Below, piece by piece: positions 1-41,501 of a stretch of DNA of 41,501 nucleotides. This DNA is from a virus. Both the position numbers and the translations under genes were made by a program. The stretch spans positions 1 through 41,501 of IMG/VR virus record IMGVR_UViG_3300045051_000730; one strand, 5' to 3'. Each line of letters starts with the position of its first letter. The stretch's first letter is position 1. The notes under the pieces are model-generated. The model was given only the letters and a program-made list of their open reading frames with translations, did no database searches and was not told where the DNA came from.

Positions 1-240
1 GGCGGCTTACATCGCCTCAAGCAGTGGCGCGGCGGGCGGCAACAACGCCAACCTGATTTTCCGCACGGCGCGGGGCGATGTGCCCACCGAGTTCATGCGG
101 CTCGGCGACGGTATCTCTACGGGCGCCACCGGCGGTGGACTGATGGTCGGCATGACCAGTGCCGGCCTCAACGACCAGAACGCCGGCACGGTCAATGTCA
201 GCTCCGGCTTCTTCATCAACAACACGAATCTCTTCGCCCG
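1..240. repeat. Near-identical copy of the other window end (41223-41462)
   Basis: Bases 1-240 equal 41223-41462 except base 128 (A here, G at 41350; Thr versus Ala). After base 240 the copies differ at 241, 244, 256, 259-261 and then lose similarity. This is the overlap of a circular molecule or of variant genomes, not a precise direct terminal repeat. Confidence 0.85.
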
Positions 241-1585
241 GGCGAACACCTGGACGGCGGCGCAGACGATCAGCACGAATGCGCTCGGCAATCAGCTCGA
301 CATGATCACCTCGGAACCGGGGGCGTCGGGTGGGCCGCGCCTCCGGCTCTTCCGCGACTCCGCGTCGCCGGCGGCGGCCGACACGATGGGAAGCCTTGAC
401 TGGAACGGGCGTGACAGCGGCGCCAATCTGACGATCTACGGCAACCTGTTTCTCACGCTCGACGATCCGACCGACGGTTCTGAGGACGCGACCTATACCT
501 GGAACACGATCGTCGCCGGCACGCTGGCCAATCGCTGGAAGATGGGCGGCGGGTTCTACTACAACGGCGGCACCGATCCCGGCACCGGCAAGATCAACGT
601 CAACGAGCTGCAGATCTCCGGCGTCAGCATCTTCGACCGCGCCAACACCTGGACCGCGGCGCAAGTCATCAACTGTGTGTCCGCCAATCCCGTCCTGACG
701 CTGGTCAATCAAGACCCTGGGAGCACCGGCGCTCGCCTCTTCTTCAATCATGACAGCGCTTCGCCGGCGGCGGCCGAAGACATCATGATTCAGACCTACC
801 AGGGCAACAGCAGCACGGGCACAGCGCGAGTCTATGCCCGCATGCGGGCCACCATCCTCGACCCGACCAACACCTCGGAAGATGCGGCCTATCTTTTTGA
901 AACGGCCGTCGCTGGCGTCATCGCCGGTCGCTTCAGGCTCGGCGACGGGTTCTACTACAACGCCGGCGCGGATCCCGGCACCGGCAACATCAACGCGCAG
1001 ACCGACATCAAGATCGCCGGCGTCAGCCTGTTCGACCGCCAGAACACCTTCACGGTCCTCCAGACCATCAGCACGACCGGCGCCGGCGGGGGCATATTGA
1101 TGCTGACCTCGACCGATCCCGGAGCGAACAGCGCGGCCCGGTTGACCTTCTGGCGCAATAGCCCATCGCCGGCGGCAGCTGACGGGATCTCGGGGATCGA
1201 GTTTAAGGGCAACGACAGCGGTCTCAACGTGACCGACTTCGCCTCGGTCGGGGCCACGATCGACGATCCGACCGACGGCTCGGAGGATGGACGCCTCACC
1301 TTCACCTCGACGATCGGCGGCGGCGGTGGGCTTAGGTGGAACATAGGTGCGGGGTTCTACTACGGCGCCGGCGCCGACATGGGCGGCGGCATGGTCAACG
1401 CGCTCGCCTACTACCGCGCCGGCGTCCAGGTCGTCAGCGCTCGCGTCACCGGCTACGTGGCGATGACCGGCACCGGCAACCGGAACACCGTCTACGACAC
1501 CGCCACCGTGACCCTCGCGCAGCTCGCCGGTCGTGTTATGTCAATGCAGGCGGACCTGACCGCACACGGTCTCATCGGACCATAA
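2..1585 (+). CDS. Tail fibre, C-terminal part (5' end is at 40540-41501 across the circle)
   Basis: Open reading frame already open at the first bases (frame of base 2), so the 5' end is missing here. It is the same frame as the gene starting at 40540, whose last 80 codons nearly repeat residues 1-80 here. Joined across the circle the product would be about 755 residues. It contains three tandem modules of exactly 133 codons starting at 230, 629 and 1028, each opening with an FxRxNTxT-like linker and carrying DSASPAAA-type, DDPTDGSED-type and GGFYYN-type segments. Such Gly/Thr/Asn-rich beta repeats are typical of trimeric tail fibres that contact the host surface. The C-terminus after about 1430 is unique and may be a tip or trimerisation domain. 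Role is inferred from repeats, composition and position before the endolysin. Confidence 0.8.
   Translation, partial: AAYIASSSGAAGGNNANLIFRTARGDVPTEFMRLGDGISTGATGGGLMVGMTSAGLNDQNAGTVNVSSGFFINNTNLFARANTWTAAQTISTNALGNQLDMITSEPGASGGPRLRLFRDSASPAAADTMGSLDWNGRDSGANLTIYGNLFLTLDDPTDGSEDATYTWNTIVAGTLANRWKMGGGFYYNGGTDPGTGKINVNELQISGVSIFDRANTWTAAQVINCVSANPVLTLVNQDPGSTGARLFFNHDSASPAAAEDIMIQTYQGNSSTGTARVYARMRATILDPTNTSEDAAYLFETAVAGVIAGRFRLGDGFYYNAGADPGTGNINAQTDIKIAGVSLFDRQNTFTVLQTISTTGAGGGILMLTSTDPGANSAARLTFWRNSPSPAAADGISGIEFKGNDSGLNVTDFASVGATIDDPTDGSEDGRLTFTSTIGGGGGLRWNIGAGFYYGAGADMGGGMVNALAYYRAGVQVVSARVTGYVAMTGTGNRNTVYDTATVTLAQLAGRVMSMQADLTAHGLIGP
230..1426 (+). repeat. Three tandem 399-bp tail-fibre modules
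   Basis: Module starts at 230, 629 and 1028 are spaced exactly 399 bp (133 codons). Each begins with a Leu/Ile-Phe-Ala/Asp-Arg-x-Asn-Thr linker and contains equivalent Pro-Gly, DSASPAAA-like, acidic DPT-x-x-SED and GFYY-Gly-x-Gly-x-Asp segments. The copies have diverged in sequence but not in length, as expected for a fibre shaft built by duplication. Confidence 0.75.
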
Positions 1586-1595
1586 AGGAGGCACC

Positions 1596-1928
1596 ATGCC
1601 GATCCCGACCACCACCGTTGCGATGGAGCTGCTCGACGACGCCATGAAGCAGCAGCTGATCGCCAACTGCACGGAGCACATGACGGCCGAGGGCGACGCG
1701 GTCGACGCCTACTACCCGAAGCTGAAGGCGCGGCTCGAGGATCCCAACTGGGCCGAAAGCGGCCCCAACGTCACCATCCCCAACAGCCTGGCCGAGAAGG
1801 TCGCCGCACCGCTCAAAGCCGCCGCGGAGAAGAAGCTGCAGGACGATACTAAGGCGGGCGTGGCGGTTCCCAATGCAGGAGCTGTCAAGACCCTCGCTCG
1901 GGTGGAAGCATTGCTGTCGCAGAAGTGA
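1596..1928 (+). CDS. Small protein of unknown function, 110 aa
   Basis: Starts 10 bp after the tail-fibre stop, behind a perfect AAAGGAGG ribosome site at about 1583-1590. The sequence is acidic to neutral and mostly helical in appearance, with no signal peptide, membrane segment or motif I recognise. Between the tail fibre and the endolysin it could be a fibre chaperone, a small tail component or a lysis accessory protein. None of these is shown by the sequence. The strong ribosome site and tight spacing make the gene itself convincing. Confidence 0.7.
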   Translation: MPIPTTTVAMELLDDAMKQQLIANCTEHMTAEGDAVDAYYPKLKARLEDPNWAESGPNVTIPNSLAEKVAAPLKAAAEKKLQDDTKAGVAVPNAGAVKTLARVEALLSQK

Positions 1929-1941
1929 TAGGGAGGAGCGC

Positions 1942-2298
1942 ATGAACGACATGGCGACGCCGGCGATCGTCGGCATCGATTGGGACACCCAGCTGCAGAG
2001 CATCTGGGGCGATGACATTCCGCTGGTCACTGACCGCGGTGCGCCGCTGACGCTCCGCTATGCCGTGGTCGAGGCTCTCGGTGGCGCCTACGCCGGCGAG
2101 GAGCGCGTCTCCGGTGAAGAGCGGACGCTGCGCTGGGAGCTCGCCGAGAAGATCATGCGCTGGCAACCAGGCCAGCAGATCAAGCTGAAGACCGATCAGA
2201 TCGGCACCATCAAGGGCGTCGTGCTCAAGCGCTGGCCGCAGTCGTTCTTGTACACGCAGATCGTTCGCTTGCTCGATCCCGGCGAGGCACCCGAATGA
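1942..2298 (+). CDS. Small protein of unknown function, 118 aa
   Basis: Start at 1942 is chosen because GGGAGGAG lies at 1931-1938. An in-frame upstream start at 1873 would run deep into the preceding gene and has no ribosome site. The protein opens with an IVGIDWDTQL-like stretch and ends in a Pro-Glu tail, with no membrane segment. Its 3' end overlaps the amidase start (ATGA type, 2295-2298), so the two are probably translationally coupled. Small proteins of this kind often sit before phage endolysins, but I do not recognise the family. Confidence 0.7.
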   Translation: MNDMATPAIVGIDWDTQLQSIWGDDIPLVTDRGAPLTLRYAVVEALGGAYAGEERVSGEERTLRWELAEKIMRWQPGQQIKLKTDQIGTIKGVVLKRWPQSFLYTQIVRLLDPGEAPE

Positions 2299-2990
2299 AG
2301 ATCTCACCGAAGACGTTCCAGAGCTCGCTCAAGGCGCAGGCCTTCTACCGCAGCGGTGAGGACGCATCGATCGATGGCCTGTGGGGCCTGGGCACCCAGC
2401 ACGCGAGCGAGGATTGGTTCGACTCGGGCGAGGAGCTCATCCTCGTCGAGGCCACGCCGCCGCCATCGGGCGATGATCCGCTGCCGCCGGACTGGTTGCC
2501 CGACTGCAGCATGAAGCGGATCCATATCCACTGGACGGCGGGCAGCTACACGCCGAGCGAGGACGACCTCGAGCACTATCATTTCATCGTCGGCGGCGAC
2601 GGTAAGATCCAGCGCGGCAAGCACTCGATCGCCGACAACGTCTCGACCTCCGACGGCGACTACGCCGCCCACACTAAGGACGCCAACACCGGCGCGATCG
2701 GCGTCTCGGCGGCGTGCATGGCCGGGGCGATTCAGAGCCCCTTCAACGCCGGGAAATATCCACTCAAGCCGGAGCAGTGGTCGCTGCTCGCCGACATCGC
2801 GGCGCAGCTCTGCCGCAAGTACAAGATCGGGGTGACGTCGAAGACGGTCCTGCAGCACGGCGAGGTTCAGCAGCAGCTCGGCATCAGCCAGAGCGGAAAA
2901 TGGGACATCACGGCGCTGCCGTGGGATCCGAATCTCGATGCTGGTGAGGTTTGCGATCAGTTCAGAGGCATGGTCATCGACCGGCTCTGA
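2295..2990 (+). CDS. N-acetylmuramoyl-L-alanine amidase (Ami_2/PGRP type endolysin)
   Basis: Predicted zinc amidase of 231 residues that cleaves the lactyl-amide bond between N-acetylmuramic acid and the stem peptide in peptidoglycan. Residues 1-50 resemble a small peptidoglycan-binding module (SxxxFQ...DGLWGLGT). A linker precedes the catalytic domain from about residue 75, with HIHWTAG giving the first metal His, a YHFIVG strand, the LQHGEV His near residue 195 and a GKWDIT segment that carries the usual third ligand/catalytic position. There is no signal peptide, so export needs a holin, and none is adjacent. It is the last gene of the late operon and converges on the leftward operon. Confidence 0.85.
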   Translation: MKISPKTFQSSLKAQAFYRSGEDASIDGLWGLGTQHASEDWFDSGEELILVEATPPPSGDDPLPPDWLPDCSMKRIHIHWTAGSYTPSEDDLEHYHFIVGGDGKIQRGKHSIADNVSTSDGDYAAHTKDANTGAIGVSAACMAGAIQSPFNAGKYPLKPEQWSLLADIAAQLCRKYKIGVTSKTVLQHGEVQQQLGISQSGKWDITALPWDPNLDAGEVCDQFRGMVIDRL

Positions 2991-2996
2991 AGAACT

Positions 2997-3073
2997 GCCG
3001 GGAGGAGATAGAGCGGCGGCTACAGTCTCCTCCCGGCTACGCACTGCCAGACGGGGGGCACCGGTCCTGGCAG
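2997..3073. terminator. Two inverted repeats at a convergent gene junction
   Basis: A perfect 12-bp inverted repeat (GCCGGGAGGAGA at 2997-3008, complement at 3026-3037, 17-nt loop) is followed by a 7-bp one (CTGCCAG at 3044-3050, CTGGCAG at 3067-3073). They lie between the endolysin and the convergent leftward operon, which suggests bidirectional termination. No T-run follows either stem, so Rho-independent action is not certain. Confidence 0.55.
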
Positions 3074-3126
3074 CGACGCACTATAACCTAATCCTATGCA
3101 GCCAGGTTCCCTTTCTTGTGGAAAAA

Positions 3127-3345
3127 TTAGAACGGCGCCGAGAGCCGCTCGATGACGGCGGCGACCGTGCGGTTGACCTGCTCGAGCAGGGCCTGGGCGG
3201 CGCCGAAATCGGCATTGACCATGGCCAGCTTACGGCTCAGCTCTTCGTTGTCCGATCGTAGCCGAGCGACTTCCGCCCGCGCCTCCGCGAGCTCCGTACC
3301 GATCGAGCGGCGTTGACGTTTACCCTCTTGTGTCTCGGCGTCCAT
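3127..3345 (-). CDS. Small coiled-coil protein, 72 aa
   Basis: Last gene of the leftward operon. The start at 3345 has a GGGGGAG ribosome site about seven bases upstream, whereas a longer in-frame version starting at 3489 would be Arg-rich antisense-like sequence. Residues 10-60 form a charged heptad-like helix (ELAEARAEVARLRSDNEELS), a probable coiled coil, followed by a second helix. The gene overlaps the 3' end of the preceding zinc-motif gene by 109 bp in another frame. Function unknown; dimerisation is likely from the coiled coil. Confidence 0.65.
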   Translation of the reverse strand: MDAETQEGKRQRRSIGTELAEARAEVARLRSDNEELSRKLAMVNADFGAAQALLEQVNRTVAAVIERLSAPF

Positions 3346-3590
3346 ACTGGGTTCTCCCCCTTGGTTGGCAGTGGGACGAAATTCTGATCGAGCAGCTCCT
3401 CGATGCAGCGAGCGCAGATCCTCCGCGTGTCGTTGCGGAGGCAGATGGCGCGGTAGGCGAGGTCGCCGGCCACGATGGTCCGCTCGCACCAGATGCAGCG
3501 GCGCGGGCGGGCGATGCGGCCAGGGCCCCAGAGGTGGCGTCCGAATCGGAACAAGCCTTCCTCGAAGAACTGGATGATGTAGGTCGGCAT
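3237..3590 (-). CDS. Zinc-ribbon-like small protein, 117 aa
   Basis: Starts at 3590 with an ATGA overlap with the upstream gene. The N-terminus (MPTYIIQFFEEG) is followed by CxxC (CIWC) near residue 32, further Cys near 49 and a second CxxC (CARC) near 60, an arrangement able to hold one zinc. The C-terminal third is Arg-rich and could contact nucleic acid. The last 109 bp are shared out of frame with the coiled-coil gene, so the true 3' end may be less constrained. Specific function unknown. Confidence 0.55.
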   Translation of the reverse strand: MPTYIIQFFEEGLFRFGRHLWGPGRIARPRRCIWCERTIVAGDLAYRAICLRNDTRRICARCIEELLDQNFVPLPTKGENPVWTPRHKRVNVNAARSVRSSRRRGRKSLGYDRTTKS

Positions 3591-3868
3591 CACGACAGCA
3601 TCCGGCCGGCGCCCTCGTCGGCGGATTGCTGGGCGTAGTGGTCCCACGCCTTGTCGACGTGGGTCTTCATGTGCTCTCCGGCTTGCTCTGCGAGGGACTG
3701 GGCGTCGGCCTTGGTCATGGCCATGCGCGCGATGGCGTTGACCAGGACCATGAGGGCGGCATTGAGCATCGGCTCGGCCGGCGCGCCATCGGGGATGGCA
3801 TCCCAGAGAATCCGGTAGAGCCGGTGATACTCGGGCGAGGCCTGGCCCTTCTCGGAGAGGTCCATCAT
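3590..3868 (-). CDS. Helical protein of unknown function, 92 aa
   Basis: The double ATG at 3868/3865 follows the AAGGAG contained in the end of the preceding ParB-like gene (Lys-Glu-stop, AAGGAGTGA). The stop overlaps the next start (ATGA). The protein is predicted to be largely helical, with an Ala/Met-rich middle (LNAALMVLVNAIARMAM) that is amphipathic rather than clearly membrane-spanning. No known motif. Early leftward operon member, so a role in DNA metabolism or host takeover is possible but unproven. Confidence 0.65.
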   Translation of the reverse strand: MMDLSEKGQASPEYHRLYRILWDAIPDGAPAEPMLNAALMVLVNAIARMAMTKADAQSLAEQAGEHMKTHVDKAWDHYAQQSADEGAGRMLS

Positions 3869-4792
3869 TCACTCCTTGCTGGGCTTGACCGCCACCGGCA
3901 GGACGTTCGGGTAGGGTTCGCTGTTGACCGAGTATTTCTTGAGGCGCGCCTTGGTCACCAGCTTCTTGTCGCGGTAGCCGAGCCAGGTGAGCACGATCAG
4001 GGCGTTGGTGTAGTGCTCGTGCAGGCGGCCCTGATGAGCAGCCTTCTCCTCGGCGATGAAGCTGATCAGCGCCCCGACACCCTTGTGCTGCCGCTTGCCG
4101 ATGTCGTTGACGAACGCCTTGGTGGCCTGCGGGTTGATCTCGTCCAGCCAGTAGAGGTGCGCGGCCAGGGCGCCGGGTGGCAATGTGCGACCGGCCTTGG
4201 CCGCGACGGCGATCGCCCAATTCAGCCGATCCGCATCGATCTTCTTGTTGTAGTAGTCGGCGATCTGCGGGTTCGTGAACGACGCGCCTCGATCGCCCTG
4301 TTCGTTGAGGCCGATCATGATCCAGCGGACGGCTTGGGCGGCGATCTTGCTGTTGGCCACGGTCATGCATTCGAGCGTGTCCGGGTTGCTCCGCCCGCTG
4401 CCGGTGTCGGTGTAGAGGAAGGCATCCTCCTCGACGCCGAAGACCGCCAGCGTCACCATTGTCTTGCCGCTCAGCACGCAAGCGGTCAGGCGGTTCTGGC
4501 CATCGATCAGCCGGCCGCCGCCCTTCCCGAATTTGATGGTGTCGCCGGTCAGCAGCCACTTGCCCGCGTCGAGATCGGCGGCGAACAGTTTGATCTTGGC
4601 CCGCCGGCGTTTGCGGTTGAGCGTGTTCATTTCGGTGAGGATCTTGTCGGCGAGATCTGGCGTGATCTCGATGATATGAGCCTCGAGGGTCTTGGCCTGG
4701 CAGAGGGCCTCGAGCTGCCCCCACTGATGGTCAAGCGGTGCGGATGCATCGATGACTGGCGGGGGATTTCCGACGACGTGGATCTTAGGCAT
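3869..4792 (-). CDS. ParB/sulfiredoxin-fold domain protein, 307 aa
   Basis: The N-terminal half carries the hallmark of phage ParB-N-like proteins: a GKWLLTGDTIKF strand followed by GGRLIDGQNRLTAC, close to the DGQHR signature, then TDTGSGRSNPDTL. This fold binds nucleotides (CTP in true ParB) or acts as a nuclease in some relatives. The C-terminal half is helical, and I see no clear ParB-type helix-turn-helix that would read a parS site. The start at 4792 has AAGGAG supplied by the end of the upstream gene. The genome holds a parS-like palindrome at 36460, but no direct link to this protein can be shown. Confidence 0.65.
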   Translation of the reverse strand: MPKIHVVGNPPPVIDASAPLDHQWGQLEALCQAKTLEAHIIEITPDLADKILTEMNTLNRKRRRAKIKLFAADLDAGKWLLTGDTIKFGKGGGRLIDGQNRLTACVLSGKTMVTLAVFGVEEDAFLYTDTGSGRSNPDTLECMTVANSKIAAQAVRWIMIGLNEQGDRGASFTNPQIADYYNKKIDADRLNWAIAVAAKAGRTLPPGALAAHLYWLDEINPQATKAFVNDIGKRQHKGVGALISFIAEEKAAHQGRLHEHYTNALIVLTWLGYRDKKLVTKARLKKYSVNSEPYPNVLPVAVKPSKE

Positions 4793-4795
4793 TGG

Positions 4796-5203
4796 TCACT
4801 CCTTGTACGGACACGGAACTCGGTTGCGAGATCCTCGGCGGAGCACCGTGTCGTCGCTCGGCCGAAAGGATGCGTAGTGGCGTTTGCACCAGCGATCTTT
4901 CGCGCTGGTGGTCTCCTCAGGGCCCGTGGCGGGGACGGTGCCGAGGCCGGAGGAATCGACCTTGACCCTGAGGCCTGGCTCGTCGAGCACGATGCAGTGC
5001 GCTTCGACGCGCTGCTCGACTAACTGACGCAGATCAAAATCATCGGTGGCGGCCTCGACCACCTGGCCGACCTGGATCCCGAGCTTGCGGCATTGCTCGA
5101 GGTCGGCGGCATGGACCGCGGTGCAGAGGAGCATGGCGACGATGAAGGCGGCGACGACGGCGAGCACCGCGCCGTCGAAGAAGCCGCGGGCGTACTCGCT
5201 CAT
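4796..5203 (-). CDS. Secreted Cys-containing protein, 135 aa
   Basis: Residues 9-31 are a hydrophobic stretch ending in TAVHA-A, a good Sec signal peptide with cleavage after Ala32 or so. Alternatively it is an N-terminal anchor. The mature part has several Cys residues, consistent with disulfides in the periplasm. It lies between a ParB-fold gene and small early genes, which is unusual for a recombination operon. It could be an envelope-acting exclusion or lysis-control protein. Its start overlaps the preceding gene's stop (5200-5203), and it ends Lys-Glu-stop, which provides the ribosome site of the next gene. Function unknown. Confidence 0.65.
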   Translation of the reverse strand: MSEYARGFFDGAVLAVVAAFIVAMLLCTAVHAADLEQCRKLGIQVGQVVEAATDDFDLRQLVEQRVEAHCIVLDEPGLRVKVDSSGLGTVPATGPEETTSAKDRWCKRHYASFRPSDDTVLRRGSRNRVPCPYKE

Positions 5204-5385
5204 ATGAGCCGCCCCTCCTCGACCTTCTTGCGGTAGTCGTCGGCGATCGCCTTCATGCCCTCGATTTCGTAGTTCATCTGGGCCTGGCTCATTTTGCCCT
5301 TGGTGACCTGGCCCGAGTAGACCCACTCGCGCTTCTTGATCTCGCGCAGGCAGATCTGCAGTTTCTGTTCGTCGCTGAAGATCAT
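5200..5385 (-). CDS. Small charged protein, 61 aa
   Basis: Starts at 5385 behind GGAG in the end of the upstream zinc-motif gene and overlaps the next start by ATGA. The sequence is highly charged and helical (LREIKKREWVYSG, KAIADDYRKKVEEG). No Cys, membrane segment or known motif. Short early phage proteins of this kind often bind host proteins, but nothing here identifies a partner. Confidence 0.65.
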   Translation of the reverse strand: MIFSDEQKLQICLREIKKREWVYSGQVTKGKMSQAQMNYEIEGMKAIADDYRKKVEEGRLI

Positions 5386-5388
5386 CGG

Positions 5389-5604
5389 TTACTCCATCCA
5401 GCTGATGCAGTTGGGGGTGTCGCAGGCGGCGCGGACGTGCTTGTTGCGGTGCTTGGCGACCGACCAGGTCAACACGCCCTTGTCGCAGATCGGGCAGCGC
5501 ATCTGCCCGTGCGTGGCGCCGGTGTCGTAGTGCCGCTTGACGATGATCGGGCGCACCTTGCCGATGCGCTCGATCTGCAGGCGGAGGGCGTCGAGGCCGG
5601 CCAT
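5389..5604 (-). CDS. Zinc-ribbon-like protein, 71 aa
   Basis: Contains MRCPICDKG near residue 35 and a later C-D-T-P-N-C pair near residue 62, giving a CxxC...CxxxxC arrangement that could bind one zinc, with basic residues between. Its start at 5604 overlaps the recT stop. A nucleic-acid or protein adaptor role is plausible. Position directly after recT suggests involvement in recombination or single-strand handling, but this is inference only. Confidence 0.65.
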   Translation of the reverse strand: MAGLDALRLQIERIGKVRPIIVKRHYDTGATHGQMRCPICDKGVLTWSVAKHRNKHVRAACDTPNCISWME

Positions 5605-6704
5605 CAGAACTCCAGAGCCTTCTTGAACAGCTGATCGACGTCGGCCGGCGAGGTCTTGGCGAGCACGCGGTCGAGATGAGCGCGGTGGAGCAGCTTGACC
5701 ACCTGGTCGGCGCGGGTGCCCTCCGCCGGGGCGTTGTCGGCCCGCCAGGCGGCGATGCCCTTCTCGACGCCACGGGAGGTCATGGCGCCCTCGAGGGCCT
5801 TGTGCAGGCGCTGCAGGGCCGTGCGCTGCTTGCCGTCGATCGCCGTCGGCGCGATGACCTCGGCCTCAGTGGGCGCCTTCTCTTCGACGATGGGCGCCGC
5901 CGAGGCGTCGGGAGTGGAACCCGCGCTTTGCGAAGAGAGCGGCTCCTTAGCCTCGGCGGCTACCGGCGGCGCGGAGGGTGCTGTCTCCTTGCCGTCGGGT
6001 TCGATGTCGGTGGTTTCGTCGTCGGCCTTGGCGACGAGGGCGTTCAGTTTCGCGTCGATGGTGTCGGCGCTGACGACGCGCTCGAGTCGGGACTGCGGCG
6101 CCGGCTCGGTCGCCTCGGCGAGCTCCTCCGGGGTGTAGACGCCGAGGAGCACGTCGGGGAAGTGCCGCCGGCACATGGCGCGGGCCGAGTAGTAGAACAG
6201 CTGCTGATCGGGATCCGCGACCCACAGCGGCGAATTCTTGACCTTGATGCGGCCGATCGGCGGCGAGGTGTAGTCGACAACCTGGCCATCGAGCAGCTCG
6301 GCGGTGACGGTGCAGGTACGGTTCGCGTCCTCGCCGGCGTAGGTGACCTTGAAGCGGCCCTTGATCGGGGCGCGCTGCAGGATGATCGCCTGGACGAGCT
6401 GCGACTCGTAGGCCATGCGCCCGTTGACCTCGTAGCTCTTCTGGGCGACGGCGAAGGGGCTCATCCGCCAGCCGACCGACTGGATGATGATCGCCAGGCA
6501 GACGCCCGACTGGCCGCGGCAATGGGGCGGCACGGCGACGCCGGCGACGGCCATCATCTTGGCGAATTCCATGACCTCGTTGGCGTTCCTAAATCCGATG
6601 CCGCCGGCATCGTTGGAGACGATGAGCTCCTTGGCGACGTTGACGTCGACCTTGCCCTTCTCGGGGCCGATGGAGGTCTGCAGTTCGGTGTTCTGGTCGT
6701 TCAT
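5604..6704 (-). CDS. recT: RecT-family single-strand annealing protein
   Basis: 366 residues. The first 200 match the RecT fold: a helix EVMEFAKMMAVAG, then AIIIQSVGWRMSPFAVAQKS followed by YEVNGRMAYESQLVQA, and the characteristic PDQQLFYYSARAMCRRHFPD / GVYTPEEL end of the domain. RecT proteins anneal complementary single strands made by a partner 5'-3' exonuclease. That partner is encoded immediately upstream with an ATGA overlap. The C-terminal 160 residues are a low-complexity acidic Ala/Glu/Pro linker and a helical tail, perhaps for binding host SSB or the small downstream protein. Together they would drive concatemer formation and phage mosaicism. Confidence 0.85.
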   Translation of the reverse strand: MNDQNTELQTSIGPEKGKVDVNVAKELIVSNDAGGIGFRNANEVMEFAKMMAVAGVAVPPHCRGQSGVCLAIIIQSVGWRMSPFAVAQKSYEVNGRMAYESQLVQAIILQRAPIKGRFKVTYAGEDANRTCTVTAELLDGQVVDYTSPPIGRIKVKNSPLWVADPDQQLFYYSARAMCRRHFPDVLLGVYTPEELAEATEPAPQSRLERVVSADTIDAKLNALVAKADDETTDIEPDGKETAPSAPPVAAEAKEPLSSQSAGSTPDASAAPIVEEKAPTEAEVIAPTAIDGKQRTALQRLHKALEGAMTSRGVEKGIAAWRADNAPAEGTRADQVVKLLHRAHLDRVLAKTSPADVDQLFKKALEF

Positions 6705-7645
6705 GAGTTGGGATCCTTCACGGTGACGGTGACGTAGCTGGTGGGTTTCACGACATAGCCGGCGCGATCGATCTTCTTGCCGATGAGCAGGCGGCCGTCG
6801 GCGAGCATGCCGACCTCGTGGTTGCCGAGCGCGGCGAGAAACTGTGCCTTGATGATGCCGCGCCGGGTCTCGGCCTCTTTGATCTCGCCCCTGAGACGCT
6901 CGTCGATGTCGGCGAGGGTGGTGAGCTCGTTGTTGCTGCGGAGGTCGATGGTGCTGCCCTTGGGCGCGGCGAACATCGCCTGGAGCACGGCGGCGTCCTC
7001 GGGGCTGGTCGGCTCGGGCGGAACGTGATTGTCGATGCGCTGCCAGAGCTCGGCGGCCAGGCGATAGAATTCTTGGATGACGCCGGGGTTAGGGTTGACC
7101 GGGACCAGGTGCAGCTGGATGCCGTGACCGACGACGAGCGCAGCGATCGCGGCCCAGTTGGCGCCGATGAGCTCGCGCTCGACCAGGGCCTGGATGGCGA
7201 TCCAGAGCGGTGGCTCGAGCTCGCCGGCGCTGTTGTGCCAGGAGCGTTTGAAGATCCCCGGCTCGACGCTCTTGACCTGGATGACGCCCCAGCCGGGACG
7301 GGCGGGGTCGGTGGCGGCGAGGTCGGGTGTCGCGCCGATGCGGCGCTTGACGTCACGGAGGTAGGTCTCGGGGCGCCAGATGTTCCAATCGGGGTACTTC
7401 TTTCGGAGCATGGTCTCGGCGACCGGCTCGAGCATGAGGCCGCGCTCCATGGCGTCGGACTGCTCGCCGCTCAGCTGCAGCGGCTGGCTCTTCTCCTGAT
7501 AGACCTGCAGGGCGCTGACGTAGGGATGCACGTTGAAGAGCGCGCCGGCTACCGACGCGGTGATGTCTTGGTGCCTTTCCGCGAGCCACTGCCAGCGGCT
7601 GGTGATGGGGATTTGATCGACCGCTGCTTCTGCTTCGCCTGCCAT
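6701..7645 (-). CDS. YqaJ/lambda-exonuclease-like viral recombinase
   Basis: 314 residues from the start at 7645, chosen because a perfect AAGGAG lies nine bases upstream; the longer start at 7690 has no ribosome site. The N-terminus has the YqaJ pattern: SVAGALFNVHPY, then GLMLEPVAETMLRKKYPDW (metal-ligand Glu), GATPDL (metal-ligand Asp) and GVIQVKS, where the usual E-x-K is Q-x-K, a variant seen in some RecB-like nucleases. Later GANWAAIAALV fits the family's substrate strand. It should resect duplex ends to load RecT. Its first 97 bp overlap the preceding gene in another frame. Confidence 0.8.
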   Translation of the reverse strand: MAGEAEAAVDQIPITSRWQWLAERHQDITASVAGALFNVHPYVSALQVYQEKSQPLQLSGEQSDAMERGLMLEPVAETMLRKKYPDWNIWRPETYLRDVKRRIGATPDLAATDPARPGWGVIQVKSVEPGIFKRSWHNSAGELEPPLWIAIQALVERELIGANWAAIAALVVGHGIQLHLVPVNPNPGVIQEFYRLAAELWQRIDNHVPPEPTSPEDAAVLQAMFAAPKGSTIDLRSNNELTTLADIDERLRGEIKEAETRRGIIKAQFLAALGNHEVGMLADGRLLIGKKIDRAGYVVKPTSYVTVTVKDPNS

Positions 7646-7899
7646 TCTCGTCGCTCCTTGACTGCTTGCGGGCTGTTGTCGTCGGGCCATTGGTCGCCGG
7701 CCCAGGCGCGTCGCGCCATGGGGTCTGATGCATCATATTCCCACATAGACCTGGCGATGTCTTCGTGGACCTCCTCGGCGGTCCACTCGACGGTTTCGCC
7801 GTCTTCGTTGCGGCCAATGATGGGAATGTCGGCGGGCGGATAGGCCACCTTCGTCCGGCGCAGCCGCCGGCGTCGAGCCTCCGCCCGCCAGTCTCTCAT
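7549..7899 (-). CDS. Unknown basic protein, 116 aa
   Basis: Start at 7899 overlaps the stop of the coiled-coil gene (7896). It opens with a very basic helix (RAEARRRRLRRTK) followed by an acidic middle (EDGETVEWTAEEVHEDIARS). The last third runs 97 bp into the exonuclease gene out of frame. The basic N-terminus suggests nucleic-acid contact. I do not recognise the family. The overlap is larger than elsewhere in the operon, so the true 3' end is less certain than the start. Confidence 0.55.
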   Translation of the reverse strand: MRDWRAEARRRRLRRTKVAYPPADIPIIGRNEDGETVEWTAEEVHEDIARSMWEYDASDPMARRAWAGDQWPDDNSPQAVKERREWQAKQKQRSIKSPSPAAGSGSRKGTKTSPRR

Positions 7900-8681
7900 C
7901 CGCGCACCGTGCCTTTCGCCGTCTCAAAGATTCGGACGCCGTCGAGCTCGCGGCCACCGTTGCGGATGAATTGCCGAATCGCCTGGTCGATGGTGGCGGT
8001 CGAGATGTACGGGCGGAGACGATCGAGCGGGATCTCGTCGTAGCTCGTGACCTCGTGGGTCCAGACCGAGCGGAGCGTCGAGAGGGCGCCGGTCGATGCC
8101 GAGCGGGTGCGAGCGCGTTCGGCCGGCTTAGCGGCCGCGGCCGCGGTCTCCTCAGCTGCCCTGGCGTCGGCGGCCTCGGCGACGACGCTGTGTTCCATGG
8201 CGTCGGCAATGGCCCTGGCGCGGTCCTTGGCTGCGGCTTCGTCGTTCGCCCGCCGGAGAGCCTCGGCCTCGCGCTTGCGCGCTTCCTCGGCCTCCTGGGC
8301 GGCCTTGGCGGCGGCCTCGCGCCGGCGTCGCGCCTCCTCGGCCGCGATGCGGTTGAGGTAGGCGGTGATCTCCTCGAGGAGCTCGCCGGCGATGCGGTCG
8401 AGGGCCGAGCCGATCGGGCCGAAGAATCCGTCGACGGCTCGCTCGCTCTGCAGATAAGGCGCCTTCTCCGCCGTGCGGGCGTTCTCTGCCCGCTTGGCGG
8501 TCTTGCGGATGTTGGCGACCAAGTCCGCGATGCGGTCGTGCTCCTCCTTGGTGGTGATCTCGAGGGGCAGCGCCGCGGCCTGGGCGTCGTAGTCGGCGAT
8601 CGCCAGGTTGAGGTCGTCGTAGTCGCGCGACAGGCGGTCGATGATCTCGATCGCGGGGTCGGGCTGGTTGGTGAGGTTCAT
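7896..8681 (-). CDS. Coiled-coil protein of phage RecT operons, 261 aa
   Basis: Long central coiled coil rich in Ala/Glu/Arg (residues about 90-180), followed by a C-terminal globular domain with VTSYDEIPLDRLRPY and ending IRNGGRELDGVRIFETA. This ending resembles a protein common beside recT in alphaproteobacterial prophages, where the tail reads roughly DGVRVWxEKEA. Function in that family is unknown to me. The constant linkage to recT/exonuclease suggests a recombination cofactor or nuclease inhibitor (Gam-like), which is inference. Stop and start overlaps on both sides show tight coupling. Confidence 0.65.
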   Translation of the reverse strand: MNLTNQPDPAIEIIDRLSRDYDDLNLAIADYDAQAAALPLEITTKEEHDRIADLVANIRKTAKRAENARTAEKAPYLQSERAVDGFFGPIGSALDRIAGELLEEITAYLNRIAAEEARRRREAAAKAAQEAEEARKREAEALRRANDEAAAKDRARAIADAMEHSVVAEAADARAAEETAAAAAKPAERARTRSASTGALSTLRSVWTHEVTSYDEIPLDRLRPYISTATIDQAIRQFIRNGGRELDGVRIFETAKGTVRG

Positions 8682-9076
8682 CGAAAATCCTCGTCGCTGA
8701 GCTGTTCACGAAGGCGTTGGCAGGCGAAATCGAATCCGGCCATGCCGTCCTGCTCGGCGGTGGCGCGGAAGGCGGCGATGACGGGGCCGAGAGCTTTCGC
8801 CAGCGGCTCCTTGGCGAGCATGATCTCGCCGGTCGACAAGCATTGCAATTCTATATCCATGCGGCCGACCAGGTGCTGGGCGGAGATGTCGACGAGCTCG
8901 CTGAAGACCTGGAGCAGGGCGGCGGCCTTCATGCACTCGACGGCGCGCTGGCCGTCGCCGTGGGGCGGCTTAGGCACCATGACGGCGGCGAGCTCCTGAA
9001 TGAAACGACCCCCGCGGCGGAGGTGCTCGCGGAGGTCTTCGGGGTAGTGCTGGGGCAGGGGTTTCGGTGTCAACAT
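8678..9076 (-). CDS. Helical protein of unknown function, 132 aa
   Basis: Start at 9076 is preferred: GAGAG lies upstream and it overlaps the preceding stop (ATGTTGA), whereas the in-frame extension to 9217 is Arg/Pro-rich antisense-like sequence. The protein appears all-helical, with Ala-rich helices (RAVECMKAAALLQVFSELV) and an acidic C-terminus. No motif recognised. Part of the leftward early operon, four genes from its promoter. Confidence 0.6.
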   Translation of the reverse strand: MLTPKPLPQHYPEDLREHLRRGGRFIQELAAVMVPKPPHGDGQRAVECMKAAALLQVFSELVDISAQHLVGRMDIELQCLSTGEIMLAKEPLAKALGPVIAAFRATAEQDGMAGFDFACQRLREQLSDEDFR

Positions 9077-9264
9077 GGGAAGGTTTTCTCTCTGTCGCTG
9101 TGGATCCGATCGAGCCGGCGGTAGTCGTGAGCGATCTGCTCGGCCATGCGCCGGCGGTAGTGAGCGCTGAGCAGAAGGTCGAGGTGAGGCGGCTTCCCCT
9201 TGAGGAAGATCGCCCACATGCGCTTGCCTTCGTGATTGTAGATTCGGCGGATGGCGTAGCTCAT
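9070..9264 (-). CDS. Small basic protein, 64 aa
   Basis: Starts at 9264 with an ATGA overlap with the upstream gene and ends inside the next start. Begins MSYAIRRIYNHEGKRMWAIF, a short beta-hairpin-like segment, then a basic helix rich in His/Arg/Tyr. No known motif. Could be nucleic-acid binding on charge alone. Confidence 0.6.
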   Translation of the reverse strand: MSYAIRRIYNHEGKRMWAIFLKGKPPHLDLLLSAHYRRRMAEQIAHDYRRLDRIHSDREKTFPC

Positions 9265-9437
9265 TTCCGGTAGTCCTCGTCGACTGCGGCGGCGAGGATC
9301 GTGACGAGGCGGAAGAGGAGCTCGTCGCGATCGGCTGGGCTCATGTCCATGAAATTGCCGAGGCGCTCGGGATCGACGGTGCGCTTCTGGCGCATGGCGT
9401 CGAGCACCTGCTTCGGCGTAGCGCTGGGGATTTTCAT
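9261..9437 (-). CDS. Small helical protein, 58 aa
   Basis: Starts at 9437, overlapping the stop of the first operon gene (ATGA), and overlaps the next start the same way. Composition: MKIPSATPKQ, then two predicted helices with MSPADRDELLFRLVTILAAA. The pattern of a short Pro segment plus a DRDELL helix resembles the 86-aa protein at 12113 (MTPETRVEFLWWVLQ), so the two may be related small regulators. Function unknown. Confidence 0.6.
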   Translation of the reverse strand: MKIPSATPKQVLDAMRQKRTVDPERLGNFMDMSPADRDELLFRLVTILAAAVDEDYRK

Positions 9438-9667
9438 CACCAGCCCCCCGACAGGTTGGCGCGCCACTTGTCGCGGATGTCGTCGGCTTCCTGGTCGCGC
9501 ACCTGTTGCTCGCACCAGCCGCTCTCCCAGCGGCGACGCTTACTCTTGTCGTCGGGGTAGAGATCGAAGCCGCCGGTGAACGGCACGCCATCGCGGAAAT
9601 CAGATTTGCCGCGGCCCTCGGCGTCGAGGAGCGCTTCGCGGCGATTGCGCTGCGCAATTGTAGGCAT
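9437..9667 (-). CDS. First gene of leftward operon, unknown, 76 aa
   Basis: Start at 9667 is followed by MPTIAQRNRREALLDAEGRG, and GGAAAGGAA lies upstream. It is the first gene after the predicted leftward promoter, with a leader of about 37 nt. The protein is highly charged, Arg/Asp/Trp-rich, without Cys pairs or membrane segments. No recognised family. First-expressed small charged proteins are often host-takeover factors, which is only an inference here. Confidence 0.6.
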   Translation of the reverse strand: MPTIAQRNRREALLDAEGRGKSDFRDGVPFTGGFDLYPDDKSKRRRWESGWCEQQVRDQEADDIRDKWRANLSGGW

Positions 9668-9689
9668 GACAGGTGGGTTCCTTTCCCGG

Positions 9690-9718
9690 TTACACTCTCT
9701 TCGCCCACCGAATATAAT
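9690..9718 (+). promoter_or_regulatory. Rightward sigma70-like promoter
   Basis: TTACAC at 9690-9695 and a perfect TATAAT at 9713-9718 are separated by 17 bp, in a region much richer in A/T than its surroundings. Expected start is near 9725. The two opposed promoters cannot both be occupied because the -10 boxes overlap at 9713-9716. Confidence 0.7.
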
Positions 9719-9739
9719 GCCGACCGCAATCTGATGCAA
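9711..9739 (-). promoter_or_regulatory. Leftward sigma70-like promoter
   Basis: On the minus strand TTGCAT (9739-9734) is followed after exactly 17 bp by TATATT (9716-9711). Expected start of transcription is near 9704, giving a short leader to the 9667 start codon. The -10 element shares bases with the rightward promoter's TATAAT. Confidence 0.6.
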
Positions 9740-9759
9740 TGAAAGTTGAGGTGCTCGGG

Positions 9760-10020
9760 ATGCCGGGGAAACCGTGGAAAGCCGCCAAGATCCTGGAAAT
9801 GATGGAGGGCAAGGCGACGGGTGGTAGCCTGGGCGAGCGGAGCCGCGCCTTTCGGGCGCGGAAGGGCCTATCGCAGCGGCGGCTCGCGGAGTTGGTCGGG
9901 GTTGATCAAGCAACCATCAGCCGGATCGAGAGTGGAAAGAACGTTGAGCTCGAGGTTGTCGTGAAGCTGCGAAAGTATTGGCGAGCTGACGTGCAAAACC
10001 AGGAGGACAGTAATGGCTAA
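9760..10020 (+). CDS. XRE-family helix-turn-helix regulator
   Basis: Start at 9760 is chosen because GAGG at 9748-9751 is spaced eight bases from it. The upstream in-frame ATG at 9739 has no ribosome site and lies only about 14 nt from the predicted transcript start. The product of 86 residues contains a Cro/CI-type HTH: RAFRARKGLSQRRLAELVGV, then DQATISRIESGKN as the recognition helix. There is no protease or dimerisation domain, so it is Cro-like in size. It is the first gene of the rightward operon and sits on the divergent promoter pair, so autoregulation and control of the leftward operon are likely. Confidence 0.8.
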   Translation: MPGKPWKAAKILEMMEGKATGGSLGERSRAFRARKGLSQRRLAELVGVDQATISRIESGKNVELEVVVKLRKYWRADVQNQEDSNG

Positions 10021-10519
10021 GCAAGCGAGAGAGAGGAAGGCGCCGAAGAAGGAGCGGCCGGCGTCGAATTACACGGTCGACCCCGGCACGTTCGACAAGT
10101 TCGTGCAGAGGATCCTGGAGGTCGAGGGCGACCGGCGAAAGCTACACTCCGAATACATGCTCGACTGCAAGAGTGTTGCAGAGGACCGGCGCGAGATCCT
10201 CAAGCAGGCGAAGAACGAGGGCATCGACCCGAAGCTGGTCCGCTTCGAGGTCGAGGACCGCATCTATCAGGCCGGCCGCAATGAGTTCATCGCATCGCTG
10301 TCGCCCGACCTGCAGCGCATCTGGCGCGAGATCCAGCCGCTGATCGGAACGTTTCCCGGCGAGGACGAGAATCAGTTGCGCGAGCGGTGGACGCGGGAGG
10401 GCGTGCCGACGGAAGAGCAAGAGCGTCGGCTCGCCGAGAGCGAAGCCGAATTCCAGGCGGCGGTGCGCCGCGGCGAGTTCTCACCGAACAAGAAGGCACC
10501 AGAAGCGCTCGGCCCTTAG
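10013..10519 (+). CDS. GapR/DUF2312-like helical protein (tentative), 168 aa
   Basis: Strong AGGAGG before the start at 10013, with an 8-bp overlap with the regulator. Residues 25-75 form a long helix resembling GapR: FVQRILEVEGDRRKLHSEY, then LKQAKNEGIDPKLVRFEVED, which parallels the family's AEAKGNGFD-x-K-x-x-R segment. GapR binds overtwisted AT-rich DNA ahead of forks in alphaproteobacteria. The match is partial, and the spacing between the two helices is longer than in chromosomal GapR. The C-terminal half is charged and unknown. Confidence 0.5.
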   Translation: MAKQARERKAPKKERPASNYTVDPGTFDKFVQRILEVEGDRRKLHSEYMLDCKSVAEDRREILKQAKNEGIDPKLVRFEVEDRIYQAGRNEFIASLSPDLQRIWREIQPLIGTFPGEDENQLRERWTREGVPTEEQERRLAESEAEFQAAVRRGEFSPNKKAPEALGP

Positions 10520-10539
10520 AGCGGCGGGGCTTGAGCGCG

Positions 10540-10571
10540 GGGGCGGGCGATCGCGGGGTGTCGTCCGCCCC
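10540..10571. terminator. G+C-rich stem-loop before the resolvase gene
   Basis: GGGGCGGGCGA (10540-10550) pairs with TCGTCCGCCCC (10561-10571) over 11 bp with one G-U pair and a 10-nt loop. It lies in the only real gap of this operon, and no T-run follows. Possible attenuator, terminator or RNA-processing site. Confidence 0.4.
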
Positions 10572-10585
10572 ACCAGAGGAGCGCA

Positions 10586-11119
10586 ATGTTTATCATCGGG
10601 CTGGACGTTGGTCGACGCATGGGCTTCGCCGAGGGCGAGGCCGGCAGCAAGCACCCGCACTCCGGCTCGGCGCAGCTCGGCAAGGTGCGCGCCGGCATCG
10701 ACGAATCCTTCGGCGAGCTTCTGCAGTGGCTGGACGACGCCTTCCGACGCCGGCGGCCCGACCTGGTGGCGGTCGAGGCGCCGCTCTCGCTACGGGCCTA
10801 CACGAAGCTAGGGACGGCCGAGGACGCGGTGCGAGCGGCCTATGGGCAGCACGCCATCATCGAGGCGATTTGCTGGCGCTGGGGCATCGAGCGGGTCGAG
10901 GTGCCGGTGCTCACCGTGCGCAAGCATTTCACCGGCAAGGCGAGCCATCGCGGGCGCGAGTTCGGCAAGGTCGCGGTGATCAGCCGGTGCATTCAGCTCG
11001 GCTACGTTGGGCGCGACGAGGACGACGACAATCGCTGCGACGCGCTGGCGGTGTGGGATTGGGCGAGCGCGACGATCGGGAAGAAGCCGCCGGAAGAGTT
11101 GGTGTTGTTCAATGCCTAG
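10586..11119 (+). CDS. RuvC-like Holliday-junction resolvase
   Basis: 177 residues with an RNase-H-fold nuclease pattern: GLDVGRRMGFA at the N-terminus supplies the first catalytic Asp, LVAVEAPLS gives the Glu, and DDDNRCDALAVWDW near residue 150 gives the final acidic pair. Phage RuvC-like enzymes cut four-way junctions and branched DNA before packaging. AGAGGAG lies before the start. The gene overlaps the next by eight bases (ATGCCTAG). It probably works with the RecT/exonuclease pair of the leftward operon. Confidence 0.75.
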   Translation: MFIIGLDVGRRMGFAEGEAGSKHPHSGSAQLGKVRAGIDESFGELLQWLDDAFRRRRPDLVAVEAPLSLRAYTKLGTAEDAVRAAYGQHAIIEAICWRWGIERVEVPVLTVRKHFTGKASHRGREFGKVAVISRCIQLGYVGRDEDDDNRCDALAVWDWASATIGKKPPEELVLFNA

Positions 11120-11603
11120 CTACCTGGAGCGCGTCGAGGCCAGCCAGGCGAAGACGAAGAAGATCTGCGCCTGGTTCGCCGACTATGGCTACCCGGTCGA
11201 GTACATTCCGCCGGTGCGGCTGCCGAACGGGGAGCTCGACCCGTACTATCGCGACGCCGGCGACATCAAGCTGTGGCTCGACGGCGGCGAGCTCGCCTAC
11301 ATCGAGGTGAAGGGGCTGTCGCGACCCTTCAGCGATGTGATCTGGCCGCCCTCGTTCCGGCACCGCGAGACGGGCCAGCGGCACATCTTCTGCAATCGCT
11401 CGAATATAATCGACGGCGGCAAGCTGGCCTACCTCTACGCCTCGGTCGACTGCACGATGACGTGGGTGGTGATTGTCTGTCGAGCGAGCCGGAGCGCCTG
11501 GTATCGCTACACGGAAGATCGGCCAGAGGGGCGCGAATACTATGCGTGTCCGATGATTTACGCGGCGATCAAGAGAATAGGTCACGAGGATCCGGGAGTT
11601 TGA
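11112..11603 (+). CDS. PD-(D/E)XK-like nuclease-fold protein, 163 aa
   Basis: Start at 11112 overlaps the resolvase stop; the longer in-frame ORF from 11007 lies within the resolvase. The region DAGDIKLWLDGGELAYIEVKG has the spacing of a PD-(D/E)XK core: Asp at the end of one strand, then E-V-K on the next. A basic RHRETGQRHIF segment follows. A VRR-NUC or endonuclease role in recombination is plausible. Assignment rests on this one motif and on position next to the RuvC-like gene. Confidence 0.5.
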   Translation: MPSYLERVEASQAKTKKICAWFADYGYPVEYIPPVRLPNGELDPYYRDAGDIKLWLDGGELAYIEVKGLSRPFSDVIWPPSFRHRETGQRHIFCNRSNIIDGGKLAYLYASVDCTMTWVVIVCRASRSAWYRYTEDRPEGREYYACPMIYAAIKRIGHEDPGV

Positions 11604-11604
11604 C

Positions 11605-12144
11605 ATGGGCGAAGCGAAGAACAAGGCGACCTCGCGCCTGGCGCAGGTGATGCAATGGCAGAAGGAGATCGAGCAGCTCGTCGCCCATGAGAAGTTGGGC
11701 GGGACCGACATCCGACTCGCCGCCTGCGCGATGCAGGTGCTCGGCAACTTCAAGCCGAGCGATGGCCAACGGACGGACGTGCAGCTCCGCGGCTACATGA
11801 ATTACATGGCGCGGGGCATGTGGAAGCACCGAGTGCCGGGAAGCTTCTTCCGGGTGCGGGCGGCGATCCGCGCGATCGGCGAGGACGACGAACTCAGCAA
11901 AGAGGTCGGCACCGTCCGCGATGAGAAGCAGGGGCTGCAGTTCAACTTCACCTACGACGACGCCTTGTGCGAATCGGTGGCCAAGGTCCGCGTCCGGGTC
12001 GTGCCCGACACCGACGAGATGCTCTTCATCGAGCCGAGGGATCTACTCAAGCAGCTCAAGCGTGAGCGCAAGATCCAGGCGCGCATCGACGCGATCCTGA
12101 AGGGAGACGAACATGAAGACTATGTCCGAGCAGATCGCGAATAG
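11605..12144 (+). CDS. Unknown protein, 179 aa
   Basis: Starts two bases after the preceding stop and overlaps the next gene by 32 bp. The N-terminal half is helical (LAQVMQWQKEIEQLV) with a central GMWKHRVPGSFFRVRAAIRA stretch. The C-terminal half is charged and ends in Lys/Arg-rich helices. No membrane segment or metal motif. In the replication/recombination part of the early operon. I do not recognise it. Confidence 0.65.
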   Translation: MGEAKNKATSRLAQVMQWQKEIEQLVAHEKLGGTDIRLAACAMQVLGNFKPSDGQRTDVQLRGYMNYMARGMWKHRVPGSFFRVRAAIRAIGEDDELSKEVGTVRDEKQGLQFNFTYDDALCESVAKVRVRVVPDTDEMLFIEPRDLLKQLKRERKIQARIDAILKGDEHEDYVRADRE

Positions 12145-12373
12145 ACCGCAGCCGCTCGATATCATCCAGGCTGGTCGCATGCGGCTCAAGGGCCAGGGGC
12201 TGGCCGAGGCGATGTTCCGCGACTTCCTGGCGATGACGCCCGAGACCCGCGTCGAGTTCCTGTGGTGGGTGCTGCAGGACATGGCCGCCGAGCAACAGCG
12301 GATGATGTCGGCCCTCACTATCCTCAGGCAGCAGATTGAGACGTTGACGAGACCTGCGCAGGGCAGCGCATGA
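12113..12373 (+). CDS. Small helical protein, 86 aa
   Basis: Starts at 12113 (GGGAG upstream inside the previous gene). Sequence features: AMFRDFLAMTPETRVEFLWW then a long Met/Gln-rich helix, probably forming a short coiled coil. The MTPETRVEFLWWVLQ part resembles MSPADRDELLFRLVT in the small protein at 9261 of the leftward operon, hinting at a shared family. It lies just before the replication initiator. Function unknown. Confidence 0.6.
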   Translation: MKTMSEQIANRPQPLDIIQAGRMRLKGQGLAEAMFRDFLAMTPETRVEFLWWVLQDMAAEQQRMMSALTILRQQIETLTRPAQGSA

Positions 12374-12401
12374 TGGGGTGTTTCAGCGGCGGAGATTCGG
12401 C

Positions 12402-13226
12402 ATGGCGCGCATTCGAACAATCAAGCCTGAGCTCTTCTCAAACGAGCAGCTTTGCACTCACGGAGCCCTTACCCGTTTGCTCTTCATTGGCCTCATAACC
12501 CAGGCCGACGACAAGGGACGCCTACCCCTTCGATGGTGGAAATTACGGCACGAAATCATGCCCGCCGACGACGTCGGAGAGCAGGAAATCATGGAGATGT
12601 TGCGAGAACTCCATGAGGCCGAGCTCATCACCATCTATGAGGTTGAAGGCAAACGATATATTCACGTTCGAACATTCAACGACCATCAGGTCATCAACCG
12701 TCCAACCCCATCGAAATTGCCGCCGCCACCAGGCCATCTCACGGAGCACTCACTGATCTCGCGCGCGCGCGTAGAACGGAACGGAAGGGAAGGGAAAGGA
12801 ACGGAAGGAACGGAAAGAACAACCACGGCTGAGGCCGTGCGACCGCAAGTCGATCGACCGGACGAAGAACCAGAGCTCGAGCTCGTCAACGATCAGCCCC
12901 ACGAACTCGCCGAGGATCCGCCCCCGCCGGCCGAGGAGCCCCGGCAAAGCGCGGGAGCGAATCCCGACGACCTGGCCGCGTTCGAGAACACGTGGAAGCT
13001 CTACACGTCGTTCGGCTCGCCCAATTCGAGCAAGTCGAACGCTCGGCGACGTTTCCTGAAGCTCGATGAGGTTGATCAGTTTCGCTGCTACACCGGCCTG
13101 CTGAAATACCGGCAGTGGTTCGTGGACGAGCGGAAGCGGCGACCTGATGCGATGGCGAAGCACCTCGAGACGTTCATCGATGCTCGTGGTTGGGAGGGTT
13201 ATTCACACCTGCCTGTGCCCGATTGA
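12402..13226 (+). CDS. Phage replication initiator-type winged-helix protein, 274 aa
   Basis: Start at 12402 has GGAG seven bases upstream; a GTG at 12378 is the longer option. The N-terminal MARIRTIKPELFSNEQL, then LTRLLFIGLITQADDKGRLP, is the typical opening of phage replication proteins with a winged helix that binds the origin. A basic/proline linker follows, encoded partly by the purine-rich repeats at 12774-12822. The C-terminal domain (about residues 190-270, FENTWKLYTSFGSPNSSK onward) resembles a loader-type domain seen in such initiators. A DnaA-box-like TTATTCACA lies near the end of the gene. Confidence 0.7.
   Translation: MARIRTIKPELFSNEQLCTHGALTRLLFIGLITQADDKGRLPLRWWKLRHEIMPADDVGEQEIMEMLRELHEAELITIYEVEGKRYIHVRTFNDHQVINRPTPSKLPPPPGHLTEHSLISRARVERNGREGKGTEGTERTTTAEAVRPQVDRPDEEPELELVNDQPHELAEDPPPPAEEPRQSAGANPDDLAAFENTWKLYTSFGSPNSSKSNARRRFLKLDEVDQFRCYTGLLKYRQWFVDERKRRPDAMAKHLETFIDARGWEGYSHLPVPD
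12774..12822 (+). repeat. Iteron-like purine tract inside the initiator gene (candidate origin)
   Basis: An uninterrupted stretch of almost only A and G built from repeats of the type GGAAC/GGAAG (for example GAACGGAACGGAAGGG) follows twelve alternating C/G bases at 12760-12771. It encodes the linker RNGREGKGTEGTER. Lambda-type phages carry their origin iterons inside the initiator gene, and this has the same placement. Origin function is inferred. Confidence 0.5.
13199..13207 (+). promoter_or_regulatory. DnaA-box-like site
   Basis: TTATTCACA matches the TTATNCACA consensus exactly and lies near the 3' end of the replication initiator gene, about 380 bp from the purine repeats. One isolated box is suggestive only. 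Confidence 0.35.
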
Positions 13227-13282
13227 CGGCGAGGTGGAATCGGGTCCAACCTCGATGGTTCAGCGAGCGAGACGAGGCGACG

Positions 13283-13906
13283 ATGAGCGACCAGGTGGCA
13301 ACCGATGCTGCAGCTATCGAAAACAATTTCCTCGACCGGATTGCCGGCGCCATGCCTGGCCCTGCCAAGGGCGTCGACCTTGCCGCCTTGGCTCGATGGC
13401 TCGCCGAGCAAGTCGAGGGCCGCTGCCCCGACGTCCCGCACCTCCGTCGAGCCGCCGACGCGGTCATTTCGCTCAGTTCCAAGCGCTGGCCCTCCAACTC
13501 GGTTTTCGTCGAGGCGCTGACCCAGCAGCCTGGCACCAGGCCACGCTCTGCCGAGGTCCACTGGAAGCCAGGCCTCAAGCCACCACACGCCACCGACCAG
13601 CAGTGGGCGCAGGCCTACGAGCGGCAGCAGCAAGCCGCTCGACGGTTCGTGCGCCAGGATCTCGAGGCCCGTGAGCTCGGCCTGAAGGCGTGCCGGGAGG
13701 ACTGGGCGAACGCCTACTGGTTCTGGCTCATCGAGCATGGTCGCCTGCCCTCGCCGGACGAGCAGCGGCGCCTGATCAACATCACTCGCGAGAACGAGCG
13801 CGACCTCGAAAACATGGATGGCCGCCTGGGCGCGCGAGCCGCTAGTCTGCGCTCGCTGCACGATGAGATGCAGACCAGGGCGCGGAAGGAGCTCGGCTGT
13901 CCATGA
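13283..13906 (+). CDS. Unknown protein downstream of initiator, 207 aa
   Basis: Start at 13283 is behind GAGGCGACG and follows a 56-bp gap; an in-frame ATG at 13190 would overlap the initiator and lacks a ribosome site. The N-terminal 60 residues are helical (LAALARWLAEQVEG, then HLRRAADAVISLS). The C-terminal 100 residues are a long Glu/Arg-rich helix, probably coiled. Position right after an initiator is where helicase loaders are often found, but there is no Walker motif, so an ATPase loader is excluded. Confidence 0.6.
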   Translation: MSDQVATDAAAIENNFLDRIAGAMPGPAKGVDLAALARWLAEQVEGRCPDVPHLRRAADAVISLSSKRWPSNSVFVEALTQQPGTRPRSAEVHWKPGLKPPHATDQQWAQAYERQQQAARRFVRQDLEARELGLKACREDWANAYWFWLIEHGRLPSPDEQRRLINITRENERDLENMDGRLGARAASLRSLHDEMQTRARKELGCP

Positions 13907-14325
13907 AGATCCGCAAGCGGCAGATGCGAGCGGTGCTCGACGCGCTGTGGCGCGCCTCGATCGAGAGCGGCGTCGACGGCGACCAGGCCCAGGACCAGGC
14001 GAGCGAGGACAAGGCGCTGCTCGGCGTCTACATGCGCCAGGTCGACATCGAGAAGACCAAGGTGCGCGAGCTGCAGGGCGACATCGAGCAGCTGCAGAAC
14101 CAGCTGAAGCAGCGGGAGATCGAGCTCACCGGCAAGACGGCGACGCTGCAGAAGCTGAACGGCCAGCAGGATCTGTTCGTCCGAGTCGCGAGGGCGATCG
14201 ATCAGCTGCAGGACTACGCCTTCCAGCCGAAGGGTAGCCGGAACAACTACGACCTCTGGACCCAGGTGTTGCCCTCGCCGATCAGGGACGAGCTCGCCCA
14301 GATCCGCAAGGCGCTGCGATGGTAG
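13903..14325 (+). CDS. Coiled-coil protein, 140 aa
   Basis: Overlaps the previous gene by four bases. A basic N-terminus is followed by a helical region with an evident coiled coil (residues 45-95: KVRELQGDIEQLQNQLKQRE), then FQPKGSRNNYDLWTQVLPS. No enzyme motif. May form dimers. Function unknown. Confidence 0.6.
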   Translation: MKIRKRQMRAVLDALWRASIESGVDGDQAQDQASEDKALLGVYMRQVDIEKTKVRELQGDIEQLQNQLKQREIELTGKTATLQKLNGQQDLFVRVARAIDQLQDYAFQPKGSRNNYDLWTQVLPSPIRDELAQIRKALRW

Positions 14326-14561
14326 ACGAGCTCGAGGCAGAAGAGCTGCGCGTCGCGAAGGAGGTCGGCCAGAGGATGTTCTTCATCGTCGACCGGATAC
14401 TCCACGGCGCCGAGATGGCGGTCGCCATGACTGCCCTGACCGAAGCCGTCTACCTGGTGCTTGTGAGCGGGGCGCCAGAGGCCAAGTTGACCGTGGCCGA
14501 GATGATCGACACGTTCTGTGAGGGCCTAGTCGCCTGCAAGCCTACCGACCCGGTGCAGTGA
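14319..14561 (+). CDS. Small acidic helical protein, 80 aa
   Basis: Start at 14319 lies within the end of the previous gene. Acidic N-terminus (VDELEAEELRVAKEVGQ), then a hydrophobic helical stretch (MAVAMTALTEAVYLVLV) that is amphipathic rather than a convincing transmembrane span. No recognised family. Confidence 0.6.
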   Translation: MVDELEAEELRVAKEVGQRMFFIVDRILHGAEMAVAMTALTEAVYLVLVSGAPEAKLTVAEMIDTFCEGLVACKPTDPVQ

Positions 14562-14860
14562 TGCCGACGTGCCCGTGCTGTGGCCGCGAGGCGGACATCC
14601 AGGCGATCATCAACTACGAGCTCAGGGGATCGACGCAACGTCGCCTGGCAAACGTCCTGGCCGAGCGGCGCGGCCAATGGCTGCGAGCGGCCCAACTCAC
14701 CGAGCTCGTCTATGGTCCGCGCAAGGATGGCGGCGCGACGCAGAACGCGATCGCGGTCAACTTCGGGCTCATCCGCAAGCGGCTAGCACCCTACGGCATC
14801 CGGCTCGAGGGCCGGTGCGGCGGCGCCGCCAAGACCAATGGCCGACGGATGGACTGGTGA
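14561..14860 (+). CDS. Winged-helix/CPxC zinc protein, 99 aa
   Basis: The start ATG at 14561 overlaps the previous stop (TGATG); a GTG immediately before it is an alternative. The N-terminus MPTCPCCGREA is a Cys knuckle. It is followed by a region with the layout of a transcriptional-regulator winged helix (RRGQWLRAAQLTELVYGPRK, then NAIAVNFGLIRKRLAPYGIR), similar to the OmpR-type C-terminal domain. A small regulator binding phage or host DNA is plausible. Target unknown. Confidence 0.55.
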   Translation: MPTCPCCGREADIQAIINYELRGSTQRRLANVLAERRGQWLRAAQLTELVYGPRKDGGATQNAIAVNFGLIRKRLAPYGIRLEGRCGGAAKTNGRRMDW

Positions 14861-14888
14861 TACGATGCAGTGACAAGAGGAGGAGCGC

Positions 14889-15068
14889 ATGCCAGCAATC
14901 GATGAAGGTTTCGACGCCTGGGAGAACGAGCTGAAGGTGTTGGCCAAGGAGCTCGAGGCGCACATGCGCAAGCCGGTCTTCGATGGCCGCTCGGCATCGC
15001 TCGCGATCACGCACCTGCAGACAGCGGTGCTGTGGGCGCTTGAATCAAACCGCAGGGAGGTCGTGTAA
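14889..15068 (+). CDS. 59-aa helical hairpin, possible Acb2/Tad1-like (DUF7681) protein
   Basis: Start at 14889 has a strong GAGGAG site; the stop overlaps the next start (TAATG). The product has two helices, WENELKVLAKELEAH and SLAITHLQTAVLWALES, joined by a short loop ending in D-G-R-S-A. The pattern Leu-Ala-x-Glu-Leu, then R-x-x-SLAxTxLQxAxxWAxxS, recalls the Acb2/Tad1 hairpin domain. Those proteins sequester the cyclic nucleotide signals of CBASS and Thoeris defence. I identify this from memory of the family pattern only, and ligand residues cannot be verified here. Alternative: unrelated helical miniprotein. Confidence 0.55.
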   Translation: MPAIDEGFDAWENELKVLAKELEAHMRKPVFDGRSASLAITHLQTAVLWALESNRREVV

Positions 15069-15484
15069 TGGGCTCGCTCGAAGAGACGGAACGGATGTCA
15101 GCTGCTGTTGCCAGGGCGCCGCGGGTGAAGCTGAAGGACATCCAGGAAGCGATCGAGACGCGCATCGACATCGATGGCACGACCCTCGCGGCGCTGCAGA
15201 TCCAGCGGATCGGCGTTACCCGTCAGCTTCCCTCGCCGCTTGAGACGTTCTCGATCTGCCTGCTCGTGATGCGGAACGGCTTCGTGGTGATCGGCAAGTC
15301 CGCGCCGGCGTCACCGGAGAATTTCGACCCCGAGCTCGGGCGAACCTACGCCTACGAGGACGCGGTGCGTCAGCTGTGGCCGCTGATGGGCTACGCGCTG
15401 CGCGACAAGCTGGCGGCAGTGCCGCACGCAGCGCCGAGCGGCTACGAGCGCGCCGGTAAGTCCAACGTGCCAGGTGACGCATGA
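15068..15484 (+). CDS. Phage Gp49-like family protein, 138 aa
   Basis: Shows the full pattern of the Phage_gp49_66 family: VKLKDIQEAIETRI, then CLLVMRNGFVVIGKSAPASP followed by ENFDPELGRTYAYEDAVRQL and WPLMGYALRDKL. Members are common in early regions of many phages and prophages. Their biochemical function is unknown to me. Coupled by overlap to the possible Acb2/Tad1-like gene before it and to the next gene. Confidence 0.75.
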   Translation: MGSLEETERMSAAVARAPRVKLKDIQEAIETRIDIDGTTLAALQIQRIGVTRQLPSPLETFSICLLVMRNGFVVIGKSAPASPENFDPELGRTYAYEDAVRQLWPLMGYALRDKLAAVPHAAPSGYERAGKSNVPGDA

Positions 15485-16527
15485 CCGACTACGCCGCCGG
15501 CCTCAGCGGCCCACGGCGGCCTCGACCAGGGCCGCCGCCACCAACCGCCGATCAGCTCCACGGCCGGCAGCTCGCCGCCCGCCTGGTCGACCACAACAAC
15601 GGTCGCTACGGCGTCTTCCGCGGCACCAACGGCACCCTGGCGCTCGCCTGGCAGGTGCCGCCGGCGGGGACGCCGATCGGCCCGTTGCCGACCTTCATCG
15701 CGCCGCTGCGCATCGAGCCTCAGGGCGACAGGAATGTGCTGGCGATTCTCCCGGCGCCGGCGGCCGACGATGGCAGCGTGACCTTCGCTGCGCCCGGGCA
15801 GTGGATTGTCCGAATCGACGACGAGGCCGGAACCACGCACGTCGTCGACCAGCGCGCCTTCATCAACGCCATGACCTATGTCGGCCCGCCGCCCGAGCTG
15901 CGCGATGCGGTGCCGCAGCCCCAGGCGGCCCCGCTGGTGGCCGAGGACGAGCCGGAGGAGCAGGAGGAGGCCCCGGCGCCGGAAACGCATCCTGAGGGCG
16001 CCCAGGCCCGCCTGGACGTGGTTCTGCTGCAGGAGGTGCGCCAGGCGGTCGCCGAGATCCGCGGGCGCGTCAGCGCGATGGTCGACCACCAGGTGGCGGT
16101 GCCGACGATGCACGTCGTGCTCGACGCCTTCGTGCGCGAGGTGCTCGGCGACAACGAGCGGCTCCGGCACGAGATCAAGGCCAACGCCGAGCGGCACGCT
16201 GTCGAGGCGCACGAGCTGCGCAACGAGCTCGGCAAGACGACGCGATTCCTGCAGGCCTACCTGCTCGAGCTGCCTGGCCACGAGATCAGCGTCAACTGGG
16301 ACCACTGGCAGGGCGTGGCGCTGCCCGAGCTGAAGTGGAGCGAGGTGAACTACGGCTTCGAGACGATCGTGCGAGCGCTCGTCCCAGAGCCGCGGAGGCC
16401 GGTCGAGGACGTGGTCGACGCCATCCACCGGGAGCACGTTGACCCGCCGGCCGAGGCGCCTCAAGCTGATGCCAAGCCGGCCCGCCCGAGACGGGAGCGG
16501 AAGGTCACGCCCAGCGAAGGAGGTTGA
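15481..16527 (+). CDS. Large unknown protein with DYAAGL N-terminus, 348 aa
   Basis: Starts with a four-base overlap. Residues 3-8 read DYAAGL, a peptide that recurs in several virion proteins of this genome. Then a Pro-rich segment, a beta-rich region (about 30-130), an acidic Pro/Glu linker (about 140-170), and a helical domain with RQAVAEIRGRVSAMVDHQ and KANAERHAVEAHELRNELGK. The Pro/Lys/Arg tail suggests surface exposure. There is no membrane segment. Could be an early virion or packaging-associated protein, inferred from the shared motif. Unrecognised otherwise. Confidence 0.6.
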   Translation: MTDYAAGLSGPRRPRPGPPPPTADQLHGRQLAARLVDHNNGRYGVFRGTNGTLALAWQVPPAGTPIGPLPTFIAPLRIEPQGDRNVLAILPAPAADDGSVTFAAPGQWIVRIDDEAGTTHVVDQRAFINAMTYVGPPPELRDAVPQPQAAPLVAEDEPEEQEEAPAPETHPEGAQARLDVVLLQEVRQAVAEIRGRVSAMVDHQVAVPTMHVVLDAFVREVLGDNERLRHEIKANAERHAVEAHELRNELGKTTRFLQAYLLELPGHEISVNWDHWQGVALPELKWSEVNYGFETIVRALVPEPRRPVEDVVDAIHREHVDPPAEAPQADAKPARPRRERKVTPSEGG

Positions 16528-16528
16528 C

Positions 16529-17062
16529 ATGCGAGCCGAGCACGACACTATCAGCGGCGTCTCGTCGCTGAGGCACCCGACCTCCGAGGCCGACGCGGAG
16601 CTCCAGCCCGCTGACGCCCCGGAGGTCGGACCAATCAACGAGCTCTACAAGAGGCCGCCGCCGGTCAACGCCTACTACCCGCGCCCGAACGAGCGCCAGA
16701 ACATGGCCCAGCGCGAGGTCAACGAGTTCTATCGCGACCTCCTGAACATCTCTGATGCCGAGCTCTGCCGGGGCGTGATCGTCCGCGAGGTCGAGGCGCT
16801 CGCCCCCAACCCGGACATGTTCCCTCGGACGGATGATCCCGCCATGGACTTCGGCTGGAGCCAGGCGGTCGGCCGCATCCAGGATCCCACCTGCTCGCCT
16901 GGTCGAGCGGCGCACATCGTGCAGGACGTCGGCTGGCGCACCCAGATGCGCACTCGGCAGATGTCATCGACGACGCTCGTCCTCGCCGGCGCCGCGGTCG
17001 TCGGCACCATCGGCTTCTGGGTCGGCGTCATCATCGGCGTGTCGTGGCTGATTGCGGGATGA
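16529..17062 (+). CDS. C-terminally membrane-anchored protein, 177 aa
   Basis: Start at 16529 has AAGGAGG at 16517-16523. The soluble N-terminal 145 residues contain a DUF-like acidic segment and INELYKRPPPVNAYYPRP. The last 30 residues form one clear transmembrane helix (LVLAGAAVVGTIGFWVGVII), a tail-anchored topology with the bulk in the cytoplasm. Such proteins can be exclusion or lysis-control factors. Function not shown. Confidence 0.6.
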   Translation: MRAEHDTISGVSSLRHPTSEADAELQPADAPEVGPINELYKRPPPVNAYYPRPNERQNMAQREVNEFYRDLLNISDAELCRGVIVREVEALAPNPDMFPRTDDPAMDFGWSQAVGRIQDPTCSPGRAAHIVQDVGWRTQMRTRQMSSTTLVLAGAAVVGTIGFWVGVIIGVSWLIAG

Positions 17063-17364
17063 AGCAGCCCCGGCTCACCCACGATCAATTCGTCGCCATC
17101 CTTGACGTGATGGGCATCGATACCGTTGTCGAAGAGCGCTACGTCGAGCGCGACTCGGGAACGAGCTACGTCCAATGGGAATTCGAGCGCGGCTTCTGCC
17201 ATCGTGACGGCGAGATCAATTGGCGGAAGCAGCTGGAGCGCATCAAGGCGATCCGCAAGGCCCAGGCCGAGCGCAGCAAGCACAACACCGAGGTGATGGC
17301 GCGCGGGGGCTCAACAGACGAACTGATGTTGTCGTTGCCGCTGCCAGATTGGGCGAGGTCTTGA
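17059..17364 (+). CDS. Small unknown protein, 101 aa
   Basis: Start at 17059 is an ATGA overlap with the previous gene. The sequence is mixed charge, helix-strand pattern (LTHDQFVAILDVMGIDTVVE, later EINWRKQLERIKAIRK). No recognisable domain. It is the last gene of the rightward early operon, followed by a large stem-loop. Confidence 0.55.
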   Translation: MKQPRLTHDQFVAILDVMGIDTVVEERYVERDSGTSYVQWEFERGFCHRDGEINWRKQLERIKAIRKAQAERSKHNTEVMARGGSTDELMLSLPLPDWARS

Positions 17365-17367
17365 GAC

Positions 17368-17424
17368 GGCCGAGGTGCGTGCGGTCCATAGAATCGCATA
17401 AGGGATTCGCACGCGACCTCGGCC
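17368..17424. terminator. Long stem-loop between convergent units
   Basis: GGCCGAGGTGCGTGCG (17368-17383) pairs with 17408-17424 over 16 bp with one bulged G at 17415. The 24-nt loop contains a second small stem (GAATC/GATTC, 17391-17395 and 17404-17408). The placement between the rightward early operon and the leftward cassette fits a bidirectional terminator. There is no T-run. Confidence 0.55.
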
Positions 17425-17490
17425 GCCATGCCGGCTCGGCCGCCGGCGATCAGCTTCCCCACGAAACCGTCGCCAGCGGCATACTGCCGG

Positions 17491-17571
17491 TCACTCGATT
17501 CTTGTCGACCATTCCAGGAGGAGGAAGTAGGCGACGACGGCGACGCCGAACCAGATCCAGAACCACATCAT
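17491..17571 (-). CDS. 26-aa single-span membrane peptide
   Basis: Begins at 17571 with an ATG that overlaps the stop of the gene at 17804-17568 (ATGATGA) and is preceded by GGGGG. The peptide MMWFWIWFGVAVVAYFLLLE followed by WSTRIE has an aromatic start, a hydrophobic core and a charged tail, typical of a single transmembrane helix. Translational coupling to the secreted protein upstream suggests a two-part envelope factor. Size and composition would suit a pinholin-like or receptor-masking peptide, but that is inference. Confidence 0.5.
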   Translation of the reverse strand: MMWFWIWFGVAVVAYFLLLEWSTRIE

Positions 17572-17804
17572 TCGCCCCCCGGCGCGACCCAGATCGCGAG
17601 ATCCTGCAGGCCCGAGGGCGGGAGTATGTGGCACTCCCAGAAGAGCTCCTCCTCGTCCGATTGGGCGCGCATGGCGCGGGCGTTGTTCTCGCAGCTGGCC
17701 TTGTCGGCGTAGGCGCCGAGCACCTGGGCCGGGACCATCTCGTCGGGGCCACCGGATTGGCCACTGAGCTGCAGCAGTAGCCAGACTGTCAGTCCGATTT
17801 TCAT
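17568..17804 (-). CDS. Small exported protein, 78 aa
   Basis: Start at 17804 is chosen for the GGAG eight bases upstream and because translation then begins MKIGLTVWLLLQLSGQSGG, a short signal peptide. The rest is acidic with two Cys residues (ASCENNA and WECHILP), likely one disulfide in the periplasm. The gene runs against both flanking operons, so it must have its own promoter, which I cannot define. The pattern resembles small exported moron proteins in prophages. Confidence 0.6.
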   Translation of the reverse strand: MKIGLTVWLLLQLSGQSGGPDEMVPAQVLGAYADKASCENNARAMRAQSDEEELFWECHILPPSGLQDLAIWVAPGGE

Positions 17805-17821
17805 GGTATTTCTCCGTCGCT

Positions 17822-17838
17822 GAGGGCGTGATGCCCTC
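17822..17838. promoter_or_regulatory. 6-bp inverted repeat in the divergent gap before terS
   Basis: GAGGGC-GTGAT-GCCCTC lies between the leftward cassette and the late operon. It could be a repressor operator or the base of a small hairpin. The gap contains no convincing sigma70 promoter. Confidence 0.35.
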
Positions 17839-17859
17839 CCCAATGTAATGCAGGGCACG

Positions 17860-18516
17860 ATGGGACGCTACCTCGATCGCTTGCGGCAGCGAAAAGCCGC
17901 AAAATCAGCTCCAGAAGCCCCGAAACCGGACTCGAAACCCCGAACCGGTGCGAAATCGACGAAAAAGAGGCCAATTCGCGCCGGCGAGGCGCCCGAGGCC
18001 AAGCCGCTCGTCGTTCCCGACCAGCCGAAGATCGGAAAACGGCCCTGGGATCCCTCAATGCTGCGCCAGGTGCAGGAAATGTCGAAGATCGGCCTGACCG
18101 AGCGCGAGATGGCGCGAATTCTCGACGTCCACCCCGGCGTGCTGTGGCGCCTCGAGGTCCAGCAGGCGATCCACGGCTGGAAGGAAGCAGCTGACGCCCG
18201 AGTCGAGCGAGCAACCTTCGAGCGCGCCGTCGGCTACAACATCGAGGTCGAGAAGATCGTCAACGTGAAGGGCGAGATCGCCAGAATTCTCACCTGGGAG
18301 CACATTCCTGCAGACGTGACGGCACAGATCTGGTGGGAAAAGAACCGCATGCCCGCGTCGTGGCGTGATCGCAAAGAGGTGGACTACCGTGACACAGGGG
18401 AGCTGGGCCGCGCGTCAGATGCTGAGCTCGACGCCATCATTCAACGAGCAAGGGATCTTCTCCCTCGCGGCGGCGGCGATCGAGGAACAGGATCGCCGTC
18501 AAAGAGTACGCACTAG
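17860..18516 (+). CDS. terS: Terminase small subunit
   Basis: 218 residues from 17860 (AGGG four bases before; an ATG at 17848 is the longer choice). A basic, Lys/Pro-rich N-terminus is followed by an HTH-like DNA-binding part: MLRQVQEMSKIGLTEREMAR and ILDVHPGVLWR. Then comes a helical oligomerisation region and a C-terminal tail for the large subunit. Small terminases recognise pac/cos on the concatemer and stimulate the motor. The gene overlaps terL by about 130 bp, and the circularly permuted appearance of this genome favours headful packaging. Confidence 0.75.
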   Translation: MGRYLDRLRQRKAAKSAPEAPKPDSKPRTGAKSTKKRPIRAGEAPEAKPLVVPDQPKIGKRPWDPSMLRQVQEMSKIGLTEREMARILDVHPGVLWRLEVQQAIHGWKEAADARVERATFERAVGYNIEVEKIVNVKGEIARILTWEHIPADVTAQIWWEKNRMPASWRDRKEVDYRDTGELGRASDAELDAIIQRARDLLPRGGGDRGTGSPSKSTH

Positions 18517-19933
18517 CCTCGCTGCCTGGGCGCGGCACAAGGGCTTTGAGCCGGCTAAGCATCACCAGCTGATCATCGACGCCATCGAAGACTTCCTCGC
18601 GGATCCGGCGCTCGATATCCTGTGCCTGTTCGCTCCGCCAGGCTCGGCCAAGAGCACCTACACAAGCGTCCTGTTCTCGAGTTATTTTCTTACGAGGTGG
18701 CCGCAACGGACCATCCTCTCGGCGACCCATAGCGGCGACCTGGCGGCGACCTGGGGCGGCCGAGTCCGCGACGACATCATCCTCGACGGCCCGACCCTCG
18801 GCCTGACGCTGTCGCTGAGCTCGAGGGCCAAGGAGCGGTGGTCGACGACCCAGGGCGGCGAGTATTACGCGGTCGGCGCCGACAAGGGCATCGGCGGTAT
18901 CCGCTCAGACCTCGGCCTCATGGACGATCTCTTCGGCAAGCTGCAGGACGCCATGAGCGAGGTCATCCGGCAGGCGCGATGGAACTGGGTGCTCAATGAC
19001 TTCAACGCCCGTCTCAAGCCGCGGGCGAAGCGCATCCTGATGAACACGCGGTGGCACCTCGGTGACCCCGCCGGCCGCATCCTCGACCAGATCGAGGCCG
19101 GCGTCATCCGCGGCAAGGTGATCACGCTCCGAGCTCGTGCTGAGGCCGACGACCCGCTCGGCCGCGCGATCGGCGAGTACCTCTGGGACGAGCCCGGGGG
19201 CTACGACTACGGCTCGTTCCTCCGCCAGCGCGAGCGTGAGTACGAGGGCCAGCCCGATATGTGGGAGGCGCTCTACCAGCAGCGGCCGATCGCCGAGTCG
19301 GGCGGCTACTTCAAAGCCGAGTGGATCCGCGAGGTCGAGACGCTGCCGCCGCGCTCCGAGATGACGTTCTACGGCGCCAGCGATTATGCGGTGACCAGCA
19401 ACGGCGGCGACTGGACCGTGCACATCGTCGTCGCCGTCGACAGCGAAGAGCGCATGTACCTGGTCGACCTCTGGCGCGGGCAGACGAGCTCCAACATCTG
19501 GGTCGACGTGCAGATCGAGATGCTGAAGAACTGGAAGCCGTACGCCTGGGCGGAGGAGCACGGGCAGATCGAGGCCGGCGTCGGTCCCTTCCGCGATGCC
19601 GAGTGTCACAAGGCCGGCGCCTGGACCGTCTTCGAGCTCTTCCCCACTAGGGGTGATAAGGCCGTACGAGCTCAATCGATTCGCGGGCGCATGGCGATGC
19701 GGACGCTCTACGTGAAACGCGGCGCACCTTGGCTGAAGACGTTTCGCACCGAGCTGCTGACGTTCCCGAAGGGCAACAACGACGACCAGGTCGACGCCCT
19801 CGGCCTGCTCGGCCAGCTGCTCGACAAGGTCATTGCCGGCACCAAGAAGAAGGCGCCGCCGAAGAAAGAGCGGAGCGACTATCAGTCGTTCCAGCAGGAG
19901 CGGTCGAGCGAAGGCTACGTGACACTGATCTGA
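18389..19933 (+). CDS. terL: Terminase large subunit
   Basis: ATPase-nuclease packaging motor. The GTG at 18389 is preferred (AGAGG nine bases upstream); GTG 18365 is an alternative in the same frame. About residue 85 is a Walker A (FAPPGSAKSTYT), and LGLMDDLFG gives the Walker B/catalytic acid near residue 175. The nuclease half has YGASDYAVTSNGG for the first metal Asp and ends with NNDDQVDALGLL for the last Asp pair. Length of about 515 residues is normal for phage terminases of this group. Located between terS and the portal cluster. Confidence 0.9.
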   Translation: MTQGSWAARQMLSSTPSFNEQGIFSLAAAAIEEQDRRQRVRTSLAAWARHKGFEPAKHHQLIIDAIEDFLADPALDILCLFAPPGSAKSTYTSVLFSSYFLTRWPQRTILSATHSGDLAATWGGRVRDDIILDGPTLGLTLSLSSRAKERWSTTQGGEYYAVGADKGIGGIRSDLGLMDDLFGKLQDAMSEVIRQARWNWVLNDFNARLKPRAKRILMNTRWHLGDPAGRILDQIEAGVIRGKVITLRARAEADDPLGRAIGEYLWDEPGGYDYGSFLRQREREYEGQPDMWEALYQQRPIAESGGYFKAEWIREVETLPPRSEMTFYGASDYAVTSNGGDWTVHIVVAVDSEERMYLVDLWRGQTSSNIWVDVQIEMLKNWKPYAWAEEHGQIEAGVGPFRDAECHKAGAWTVFELFPTRGDKAVRAQSIRGRMAMRTLYVKRGAPWLKTFRTELLTFPKGNNDDQVDALGLLGQLLDKVIAGTKKKAPPKKERSDYQSFQQERSSEGYVTLI

Positions 19934-19992
19934 ATCGCATGTAGCTTCCGCGGCGAGGAGCAGAGCGACGGCGGCGGACGTGATGCTCCCCC

Positions 19993-20301
19993 ATGCGGCG
20001 GCAACCCTTCGATCTGGTGCGCGCGAGCTTCTGGCTCGTTGCTGGCATCATGGGCGTCTACGCCCTGGACCTCCTGCTCGGTCTGCTCTTCTGCGGGTAC
20101 ATCAACGCCACCCATGGAACCGGCACTTGCAACGGCGAGAAGCTAGGCGAGCTGCTCGCCACATTGCTCGCCACCGCAGTTGCGTTCGCCGGCGGTCTCA
20201 TGCGTGACGGTCCCAAGCCTTACGATCGTCCTCCCGACGAGCCACGACCTGGCCCGATCGACGAGGACAAGAAACCAGGAGGCGGTGATGGCGAGAACTG
20301 A
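19993..20301 (+). CDS. Two-span membrane protein, possible holin, 102 aa
   Basis: Two hydrophobic segments (about 11-35 WLVAGIMGVYALDLLLGLLF and 55-72 LLATLLATAVAFAGGLM), a short polar loop with two Cys, then a Pro/Asp/Lys-rich charged tail. This layout is that of class II holins. No holin is adjacent to the endolysin, and this is the best candidate by topology, though the position between terL and the portal is unusual. The ribosome site is weak. Could instead be a structural membrane protein. Confidence 0.5.
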   Translation: MRRQPFDLVRASFWLVAGIMGVYALDLLLGLLFCGYINATHGTGTCNGEKLGELLATLLATAVAFAGGLMRDGPKPYDRPPDEPRPGPIDEDKKPGGGDGEN

Positions 20302-20503
20302 CATCGTGCTGGCGATCGGCCAGGCGGTCGAGCGGCGATATCCTGGATCCCGAGAGCACGTGATGACCGCCGGCACCGTCGCCGATCAGCTCGGCTTCGG
20401 CGATGCGTACGCGGAGCTCTGGGCCACCGCGCTCGGCATCCCGATCCCCGAGGTCGAGCCGCCGCCCGAGCCGCCGATCGAGGAGAAGGTCGAGGCCAAG
20501 TAG
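20288..20503 (+). CDS. Small protein before portal, 71 aa
   Basis: Start at 20288 is behind a perfect AGGAGG; the in-frame upstream ORF start at 20180 would overlap the preceding gene completely. Helical first half, then a Pro/Glu-rich tail (EVEPPPEPPIEEKVEAK). It overlaps the holin-like gene by 14 bp and abuts the portal. Function unknown; might be a head-assembly accessory. Confidence 0.6.
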   Translation: MARTDIVLAIGQAVERRYPGSREHVMTAGTVADQLGFGDAYAELWATALGIPIPEVEPPPEPPIEEKVEAK

Positions 20504-22537
20504 GTGGCAACCGCTGTCTCGAGCTCGGGCTATTCGCCAGGCAGTGGCTCGCGCCGCGTCGCCGGCGCCAAGGGCAACCTCGACTACCTCGACGAAAAAG
20601 GGCCCGAGAAGACCTACGAGGGATTCAACGTCACCCGGCTCCGACAGCAGTACCTCGACTTCGCCGGCTCGAAGCGGAACGAGATCGAAGAGGCCCGCAT
20701 CGCGCGGCACTACTTCAACAGCGATCAGCTCACCGCGAACGAGGTTAAGACCCTCAAGAAGCGCCGCCAGCCCCCGGTGGTGCGCAACAAGATCGATCGG
20801 AAGATCAACGGCGTCGTCGGCCTGGTCGAGCGCTTGAGGCAGGATCCCAAGGCCTACCCGCGGACGCCCGTCGAGCAGGAGCGTGGCGGCGACGTCATCG
20901 CCACCGGCGTCGTTCGCTACCTGTTGGAAAAGCCGAACGACGATGAGATGGACTGGCCGACGACGGCGGCCGAGTGCGCACGCGACGGCGCCATCAGCGG
21001 GCTCTTCGGCATCGAGCTCCGGCTCGAGTCGGGCGACCAGGCCCCGCACAGCGACCACGCCCTGCCGTGGTTCCGGCACCAGGAGATGACCGACCCCGAT
21101 ATCAGCTGGGGCCAGGTCGATTCCGACACGTTCTTCTACGACCCGCGGAGCTGCCGCTACACCTTCCGCGATGCGCGCTACCAGGGCGTCGCCAAGTGGC
21201 TCGACCTCGACGAATGCATCGAGATGTTCCCCGAGAAGGCGGAGGAGCTCGAGGGCCTCTGCACCTGGGGCGGCGGCCTCGAGACGTGGCAGCAGCGCGA
21301 TCGCGAATATCGCTGGATCGATAGCAACGAGCGGCGCGTCTTCCTCATCGAGCACTGGTACCGCTTCCAGAGCGAATGGCACTTCTGCTTCTACATCGGC
21401 CACACGGTGCTGCTGAGGGGCAAGAGCCCCTTCATGGACGAGAAGGGGCGCACCTTCTGCCGCTACATCATGCAGTCGGTGAACATCGACCACGACCTCG
21501 ACCGCTTCGGGTTCGTGCGCTCGATGAAATCGCTGCAGGACGAGGTCAACGCGCGGGCGTCGAAGGGGCTGCACCTGCTCAACGTGCGCCGAGCGGTCGC
21601 CGAGAAGGGCGCGGTCGACGACGTCGAAGAGGCGCGCATCGAGGCCGCCAGGCCGGACGGCTGGGTGCAGGTCAACCCCGGCAAGCAGGTCACCTTCGAC
21701 GACCAGAAAAACCAGATCGATTTTCAAGGCCAATTGCAGATGCTGCAGGAGGCCAAGTCGGAGATAGAAAATTTCGGCCCGAATCCCGCGTTGATCGGTC
21801 AAGGCATCGAGAACAAGTCGGGTCGCGCCATCGCTCTACTGCAACAGGCAGGCATAGCCGAGCTCGGGCCTTTTATTCTCGGCTACCGTAACTGGAAACT
21901 CAGAGTATATCGCGGCCTGTGGAACACGGCGCAGCGCTACTGGACGAACGAGCGCTGGATCCGCGTCACCGACGACGAGCAGCGGCCGGCGTTCCTCGAG
22001 CTCAACACCCAGGAGCTCGACCAGTGGGGCCGCCCGGTGCTCGTCAATCAGCTCGGTGCCCTCGACGTCGACATCTTGCTCGACGAGGGGCCCGACACGA
22101 TCACGATGATGCAGGACGTCTACGACACGCTCATCGCGCTGGCGCAGAACGGCCTCCAGGTGCCGCCCGAAATCTTGCTCGAGCTCGCTCCGATCCCCGG
22201 CGCGACGAAGCGGACGGTCACGGCGAAGCTGAACGAGCTCAAGCAGCAGTCCGCACCCCCGCCCGAGATGCAGCAGCTGCAGATGCGCGGTGCCGCGGCC
22301 ACCGTCTCGAAGACCGAGAGCGAGGCGGAGAAGAATCGCGCCGCTGCTCGAGCGACCATGGTCAAGCTGCCGTCCGAGTCGAAAAAGAACACCGCCGGCG
22401 CCGCGCAGAGCGCCGCCAGAGCGTTCTCCGACGTCGTCGGGGCAATGCACAGCATCCACGGGCCGGCGAACCAGGGCGACGTCTACAAGCCGGATGAGGG
22501 CGGGCTGTCGTCAGTCCCGCCGCGGTTCTTGCAATAG
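20504..22537 (+). CDS. P22-like portal protein
   Basis: Predicted 677-residue dodecameric portal through which DNA enters and leaves the head. GTG start at 20504 with GAGG eight bases upstream. Features of the P22 group: KRRQPPVVRNKIDRKINGVV then GLVERLRQDPKAYPRTP near residues 85-120, a central IENKSGRAIALLQQAG region (barrel/clip), and a long Gln/Ala-rich helical C-terminus. The length is close to the P22 portal (725 residues). A patch at about 21700-21920 is richer in A/T than the rest. Confidence 0.8.
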   Translation: MATAVSSSGYSPGSGSRRVAGAKGNLDYLDEKGPEKTYEGFNVTRLRQQYLDFAGSKRNEIEEARIARHYFNSDQLTANEVKTLKKRRQPPVVRNKIDRKINGVVGLVERLRQDPKAYPRTPVEQERGGDVIATGVVRYLLEKPNDDEMDWPTTAAECARDGAISGLFGIELRLESGDQAPHSDHALPWFRHQEMTDPDISWGQVDSDTFFYDPRSCRYTFRDARYQGVAKWLDLDECIEMFPEKAEELEGLCTWGGGLETWQQRDREYRWIDSNERRVFLIEHWYRFQSEWHFCFYIGHTVLLRGKSPFMDEKGRTFCRYIMQSVNIDHDLDRFGFVRSMKSLQDEVNARASKGLHLLNVRRAVAEKGAVDDVEEARIEAARPDGWVQVNPGKQVTFDDQKNQIDFQGQLQMLQEAKSEIENFGPNPALIGQGIENKSGRAIALLQQAGIAELGPFILGYRNWKLRVYRGLWNTAQRYWTNERWIRVTDDEQRPAFLELNTQELDQWGRPVLVNQLGALDVDILLDEGPDTITMMQDVYDTLIALAQNGLQVPPEILLELAPIPGATKRTVTAKLNELKQQSAPPPEMQQLQMRGAAATVSKTESEAEKNRAAARATMVKLPSESKKNTAGAAQSAARAFSDVVGAMHSIHGPANQGDVYKPDEGGLSSVPPRFLQ

Positions 22538-22546
22538 GAGGCAGCA

Positions 22547-23152
22547 GTGCGGGGAGATCGTGCCGTCAGCTGGGACCAGAACTGGGGCCCGCCGTATGTG
22601 GCTGGGCGCTGGTATCACGGCGTCGAATTCGGAGTGCTCGCCGCCGGCGCCGTGCTCGTCGCGGCCACCGCGGTCTTCGTTCCGATGCGGATTCGTCATC
22701 TGCTCGATGTTGCCGGCCTCGGATGCCGCATCACCACGCTCGCGGCGGGCGGCAATGTTCAGCTCGCGCTCTACCAGGCGAACCAGTATTCGCTCCTGCC
22801 GACCGGCACTCCGTTGATGGTCACGGCGAGCCAGGTCACCGATGCTGCCGGCGTCTTTGCGCCGACACCGACGCCCGCGAAGGTCAGAATCCCCCCTGGC
22901 CTCTATTGGGCCGCGATCAACGCTGATGCCTCGGCCGGCGGCACCGTCATCATGCAGGTCGGCGGCGCTGCAATCACCAACATGGGCGCAATAGTTGGCG
23001 GAGCTCAGGCCTCGATCTCGAGCGCAGCAGCGGCCGGCAACTTCTATCGCAAGGCCAGCCTTGCCTTCGGCAGCTGGCCCGATGCGAATAGCTTCACCAC
23101 CACCGAGGGCGTCGACCAGGCATCGTTCGCGCCGCAGTTCCTGGCGGCATAG
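22547..23152 (+). CDS. Beta-sandwich virion or appendage protein, 201 aa
   Basis: GTG start at 22547 right after a strong AGGAGG. Beta-rich sequence with a domain often seen in phage fibres: PMRIRHLLDVAGLGCRITTL then GNVQLALYQANQ and PPGLYWAAIN, a sandwich that may contact ligands or decorate the head. The N-terminal 45 residues contain a WDQNWGPP segment and a hydrophobic helix. First of four genes between portal and scaffold that do not belong to the basic head set. Function inferred only. Confidence 0.5.
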   Translation: MRGDRAVSWDQNWGPPYVAGRWYHGVEFGVLAAGAVLVAATAVFVPMRIRHLLDVAGLGCRITTLAAGGNVQLALYQANQYSLLPTGTPLMVTASQVTDAAGVFAPTPTPAKVRIPPGLYWAAINADASAGGTVIMQVGGAAITNMGAIVGGAQASISSAAAAGNFYRKASLAFGSWPDANSFTTTEGVDQASFAPQFLAA

Positions 23153-23161
23153 GAGGCTCGC

Positions 23162-23710
23162 ATGCTTCGCAGACTGGTCTACGGGGCCCTCGGGCTCGCG
23201 CTCCTCGCCGGCGGAGCCTACGCGGCCGGCACGATGGCCAACTTCAACGGCTTGCTCTACTCGATCGGAGCGACGCCGGATAACTCCAAGGTGCCGGCCG
23301 TCGTCCTGGTCGATCGGGACGGCAATCCGAGCGGAGTGAGCCAGCCCTATCCGCCTGGCGGCGTCCAGATCAACGCCTCCTCGGGCGTCGTCGCCGCTGG
23401 TACGGCAACCGCAACGCTGGCCGCCTCGGCCACCAAGAACACCTACATCACCGGCTTCCAGGTCACCGCGCTCGGCGCCACTGCCGCGGCCAATGTCGAC
23501 TGCACCGTGAGCGGTCTCACCGGCCCGACCACCTTCCACTACAATTTCAGCTTCCCCGCCGGCGCCACCGTCCCGGCGACGCCGCTCATCGTCAGCTTTC
23601 CGAATCCGCTGATATCGAACGCAGTGAACACGGCGATCGTCACGAGCTGCCCGTCGGGCGGCGCCGGCAACACCTACACGTCAGTCGTGGCACAGGGGTT
23701 CCAATTCTGA
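23162..23710 (+). CDS. Exported beta-rich protein, 182 aa
   Basis: AGGAGG before the start. Residues 1-21 (MLRRLVYGALGLALLAGGAYA) form a textbook Sec signal peptide, unusual inside a head operon. The remainder is Thr/Gly/Ala-rich beta sequence with two Cys near the end (VDCTVS, TSCPSG). Once secreted it could mask receptors or modify the envelope. Alternatively the N-terminus may be cleaved during assembly. Its stop overlaps the next start by one base. Confidence 0.55.
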   Translation: MLRRLVYGALGLALLAGGAYAAGTMANFNGLLYSIGATPDNSKVPAVVLVDRDGNPSGVSQPYPPGGVQINASSGVVAAGTATATLAASATKNTYITGFQVTALGATAAANVDCTVSGLTGPTTFHYNFSFPAGATVPATPLIVSFPNPLISNAVNTAIVTSCPSGGAGNTYTSVVAQGFQF

Positions 23711-23859
23711 TGACCGGCACCATCCTTGCCCTGGTCTGCATCATCGTCTCGATCGTCTGGGCGATCGTTAACAAGGAGTTCCGCAGCGCGAGTCTCTGGG
23801 CGCTGTGGGCCATCTTCGTCGTCCTATTCCTCGGCGCGCACCTCGCGATCCCGCTATGA
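23710..23859 (+). CDS. 49-aa two-span membrane protein
   Basis: TGATG overlap with the previous gene and ATGA overlap with the next. Two hydrophobic stretches (ILALVCIIVSIVWAIV and LWALWAIFVVLFLG) are joined by a short basic loop. Small membrane protein of unknown function. Linked with the DUF3309-like gene after it, it may be a holin/antiholin pair, which is only a guess from topology. Confidence 0.55.
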   Translation: MTGTILALVCIIVSIVWAIVNKEFRSASLWALWAIFVVLFLGAHLAIPL

Positions 23860-24014
23860 GCCTCACAACGATCCTGATCATCGTTCTGATTCTCGTCTGC
23901 ATCGGCGCCCTGCCGAATTGGGGCTGGTCGCAGAACTGGGGCCCGTGGCCGAGCGGCGCCGTCGGTATTGTCGTCCTCATCCTGGTTATTCTGCTGCTCA
24001 CTGGACGCCTGTAG
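23856..24014 (+). CDS. DUF3309-like small membrane protein, 52 aa
   Basis: The whole protein follows the DUF3309 pattern common in proteobacteria: a hydrophobic helix (MSLTTILIIVLILVCIGALP), a Trp-rich turn with NWGWSQNWGPWPSG, then a second helix (GIVVLILVILLLTG) and a basic end. DUF3309 proteins are short two-helix membrane proteins of unknown function normally encoded by host chromosomes. Presence in a phage late operon suggests acquisition from a host. Confidence 0.7.
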   Translation: MSLTTILIIVLILVCIGALPNWGWSQNWGPWPSGAVGIVVLILVILLLTGRL

Positions 24015-24179
24015 AGCATCGCATTGGTTAGACTGTTGACAGAGGGCGGAATCGCGCCTCTTCTGCCGCCACGTCAGTAGTCGACGAAACGGCTACTTCG
24101 CGACTAGCGCGGCGAGACAGCGCTCTCGTAGTGGGGCCCACGAAACCGGCCCTCAGTGCGGCGGACTACCTGAGAGCAA
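24015..24179. other. 165-bp non-coding gap before scaffold gene
   Basis: No open frame of quality on either strand. A TTGACA (24036-24041) is present, but the hexamer 17 bp downstream is only TCTTCT, so I do not call a promoter. No strong hairpin with T-run. May mark an operon junction between accessory block and capsid genes. Confidence 0.4.
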
Positions 24180-25181
24180 ATGCCCGGAATCACCGGAGCT
24201 GATTTCTTCGCTGATGCGGTTGGTTCCCCTGGGACCGTGTCGATCGAGGCGTCCGACGAACCTCTCGTCGGCGTCGAGGAGTCACAGGAACAGGAAGACC
24301 AGCCGGAGCCGCGCTCCGATCGCGGAGACGGTCGCGATGCCCGTGGTCGATTCGCACCTGGCCAAGGTGGGGAAGAAGACGACGGGGGCGAGGCAGAGGA
24401 CGACGAAGGTCGTACCGACGATCGCCAGGGTGAAGCGAGGGGCGTCCCAAGCTTCCGCATGCGAGAGCTGCGGCAAGAGCGCGACGGCCTCCTCGAGAGA
24501 GCAGTGCGAGCCGAGACGGCACTCCATGCAGTCAGCTCGCGCATCGATCGCCTGGAACAGGGCCGGCAGCAGCAACAGCAGCAGCCACAGCGTCCTGATC
24601 CATTCGCACAGACGGATGAGTTCGTAGCCGACCTCGACCAGCGCACACAGCGTGCGGGCGCGGCCGGTCGCGAGGCTGTCCGCGACGCGATGATCAATCT
24701 CACGTTCGAGACCATGCACGAGGAGCGGGGCGACGAGTTCGCCCAGGCCTACGAGCTCCTCCGCACGGCCGCGCAGCGGAATGATCCGGTGGTCGACCGC
24801 ATCACGCAGGCGGGCAATCCCGGTCGCGCGCTGATGCGCTGGTACGACAACATGGTCCGCGAGGACGCCATCAATCGTGCCGGTGGGCTCGACGCCTACA
24901 TCGATCAGCAGCTCGAGGCTCGTCTCGAGTCGGACGAAGACTTCAAGGGCAGAGCTCTGAAGAAGCTTGGCGTTGCCGGCGACAACCAGATCGTACGGCG
25001 AGGCCCAGGTGGTAGTGCGCAGACTGTCGTGCGGTTGCCTTCGTTGACGCGAGCGGGTGGAGGAGGCGGCGGCAACTATCGCCCTGGCTCCGCCAACATG
25101 CCGGTCAGCGGAAGCGACTTTTTCGCGGACGCGGTCGGCGGACTGCCCATCAGCCGGATGAGATCCGAGCGCCAACGATAG
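24180..25181 (+). CDS. Scaffolding protein
   Basis: 333 residues, extremely charged: an acidic disordered N-terminal half (DQPEPRSDRGDGRDARGRFA, EEDDGG), a coiled-coil helix, a Gln run, and a helical C-terminal half. Position directly before the major capsid gene and this composition identify a scaffold that guides procapsid assembly. The peptide DFFADAVG occurs near both ends (residues 8-15 and 313-320), a striking internal symmetry that could make two coat-binding sites. Confidence 0.7.
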   Translation: MPGITGADFFADAVGSPGTVSIEASDEPLVGVEESQEQEDQPEPRSDRGDGRDARGRFAPGQGGEEDDGGEAEDDEGRTDDRQGEARGVPSFRMRELRQERDGLLERAVRAETALHAVSSRIDRLEQGRQQQQQQPQRPDPFAQTDEFVADLDQRTQRAGAAGREAVRDAMINLTFETMHEERGDEFAQAYELLRTAAQRNDPVVDRITQAGNPGRALMRWYDNMVREDAINRAGGLDAYIDQQLEARLESDEDFKGRALKKLGVAGDNQIVRRGPGGSAQTVVRLPSLTRAGGGGGGNYRPGSANMPVSGSDFFADAVGGLPISRMRSERQR

Positions 25182-25191
25182 AGTTCGCCGG

Positions 25192-25210
25192 CCTGACCTC
25201 AAAGGTTAGG
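25192..25210 (+). promoter_or_regulatory. Hairpin immediately before the capsid start codon
   Basis: CCTGACCT (25192-25199) pairs with AGGTTAGG (25203-25210) over 8 bp with one G-U pair and a CAA loop. The 3' arm and loop contain the probable ribosome site AAAGG (25201-25205), seven bases before the ATG at 25213. The hairpin could hold or time capsid translation. Confidence 0.45.
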
Positions 25211-25212
25211 TC

Positions 25213-26376
25213 ATGGCTACCACGACAATTCAGACCAACAACAAGCTGGTCATCTTCACCCGCGACATCATTCGCGAGTGGGTCCGAGAGAATCTCTTCT
25301 CGCCGTACATGGGCGAGGAGCTCACCGCGATCATTCGTCTGCGCTACGAGCCTAAAAAGGGCGGCGAGCAGATGAACATCCCGCTCGTTACTCGGCTTCA
25401 AAGTAAAGGGCGCGGAAAAGGTACACTCGTCGGAAACGAGGAGCGTATTGATAACTATGGGATGCGTGCTTGGGTCGATTGGGTAAGAAACGCCGTCAAG
25501 ACAGACAAGTCTGAAAACCAGAAAGACAGTGCGGACGTCTTCGGCGAGGCCAAGCCTCTACTTTCAGACTGGGCGAAAGAACTGCAGCGCGACGAGATCA
25601 TCATGGCGATGATGGCGCTGCCGACGGAATCGCCGCCGGCGGGCCTCAGCTCGGATGACGGGCAGAGGGTCAACGGCATTCTCTTTGAGAGCTCGACGGC
25701 GGCCCAGCGTAATACGTGGAACGCCGACAACAGCGACCGTGTCTTGTACGGCGCTACCACCGGCAACTACGTCGCCACCTTCGCCACCGCTCTAGCAAAC
25801 GTCGGCCCGTCGCCGACCGATGATCTGATCGCGGCGACGGTTTCACTGGCGAAGTACGTCGCGAAGCAGGCGAACCCGAAGATTAGGCCCTTCAAAGTCA
25901 CGGACGGAAGAGAGTATTTCGTAATGTTCAGCGGATCGCTGGCCTTCCGAGATCTCAAGATCAGCCTGCAGACGGTCAATAAAGACGCCCGTCCGCGTGA
26001 AGGTTCGATGAGCAATGGCGCACCGAACAACCCGATATTTCAAGACGGCGACCAGATTTATGACGGCGTCATCGTCCGCGAAGTGCCGGAAATCGACGGT
26101 ATCGTCACTGATTACTGGCCCATTTTCCTCACCGGCGGGGCCGGAGGTATTCGAGCCAACCCGAATTTCTTGTGCGGCCAGGCTGCACTAGCAATTCCAA
26201 TGGCGCAGATGCCTTCGCCGACCTTCCTGAAAGAAGATGATTACGGGTTCCTCGACGGCGCAGGTATAGAAATGTGCTATGGCGTCGCGAAGATCTTCAA
26301 AAAACATCCGATGGATGGAACCGCACTGAAGCAGTGGGGTATGGTTACTGTATTCACGAGCAATAGCGCGACCTAG
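25213..26376 (+). CDS. Major capsid protein (DUF4043/N4 gp56-like)
   Basis: 387 residues with the N-terminal pattern of DUF4043-type capsids: NLFSPYMGEELTAIIRL then EQMNIPLVTRLQSKGRGKGT and LVGNEERIDNYG, followed by helical DWAKELQRDEIIMAMM and the P-loop-like DGREYFVMFSGSLAFRDL region. These proteins have the HK97 fold and form the head shell. Local codon use is visibly less GC-rich than in neighbouring genes, as expected for the most highly translated gene or for recent exchange. Preceded by scaffold and followed by a strong hairpin and a terminator. Confidence 0.8.
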   Translation: MATTTIQTNNKLVIFTRDIIREWVRENLFSPYMGEELTAIIRLRYEPKKGGEQMNIPLVTRLQSKGRGKGTLVGNEERIDNYGMRAWVDWVRNAVKTDKSENQKDSADVFGEAKPLLSDWAKELQRDEIIMAMMALPTESPPAGLSSDDGQRVNGILFESSTAAQRNTWNADNSDRVLYGATTGNYVATFATALANVGPSPTDDLIAATVSLAKYVAKQANPKIRPFKVTDGREYFVMFSGSLAFRDLKISLQTVNKDARPREGSMSNGAPNNPIFQDGDQIYDGVIVREVPEIDGIVTDYWPIFLTGGAGGIRANPNFLCGQAALAIPMAQMPSPTFLKEDDYGFLDGAGIEMCYGVAKIFKKHPMDGTALKQWGMVTVFTSNSAT

Positions 26377-26439
26377 TCGTAGGCCGAGCTAGTATTCGCG
26401 AAGCCGAGACCGAGCGCTCCTCGTCAAAGCATCGCGATC

Positions 26440-26474
26440 GGGCGGCCTGGTGAAGGTTCTGCACCAGGTCGCCC
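26440..26474 (+). terminator. 13-bp stem-loop after capsid gene
   Basis: GGGCGGCCTGGTG (26440-26452) pairs with CACCAGGTCGCCC (26462-26474) with one G-U pair and a nine-base loop. It lies 64 bp behind the capsid stop, without a T-run. Likely a partial terminator or an mRNA-stabilising structure for capsid messages. Confidence 0.5.
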
Positions 26475-26503
26475 CCCACCAGGTTCAACGGAAGGATCCT
26501 CAG

Positions 26504-26911
26504 ATGGCCAAGCGCCAGTCTCCTGCTCGGGATGCAAAGAACCCGAACCACATCCAGTATCAGCGCGCCACAGTCGACTACGGCACCGCCGACGCCGCGT
26601 CCGTCAACAGCGCGGCCGGCCTCCAGGTAATGACCCTCTCGAAGGGCGCCTTCGTCATCGGCACCCAGGTCGTCGTCGAGGCGCTCCTCGCCGGCGGCAC
26701 CCCGGCGCTCAAATTCGGCACCACCGTCGGCGGCGCCGATCTCATCGCCAACAACGCCTATGCCGCCGTCGCGATCGGCGCCCTCACCGTCCCGGCGACC
26801 CAGGCGACGTTCGCCCTGCCGCTCGCCGCCGACACGCCGATCTACGCTCGCGACACCGGCGCCGCGACCACCTCCGGCAAGGTCCACGCGATCGTCCAGT
26901 CTGTGTTCTGA
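26504..26911 (+). CDS. Small head protein, possible decoration, 135 aa
   Basis: Start at 26504 (MAKRQSPARD) has GGAAGGA seven bases upstream; the in-frame ATG 26450 lies in the hairpin region. Ala/Gly/Thr/Val-rich beta sequence (LQVMTLSKGAFVIGTQVVVE), similar in style to small capsid decoration proteins or head fibres. Located directly after the capsid gene and before a terminator, so likely co-expressed at high level. Assignment by position. Confidence 0.5.
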   Translation: MAKRQSPARDAKNPNHIQYQRATVDYGTADAASVNSAAGLQVMTLSKGAFVIGTQVVVEALLAGGTPALKFGTTVGGADLIANNAYAAVAIGALTVPATQATFALPLAADTPIYARDTGAATTSGKVHAIVQSVF

Positions 26912-26940
26912 GTCCCGACCTCCCAAGGCGGACAACCTGT

Positions 26941-26965
26941 CCCCGCGCCAATGCGGGGGCTTTTT
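26941..26965 (+). terminator. Rho-independent terminator
   Basis: CCCCGC (26941-26946), loop GCCAAT, GCGGGG (26953-26958), then GC and a run of five T. It is the only clear hairpin-plus-T-run in the window and ends the capsid cluster before the connector genes. Confidence 0.8.
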
Positions 26966-26979
26966 CAAGAGGAGCGACT

Positions 26980-27291
26980 ATGACGAAGCGCGTTCGATTC
27001 ATCGGCGACGTAGAGGCCTGCGGCGATATCGGCGGCGTCGATTGGCCGATCTCGGCCGGCCCCGGCCGGACACCCACCATCGTCCGATTCCCGGTCGGCA
27101 AGTGGGTCGAGATCGACAACGACCACGTCATCGAAAAGATGCGCGGCAACCAATTCTTCGAGGTCGACGACAGCGAGGAAGAGGACGAGGACAAGAACCC
27201 CAACGTCAAGCCCGACAGCGAAGAGAATCAGCTCAGCGACGAAGAGGAGCATCCCGGCCGCCACGGCAGTCGTAGGCAGCGGCGCACCTGA
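26980..27291 (+). CDS. Acidic head-tail region protein, 103 aa
   Basis: Start 26980 with AGAGGAG just after the terminator. The first 65 residues look like a small beta fold (RFIGDVEACGDIGGVDWPIS), and the last 35 are strongly acidic then Arg-rich. Its stop overlaps the next start by one base (TGATG). Position between capsid and connector suggests a head-completion protein, but no family is recognised. Confidence 0.55.
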   Translation: MTKRVRFIGDVEACGDIGGVDWPISAGPGRTPTIVRFPVGKWVEIDNDHVIEKMRGNQFFEVDDSEEEDEDKNPNVKPDSEENQLSDEEEHPGRHGSRRQRRT

Positions 27292-27641
27292 TGGCCGACA
27301 CGCGGTCCCGTCAGCAGCTGATCTATGCGGCGCTCGGCAAGATGGGCGTGACGTCCGAAAACCGTCCGCCCTACGCCAACGAGGTCGCCACCATCGACGA
27401 CGCGATCGACCCGCTCGTCGCTCAGCTCTACAGCCGCAAGATCGCCAACATCAGCAACACCGAAGCCATCGAGCTCGACGTCTTCGATGACTTCGCCTGC
27501 CTGCTCGCGAACAACACGAAGGGCAATTTCGGCATCCCGAATCTGCTCCCTGGCAACGACGTCATCGCTTCCGAGATCCGCCTCCGCGAAATCACCTTCG
27601 GACGGCCCTCGGGCGCGCCCGTCGCCGTCGACTACTTCTGA
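27291..27641 (+). CDS. Head-tail connector/adaptor-like, 116 aa
   Basis: Helical start RQQLIYAALGKMGVT and acidic middle VATIDDAIDPLVAQL, ending FGRPSGAPVAVDYF. Similar layout to small adaptor proteins (P22 gp4 or HK97 gp6 type) that dock under the portal: one or two helical hairpins and an extended C-terminal arm. Identification is from position before the gp10-like gene and general shape; no decisive motif. Confidence 0.5.
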   Translation: MADTRSRQQLIYAALGKMGVTSENRPPYANEVATIDDAIDPLVAQLYSRKIANISNTEAIELDVFDDFACLLANNTKGNFGIPNLLPGNDVIASEIRLREITFGRPSGAPVAVDYF

Positions 27642-27653
27642 TGCGGGGGCCAG

Positions 27654-27875
27654 ATGGCGCTGCCTGGCTACATCGAGCTGACGGCCAGCTACCCGCTGCC
27701 ATGGGTCCAGATTCGCGACAACCAGATCGTCGCGATTTTCACCGCCTATAGCGGCCTGCGCTTGTCGGTCACCAACAGCCCGACCATGCGCAACATCAGA
27801 TACCAGGTGCCGGCCATCAAGGCGCCGCTCTGCAAGAACTCCCTGACCTCGCGCGGCTTCGTGGTGACCCCATGA
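27654..27875 (+). CDS. Small tail-region protein, 73 aa
   Basis: Begins MALPGYIELTASYPLPWVQI after a short gap containing GGGGG as weak ribosome site. Mainly beta with basic residues and one Cys. It overlaps the gp10-like gene by four bases. Tail-completion or stabilisation role likely from position only. Confidence 0.55.
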   Translation: MALPGYIELTASYPLPWVQIRDNQIVAIFTAYSGLRLSVTNSPTMRNIRYQVPAIKAPLCKNSLTSRGFVVTP

Positions 27876-29284
27876 CCGCGATTCCGTTCAGCCCGACGAC
27901 AGCTCCCGGCATCCTGCCGGTGGAGAGCGGCGGCCGGCTGATCAACGCCTACGCCCAGGTGCTCGTCGGTTCGCCGCCGGCGCCGTTCGTGCTCAAGCGG
28001 GCACCAGGTCTTGGCCGCTTCAGCGACAGCCTGCAGTCGGGCTACCGCGGCTCGTTCTTCGACGCGGTCAGCCTCTTCACCGCGTGGAACAACAATCTCA
28101 GCTGGACCGATTCCGCCGGCGTCACGACGTCGATCGGCCCGCTCGCCGGCGCTGACTTCTGCACCTTCTGCAGGAACAACCTGACGCCGACGCCGACCTA
28201 CTTCGTCAACAACGCCAGCGGCCTCTATACCTTCACCACGGCCGGCATTACCGGCCCGATCGCCACGCCGGCGGCAGGCGTCTCGATCGACTACGGCGAG
28301 GGCTATGTCTTCCTGGCGATCGGCGACGGCCGCGTCTACGCCTCCGACATCAACGCCTCGACCTTCAACACGCTGAATCGGATGGTCGCCGAGGCGACGC
28401 CGGACGGGGTCATCCGCGCCGTCTACTACAACGGCGAGCTCTGGGTCATGGGCCCGCGCTCGATCGAGGTCTGGGGGTCCGGCGGAGACGCCAACCCGAC
28501 CGGCTTCCCCTTCCGTCGCACCACGGTGATCAAGTGCGGCCTGGCGACCCTCGCTGGCGTCTCCGGCATGGAGTACGGCTTCGGCGGCGCGCTCTGCGTG
28601 ATCGCTGACGACGACACTGTCAAAACCTTCGAAGGCTACTCGCCGGTCACCATCAGCGACCCCTGGCTGACCCATCTCATCGGCGCGGTCGCCGACAAGT
28701 CGCAGCTCGAGCTCGGCTGCTTCAGCCAGAACGGTCGCCAGTGCATCTTCATCAACGGGCCGACCTTCAGCGCGGTCTATGACTTCTCGACCAAGCAGTG
28801 GCACGAGCGGATGTCGTACCTGGGCATCCCGTGGCGGTGGCGTGCCGGCAGCTGCAAGGCCTTCAACGAGTGGACGTCGGGCGACGCGATCGACGGCTCG
28901 ATTTGCCGCGTCCACGAAAACTTCCGCGACGAATGCGGCCTGCCGCTGGTCTGGGCCGTCGAGAGCGGTCCTGTCCAGGACTACCCGACTCGGATGCAGG
29001 TCGGCCGCGCCAGCTTCCAGATGCAGCAGGGCACCGGCCTGATCGCCGGCCTGCCGTCCGAGGTCGACCCGCAGATGGAGGTCTCGTGGAGCGACGATGG
29101 TGGCTCAACCTGGGTGCCGCCGCTGCTCCGACCGATCGGCCGAATCGGACAGTACCGCAACATGGTCGAGGCCACGCAGCTCGGCCTCACCGGCTATGTC
29201 GGCCGGCGCTATCGGCTCACTTGCGCATCCCCGGTCGACATCGGCCTGGTCAGCGGCGAACAGGCCCAGGAGGCTCGGCGATGA
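27872..29284 (+). CDS. P22 gp10-like packaged-DNA stabilisation protein
   Basis: 470 residues, almost the same length as P22 gp10 (472). N-terminal PFSPTTAPGILPVESGGRLI, then repeated beta strands of propeller type (GEGYVFLAIGDGRVYASDIN, YNGELWVMGPRSIEVWG), ending in a barrel-like domain with EVSWSDDGGSTWVPP. In P22 this hub closes the portal after packaging and holds the tail needle and spikes. Located after the connectors, as expected. Cys residues are frequent but unpaired. Confidence 0.75.
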   Translation: MTAIPFSPTTAPGILPVESGGRLINAYAQVLVGSPPAPFVLKRAPGLGRFSDSLQSGYRGSFFDAVSLFTAWNNNLSWTDSAGVTTSIGPLAGADFCTFCRNNLTPTPTYFVNNASGLYTFTTAGITGPIATPAAGVSIDYGEGYVFLAIGDGRVYASDINASTFNTLNRMVAEATPDGVIRAVYYNGELWVMGPRSIEVWGSGGDANPTGFPFRRTTVIKCGLATLAGVSGMEYGFGGALCVIADDDTVKTFEGYSPVTISDPWLTHLIGAVADKSQLELGCFSQNGRQCIFINGPTFSAVYDFSTKQWHERMSYLGIPWRWRAGSCKAFNEWTSGDAIDGSICRVHENFRDECGLPLVWAVESGPVQDYPTRMQVGRASFQMQQGTGLIAGLPSEVDPQMEVSWSDDGGSTWVPPLLRPIGRIGQYRNMVEATQLGLTGYVGRRYRLTCASPVDIGLVSGEQAQEARR

Positions 29285-29769
29285 ACATTCCCGAGCAGGG
29301 CCAGGTCATCGTCAAGGACGAGCTCGGCCGCATCGATGACACCTGGTATCGCTGGCTCAAGTCGCCCTGGCGCCAGATCACGTGGACGCCCGAGCTCTAC
29401 TTCGGCGGCGTGCCCAGCGCAGGCATCGGCTATCACGCTGACACGAAGGCTCGTCTCTTCATCTGGGGCCCGCTCGTCCATCTCTTCGCCACGCTCCGAC
29501 TGACTGCGAAGGGCGCCGGCGTTGGCACCGCCACGATCGTCGGTCTTCCGCCGAGCCTCGCCGCGACCAGCGCGCTGCCGTTCCCGCTCACCCACAGCTT
29601 CAACAATATGACCGCCGGCGTCGGTGACACGATGACCCGGATGTACCTCAACGTCGGCGTGCTGCAGCCGGCCAAGATCGCCGCCGGCGTCTACGTCGAC
29701 CTCACCGACTCTGACTTCACCAACACCTCGCTCCTGCGCTTTGCCGGCGCCTACTACCTCGCGCCTTAG
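29281..29769 (+). CDS. Tail-needle/tip region protein, 162 aa
   Basis: ATGA overlap with the gp10-like gene. N-terminal MNIPEQGQVIVKDELGRIDD, then TWYRWLKSPWRQ, then a beta domain rich in Thr/Gly. N-termini of this kind (IDDTWYRWL) occur in small podovirus tail proteins that plug or decorate the hub. It could be the needle or an appendage adaptor. Nothing enzymatic is seen. Confidence 0.55.
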   Translation: MNIPEQGQVIVKDELGRIDDTWYRWLKSPWRQITWTPELYFGGVPSAGIGYHADTKARLFIWGPLVHLFATLRLTAKGAGVGTATIVGLPPSLAATSALPFPLTHSFNNMTAGVGDTMTRMYLNVGVLQPAKIAAGVYVDLTDSDFTNTSLLRFAGAYYLAP

Positions 29770-29777
29770 GAGGCACC

Positions 29778-31937
29778 ATGGCTACGAAGAAGAAGGCATC
29801 GAACAAGGGCGGCGGCGGCAAGGCCAAGCAGCCGGCGAAGAAGGCGAGCTCGTCCTCCAAGCCGGCCGGCAATATCGACTACGCCAAGGGCATCAAGAGC
29901 GCGACCAGCCCGGTGCCGGCGCCGAAGGCGAAGGCGGCCCCCGCTCCGAAGGCGAAGGCGAGCTCGGCGCCGGCAGCGAAGGCGAAGAGCAACCAGGCAC
30001 CGAAGGCGCAGGCGAAGACGAGCTCGGGCTCGAAGGGGCCTGGCAAGGCGGTCGACCCCGGTCGCGATCCGAAGAAGAAGGGCGGCGGCGGCGGTGGCAA
30101 AAACAAGGGCGGTAGCCTCAACCCGGCCCTGGGCGGCACCGGCAGCGGCGTCCGAGCCGGCAAGAGCGGTGGCGGCAACAAGGGCGGCGGCAACAAGGGC
30201 GGCGGCAGCAAGTTCGGCAAGGGCGGTGGTGCTGGTGGCGGCGGTGCGCTCGGCAATTTTACCACGAAAAACGAAGAGGCCGCGAGGAACGTCACCACCC
30301 GCGGCATCCGTGAGGGCTACAGCGCCGCGCAAGAGAAGCTGAAAACCGGCCAGACCAAGTTCCGCGAGGATCAGCGCAAGGGGCGCACCGCGCTCGAAAC
30401 CGGCACGGCGACCGGCCGTGCGGATCTCACCACCGGCCTGCAGGGCGCGCTCGGCAAGCTTGGCGCTGCAGAGAACAGGGCGCGGAGCGACATCACCGGC
30501 TACAGCCAGAAGGCCACCAGCCAGCTGACCGCCGGCGAGACGAAGGCGCGGAGCGAGCTCGAGGCCGGCCGCACCCGCGGCGAGAGCGCCATCAAGACCG
30601 GCCTGGGCGGCAGCGAGTCGGCGCTCGGCACCGGCCTCGGCCGCTCGCGCGCCGCGCTGACCACCGGCCGCGATGAGACCAGGAGCTCGCTCACCCAGGG
30701 GCGCGACAAGACGCTGGGCGCGCTCGGCACCGGCAAGGCGGAGACGCTGGGAGCGCTCGGCAGCGGCCGCTCGAAGACCCTCGGCGCCCTCGGCGCCGGC
30801 AAGGCCGAGACGCTCGCCGCCCTCGGCAGTGGACGCGAGAAGAGCCTCGGCGCGGTCAGTGGCACTGCTGGCGCTGCGCTCGACTACCTGCGGCCGAACT
30901 ACGATGCCAGCAAGGGCGCGGCGAGCTCGTACGCCGACGCGCTCGGCCTCGCCGGCAGTGCAGGACGCGATCGCGCGGTAAATGCGTTCCGCACCACGCC
31001 TGGCTATGACTTCGCCTTGAACCAGGGCCTGCAGGCGCTCGATCGGCGAGCTGCTTCGCGGGGCGAGCTCGGCGGCGGCGGCCTCACCACCGACACCCTC
31101 TCCTACGCGCACGGCCTGAGCGACCAGGAGTACAACAACTACCTCGACCGCCTGGCCGGCGAGCAGGGCTTCAACGTCGATGTCGGCTCGCGCATGGGCG
31201 GCATCACGACCCAGGCCGGCCGCGACATTGCTGGAATCGAAACCGGCTACGGCCAGAACGTCGGCGACGTCGCCACCGGCTATGGCAAGGACGTCGGCAA
31301 CGTCGAGACGCAGTACGGCCAACAGGTCGGTGACGTGGCGACGAACTATGGCCGCGACGTGGGCAATGTGCAGACCCAGTACGGCCAGCAGATGGGCGAC
31401 GTTGCCACCAACTACGGCAAGGGCATTGCCGGCCTCGAGACCGACTACGCCGGCGACATCGCGGGCCTGCGCACCGGCGCCGGCAAGGACATTGCGACGA
31501 TCGAGGGCACCGCCGGCGGCAACCGCGCTGACATCGCCACCGGCGCTGCAGGTGGCCGCGCCAACATCCTGACCGGCACCGGCACGACGCTCGGCGGCAA
31601 CGCGATCAACGTCGGCGGAGCTGCAGCTTCGGACATCCTGGCGACCGGCGGCGACAAGGCGACGCTCGCCACCGGCCTCGGCAAGGATCTCGCCGGCAGC
31701 TTCGGCACCTCGGCCGGCCAGGAGTACAACTACTTCTCCGACCAGGCGAACGCGGCGCTCGCCAAGAAGCTCGGGATCGCCGGCGCCCAGGCGACCTTCC
31801 AGAATTCGAAGGACACGACCGGCGCCAACATCACCGGCGCGCTGACCGGCGCGGCGACCACCGGCATTCGCATGTTCCCCGGCATCGGCCTGACGCCGCA
31901 GACCGGCGGCTCTAACCTCAACAGGGCGGCCGGCTGA
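29778..31937 (+). CDS. Repeat-rich internal virion (ejection) protein, 719 aa
   Basis: AGGAGG start. Domains: a Lys/Ala/Pro/Gly-rich N-terminal 160 residues with repeated PKAKA units and IDYAKGIKS near residue 34; a helical region (about 180-360) of 11-residue-like repeats such as GRDKTLGALGTGKAETLGAL; a globular middle (360-470); and 22-residue repeats built on GDVATNYGRDVGNVQTQYGQ (about 485-560). LEA- or tape-measure-like amphipathic repeats fit a protein that lines the head core and forms the trans-envelope channel after ejection. Order after gp10 as in P22 (gp7/20/16). Confidence 0.65.
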   Translation: MATKKKASNKGGGGKAKQPAKKASSSSKPAGNIDYAKGIKSATSPVPAPKAKAAPAPKAKASSAPAAKAKSNQAPKAQAKTSSGSKGPGKAVDPGRDPKKKGGGGGGKNKGGSLNPALGGTGSGVRAGKSGGGNKGGGNKGGGSKFGKGGGAGGGGALGNFTTKNEEAARNVTTRGIREGYSAAQEKLKTGQTKFREDQRKGRTALETGTATGRADLTTGLQGALGKLGAAENRARSDITGYSQKATSQLTAGETKARSELEAGRTRGESAIKTGLGGSESALGTGLGRSRAALTTGRDETRSSLTQGRDKTLGALGTGKAETLGALGSGRSKTLGALGAGKAETLAALGSGREKSLGAVSGTAGAALDYLRPNYDASKGAASSYADALGLAGSAGRDRAVNAFRTTPGYDFALNQGLQALDRRAASRGELGGGGLTTDTLSYAHGLSDQEYNNYLDRLAGEQGFNVDVGSRMGGITTQAGRDIAGIETGYGQNVGDVATGYGKDVGNVETQYGQQVGDVATNYGRDVGNVQTQYGQQMGDVATNYGKGIAGLETDYAGDIAGLRTGAGKDIATIEGTAGGNRADIATGAAGGRANILTGTGTTLGGNAINVGGAAASDILATGGDKATLATGLGKDLAGSFGTSAGQEYNYFSDQANAALAKKLGIAGAQATFQNSKDTTGANITGALTGAATTGIRMFPGIGLTPQTGGSNLNRAAG
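30300..31510 (+). repeat. Two families of coding repeats in ejection protein
   Basis: Region 1 (about 30330-30870): short units of the type GSGRxKTLGALGAGKAETL. Region 2 (about 31240-31470): 22-codon units of type GDVATxYGxDVGNVxTQYGQ. Both stay in frame. Confidence 0.7.
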
Positions 31938-32140
31938 TGCCTTTCACCAAGACCGGGCCCGACCAGTACGTCTCGCCGAGCGGGCGGCCCTACAACGCGG
32001 CGCAGGTGCGTCTCTACTACGCTGGAGGCGGCAAGTTTCCTGGCGAGAAACCGAATTCGGCTAAGCAGAAACCGAATTCGGATAAGCCGCGCCGGCCGGC
32101 GAGCGTCGATTACGCAGCGGGGTTGAAGCGCGGTGGTTGA
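31937..32140 (+). CDS. Small basic protein with C-terminal DYAAGLK tag, 67 aa
   Basis: TGATG overlap. Starts MPFTKTGPDQYVSPSGRPYN, followed by a lysine/proline segment containing a 7-codon duplication (KPNSAKQ/KPNSDKP) with palindromic CCGAATTCGG in each copy. The last residues are SVDYAAGLKRGG. It overlaps the next gene, which starts MVDYAKGLK, so the same motif ends one protein and begins the next. Function unknown; virion association inferred. Confidence 0.6.
   Translation: MPFTKTGPDQYVSPSGRPYNAAQVRLYYAGGGKFPGEKPNSAKQKPNSDKPRRPASVDYAAGLKRGG
32046..32087 (+). repeat. 21-bp direct duplication with two palindromes
   Basis: Two adjacent 21-bp units each contain CCGAATTCGG, differing at one or two positions, within the small tagged gene. 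Probably a coding duplication; an operator role cannot be excluded. Confidence 0.5.
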
Positions 32141-33971
32141 CTACGCCAAGGGCCTCAAGACCACGAAGCCGAGCGGCACGGATCCCGAGGCCTCCGCCGC
32201 GGGCGTGTTTCTCGACACGCACCCGAGCGGCTCGGTGCGCGCCTATAAGCCGACCTGGCGCGACGAGCTCGCCCTCCTGGTCGGCAAGATCATGCCCGAG
32301 CAGACCACCGAGGGCCTGATGGGCTCGCGCGGCATCGGCTCGACCGGCATGGGCCTGGTCGACTTCACGCCGGCCGGGATCCCGCTCGCCGCCGATGAGG
32401 CGAAGCGAGCTGCCGAGTCGGGCAACTACGGCGAGGCAGCTCTCGACCTCGCCGGCATGGCGCCGATCCCTGGCGCCAAGGGCGGCAAGAAGGCGGTCAA
32501 GGCAGCGGCCGAGGTCTTCGACCCCGAGGCGCGCATCGCAGCTCGCGGCAAGGGCGGCTCGATGGGCGAGATCCTCGCCGACCGCGAAAGCTTCGCGAAC
32601 GCCCCCGAGGCTGTCGACGAGCCGGCGCCGTACCTGCCCAACCGTCAGCCGATGGAGCGGCCGAAGAAGACCGGCTATGCCGCCGGCCTCGAGTTCGGGG
32701 CGCTGCCGGCGTCGCCGAAGGGAGCGCTGCCGGTCTACCTGTCGCCCGATGCACGTCGCGTGGTCGAAGCGCGAGCCGGCCAGATGGCGATCAAGGATCC
32801 GAAGAAGCGGGTGCAGCCGGATCCCAACGCGGTCGGCCTCGATCTCAGCGAAGAAAATTATCGCCGCACCTACACCGACGCGCCGCAGGACTCGCTCGAG
32901 GGGCAGATCCCCTACCCGACCGACGAGCAGGCCGCGACCATGCCGCTCGGCGGCCGAGCTCAGGGCCTGATGGATCCCAAGCGGCTCGGCAAGATCTCCA
33001 CCCGCATGGCGAAGGACATTCGCGCCAGCGGCGAGATGGGCAAGGACACCCAGCACTTCTACGGGCTCTATCCACTGAAGCAGTTCCTGGTCGAGCATGG
33101 CGTCGAGCCCGACGAGGCGCAGCGGCAGATCGAGACGTTCGGCAAGTACTACGCCGCGACCAGCCCGCGCACGTCGACCGAGAACAACTTGCGCCACGCC
33201 TCGCTGCTCTCGGCGCTCGAGAAGGCGAACCCAGGAATCGACCTGACCGAATTCCGGCGCGGTGGTCTGCCGGCCGCCGGCAAGGGCGAGAAGCAGGCGA
33301 CGTTCCTGCCGACCGGCGCCAACCAGATGATGGACATGCACACCAACCTCGCGAACATGCTGCGCGAGGGCGGCGACCTTGACTTGAATGTCAACACCAA
33401 GCCCGCGCTGTTCGCACGAGGCTCGGCCGGCAACGTCTCCGACCCGGTCGCCGACACGCACAACATTCGCAGCATCATTCACATCTGGAACGAGATCGAG
33501 CCTGGCGGCGTGCATCCCAGCTGGCTGACCAAGGAGGCGCGGGCGCGCTACGCGGCCGATCCGAGCTCGCTCAACGTCGCCACCGACGTCGAGGACAAGC
33601 TCACCGGCCACACGGTCAACAAGCAGTACCGGCAGACCGAGTATGGCGTCGTCGCCGACGTCACCCGCCACGTTGCCAAGAAGCTGAACGTCTCGCCTGG
33701 CGAGGCCCAGGCGCTCATGTGGTTCGTCTACGGCAACAAGACCGGCCTCGACAGCGCACCCAAGTCGATCGTGCAGCTCATCCAGGAGCGCGCCTCGGTC
33801 ACCGGCAAGCTGATCGGCATGGATCCGAAAGAGGTCGTGCTGCGCGTCATGCGGCGCGAGCTGCCGCTCGCCACGGTGCTCGGTGGTGCGGTGGGCGCCG
33901 GAGCTGCCGCCGGCGGCGGCAACGGCGACTACGCCGCAGGCCTCAAACAGCCCGACAAGGAGGTCTACTGA
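32133..33971 (+). CDS. Internal virion protein with three DYAxGL-type motifs, 612 aa
   Basis: GTG start at 32133 overlapping the previous gene. Motif copies: VDYAKGLK at the very N-terminus, GYAAGLE near residue 183 and DYAAGLK at residues 599-605. The middle domain (about 290-470) contains FGKYYAATSPRTSTENNLRH, resembling a domain (DUF7178-like) found in large phage proteins, perhaps a nuclease or transferase fold; activity unknown. A Gly/Ala-rich hydrophobic segment near the C-terminus could insert in membranes. Placement among ejection genes supports a core protein delivered with DNA. Confidence 0.6.
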   Translation: MVDYAKGLKTTKPSGTDPEASAAGVFLDTHPSGSVRAYKPTWRDELALLVGKIMPEQTTEGLMGSRGIGSTGMGLVDFTPAGIPLAADEAKRAAESGNYGEAALDLAGMAPIPGAKGGKKAVKAAAEVFDPEARIAARGKGGSMGEILADRESFANAPEAVDEPAPYLPNRQPMERPKKTGYAAGLEFGALPASPKGALPVYLSPDARRVVEARAGQMAIKDPKKRVQPDPNAVGLDLSEENYRRTYTDAPQDSLEGQIPYPTDEQAATMPLGGRAQGLMDPKRLGKISTRMAKDIRASGEMGKDTQHFYGLYPLKQFLVEHGVEPDEAQRQIETFGKYYAATSPRTSTENNLRHASLLSALEKANPGIDLTEFRRGGLPAAGKGEKQATFLPTGANQMMDMHTNLANMLREGGDLDLNVNTKPALFARGSAGNVSDPVADTHNIRSIIHIWNEIEPGGVHPSWLTKEARARYAADPSSLNVATDVEDKLTGHTVNKQYRQTEYGVVADVTRHVAKKLNVSPGEAQALMWFVYGNKTGLDSAPKSIVQLIQERASVTGKLIGMDPKEVVLRVMRRELPLATVLGGAVGAGAAAGGGNGDYAAGLKQPDKEVY

Positions 33972-34846
33972 TGGCCGCTTTCCAAGCCGGCATCGGCGCG
34001 CCCAACATCAGCCTCGGCCTGCCGGCGCAGCCCAACTACGCCGACCTGATGTTCAAGGGCTTCAGCTCGATCGGCGATGCCCTGCAGAGCAATCGCGACT
34101 ACGCCCGCGAGCTCGCCGCCGACAAGCTGAAGACCGAGGCCTTCGGCTATGAGAAAGAGCACAACAAGACCCTCGACGAGATCCGCCGCGGGCAGCTCGA
34201 AGTGCAACGCCAGCAGAACGTCATCGAGGCCGGCAAGTCAGGTCTGATGATCGATCCCTCGGGCAAGGTCGTGCAGGATCCCAGCCTGCCGGTTGGCGGC
34301 TCGCTGACCGCGGCGCAGATGCTCGCAGCGAAGAACGCCGAGACCGACAACCTGGCGAACCTGCGCAAGAGCCAGCGCGATCTGCCGTCCTACAAGAAGG
34401 TCGCCGAATCCGCGCCGGTCTATCGCTCGATGGCTGCGGCGGCGAACAAGGACGACCAGATCGCCAGCCTGCAGATGATCTACGGCATGGCGAAGATCTT
34501 CGACCCGGATTCGGTGGTGATGAACGGCGAGCGCGCCACCATCGAGAACAGCCAATCGGTCCCCGACTACCTCAAGGGCGAGCTCGAACGGATCCTCGGC
34601 CAGGGCGGCACGCTCAGCGCAGAGACCAAGCAGCGGATGATCCGCGAGGCGCGCTCCCGGCTCGTCGAATATCGCAAGCAGTACGACATCGAGTCGGCCG
34701 GCACCGCCGAGTTCGCCAAGGCCCGCGGCATGGATCCGGCCCAGGCGATCGTCAGCTTCGGGCCGGATGACCAGCTGTTCGGACCCGACCCCTACCGCAT
34801 GACCGAACCGGACCCGAACGTTCCGATCGTGCCGATCGGGCCGTAG
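33971..34846 (+). CDS. DNA-transfer/ejection protein, 291 aa
   Basis: Start at 33971 is a TGATG overlap; the longer in-frame ORF from 33719 is antisense-like. Helical coiled-coil N-terminal half (LAADKLKTEAFGYEKEHNK, RRGQLEVQRQQNVIE), then a globular helical domain (SVPDYLKGELERILGQGGT). Similar in size and layout to small P22-type ejection proteins. No enzymatic motif. Confidence 0.6.
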   Translation: MAAFQAGIGAPNISLGLPAQPNYADLMFKGFSSIGDALQSNRDYARELAADKLKTEAFGYEKEHNKTLDEIRRGQLEVQRQQNVIEAGKSGLMIDPSGKVVQDPSLPVGGSLTAAQMLAAKNAETDNLANLRKSQRDLPSYKKVAESAPVYRSMAAAANKDDQIASLQMIYGMAKIFDPDSVVMNGERATIENSQSVPDYLKGELERILGQGGTLSAETKQRMIREARSRLVEYRKQYDIESAGTAEFAKARGMDPAQAIVSFGPDDQLFGPDPYRMTEPDPNVPIVPIGP

Positions 34847-34855
34847 GAGGAGCTC

Positions 34856-36967
34856 ATGGTCGACTATCCGAATAACCCTCCTGCCGGCTCATCGCAGTTC
34901 ACCAGCGCGACGCCTTATCGCGGCGTGACCACGGCGCGGCCGAGCTCGCCGGCGACCCTGATGTCGATGCCCTCGAGCTCGCCCGCCGGCGGCGGCTATG
35001 CCGAGACGCTGCGGGCCGACACCGCCATGCGCTCGCTACCGGCGCCGACTGCAGCTGCAGGGCCGACGCCGACGCGCAATGTCGGATCGATGCCGTTCAC
35101 CGGCGACAGCGAGGCCGGCATCACCGACGCGCGCAACTACCTGCGCACGACCGCTTCGCCAGGCGGCACCATGAGCGCGATCGGCCTCGACAAGGCGATC
35201 GACAATCTCAACCCCGACTATGCGGTGGCCGCAGCCAATGCGGTCTCGGCGGCACGAGCTGCCGGCCTGAAGAACGCTGGGCTGTTCTCTGCCTTCCGGC
35301 CGCCGGATGTCGCGACCCGGCTCGGCGTCAAGGGCATGAGCGACAAGTACCAGTCGTTCCACGCCTACGGCCTGGCCGGTGATTTCGCCGGCGTCGGCAC
35401 GCTCGGCTCGGCGGAGAACCGCAAGTGGTTCTCGATCGCCAACGCTGCCGGCCTGACCAACCCGTACATGAGCTACGGCGCGAAGGGCTACAGCGGCAAC
35501 CCGAAGGAATACAATCATATGCAGCTGACGTCGGCGCACCGGGCGGCGCGCGACGTCCCCGGCCTGCGCGAGACGATTAGCGGCACGGGACCGGTCGATC
35601 GCGAGGCGATGTGGCGGATCGGCTCGGCGGCGCCGCGTGGTGCCGGCGGCACCGCGGTGGCCGTGCGCACTCCACCGACGCCGACGACGCGAGAGGCGGC
35701 GCTCGGCAACATCGCGAACCGCAACGCGCTCGGCTATGCGCCGGCGGAGGCGGAGCCAGGCGCGGCCGGAGCAGCTGCCGCCATGGGCGAGCGCACCGCC
35801 ATCCCTGCAGCAGGCGCTGGCCCCAAGACCGACTTCGACACCTCGCGCGGCATGATGGATCTGGACGCGCTGCGATCCGGCCAGATCCCCTGGAACAGCC
35901 TCCCCCAGGACGCCAGAGACTTCGTCGTGCAGAAGTACGGTCCCATGGGCCAGGCGGCCTATGAGCGCTGGCAGTCGAGCCAGGGAGCGGCCTCGGGCAA
36001 CACGCTGCGGCCTGGCGAGGCCCAGCTGGCCCCTGGAGGGGCCGCGCCGGCGCCGGCGGCTACTGCGGCACCCCCGAGGCCGGCAACGCCGCCTACGGCC
36101 GCCCCAGGCCCCGTGGCGGACGTTCCTACGCCGCGCGAAAACCCGCGCCTGCAGCTCGGCACCGGCAACGACCCGGCGACCTACACCGTCATGCCGGGGG
36201 ACACGCTCTTCGACATCGCCGTCGAGCGCTACGGCGACCCCAACATGGCGAGGCAGCTCGCCGGCATGAACGGCATCCGCAACCCGCGCACCCTGCAGCC
36301 AGGCCAGACGCTGCGACTACCGCCGACGGCGGCCGAGGTGCCGACGCCGCGGGCTCGGCCCGACCCCAACAAGATCGGCCCGACCTATTCGGAGGGCGGC
36401 GACGCCACCCTCACCGCCGGCGGCCGGCGACTGCCCTACGACACGACCGGCGTGCCGGCTGTTCCACGTGGAACACTGCCGCCGACTCGTACCGGCGGGC
36501 CGGATATCAGCTTCTCGCCTGGTGGCGGCTTCTCTGCGCAGCCTCAGGGCAACCGGTCGATGTACGTCGGCGACGAGGGGGGAGCTCCCGGCTCGCGCGG
36601 CGCCACAGGCACTCGCGACTATGCGGCCGAGCTCCGCCGCGGCCTCGACACGACCGGCGTCGCCGGCGAGCCGGCGTTCAGTGCGACGAGCCCCAGCCGG
36701 CTCGCCAACACCATGCTCAACCGCACGCCGATCATGGCCAACGACCCGAACTATCCGGTCTCGGTCGACACTGGCGGCTTCCGCTCCGGCTCCTCGGCTG
36801 GTCGCGTCGACACTAGCCGTGCGGCTACTCCCCGCGCCCCGATGGGAGCTCAGACGCCCTACCCGAATCCGTTCGCGGTGCGGTCTCGCGAGGACGAGCT
36901 GCGCTCGATGCTCGCTCAGCGCGCCCTCGATGCCGCCATGCAGCGCCGGCAGCTGGGAGGCCTCTAA
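34856..36967 (+). CDS. Virion M15-type peptidase with LysM domain, 703 aa
   Basis: Predicted murein peptidase that helps DNA entry. Residues 100-225 hold a VanY/M15 pattern: FSAFRPP, then SFHAYGLAGDFAG, which supplies the S-x-H-x-x-G-x-A-x-D metal pair, and EYNHMQL for the third zinc His. Residues about 440-490 are a LysM domain (YTVMPGDTLFDIAVERYGDP, NPRTLQPGQTLRLPP). Proline/alanine linkers separate them. RDYAAELRRGL near residue 590 is a variant of the recurring DYAxGL motif. The start of the protein is MVDYPN. Contains the parS-like palindrome at 36460. Confidence 0.7.
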   Translation: MVDYPNNPPAGSSQFTSATPYRGVTTARPSSPATLMSMPSSSPAGGGYAETLRADTAMRSLPAPTAAAGPTPTRNVGSMPFTGDSEAGITDARNYLRTTASPGGTMSAIGLDKAIDNLNPDYAVAAANAVSAARAAGLKNAGLFSAFRPPDVATRLGVKGMSDKYQSFHAYGLAGDFAGVGTLGSAENRKWFSIANAAGLTNPYMSYGAKGYSGNPKEYNHMQLTSAHRAARDVPGLRETISGTGPVDREAMWRIGSAAPRGAGGTAVAVRTPPTPTTREAALGNIANRNALGYAPAEAEPGAAGAAAAMGERTAIPAAGAGPKTDFDTSRGMMDLDALRSGQIPWNSLPQDARDFVVQKYGPMGQAAYERWQSSQGAASGNTLRPGEAQLAPGGAAPAPAATAAPPRPATPPTAAPGPVADVPTPRENPRLQLGTGNDPATYTVMPGDTLFDIAVERYGDPNMARQLAGMNGIRNPRTLQPGQTLRLPPTAAEVPTPRARPDPNKIGPTYSEGGDATLTAGGRRLPYDTTGVPAVPRGTLPPTRTGGPDISFSPGGGFSAQPQGNRSMYVGDEGGAPGSRGATGTRDYAAELRRGLDTTGVAGEPAFSATSPSRLANTMLNRTPIMANDPNYPVSVDTGGFRSGSSAGRVDTSRAATPRAPMGAQTPYPNPFAVRSREDELRSMLAQRALDAAMQRRQLGGL
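36460..36475. promoter_or_regulatory. parS-like 16-bp palindrome
   Basis: TGTTCCACGTGGAACA is a perfect palindrome centred on CACGTG, matching the bacterial chromosomal parS pattern TGTTNCACGTGAAACA at all but one position and, from memory, matching the Pseudomonas-type version in full. It lies within the coding frame of the M15/LysM gene (Val-Pro-Arg-Gly-Thr). Host ParB binding is predicted, not shown. Confidence 0.6.
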
Positions 36968-39303
36968 TGGGAATGGTGCAGAGCAAGCTGCCTGACGGGA
37001 CGTGGCTCAAGTACGATTCCGAGAAACCGCCGCCGGAGATCCTGCAGCTGCGCGCCGGCGCTGCAGGTGGTGGTGGTGGTGGAGCTCCTCCAGCTGCTGC
37101 TCCGGGTCCGTCAGCCCCTGGAGCCGGTGGCGACGGTGGTGGCGCCGTGGTTCAGCCGAACGTCGACCCATCGATGGCCAACACGGCGCCGCCGCCGCTC
37201 GATCGCAGTGGAGCTCCTGGCGGAGGGCCGCAGGAACCGCCCGACTATTCCTGGATGACCCCCGAGGCGATGGGGCCTGCTCTCGAGGGCGTCACTGCTG
37301 GCTGGCTGAGCGAGATCTCCGGCCTGATCGGCGGCCTGATGGGCATGGCCCGCGGTGAAGAGGCGTCAGCCGCCAAGGCTCGTACCGAGGAGGCGAGCAA
37401 CCAGCGGCTCGAGGAGTACCGCAAGCAGCATCCGGTGGCCTCGGCGGCGCTGGAGCTCGGCGGCGCGGGCTTGAGTGCTGCCGCGCTGCCCGAGGTCAAG
37501 GCGGCGGAGTATCTCGGCGTCGGCGGTCGCGTCGCGCCGCGCGTGGTCAACTCGGCCGCCACCGGCACCACCTATGGCGGCATCTATGGGGGCGGCAAGG
37601 GTGAGGGCCCAGACATCGCGGCGCGCTCCGGGGACATCCTCCGCGGCGCAGCCGAGGGCCTGGTAGCTGGGCCGGTGGGCGAGGGGGTCGGCCAAGCTCT
37701 CTCTTGGGGTGCCCGCAAGATAATGGCTCCCTTTCAGCGGGGCTCTGATCGAGCGGCCGCTGGTGCGGTTGTCGGCGCGATCGATAAAGACCTGCCCAAC
37801 ATGAGCCACGCCGAGCAGCTGCAGTTCATGCGCGATCGGCAGGCCGAGGGGCATGACTTCCGCGTCGCCGACATCGCCACCGCCCGCAACGTCGGCACTG
37901 GTCAGCCAGGCGAGCTCGCCGGCGCCTTCAAGCGCGGCGCGAACGTCGGCGGAGCCACGACCCAGGATCTGGCGCGGGCCTCGGCGAATGTTTCCGGCGA
38001 TGCCCGCAACACGATCGAGGACGTCACCGGGCCGCGCTTCGCCCGACAAGGCGATGACTTCGAGGCGGCGATCGAGCGGCACACCGGCGGCATGGGCCAG
38101 GAGACCGGCCGCGGTCTCGACGACCGCCTGGCCTTGGCGTCTAAGACCTCGCGCAAGCCTTACTACGATCGCGCCTACGAGAAGGGCGATGTCGGCATCC
38201 AGATGACGCCGCCGATCGGCGAGCTCATGAGCGATCCGACCTTCCGAAAATTCATGGAGAAGGGCCGCGACGCGCTCGCCAGGAGCAACACTGCAGCTCG
38301 GGCGACGGGCGGCCAGGTCTGGGAGCATCTCGGCACCGCCGGCGGTGGCGTCCGCGATCCGACTCGGGCACGGGCCACGCTCGCCTATTGGGACCAGGTC
38401 AAGCGTGAGATCGACGACGCCTGGAATGCGGCCAAGCGCGCCGGCAACAATAACGAGGCGCGGATCCTCAACGACTATCGGCAGGCGCTGCGCGGCGAAC
38501 TGATCCGCCAGGTGCCGGAGTATGGCGACGCGCTCGGGGTGGCAGAGAGCCTGTTCGGAGCAAAGGACGCCGGCGAGCTCGGCAGCACCATGGCGGCGCG
38601 CAACTCTGATGCGATCGACCTTCGTCGCGCCCAGGCGAAGATGACGCCGGAGGATCGAGCCTTCTTCCGCGCCAACTGGGTGAGCCACTACGTCGGTCAG
38701 CTGCGCGACACCAGCAACGCTCGCAACATCATCGTCAACTTCGCCAAGTCGCCAGAGGCCAAGGCGCAGCTCGAGGCGGTTCTCGGTCGCGACGCCGCCG
38801 AGAAGCTGATGGCGCACCTGCAGGTGACCAAGATGATGGACCGCATGAAGGGCGCGGTGAGCGGCAACTCGACCACCGTCCGCCAGTTCGTGCAGCAACA
38901 CCTGCCGACTGTCATAGGCAGTGGGTCGCTCGGCAGCGGCGGTCTGACGGCTGCAGCGCTAATCGCCCATGGGGGTATGGACCTGAAGCATCTTGCCGCC
39001 GCCGGCGCTGCCGCCGGGGCCGGCGCGGTTGGGCGCGGGCTGGCGAAGAAAGCCGGGACCATCCGCGAGACAGGGGCGAAGAAGATCGCCGAACTGCTGA
39101 TGAGCGACGATCCGGCTCGCTACGAGGCAGCGATCAACATGATCGCGCACTCGCCGGCCATCCTCAGAAACCTCGAGCGATTCATCAGTCGCGGAGTCCT
39201 CGGGGCCGGCGTCGCCACGCCGGAACATTTCGACATGCGATTGAATCGACCGGCAGCAACAGGCCTCGGCTGGGGTGCCGGCGGCAATAGGGGGGGCCAA
39301 TGA
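36967..39303 (+). CDS. Large internal virion/ejection protein, 778 aa
   Basis: TAATG overlap with the previous gene. N-terminal 95 residues: Gly/Pro-rich linker. Residues about 100-240 have alternating helical and Gly/Ala hydrophobic stretches (ASAALELGGAGLSAAALPEV, GGIYGGGKGEGPD) like alphaproteobacterial prophage internal proteins. A long helical body follows (EDRAFFRANWVSHYVGQLRD), and a Gly/Ala-rich hydrophobic region (about 660-700) may insert into membrane during ejection. No catalytic motif. By order and size the counterpart of the P22 gp16/20 proteins. Confidence 0.6.
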   Translation: MGMVQSKLPDGTWLKYDSEKPPPEILQLRAGAAGGGGGGAPPAAAPGPSAPGAGGDGGGAVVQPNVDPSMANTAPPPLDRSGAPGGGPQEPPDYSWMTPEAMGPALEGVTAGWLSEISGLIGGLMGMARGEEASAAKARTEEASNQRLEEYRKQHPVASAALELGGAGLSAAALPEVKAAEYLGVGGRVAPRVVNSAATGTTYGGIYGGGKGEGPDIAARSGDILRGAAEGLVAGPVGEGVGQALSWGARKIMAPFQRGSDRAAAGAVVGAIDKDLPNMSHAEQLQFMRDRQAEGHDFRVADIATARNVGTGQPGELAGAFKRGANVGGATTQDLARASANVSGDARNTIEDVTGPRFARQGDDFEAAIERHTGGMGQETGRGLDDRLALASKTSRKPYYDRAYEKGDVGIQMTPPIGELMSDPTFRKFMEKGRDALARSNTAARATGGQVWEHLGTAGGGVRDPTRARATLAYWDQVKREIDDAWNAAKRAGNNNEARILNDYRQALRGELIRQVPEYGDALGVAESLFGAKDAGELGSTMAARNSDAIDLRRAQAKMTPEDRAFFRANWVSHYVGQLRDTSNARNIIVNFAKSPEAKAQLEAVLGRDAAEKLMAHLQVTKMMDRMKGAVSGNSTTVRQFVQQHLPTVIGSGSLGSGGLTAAALIAHGGMDLKHLAAAGAAAGAGAVGRGLAKKAGTIRETGAKKIAELLMSDDPARYEAAINMIAHSPAILRNLERFISRGVLGAGVATPEHFDMRLNRPAATGLGWGAGGNRGGQ

Positions 39304-40187
39304 GCGGCTTGTGGCACATCAGCCAGCAGCAGGTGCTGAACAACGACGGCACGCCGTCGCCTGGCAGCTTGGCCTACTTCTACCAGGCGGCAACCCTGAC
39401 CCCGATCACGGTCTATCAGGACTACGCCCTCGGCGTGCCGTGGAACCAGCCGGTCGTCGCGGACGGCTATGGACGCTTCCCGGCGGTCTACCTCGACGAC
39501 AGCGTCAGCAGCTTCTACCGGCACCGCGTCACCGACGCCGACGGTCTCGAGCTGATCAGCCTGATCGTGATGCCGATCATCGGCACCGGCGGCGGTGGCG
39601 GTGGCGGCTCGCCGGTCGACCCCTCGGCGCTGTTCATCACCGGCGACACCTTCTGGCAACCGGCCAACACGACGAGGAGCGGCTGCGTGCGGGCCAACGC
39701 GCGCACCATCGGCAACGCGGTCAGCGGCGCCACCGAGAGGGCGAACGCCGACTGCGCGGCCCTCTTCGCGTTCCTGTGGCTGAATCTCTCCGACACGGTC
39801 TGCCCGGTCTCCGGCGGGCGCGGCGCCTCGGCCGTCGCCGACTTCGGCGCCAACAAGCGCATCGGCCTGCCCGACCTCCGCGGCCGTGGCCTCTTCGGCC
39901 TCGACGACATGGGCAACACCGCGATCGGCCGCATCACTGCCGCGACCTTCGCGCCGAGCGGCGTCGTGCCTGGTGCGTCGGGCGGCGTGCAGAACGTCAC
40001 GCTGTCGACAGCCCAGCTGCCTGCGCACACTCACACGGTGGCCAACACCACGACGGTGCAGAGCGGCGCCGGCGCGGCGAACATCCACACCAACGGCACC
40101 GCGGTGGCGTCGGGCTCGCAGGGCAGCGGCTCGGCGGTGACCACCATCAGCCCCGGCATGCTCGGAACCTGGTTCATCAAGCTATGA
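39300..40187 (+). CDS. Tail-collar-domain fibre protein, 295 aa
   Basis: ATGA overlap with the ejection gene. N-terminal virion-attachment part: GSLAYFYQAATLTPITVYQD and GRFPAVYLDD, as in podovirus tail fibres. A Gly-rich hinge (GGGGGGGS), then a phage tail-collar domain: KRIGLPDLRGRGLFGLDDMG and LSTAQLPAHTHT, which typically forms a fibre tip or a short collar. Likely works next to the main fibre encoded two genes downstream. No chaperone seen adjacent. Confidence 0.75.
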   Translation: MSGLWHISQQQVLNNDGTPSPGSLAYFYQAATLTPITVYQDYALGVPWNQPVVADGYGRFPAVYLDDSVSSFYRHRVTDADGLELISLIVMPIIGTGGGGGGGSPVDPSALFITGDTFWQPANTTRSGCVRANARTIGNAVSGATERANADCAALFAFLWLNLSDTVCPVSGGRGASAVADFGANKRIGLPDLRGRGLFGLDDMGNTAIGRITAATFAPSGVVPGASGGVQNVTLSTAQLPAHTHTVANTTTVQSGAGAANIHTNGTAVASGSQGSGSAVTTISPGMLGTWFIKL

Positions 40188-40543
40188 CATTCTGGACAGG
40201 CACTCTCCCCCAGGTCACCAACCGCGCGACCTACGACATGACCGTCGAGATCTTCGACGAGACCGGCGAGCTCATGGATCTCTCCGGCATCGACCTGTAC
40301 TTCACGATGACGCCGGTGAACGACCTTTACGACGGCACCTCAATCAATGCCTCGACCGATAGCGGCGAGGTCGTCGCGGTCGGCCTCGGGGTGGCGCAGA
40401 TCACGATCGCGCCGTCGCGGATGCGGCGATGCGCGCCGGCCAACTACAACGTCGGCTTCGCGGCGGTGAGCTCCAGCGACCCAGACGACGCCTGCACGAT
40501 CTTCAAATGCACGCAGAGCATCATCGACGGGGTGACACCATGA
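40184..40543 (+). CDS. Small beta-sandwich tail protein, 119 aa
   Basis: ATGA overlaps on both sides. Sequence resembles an Ig-like or BppU-N-type domain: YDMTVEIFDETGELMDLSGI then DLYFTMTPVN, and AQITIAPSRMRRCAPANYN. Such small domains attach fibres or form collar rings. Function inferred from position between two fibre genes. Confidence 0.6.
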   Translation: MTFWTGTLPQVTNRATYDMTVEIFDETGELMDLSGIDLYFTMTPVNDLYDGTSINASTDSGEVVAVGLGVAQITIAPSRMRRCAPANYNVGFAAVSSSDPDDACTIFKCTQSIIDGVTP

Positions 40544-41501
40544 CGATCAATCTCTCGGGCCGGGTGCTCCCGAAGTTTCCGACTCGGGTCAACGCCGGCG
40601 TCGGCATCGCCGTCGAGAAGAACGGCGGTGTCTGGTCGTTCGCCCTCGACTACACCGACATCGGCCTCTCGGGCTCGCTGTCGACCGGCTTCATCGCGGT
40701 GCAGCTGCCGGACGGTACGTTCGGCAAGGTGCCGGCGAGCTCGGCCCTCGGCCTCTTCTCTGGTGCCGAGCAAGTCAAGACCTCGAGCTATGGCGTGCTG
40801 CCCACCGACGCCGGCTCGCCGCTCATCGGCAATGCTGCAGGGGCGATCACCTTCGACCTGCCGCCGCTCGGCGCGTCGACCGCCGGCTACCTGATCCGCA
40901 ACATCGGGACGGGCACGCTGACGCTCGACCCGAACGGCGCCGAGCTGATCGAGGGCGCCGCGACGATGGCGCTCGTGCGCGGCCAGGGCGCGCTGATCTG
41001 GCCTGGGTTCGACGGCTGGCGGGCGTTCGAGCCGGCGCAGAATCTGCTCACCAAGAGCAACACCTGGACAGCCGTCCAGACCTACCAGGCGCTGAACATC
41101 TTCGCGCCCCCGGCAGTGGCCGGTGGTCAATCCGTCGTCGCGTCATTCCGCAATACGAGCGGCTCGGCGAACACCGAGGTGGCGCTCGAGTTCATGCCGA
41201 ACCTCGCAGCGGCAGGCTTGCGGGCGGCTTACATCGCCTCAAGCAGTGGCGCGGCGGGCGGCAACAACGCCAACCTGATTTTCCGCACGGCGCGGGGCGA
41301 TGTGCCCACCGAGTTCATGCGGCTCGGCGACGGTATCTCTACGGGCGCCGCCGGCGGTGGACTGATGGTCGGCATGACCAGTGCCGGCCTCAACGACCAG
41401 AACGCCGGCACGGTCAATGTCAGCTCCGGCTTCTTCATCAACAACACGAATCTCTTCGCCCGCGCCAACACCTGGACCGCTCTGAACACCTACACGACCA
41501 C
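40540..41501 (+). CDS. Tail fibre, N-terminal part (continues at base 2)
   Basis: Starts at 40540 in an ATGA overlap and remains open to the window end, so it is the 5' part of the fibre whose 3' part is at 2-1585 (same reading phase). About 165 N-terminal residues (MTINLSGRVLPKFPTRVNAG) are unique and likely attach to the virion; a beta domain follows. A first module opens with NTWTAVQTYQALN at about residue 173. The sequence after 41462 (FARANTWTALNTYTT) differs from the matching site at base 240, giving two possible continuations. Confidence 0.75.
   Translation, partial: MTINLSGRVLPKFPTRVNAGVGIAVEKNGGVWSFALDYTDIGLSGSLSTGFIAVQLPDGTFGKVPASSALGLFSGAEQVKTSSYGVLPTDAGSPLIGNAAGAITFDLPPLGASTAGYLIRNIGTGTLTLDPNGAELIEGAATMALVRGQGALIWPGFDGWRAFEPAQNLLTKSNTWTAVQTYQALNIFAPPAVAGGQSVVASFRNTSGSANTEVALEFMPNLAAAGLRAAYIASSSGAAGGNNANLIFRTARGDVPTEFMRLGDGISTGAAGGGLMVGMTSAGLNDQNAGTVNVSSGFFINNTNLFARANTWTALNTYTT
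41223..41462. repeat. Near-identical copy of bases 1-240
   Basis: Same 240 bp as at the window start with one substitution, followed by divergence at the fibre linker. Treat as circular overlap with a variant, see findings. Confidence 0.85.

Follow-up and report, generated by a model that had tools for sequence, protein, structure and literature searches.

The described systems closest to this locus are Acb2 from phages PaMx33/PaP2 (p26) and T4 (Vs.4) (PDB codes: 8h2j, 7uq2), Tad1 (PDB codes: 8kbh, 7uav), and Acb4 from SPO1 (PDB code: 9e4w). Acb2 is a compact homo-hexamer with one kind of pocket for cyclic dinucleotides and another for cyclic trinucleotides, and by sequestering these signals it protects phages from CBASS. 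In p26, Y11 and K26 are presumably the residues that contact the dinucleotides, and R67, as we assume, contacts the trinucleotides. The Y8A variant of T4 Acb2 is binding-deficient, and T68M lowers binding (PMC12657230). Tad1 protomers carry an N-terminal four-stranded beta-sheet (PMC12043709). Acb4 belongs to family PF13876; it is a tetrameric sponge for 3'3'-cGAMP and related dinucleotides, and 3'3'-cGAMP was bound by 8/8 Acb4 homologues assayed (PMC11722364).

The window analysed in this study, 41,501 bases long, comprises an entire IMG/VR virus record and comes from a metagenome. It contains tailed-phage genes for RecT, a RuvC-like protein, replication initiation, the small and large terminase subunits, a P22-type portal, and a major head protein, and no near relative of it was present in the phage collection. 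An earlier note, made from the letters of the DNA, had proposed that a 59-aa product encoded in the window is an Acb2/Tad1-type sponge for the signals of CBASS and Thoeris. The open reading frame was recovered with exactly the position and length given there; it is on the plus strand and starts with ATG. Its product is MPAIDEGFDAWENELKVLAKELEAHMRKPVFDGRSASLAITHLQTAVLWALESNRREVV, in which the peptide RSASLAITHLQTAVLWALES carries the R-x-x-SLAxTxLxxAxxWA pattern that had been pointed out. An in-frame TGA is located at 14871-14873, five codons upstream, and other start codons are absent between the two; therefore, an upstream start is ruled out. The codon-position GC of the frame (0.65/0.38/0.80) resembles that of the neighbouring genes. 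The frame is real, and the ribosome site that had been called strong is indeed found five bases before the ATG (Table 1). The placement among early genes holds loosely: the gene lies in a rightward run that begins with an HTH gene, includes the RuvC-like and replication-initiation genes, and precedes the terminases, as judged from gene order. Directly 5' of the 59-aa gene, a 100-aa protein (14558-14860) resembles a winged-helix domain below the threshold (Trans_reg_C, E=9e-4) and is a possible regulator.

Table 1. Features of the locus, with coordinates in the window, strand, and basis of assignment.
Feature	Coordinates	Strand	Basis or remark
Helical 80-aa protein; perhaps a second, highly diverged hairpin (no assignment made)	14319..14561	+	PF24729 E=0.16
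Shine-Dalgarno AGGAGG	14878..14883	+	5-nt spacer to ATG; read from sequence
Mini acb2-like gene, 59 aa, Acb2/Tad1 hairpin family	14889..15068	+	PF24729, 20,000 shuffles, AlphaFold2 hairpin
Hairpin domain with K16, R34, S37, A39, T41, W49, A50	14925..15038	+	PF24729 model positions 14-52/58; column counts
GGGAGG, probable ribosome site of acb4-like gene	15055..15060	+	Inside mini acb2 gene; read from sequence
acb4-like gene, 138 aa	15068..15484	+	PF13876 E=2e-20; phmmer to 9e4w; N4 gp48 identity

A search with the Acb2/Tad1 hairpin domain, which the earlier note had proposed as a check, was positive. Among 24,736 models, Pfam PF24729 (Acb2/Tad1, hairpin domain) matches the 59-aa protein (hereafter mini-Acb2) with 31.5 bits (E=2.1e-7), above its curated gathering cut-off of 27 bits, and the match spans residues 13-50. 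It is the only PF24729 match in the virus record at E<=0.001 (E=2.4e-8 there). A leave-out profile, constructed from viral relatives without the query, scores mini-Acb2 at 21.2 bits; when the query was shuffled 20,000 times, the highest score was 11.1 bits. The closest viral relative found is an 85-aa protein with 44% identity over 36 residues, and 51 viral loci were reached starting from it; overall, the identity of mini-Acb2 to its relatives is only 24-34%. The profile of alignment A1, which was built with both the 59-aa query and the T4 Acb2 homologue Vs.4 included, finds the solved structures of Vs.4 (PDB code: 7uq2; 1e-12), 'Acb2 homolog 43' (PDB code: 9ptq; 4e-7), Tad1 (4e-4), and p26 (0.005). 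Searched as a single sequence, mini-Acb2 had no match in the PDB by phmmer, in 50,697 phage records by tblastn, or in the genome contigs, and in PHROGs there were weak matches only, to families of unknown function. By sequence, mini-Acb2 belongs to PF24729, the family of Acb2/Tad1 hairpins.

The AlphaFold2 model of mini-Acb2, based on 38 sequences, consists of two long antiparallel helices (H6-26 and H33-58; pLDDT 86), and no strands are present in it. The hairpin anticipated for such a protein is thus predicted, and together with the PF24729 match it supports the family assignment made earlier. Foldseek returned nothing significant for this model against the PDB, as is to be expected of a two-helix hairpin, a fold with few distinguishing features. 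Mini-Acb2 retains the R-x-x-S-[LI]-A-x-T core, which hardly varies in the family; in the aligned members, R34 is conserved in 48/49, S37 in 48/49, A39 in 46/49, T41 in 47/49, and W49 in 44/49. K16 stands in the column of T4 K23, a conserved basic residue one helix-turn region past the N-terminal Tyr of the family (R in 44/49, K in 5/49). T41 corresponds to T4 T68, and the second-helix R-x6-T core (R34, T41) is present. R34 is aligned with R67 of p26, and we tentatively take the conserved Arg of this column to be a trinucleotide contact; T4 Acb2 has no Arg there in the alignment.

It is at the N-terminus that mini-Acb2 departs from the family. About 13 model positions are missing, among them the Tyr seen in 46 of the 49 aligned members, which is Y8 in T4 Acb2 and residue 11 in p26; the column is a gap in mini-Acb2. 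Two other members are Tyr-less, one with a gap at this column (L052) and one with Glu (L071). When all frames were searched for a YHxP or HxYR motif, no alternative N-terminus turned up, either further upstream or by way of a frame shift, and there is no usable Tyr codon upstream of the ATG.

The gene that follows was overlooked in the earlier note, and it is the strongest contextual support for the Acb2-type reading. Its ATG begins on the last base of the mini acb2 stop codon (TAATG, 15066-15070), so that the two genes overlap by one base. PF13876 matches its 138-aa product with 73.5 bits against a curated cut-off of 27, and by this family profile the product is a member of the Acb4 family. 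It also matches the solved SPO1 protein 'anti-CBASS 4 (Acb4)' (PDB code: 9e4w) by phmmer (E=0.0021), and over a stretch of 58 aa it shares 50% identity with N4 gp48, which has been named Acb4 (PMC12657230). Nine ligand contacts of SPO1 Acb4 (F48, E49, V56, Y57, F62, N63, I66, T70, and K81) were compared in an ungapped alignment: F48 and F62 are kept, I66 is Leu, N63 is Asp, and E49, V56, Y57, T70, and K81 are replaced. PF13876 relatives from Gram-negative phages likewise differ from SPO1 at the contacts. Among the PF13876 relatives, those of Escherichia phage Huey and Pseudomonas phage D14C bear the GenBank label 'anti-CRISPR protein' despite belonging to the Acb4 sponge family.

The two families seldom occur together. 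When 80 virus records containing PF13876 were examined, PF24729 was present in a single record other than the window (IMGVR_UViG_3300009678_000188, L071). It encodes a 58-aa Tyr-less PF24729 protein 277 bp before the PF13876 gene, and the two are linked through one ORF with overlapping starts and stops. Apart from the PF13876 gene, which is 42% identical, this record has in common with the window only a remotely matching terminase (24%) and a single pair of short ORFs; it is otherwise largely unrelated. Its Acb4-type partner is the nearest to that of the window among those aligned, so the full independence of the two cases is in doubt, and in two of the three pairs described here the Acb4 genes may descend from a common ancestor. 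An additional set of 15 records consisted of 14 bacterial assemblies and a virus; three of the assemblies contain PF24729. One of them, Acinetobacter sp. CFCC 10889, has a full-length Acb2 with the Tyr intact, 196 bp after the Acb4-type gene, in reversed order. At 2824-3703 of that record, the Acb4-type gene is followed by a terminator-like sequence, a tRNA-like gene recognised by eye, and then the full-length Acb2-type gene. Both families were together in 0/50 PF24729 virus records and in 0/10 named PF13876 phages; the positive controls of the search, the window and G017, were both recovered. Since the families mostly occur apart (1/80, 0/50, and 0/10), a general linkage between PF24729 and PF13876 was rejected. 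The pair is rare, yet in all three records with both on one contig the genes are neighbours (spacing of 0, 277, and 196 bp), although the cases are few. No description of an acb2-acb4 gene pair was found in a search of mostly open-access literature.

Several other sequences resembling this family were observed. The 80-aa gene in the same run as mini acb2 encodes an all-helical protein in which AVAMTALTEAVYLVL resembles the second helix of Acb2, Thr included. Its PF24729 score of 12.6 bits is below the cut-off, the leave-out profile gives 4.1 bits, the pLDDT of 71 is of low confidence, and no close relatives of the gene were found; it is possibly a second, very divergent hairpin. In the record of Cyanophage S-2L, an apparently unannotated Acb2-family ORF (35199-35444) overlaps the start of a 'tail assembly protein' gene. 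In Paenibacillus larvae phages (e.g. KT361655, MG727702), several records label Acb2-family proteins as 'phosphomannomutase', probably an annotation error that has spread from record to record.

The reading we prefer, with a probability of about 0.58, is that a minimal Acb2-family sponge and an Acb4-family sponge form a coupled pair against CBASS. The two genes would be translationally coupled and their products made together. During infection, both sponges would bind, without cleavage, the cyclic oligonucleotides made by host CBASS enzymes, and possibly the cyclic tri-adenylate of type III CRISPR as well; with the signals soaked up, the suicide effectors would be kept off. The Acb4-like protein would take cyclic dinucleotides, while mini-Acb2, as an oligomer, would take mainly cyclic trinucleotides at a trimer interface. 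This preference is suggested because the Tyr of the dinucleotide pocket is missing, whereas helix 2 retains its conserved Arg and Thr.

Other explanations of mini-Acb2 can be considered. A two-helix fold is of low complexity and the identity to relatives is low, and so an unrelated small helical phage protein might resemble the family by chance. However, the curated cut-off is passed, the leave-out profile scores the protein well above its shuffles, and an Acb4-family gene adjoins, which makes such a coincidence very improbable. It is scarcely credible that the protein is a Thoeris sponge like Tad1, binding gcADPR. One Pfam model covers the hairpins of both Acb2 and Tad1, and the R...T spacing of +7 occurs in Tad1 too, but mini-Acb2 is the hairpin alone and has no counterpart of the N-terminal beta-sheet. 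The Thoeris role included in the earlier proposal accordingly gained no support.

The loss of the Tyr can be read in more than one way. In a full-range Acb2 sponge, other residues such as F8 or W11 would stand in for it, and both di- and trinucleotides would be bound. The short N-terminus does have two aromatic residues, MAFFT aligns F8 to the F of the FTYH motif, and K16 occupies the T4 K23 column. However, the placement is ambiguous, with F8 and W11 falling on Q and R/K columns in another alignment, and the near invariance of the Tyr elsewhere, together with the binding deficiency of T4 Y8A, makes this substitution quite unlikely. It is also unlikely that mini-Acb2 is a decayed or repurposed hairpin that has lost binding, the gene being a remnant or one whose product assists or regulates the Acb4-like protein. 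Such a history would be consistent with the lost N-terminal segment, the divergent C-terminus, the coupling to the Acb4 gene, and the existence of another short family member, also Tyr-less and also encoded beside an Acb4 gene (L071, with Glu). On the other hand, the frame is intact, its ribosome site is strong, and its codon-position GC is normal, while the retention of R34, S37, T41, and W49 suggests selection on the core.

For the coupled sponge pair, a stricter division of specificity can tentatively be proposed, in which an Acb2 that has lost its dinucleotide pocket but retains the trinucleotide site is complemented by Acb4 for dinucleotides, and one transcript may cover the signals of most CBASS types. 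Under this split model, members without the Tyr should be more frequent beside Acb4, though not exclusive there, given the Acinetobacter pair with an intact Tyr. If true, a natural Acb2 that lacks one pocket, accompanied by a different sponge for the ligands of that pocket, would illustrate how phages share out the work among sponges, and mini-Acb2 would be a minimal scaffold for the trinucleotide site. PF24729 next to PF13876 would then be a simple genomic marker for anti-CBASS islands, and paired unrelated sponges would constitute a searchable anti-signal island.

Compared with the known systems, mini-Acb2 adds a short form to a known family and stands in a new arrangement with a second known family; it is not a new type of system. 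It shares with p26 and T4 Vs.4 the helical hairpin, the core motif, the nature of a small phage protein, and PF24729 itself, and it retains the Lys/Arg column and the Thr. Unlike them, it has 59 aa as opposed to about 90. Neither the N-terminal segment that bears the ligand Tyr nor the long insert between the helices is present, and its gene overlaps one of the Acb4 family. Among short homologues with a solved structure, Acb2 homolog 43 (76 aa) ranks next to Vs.4 in the profile search; it has the same RExxS..xT core but a longer N-terminus. Tad1 has in common with mini-Acb2 the second-helix motif S-R-x-x-x-x-A-x-T, whereas its N-terminal beta-sheet domain and gcADPR binding set it apart. Acb4 is represented at this locus by the downstream gene, with several SPO1 ligand residues changed, and is unrelated to mini-Acb2. 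No characterised relative is both this short and Tyr-less. The L071 protein resembles mini-Acb2 in both respects and in its place ahead of a PF13876 gene in an overlapping ORF chain; it differs in having one extra ORF between the genes and in coming from an otherwise largely unrelated phage.
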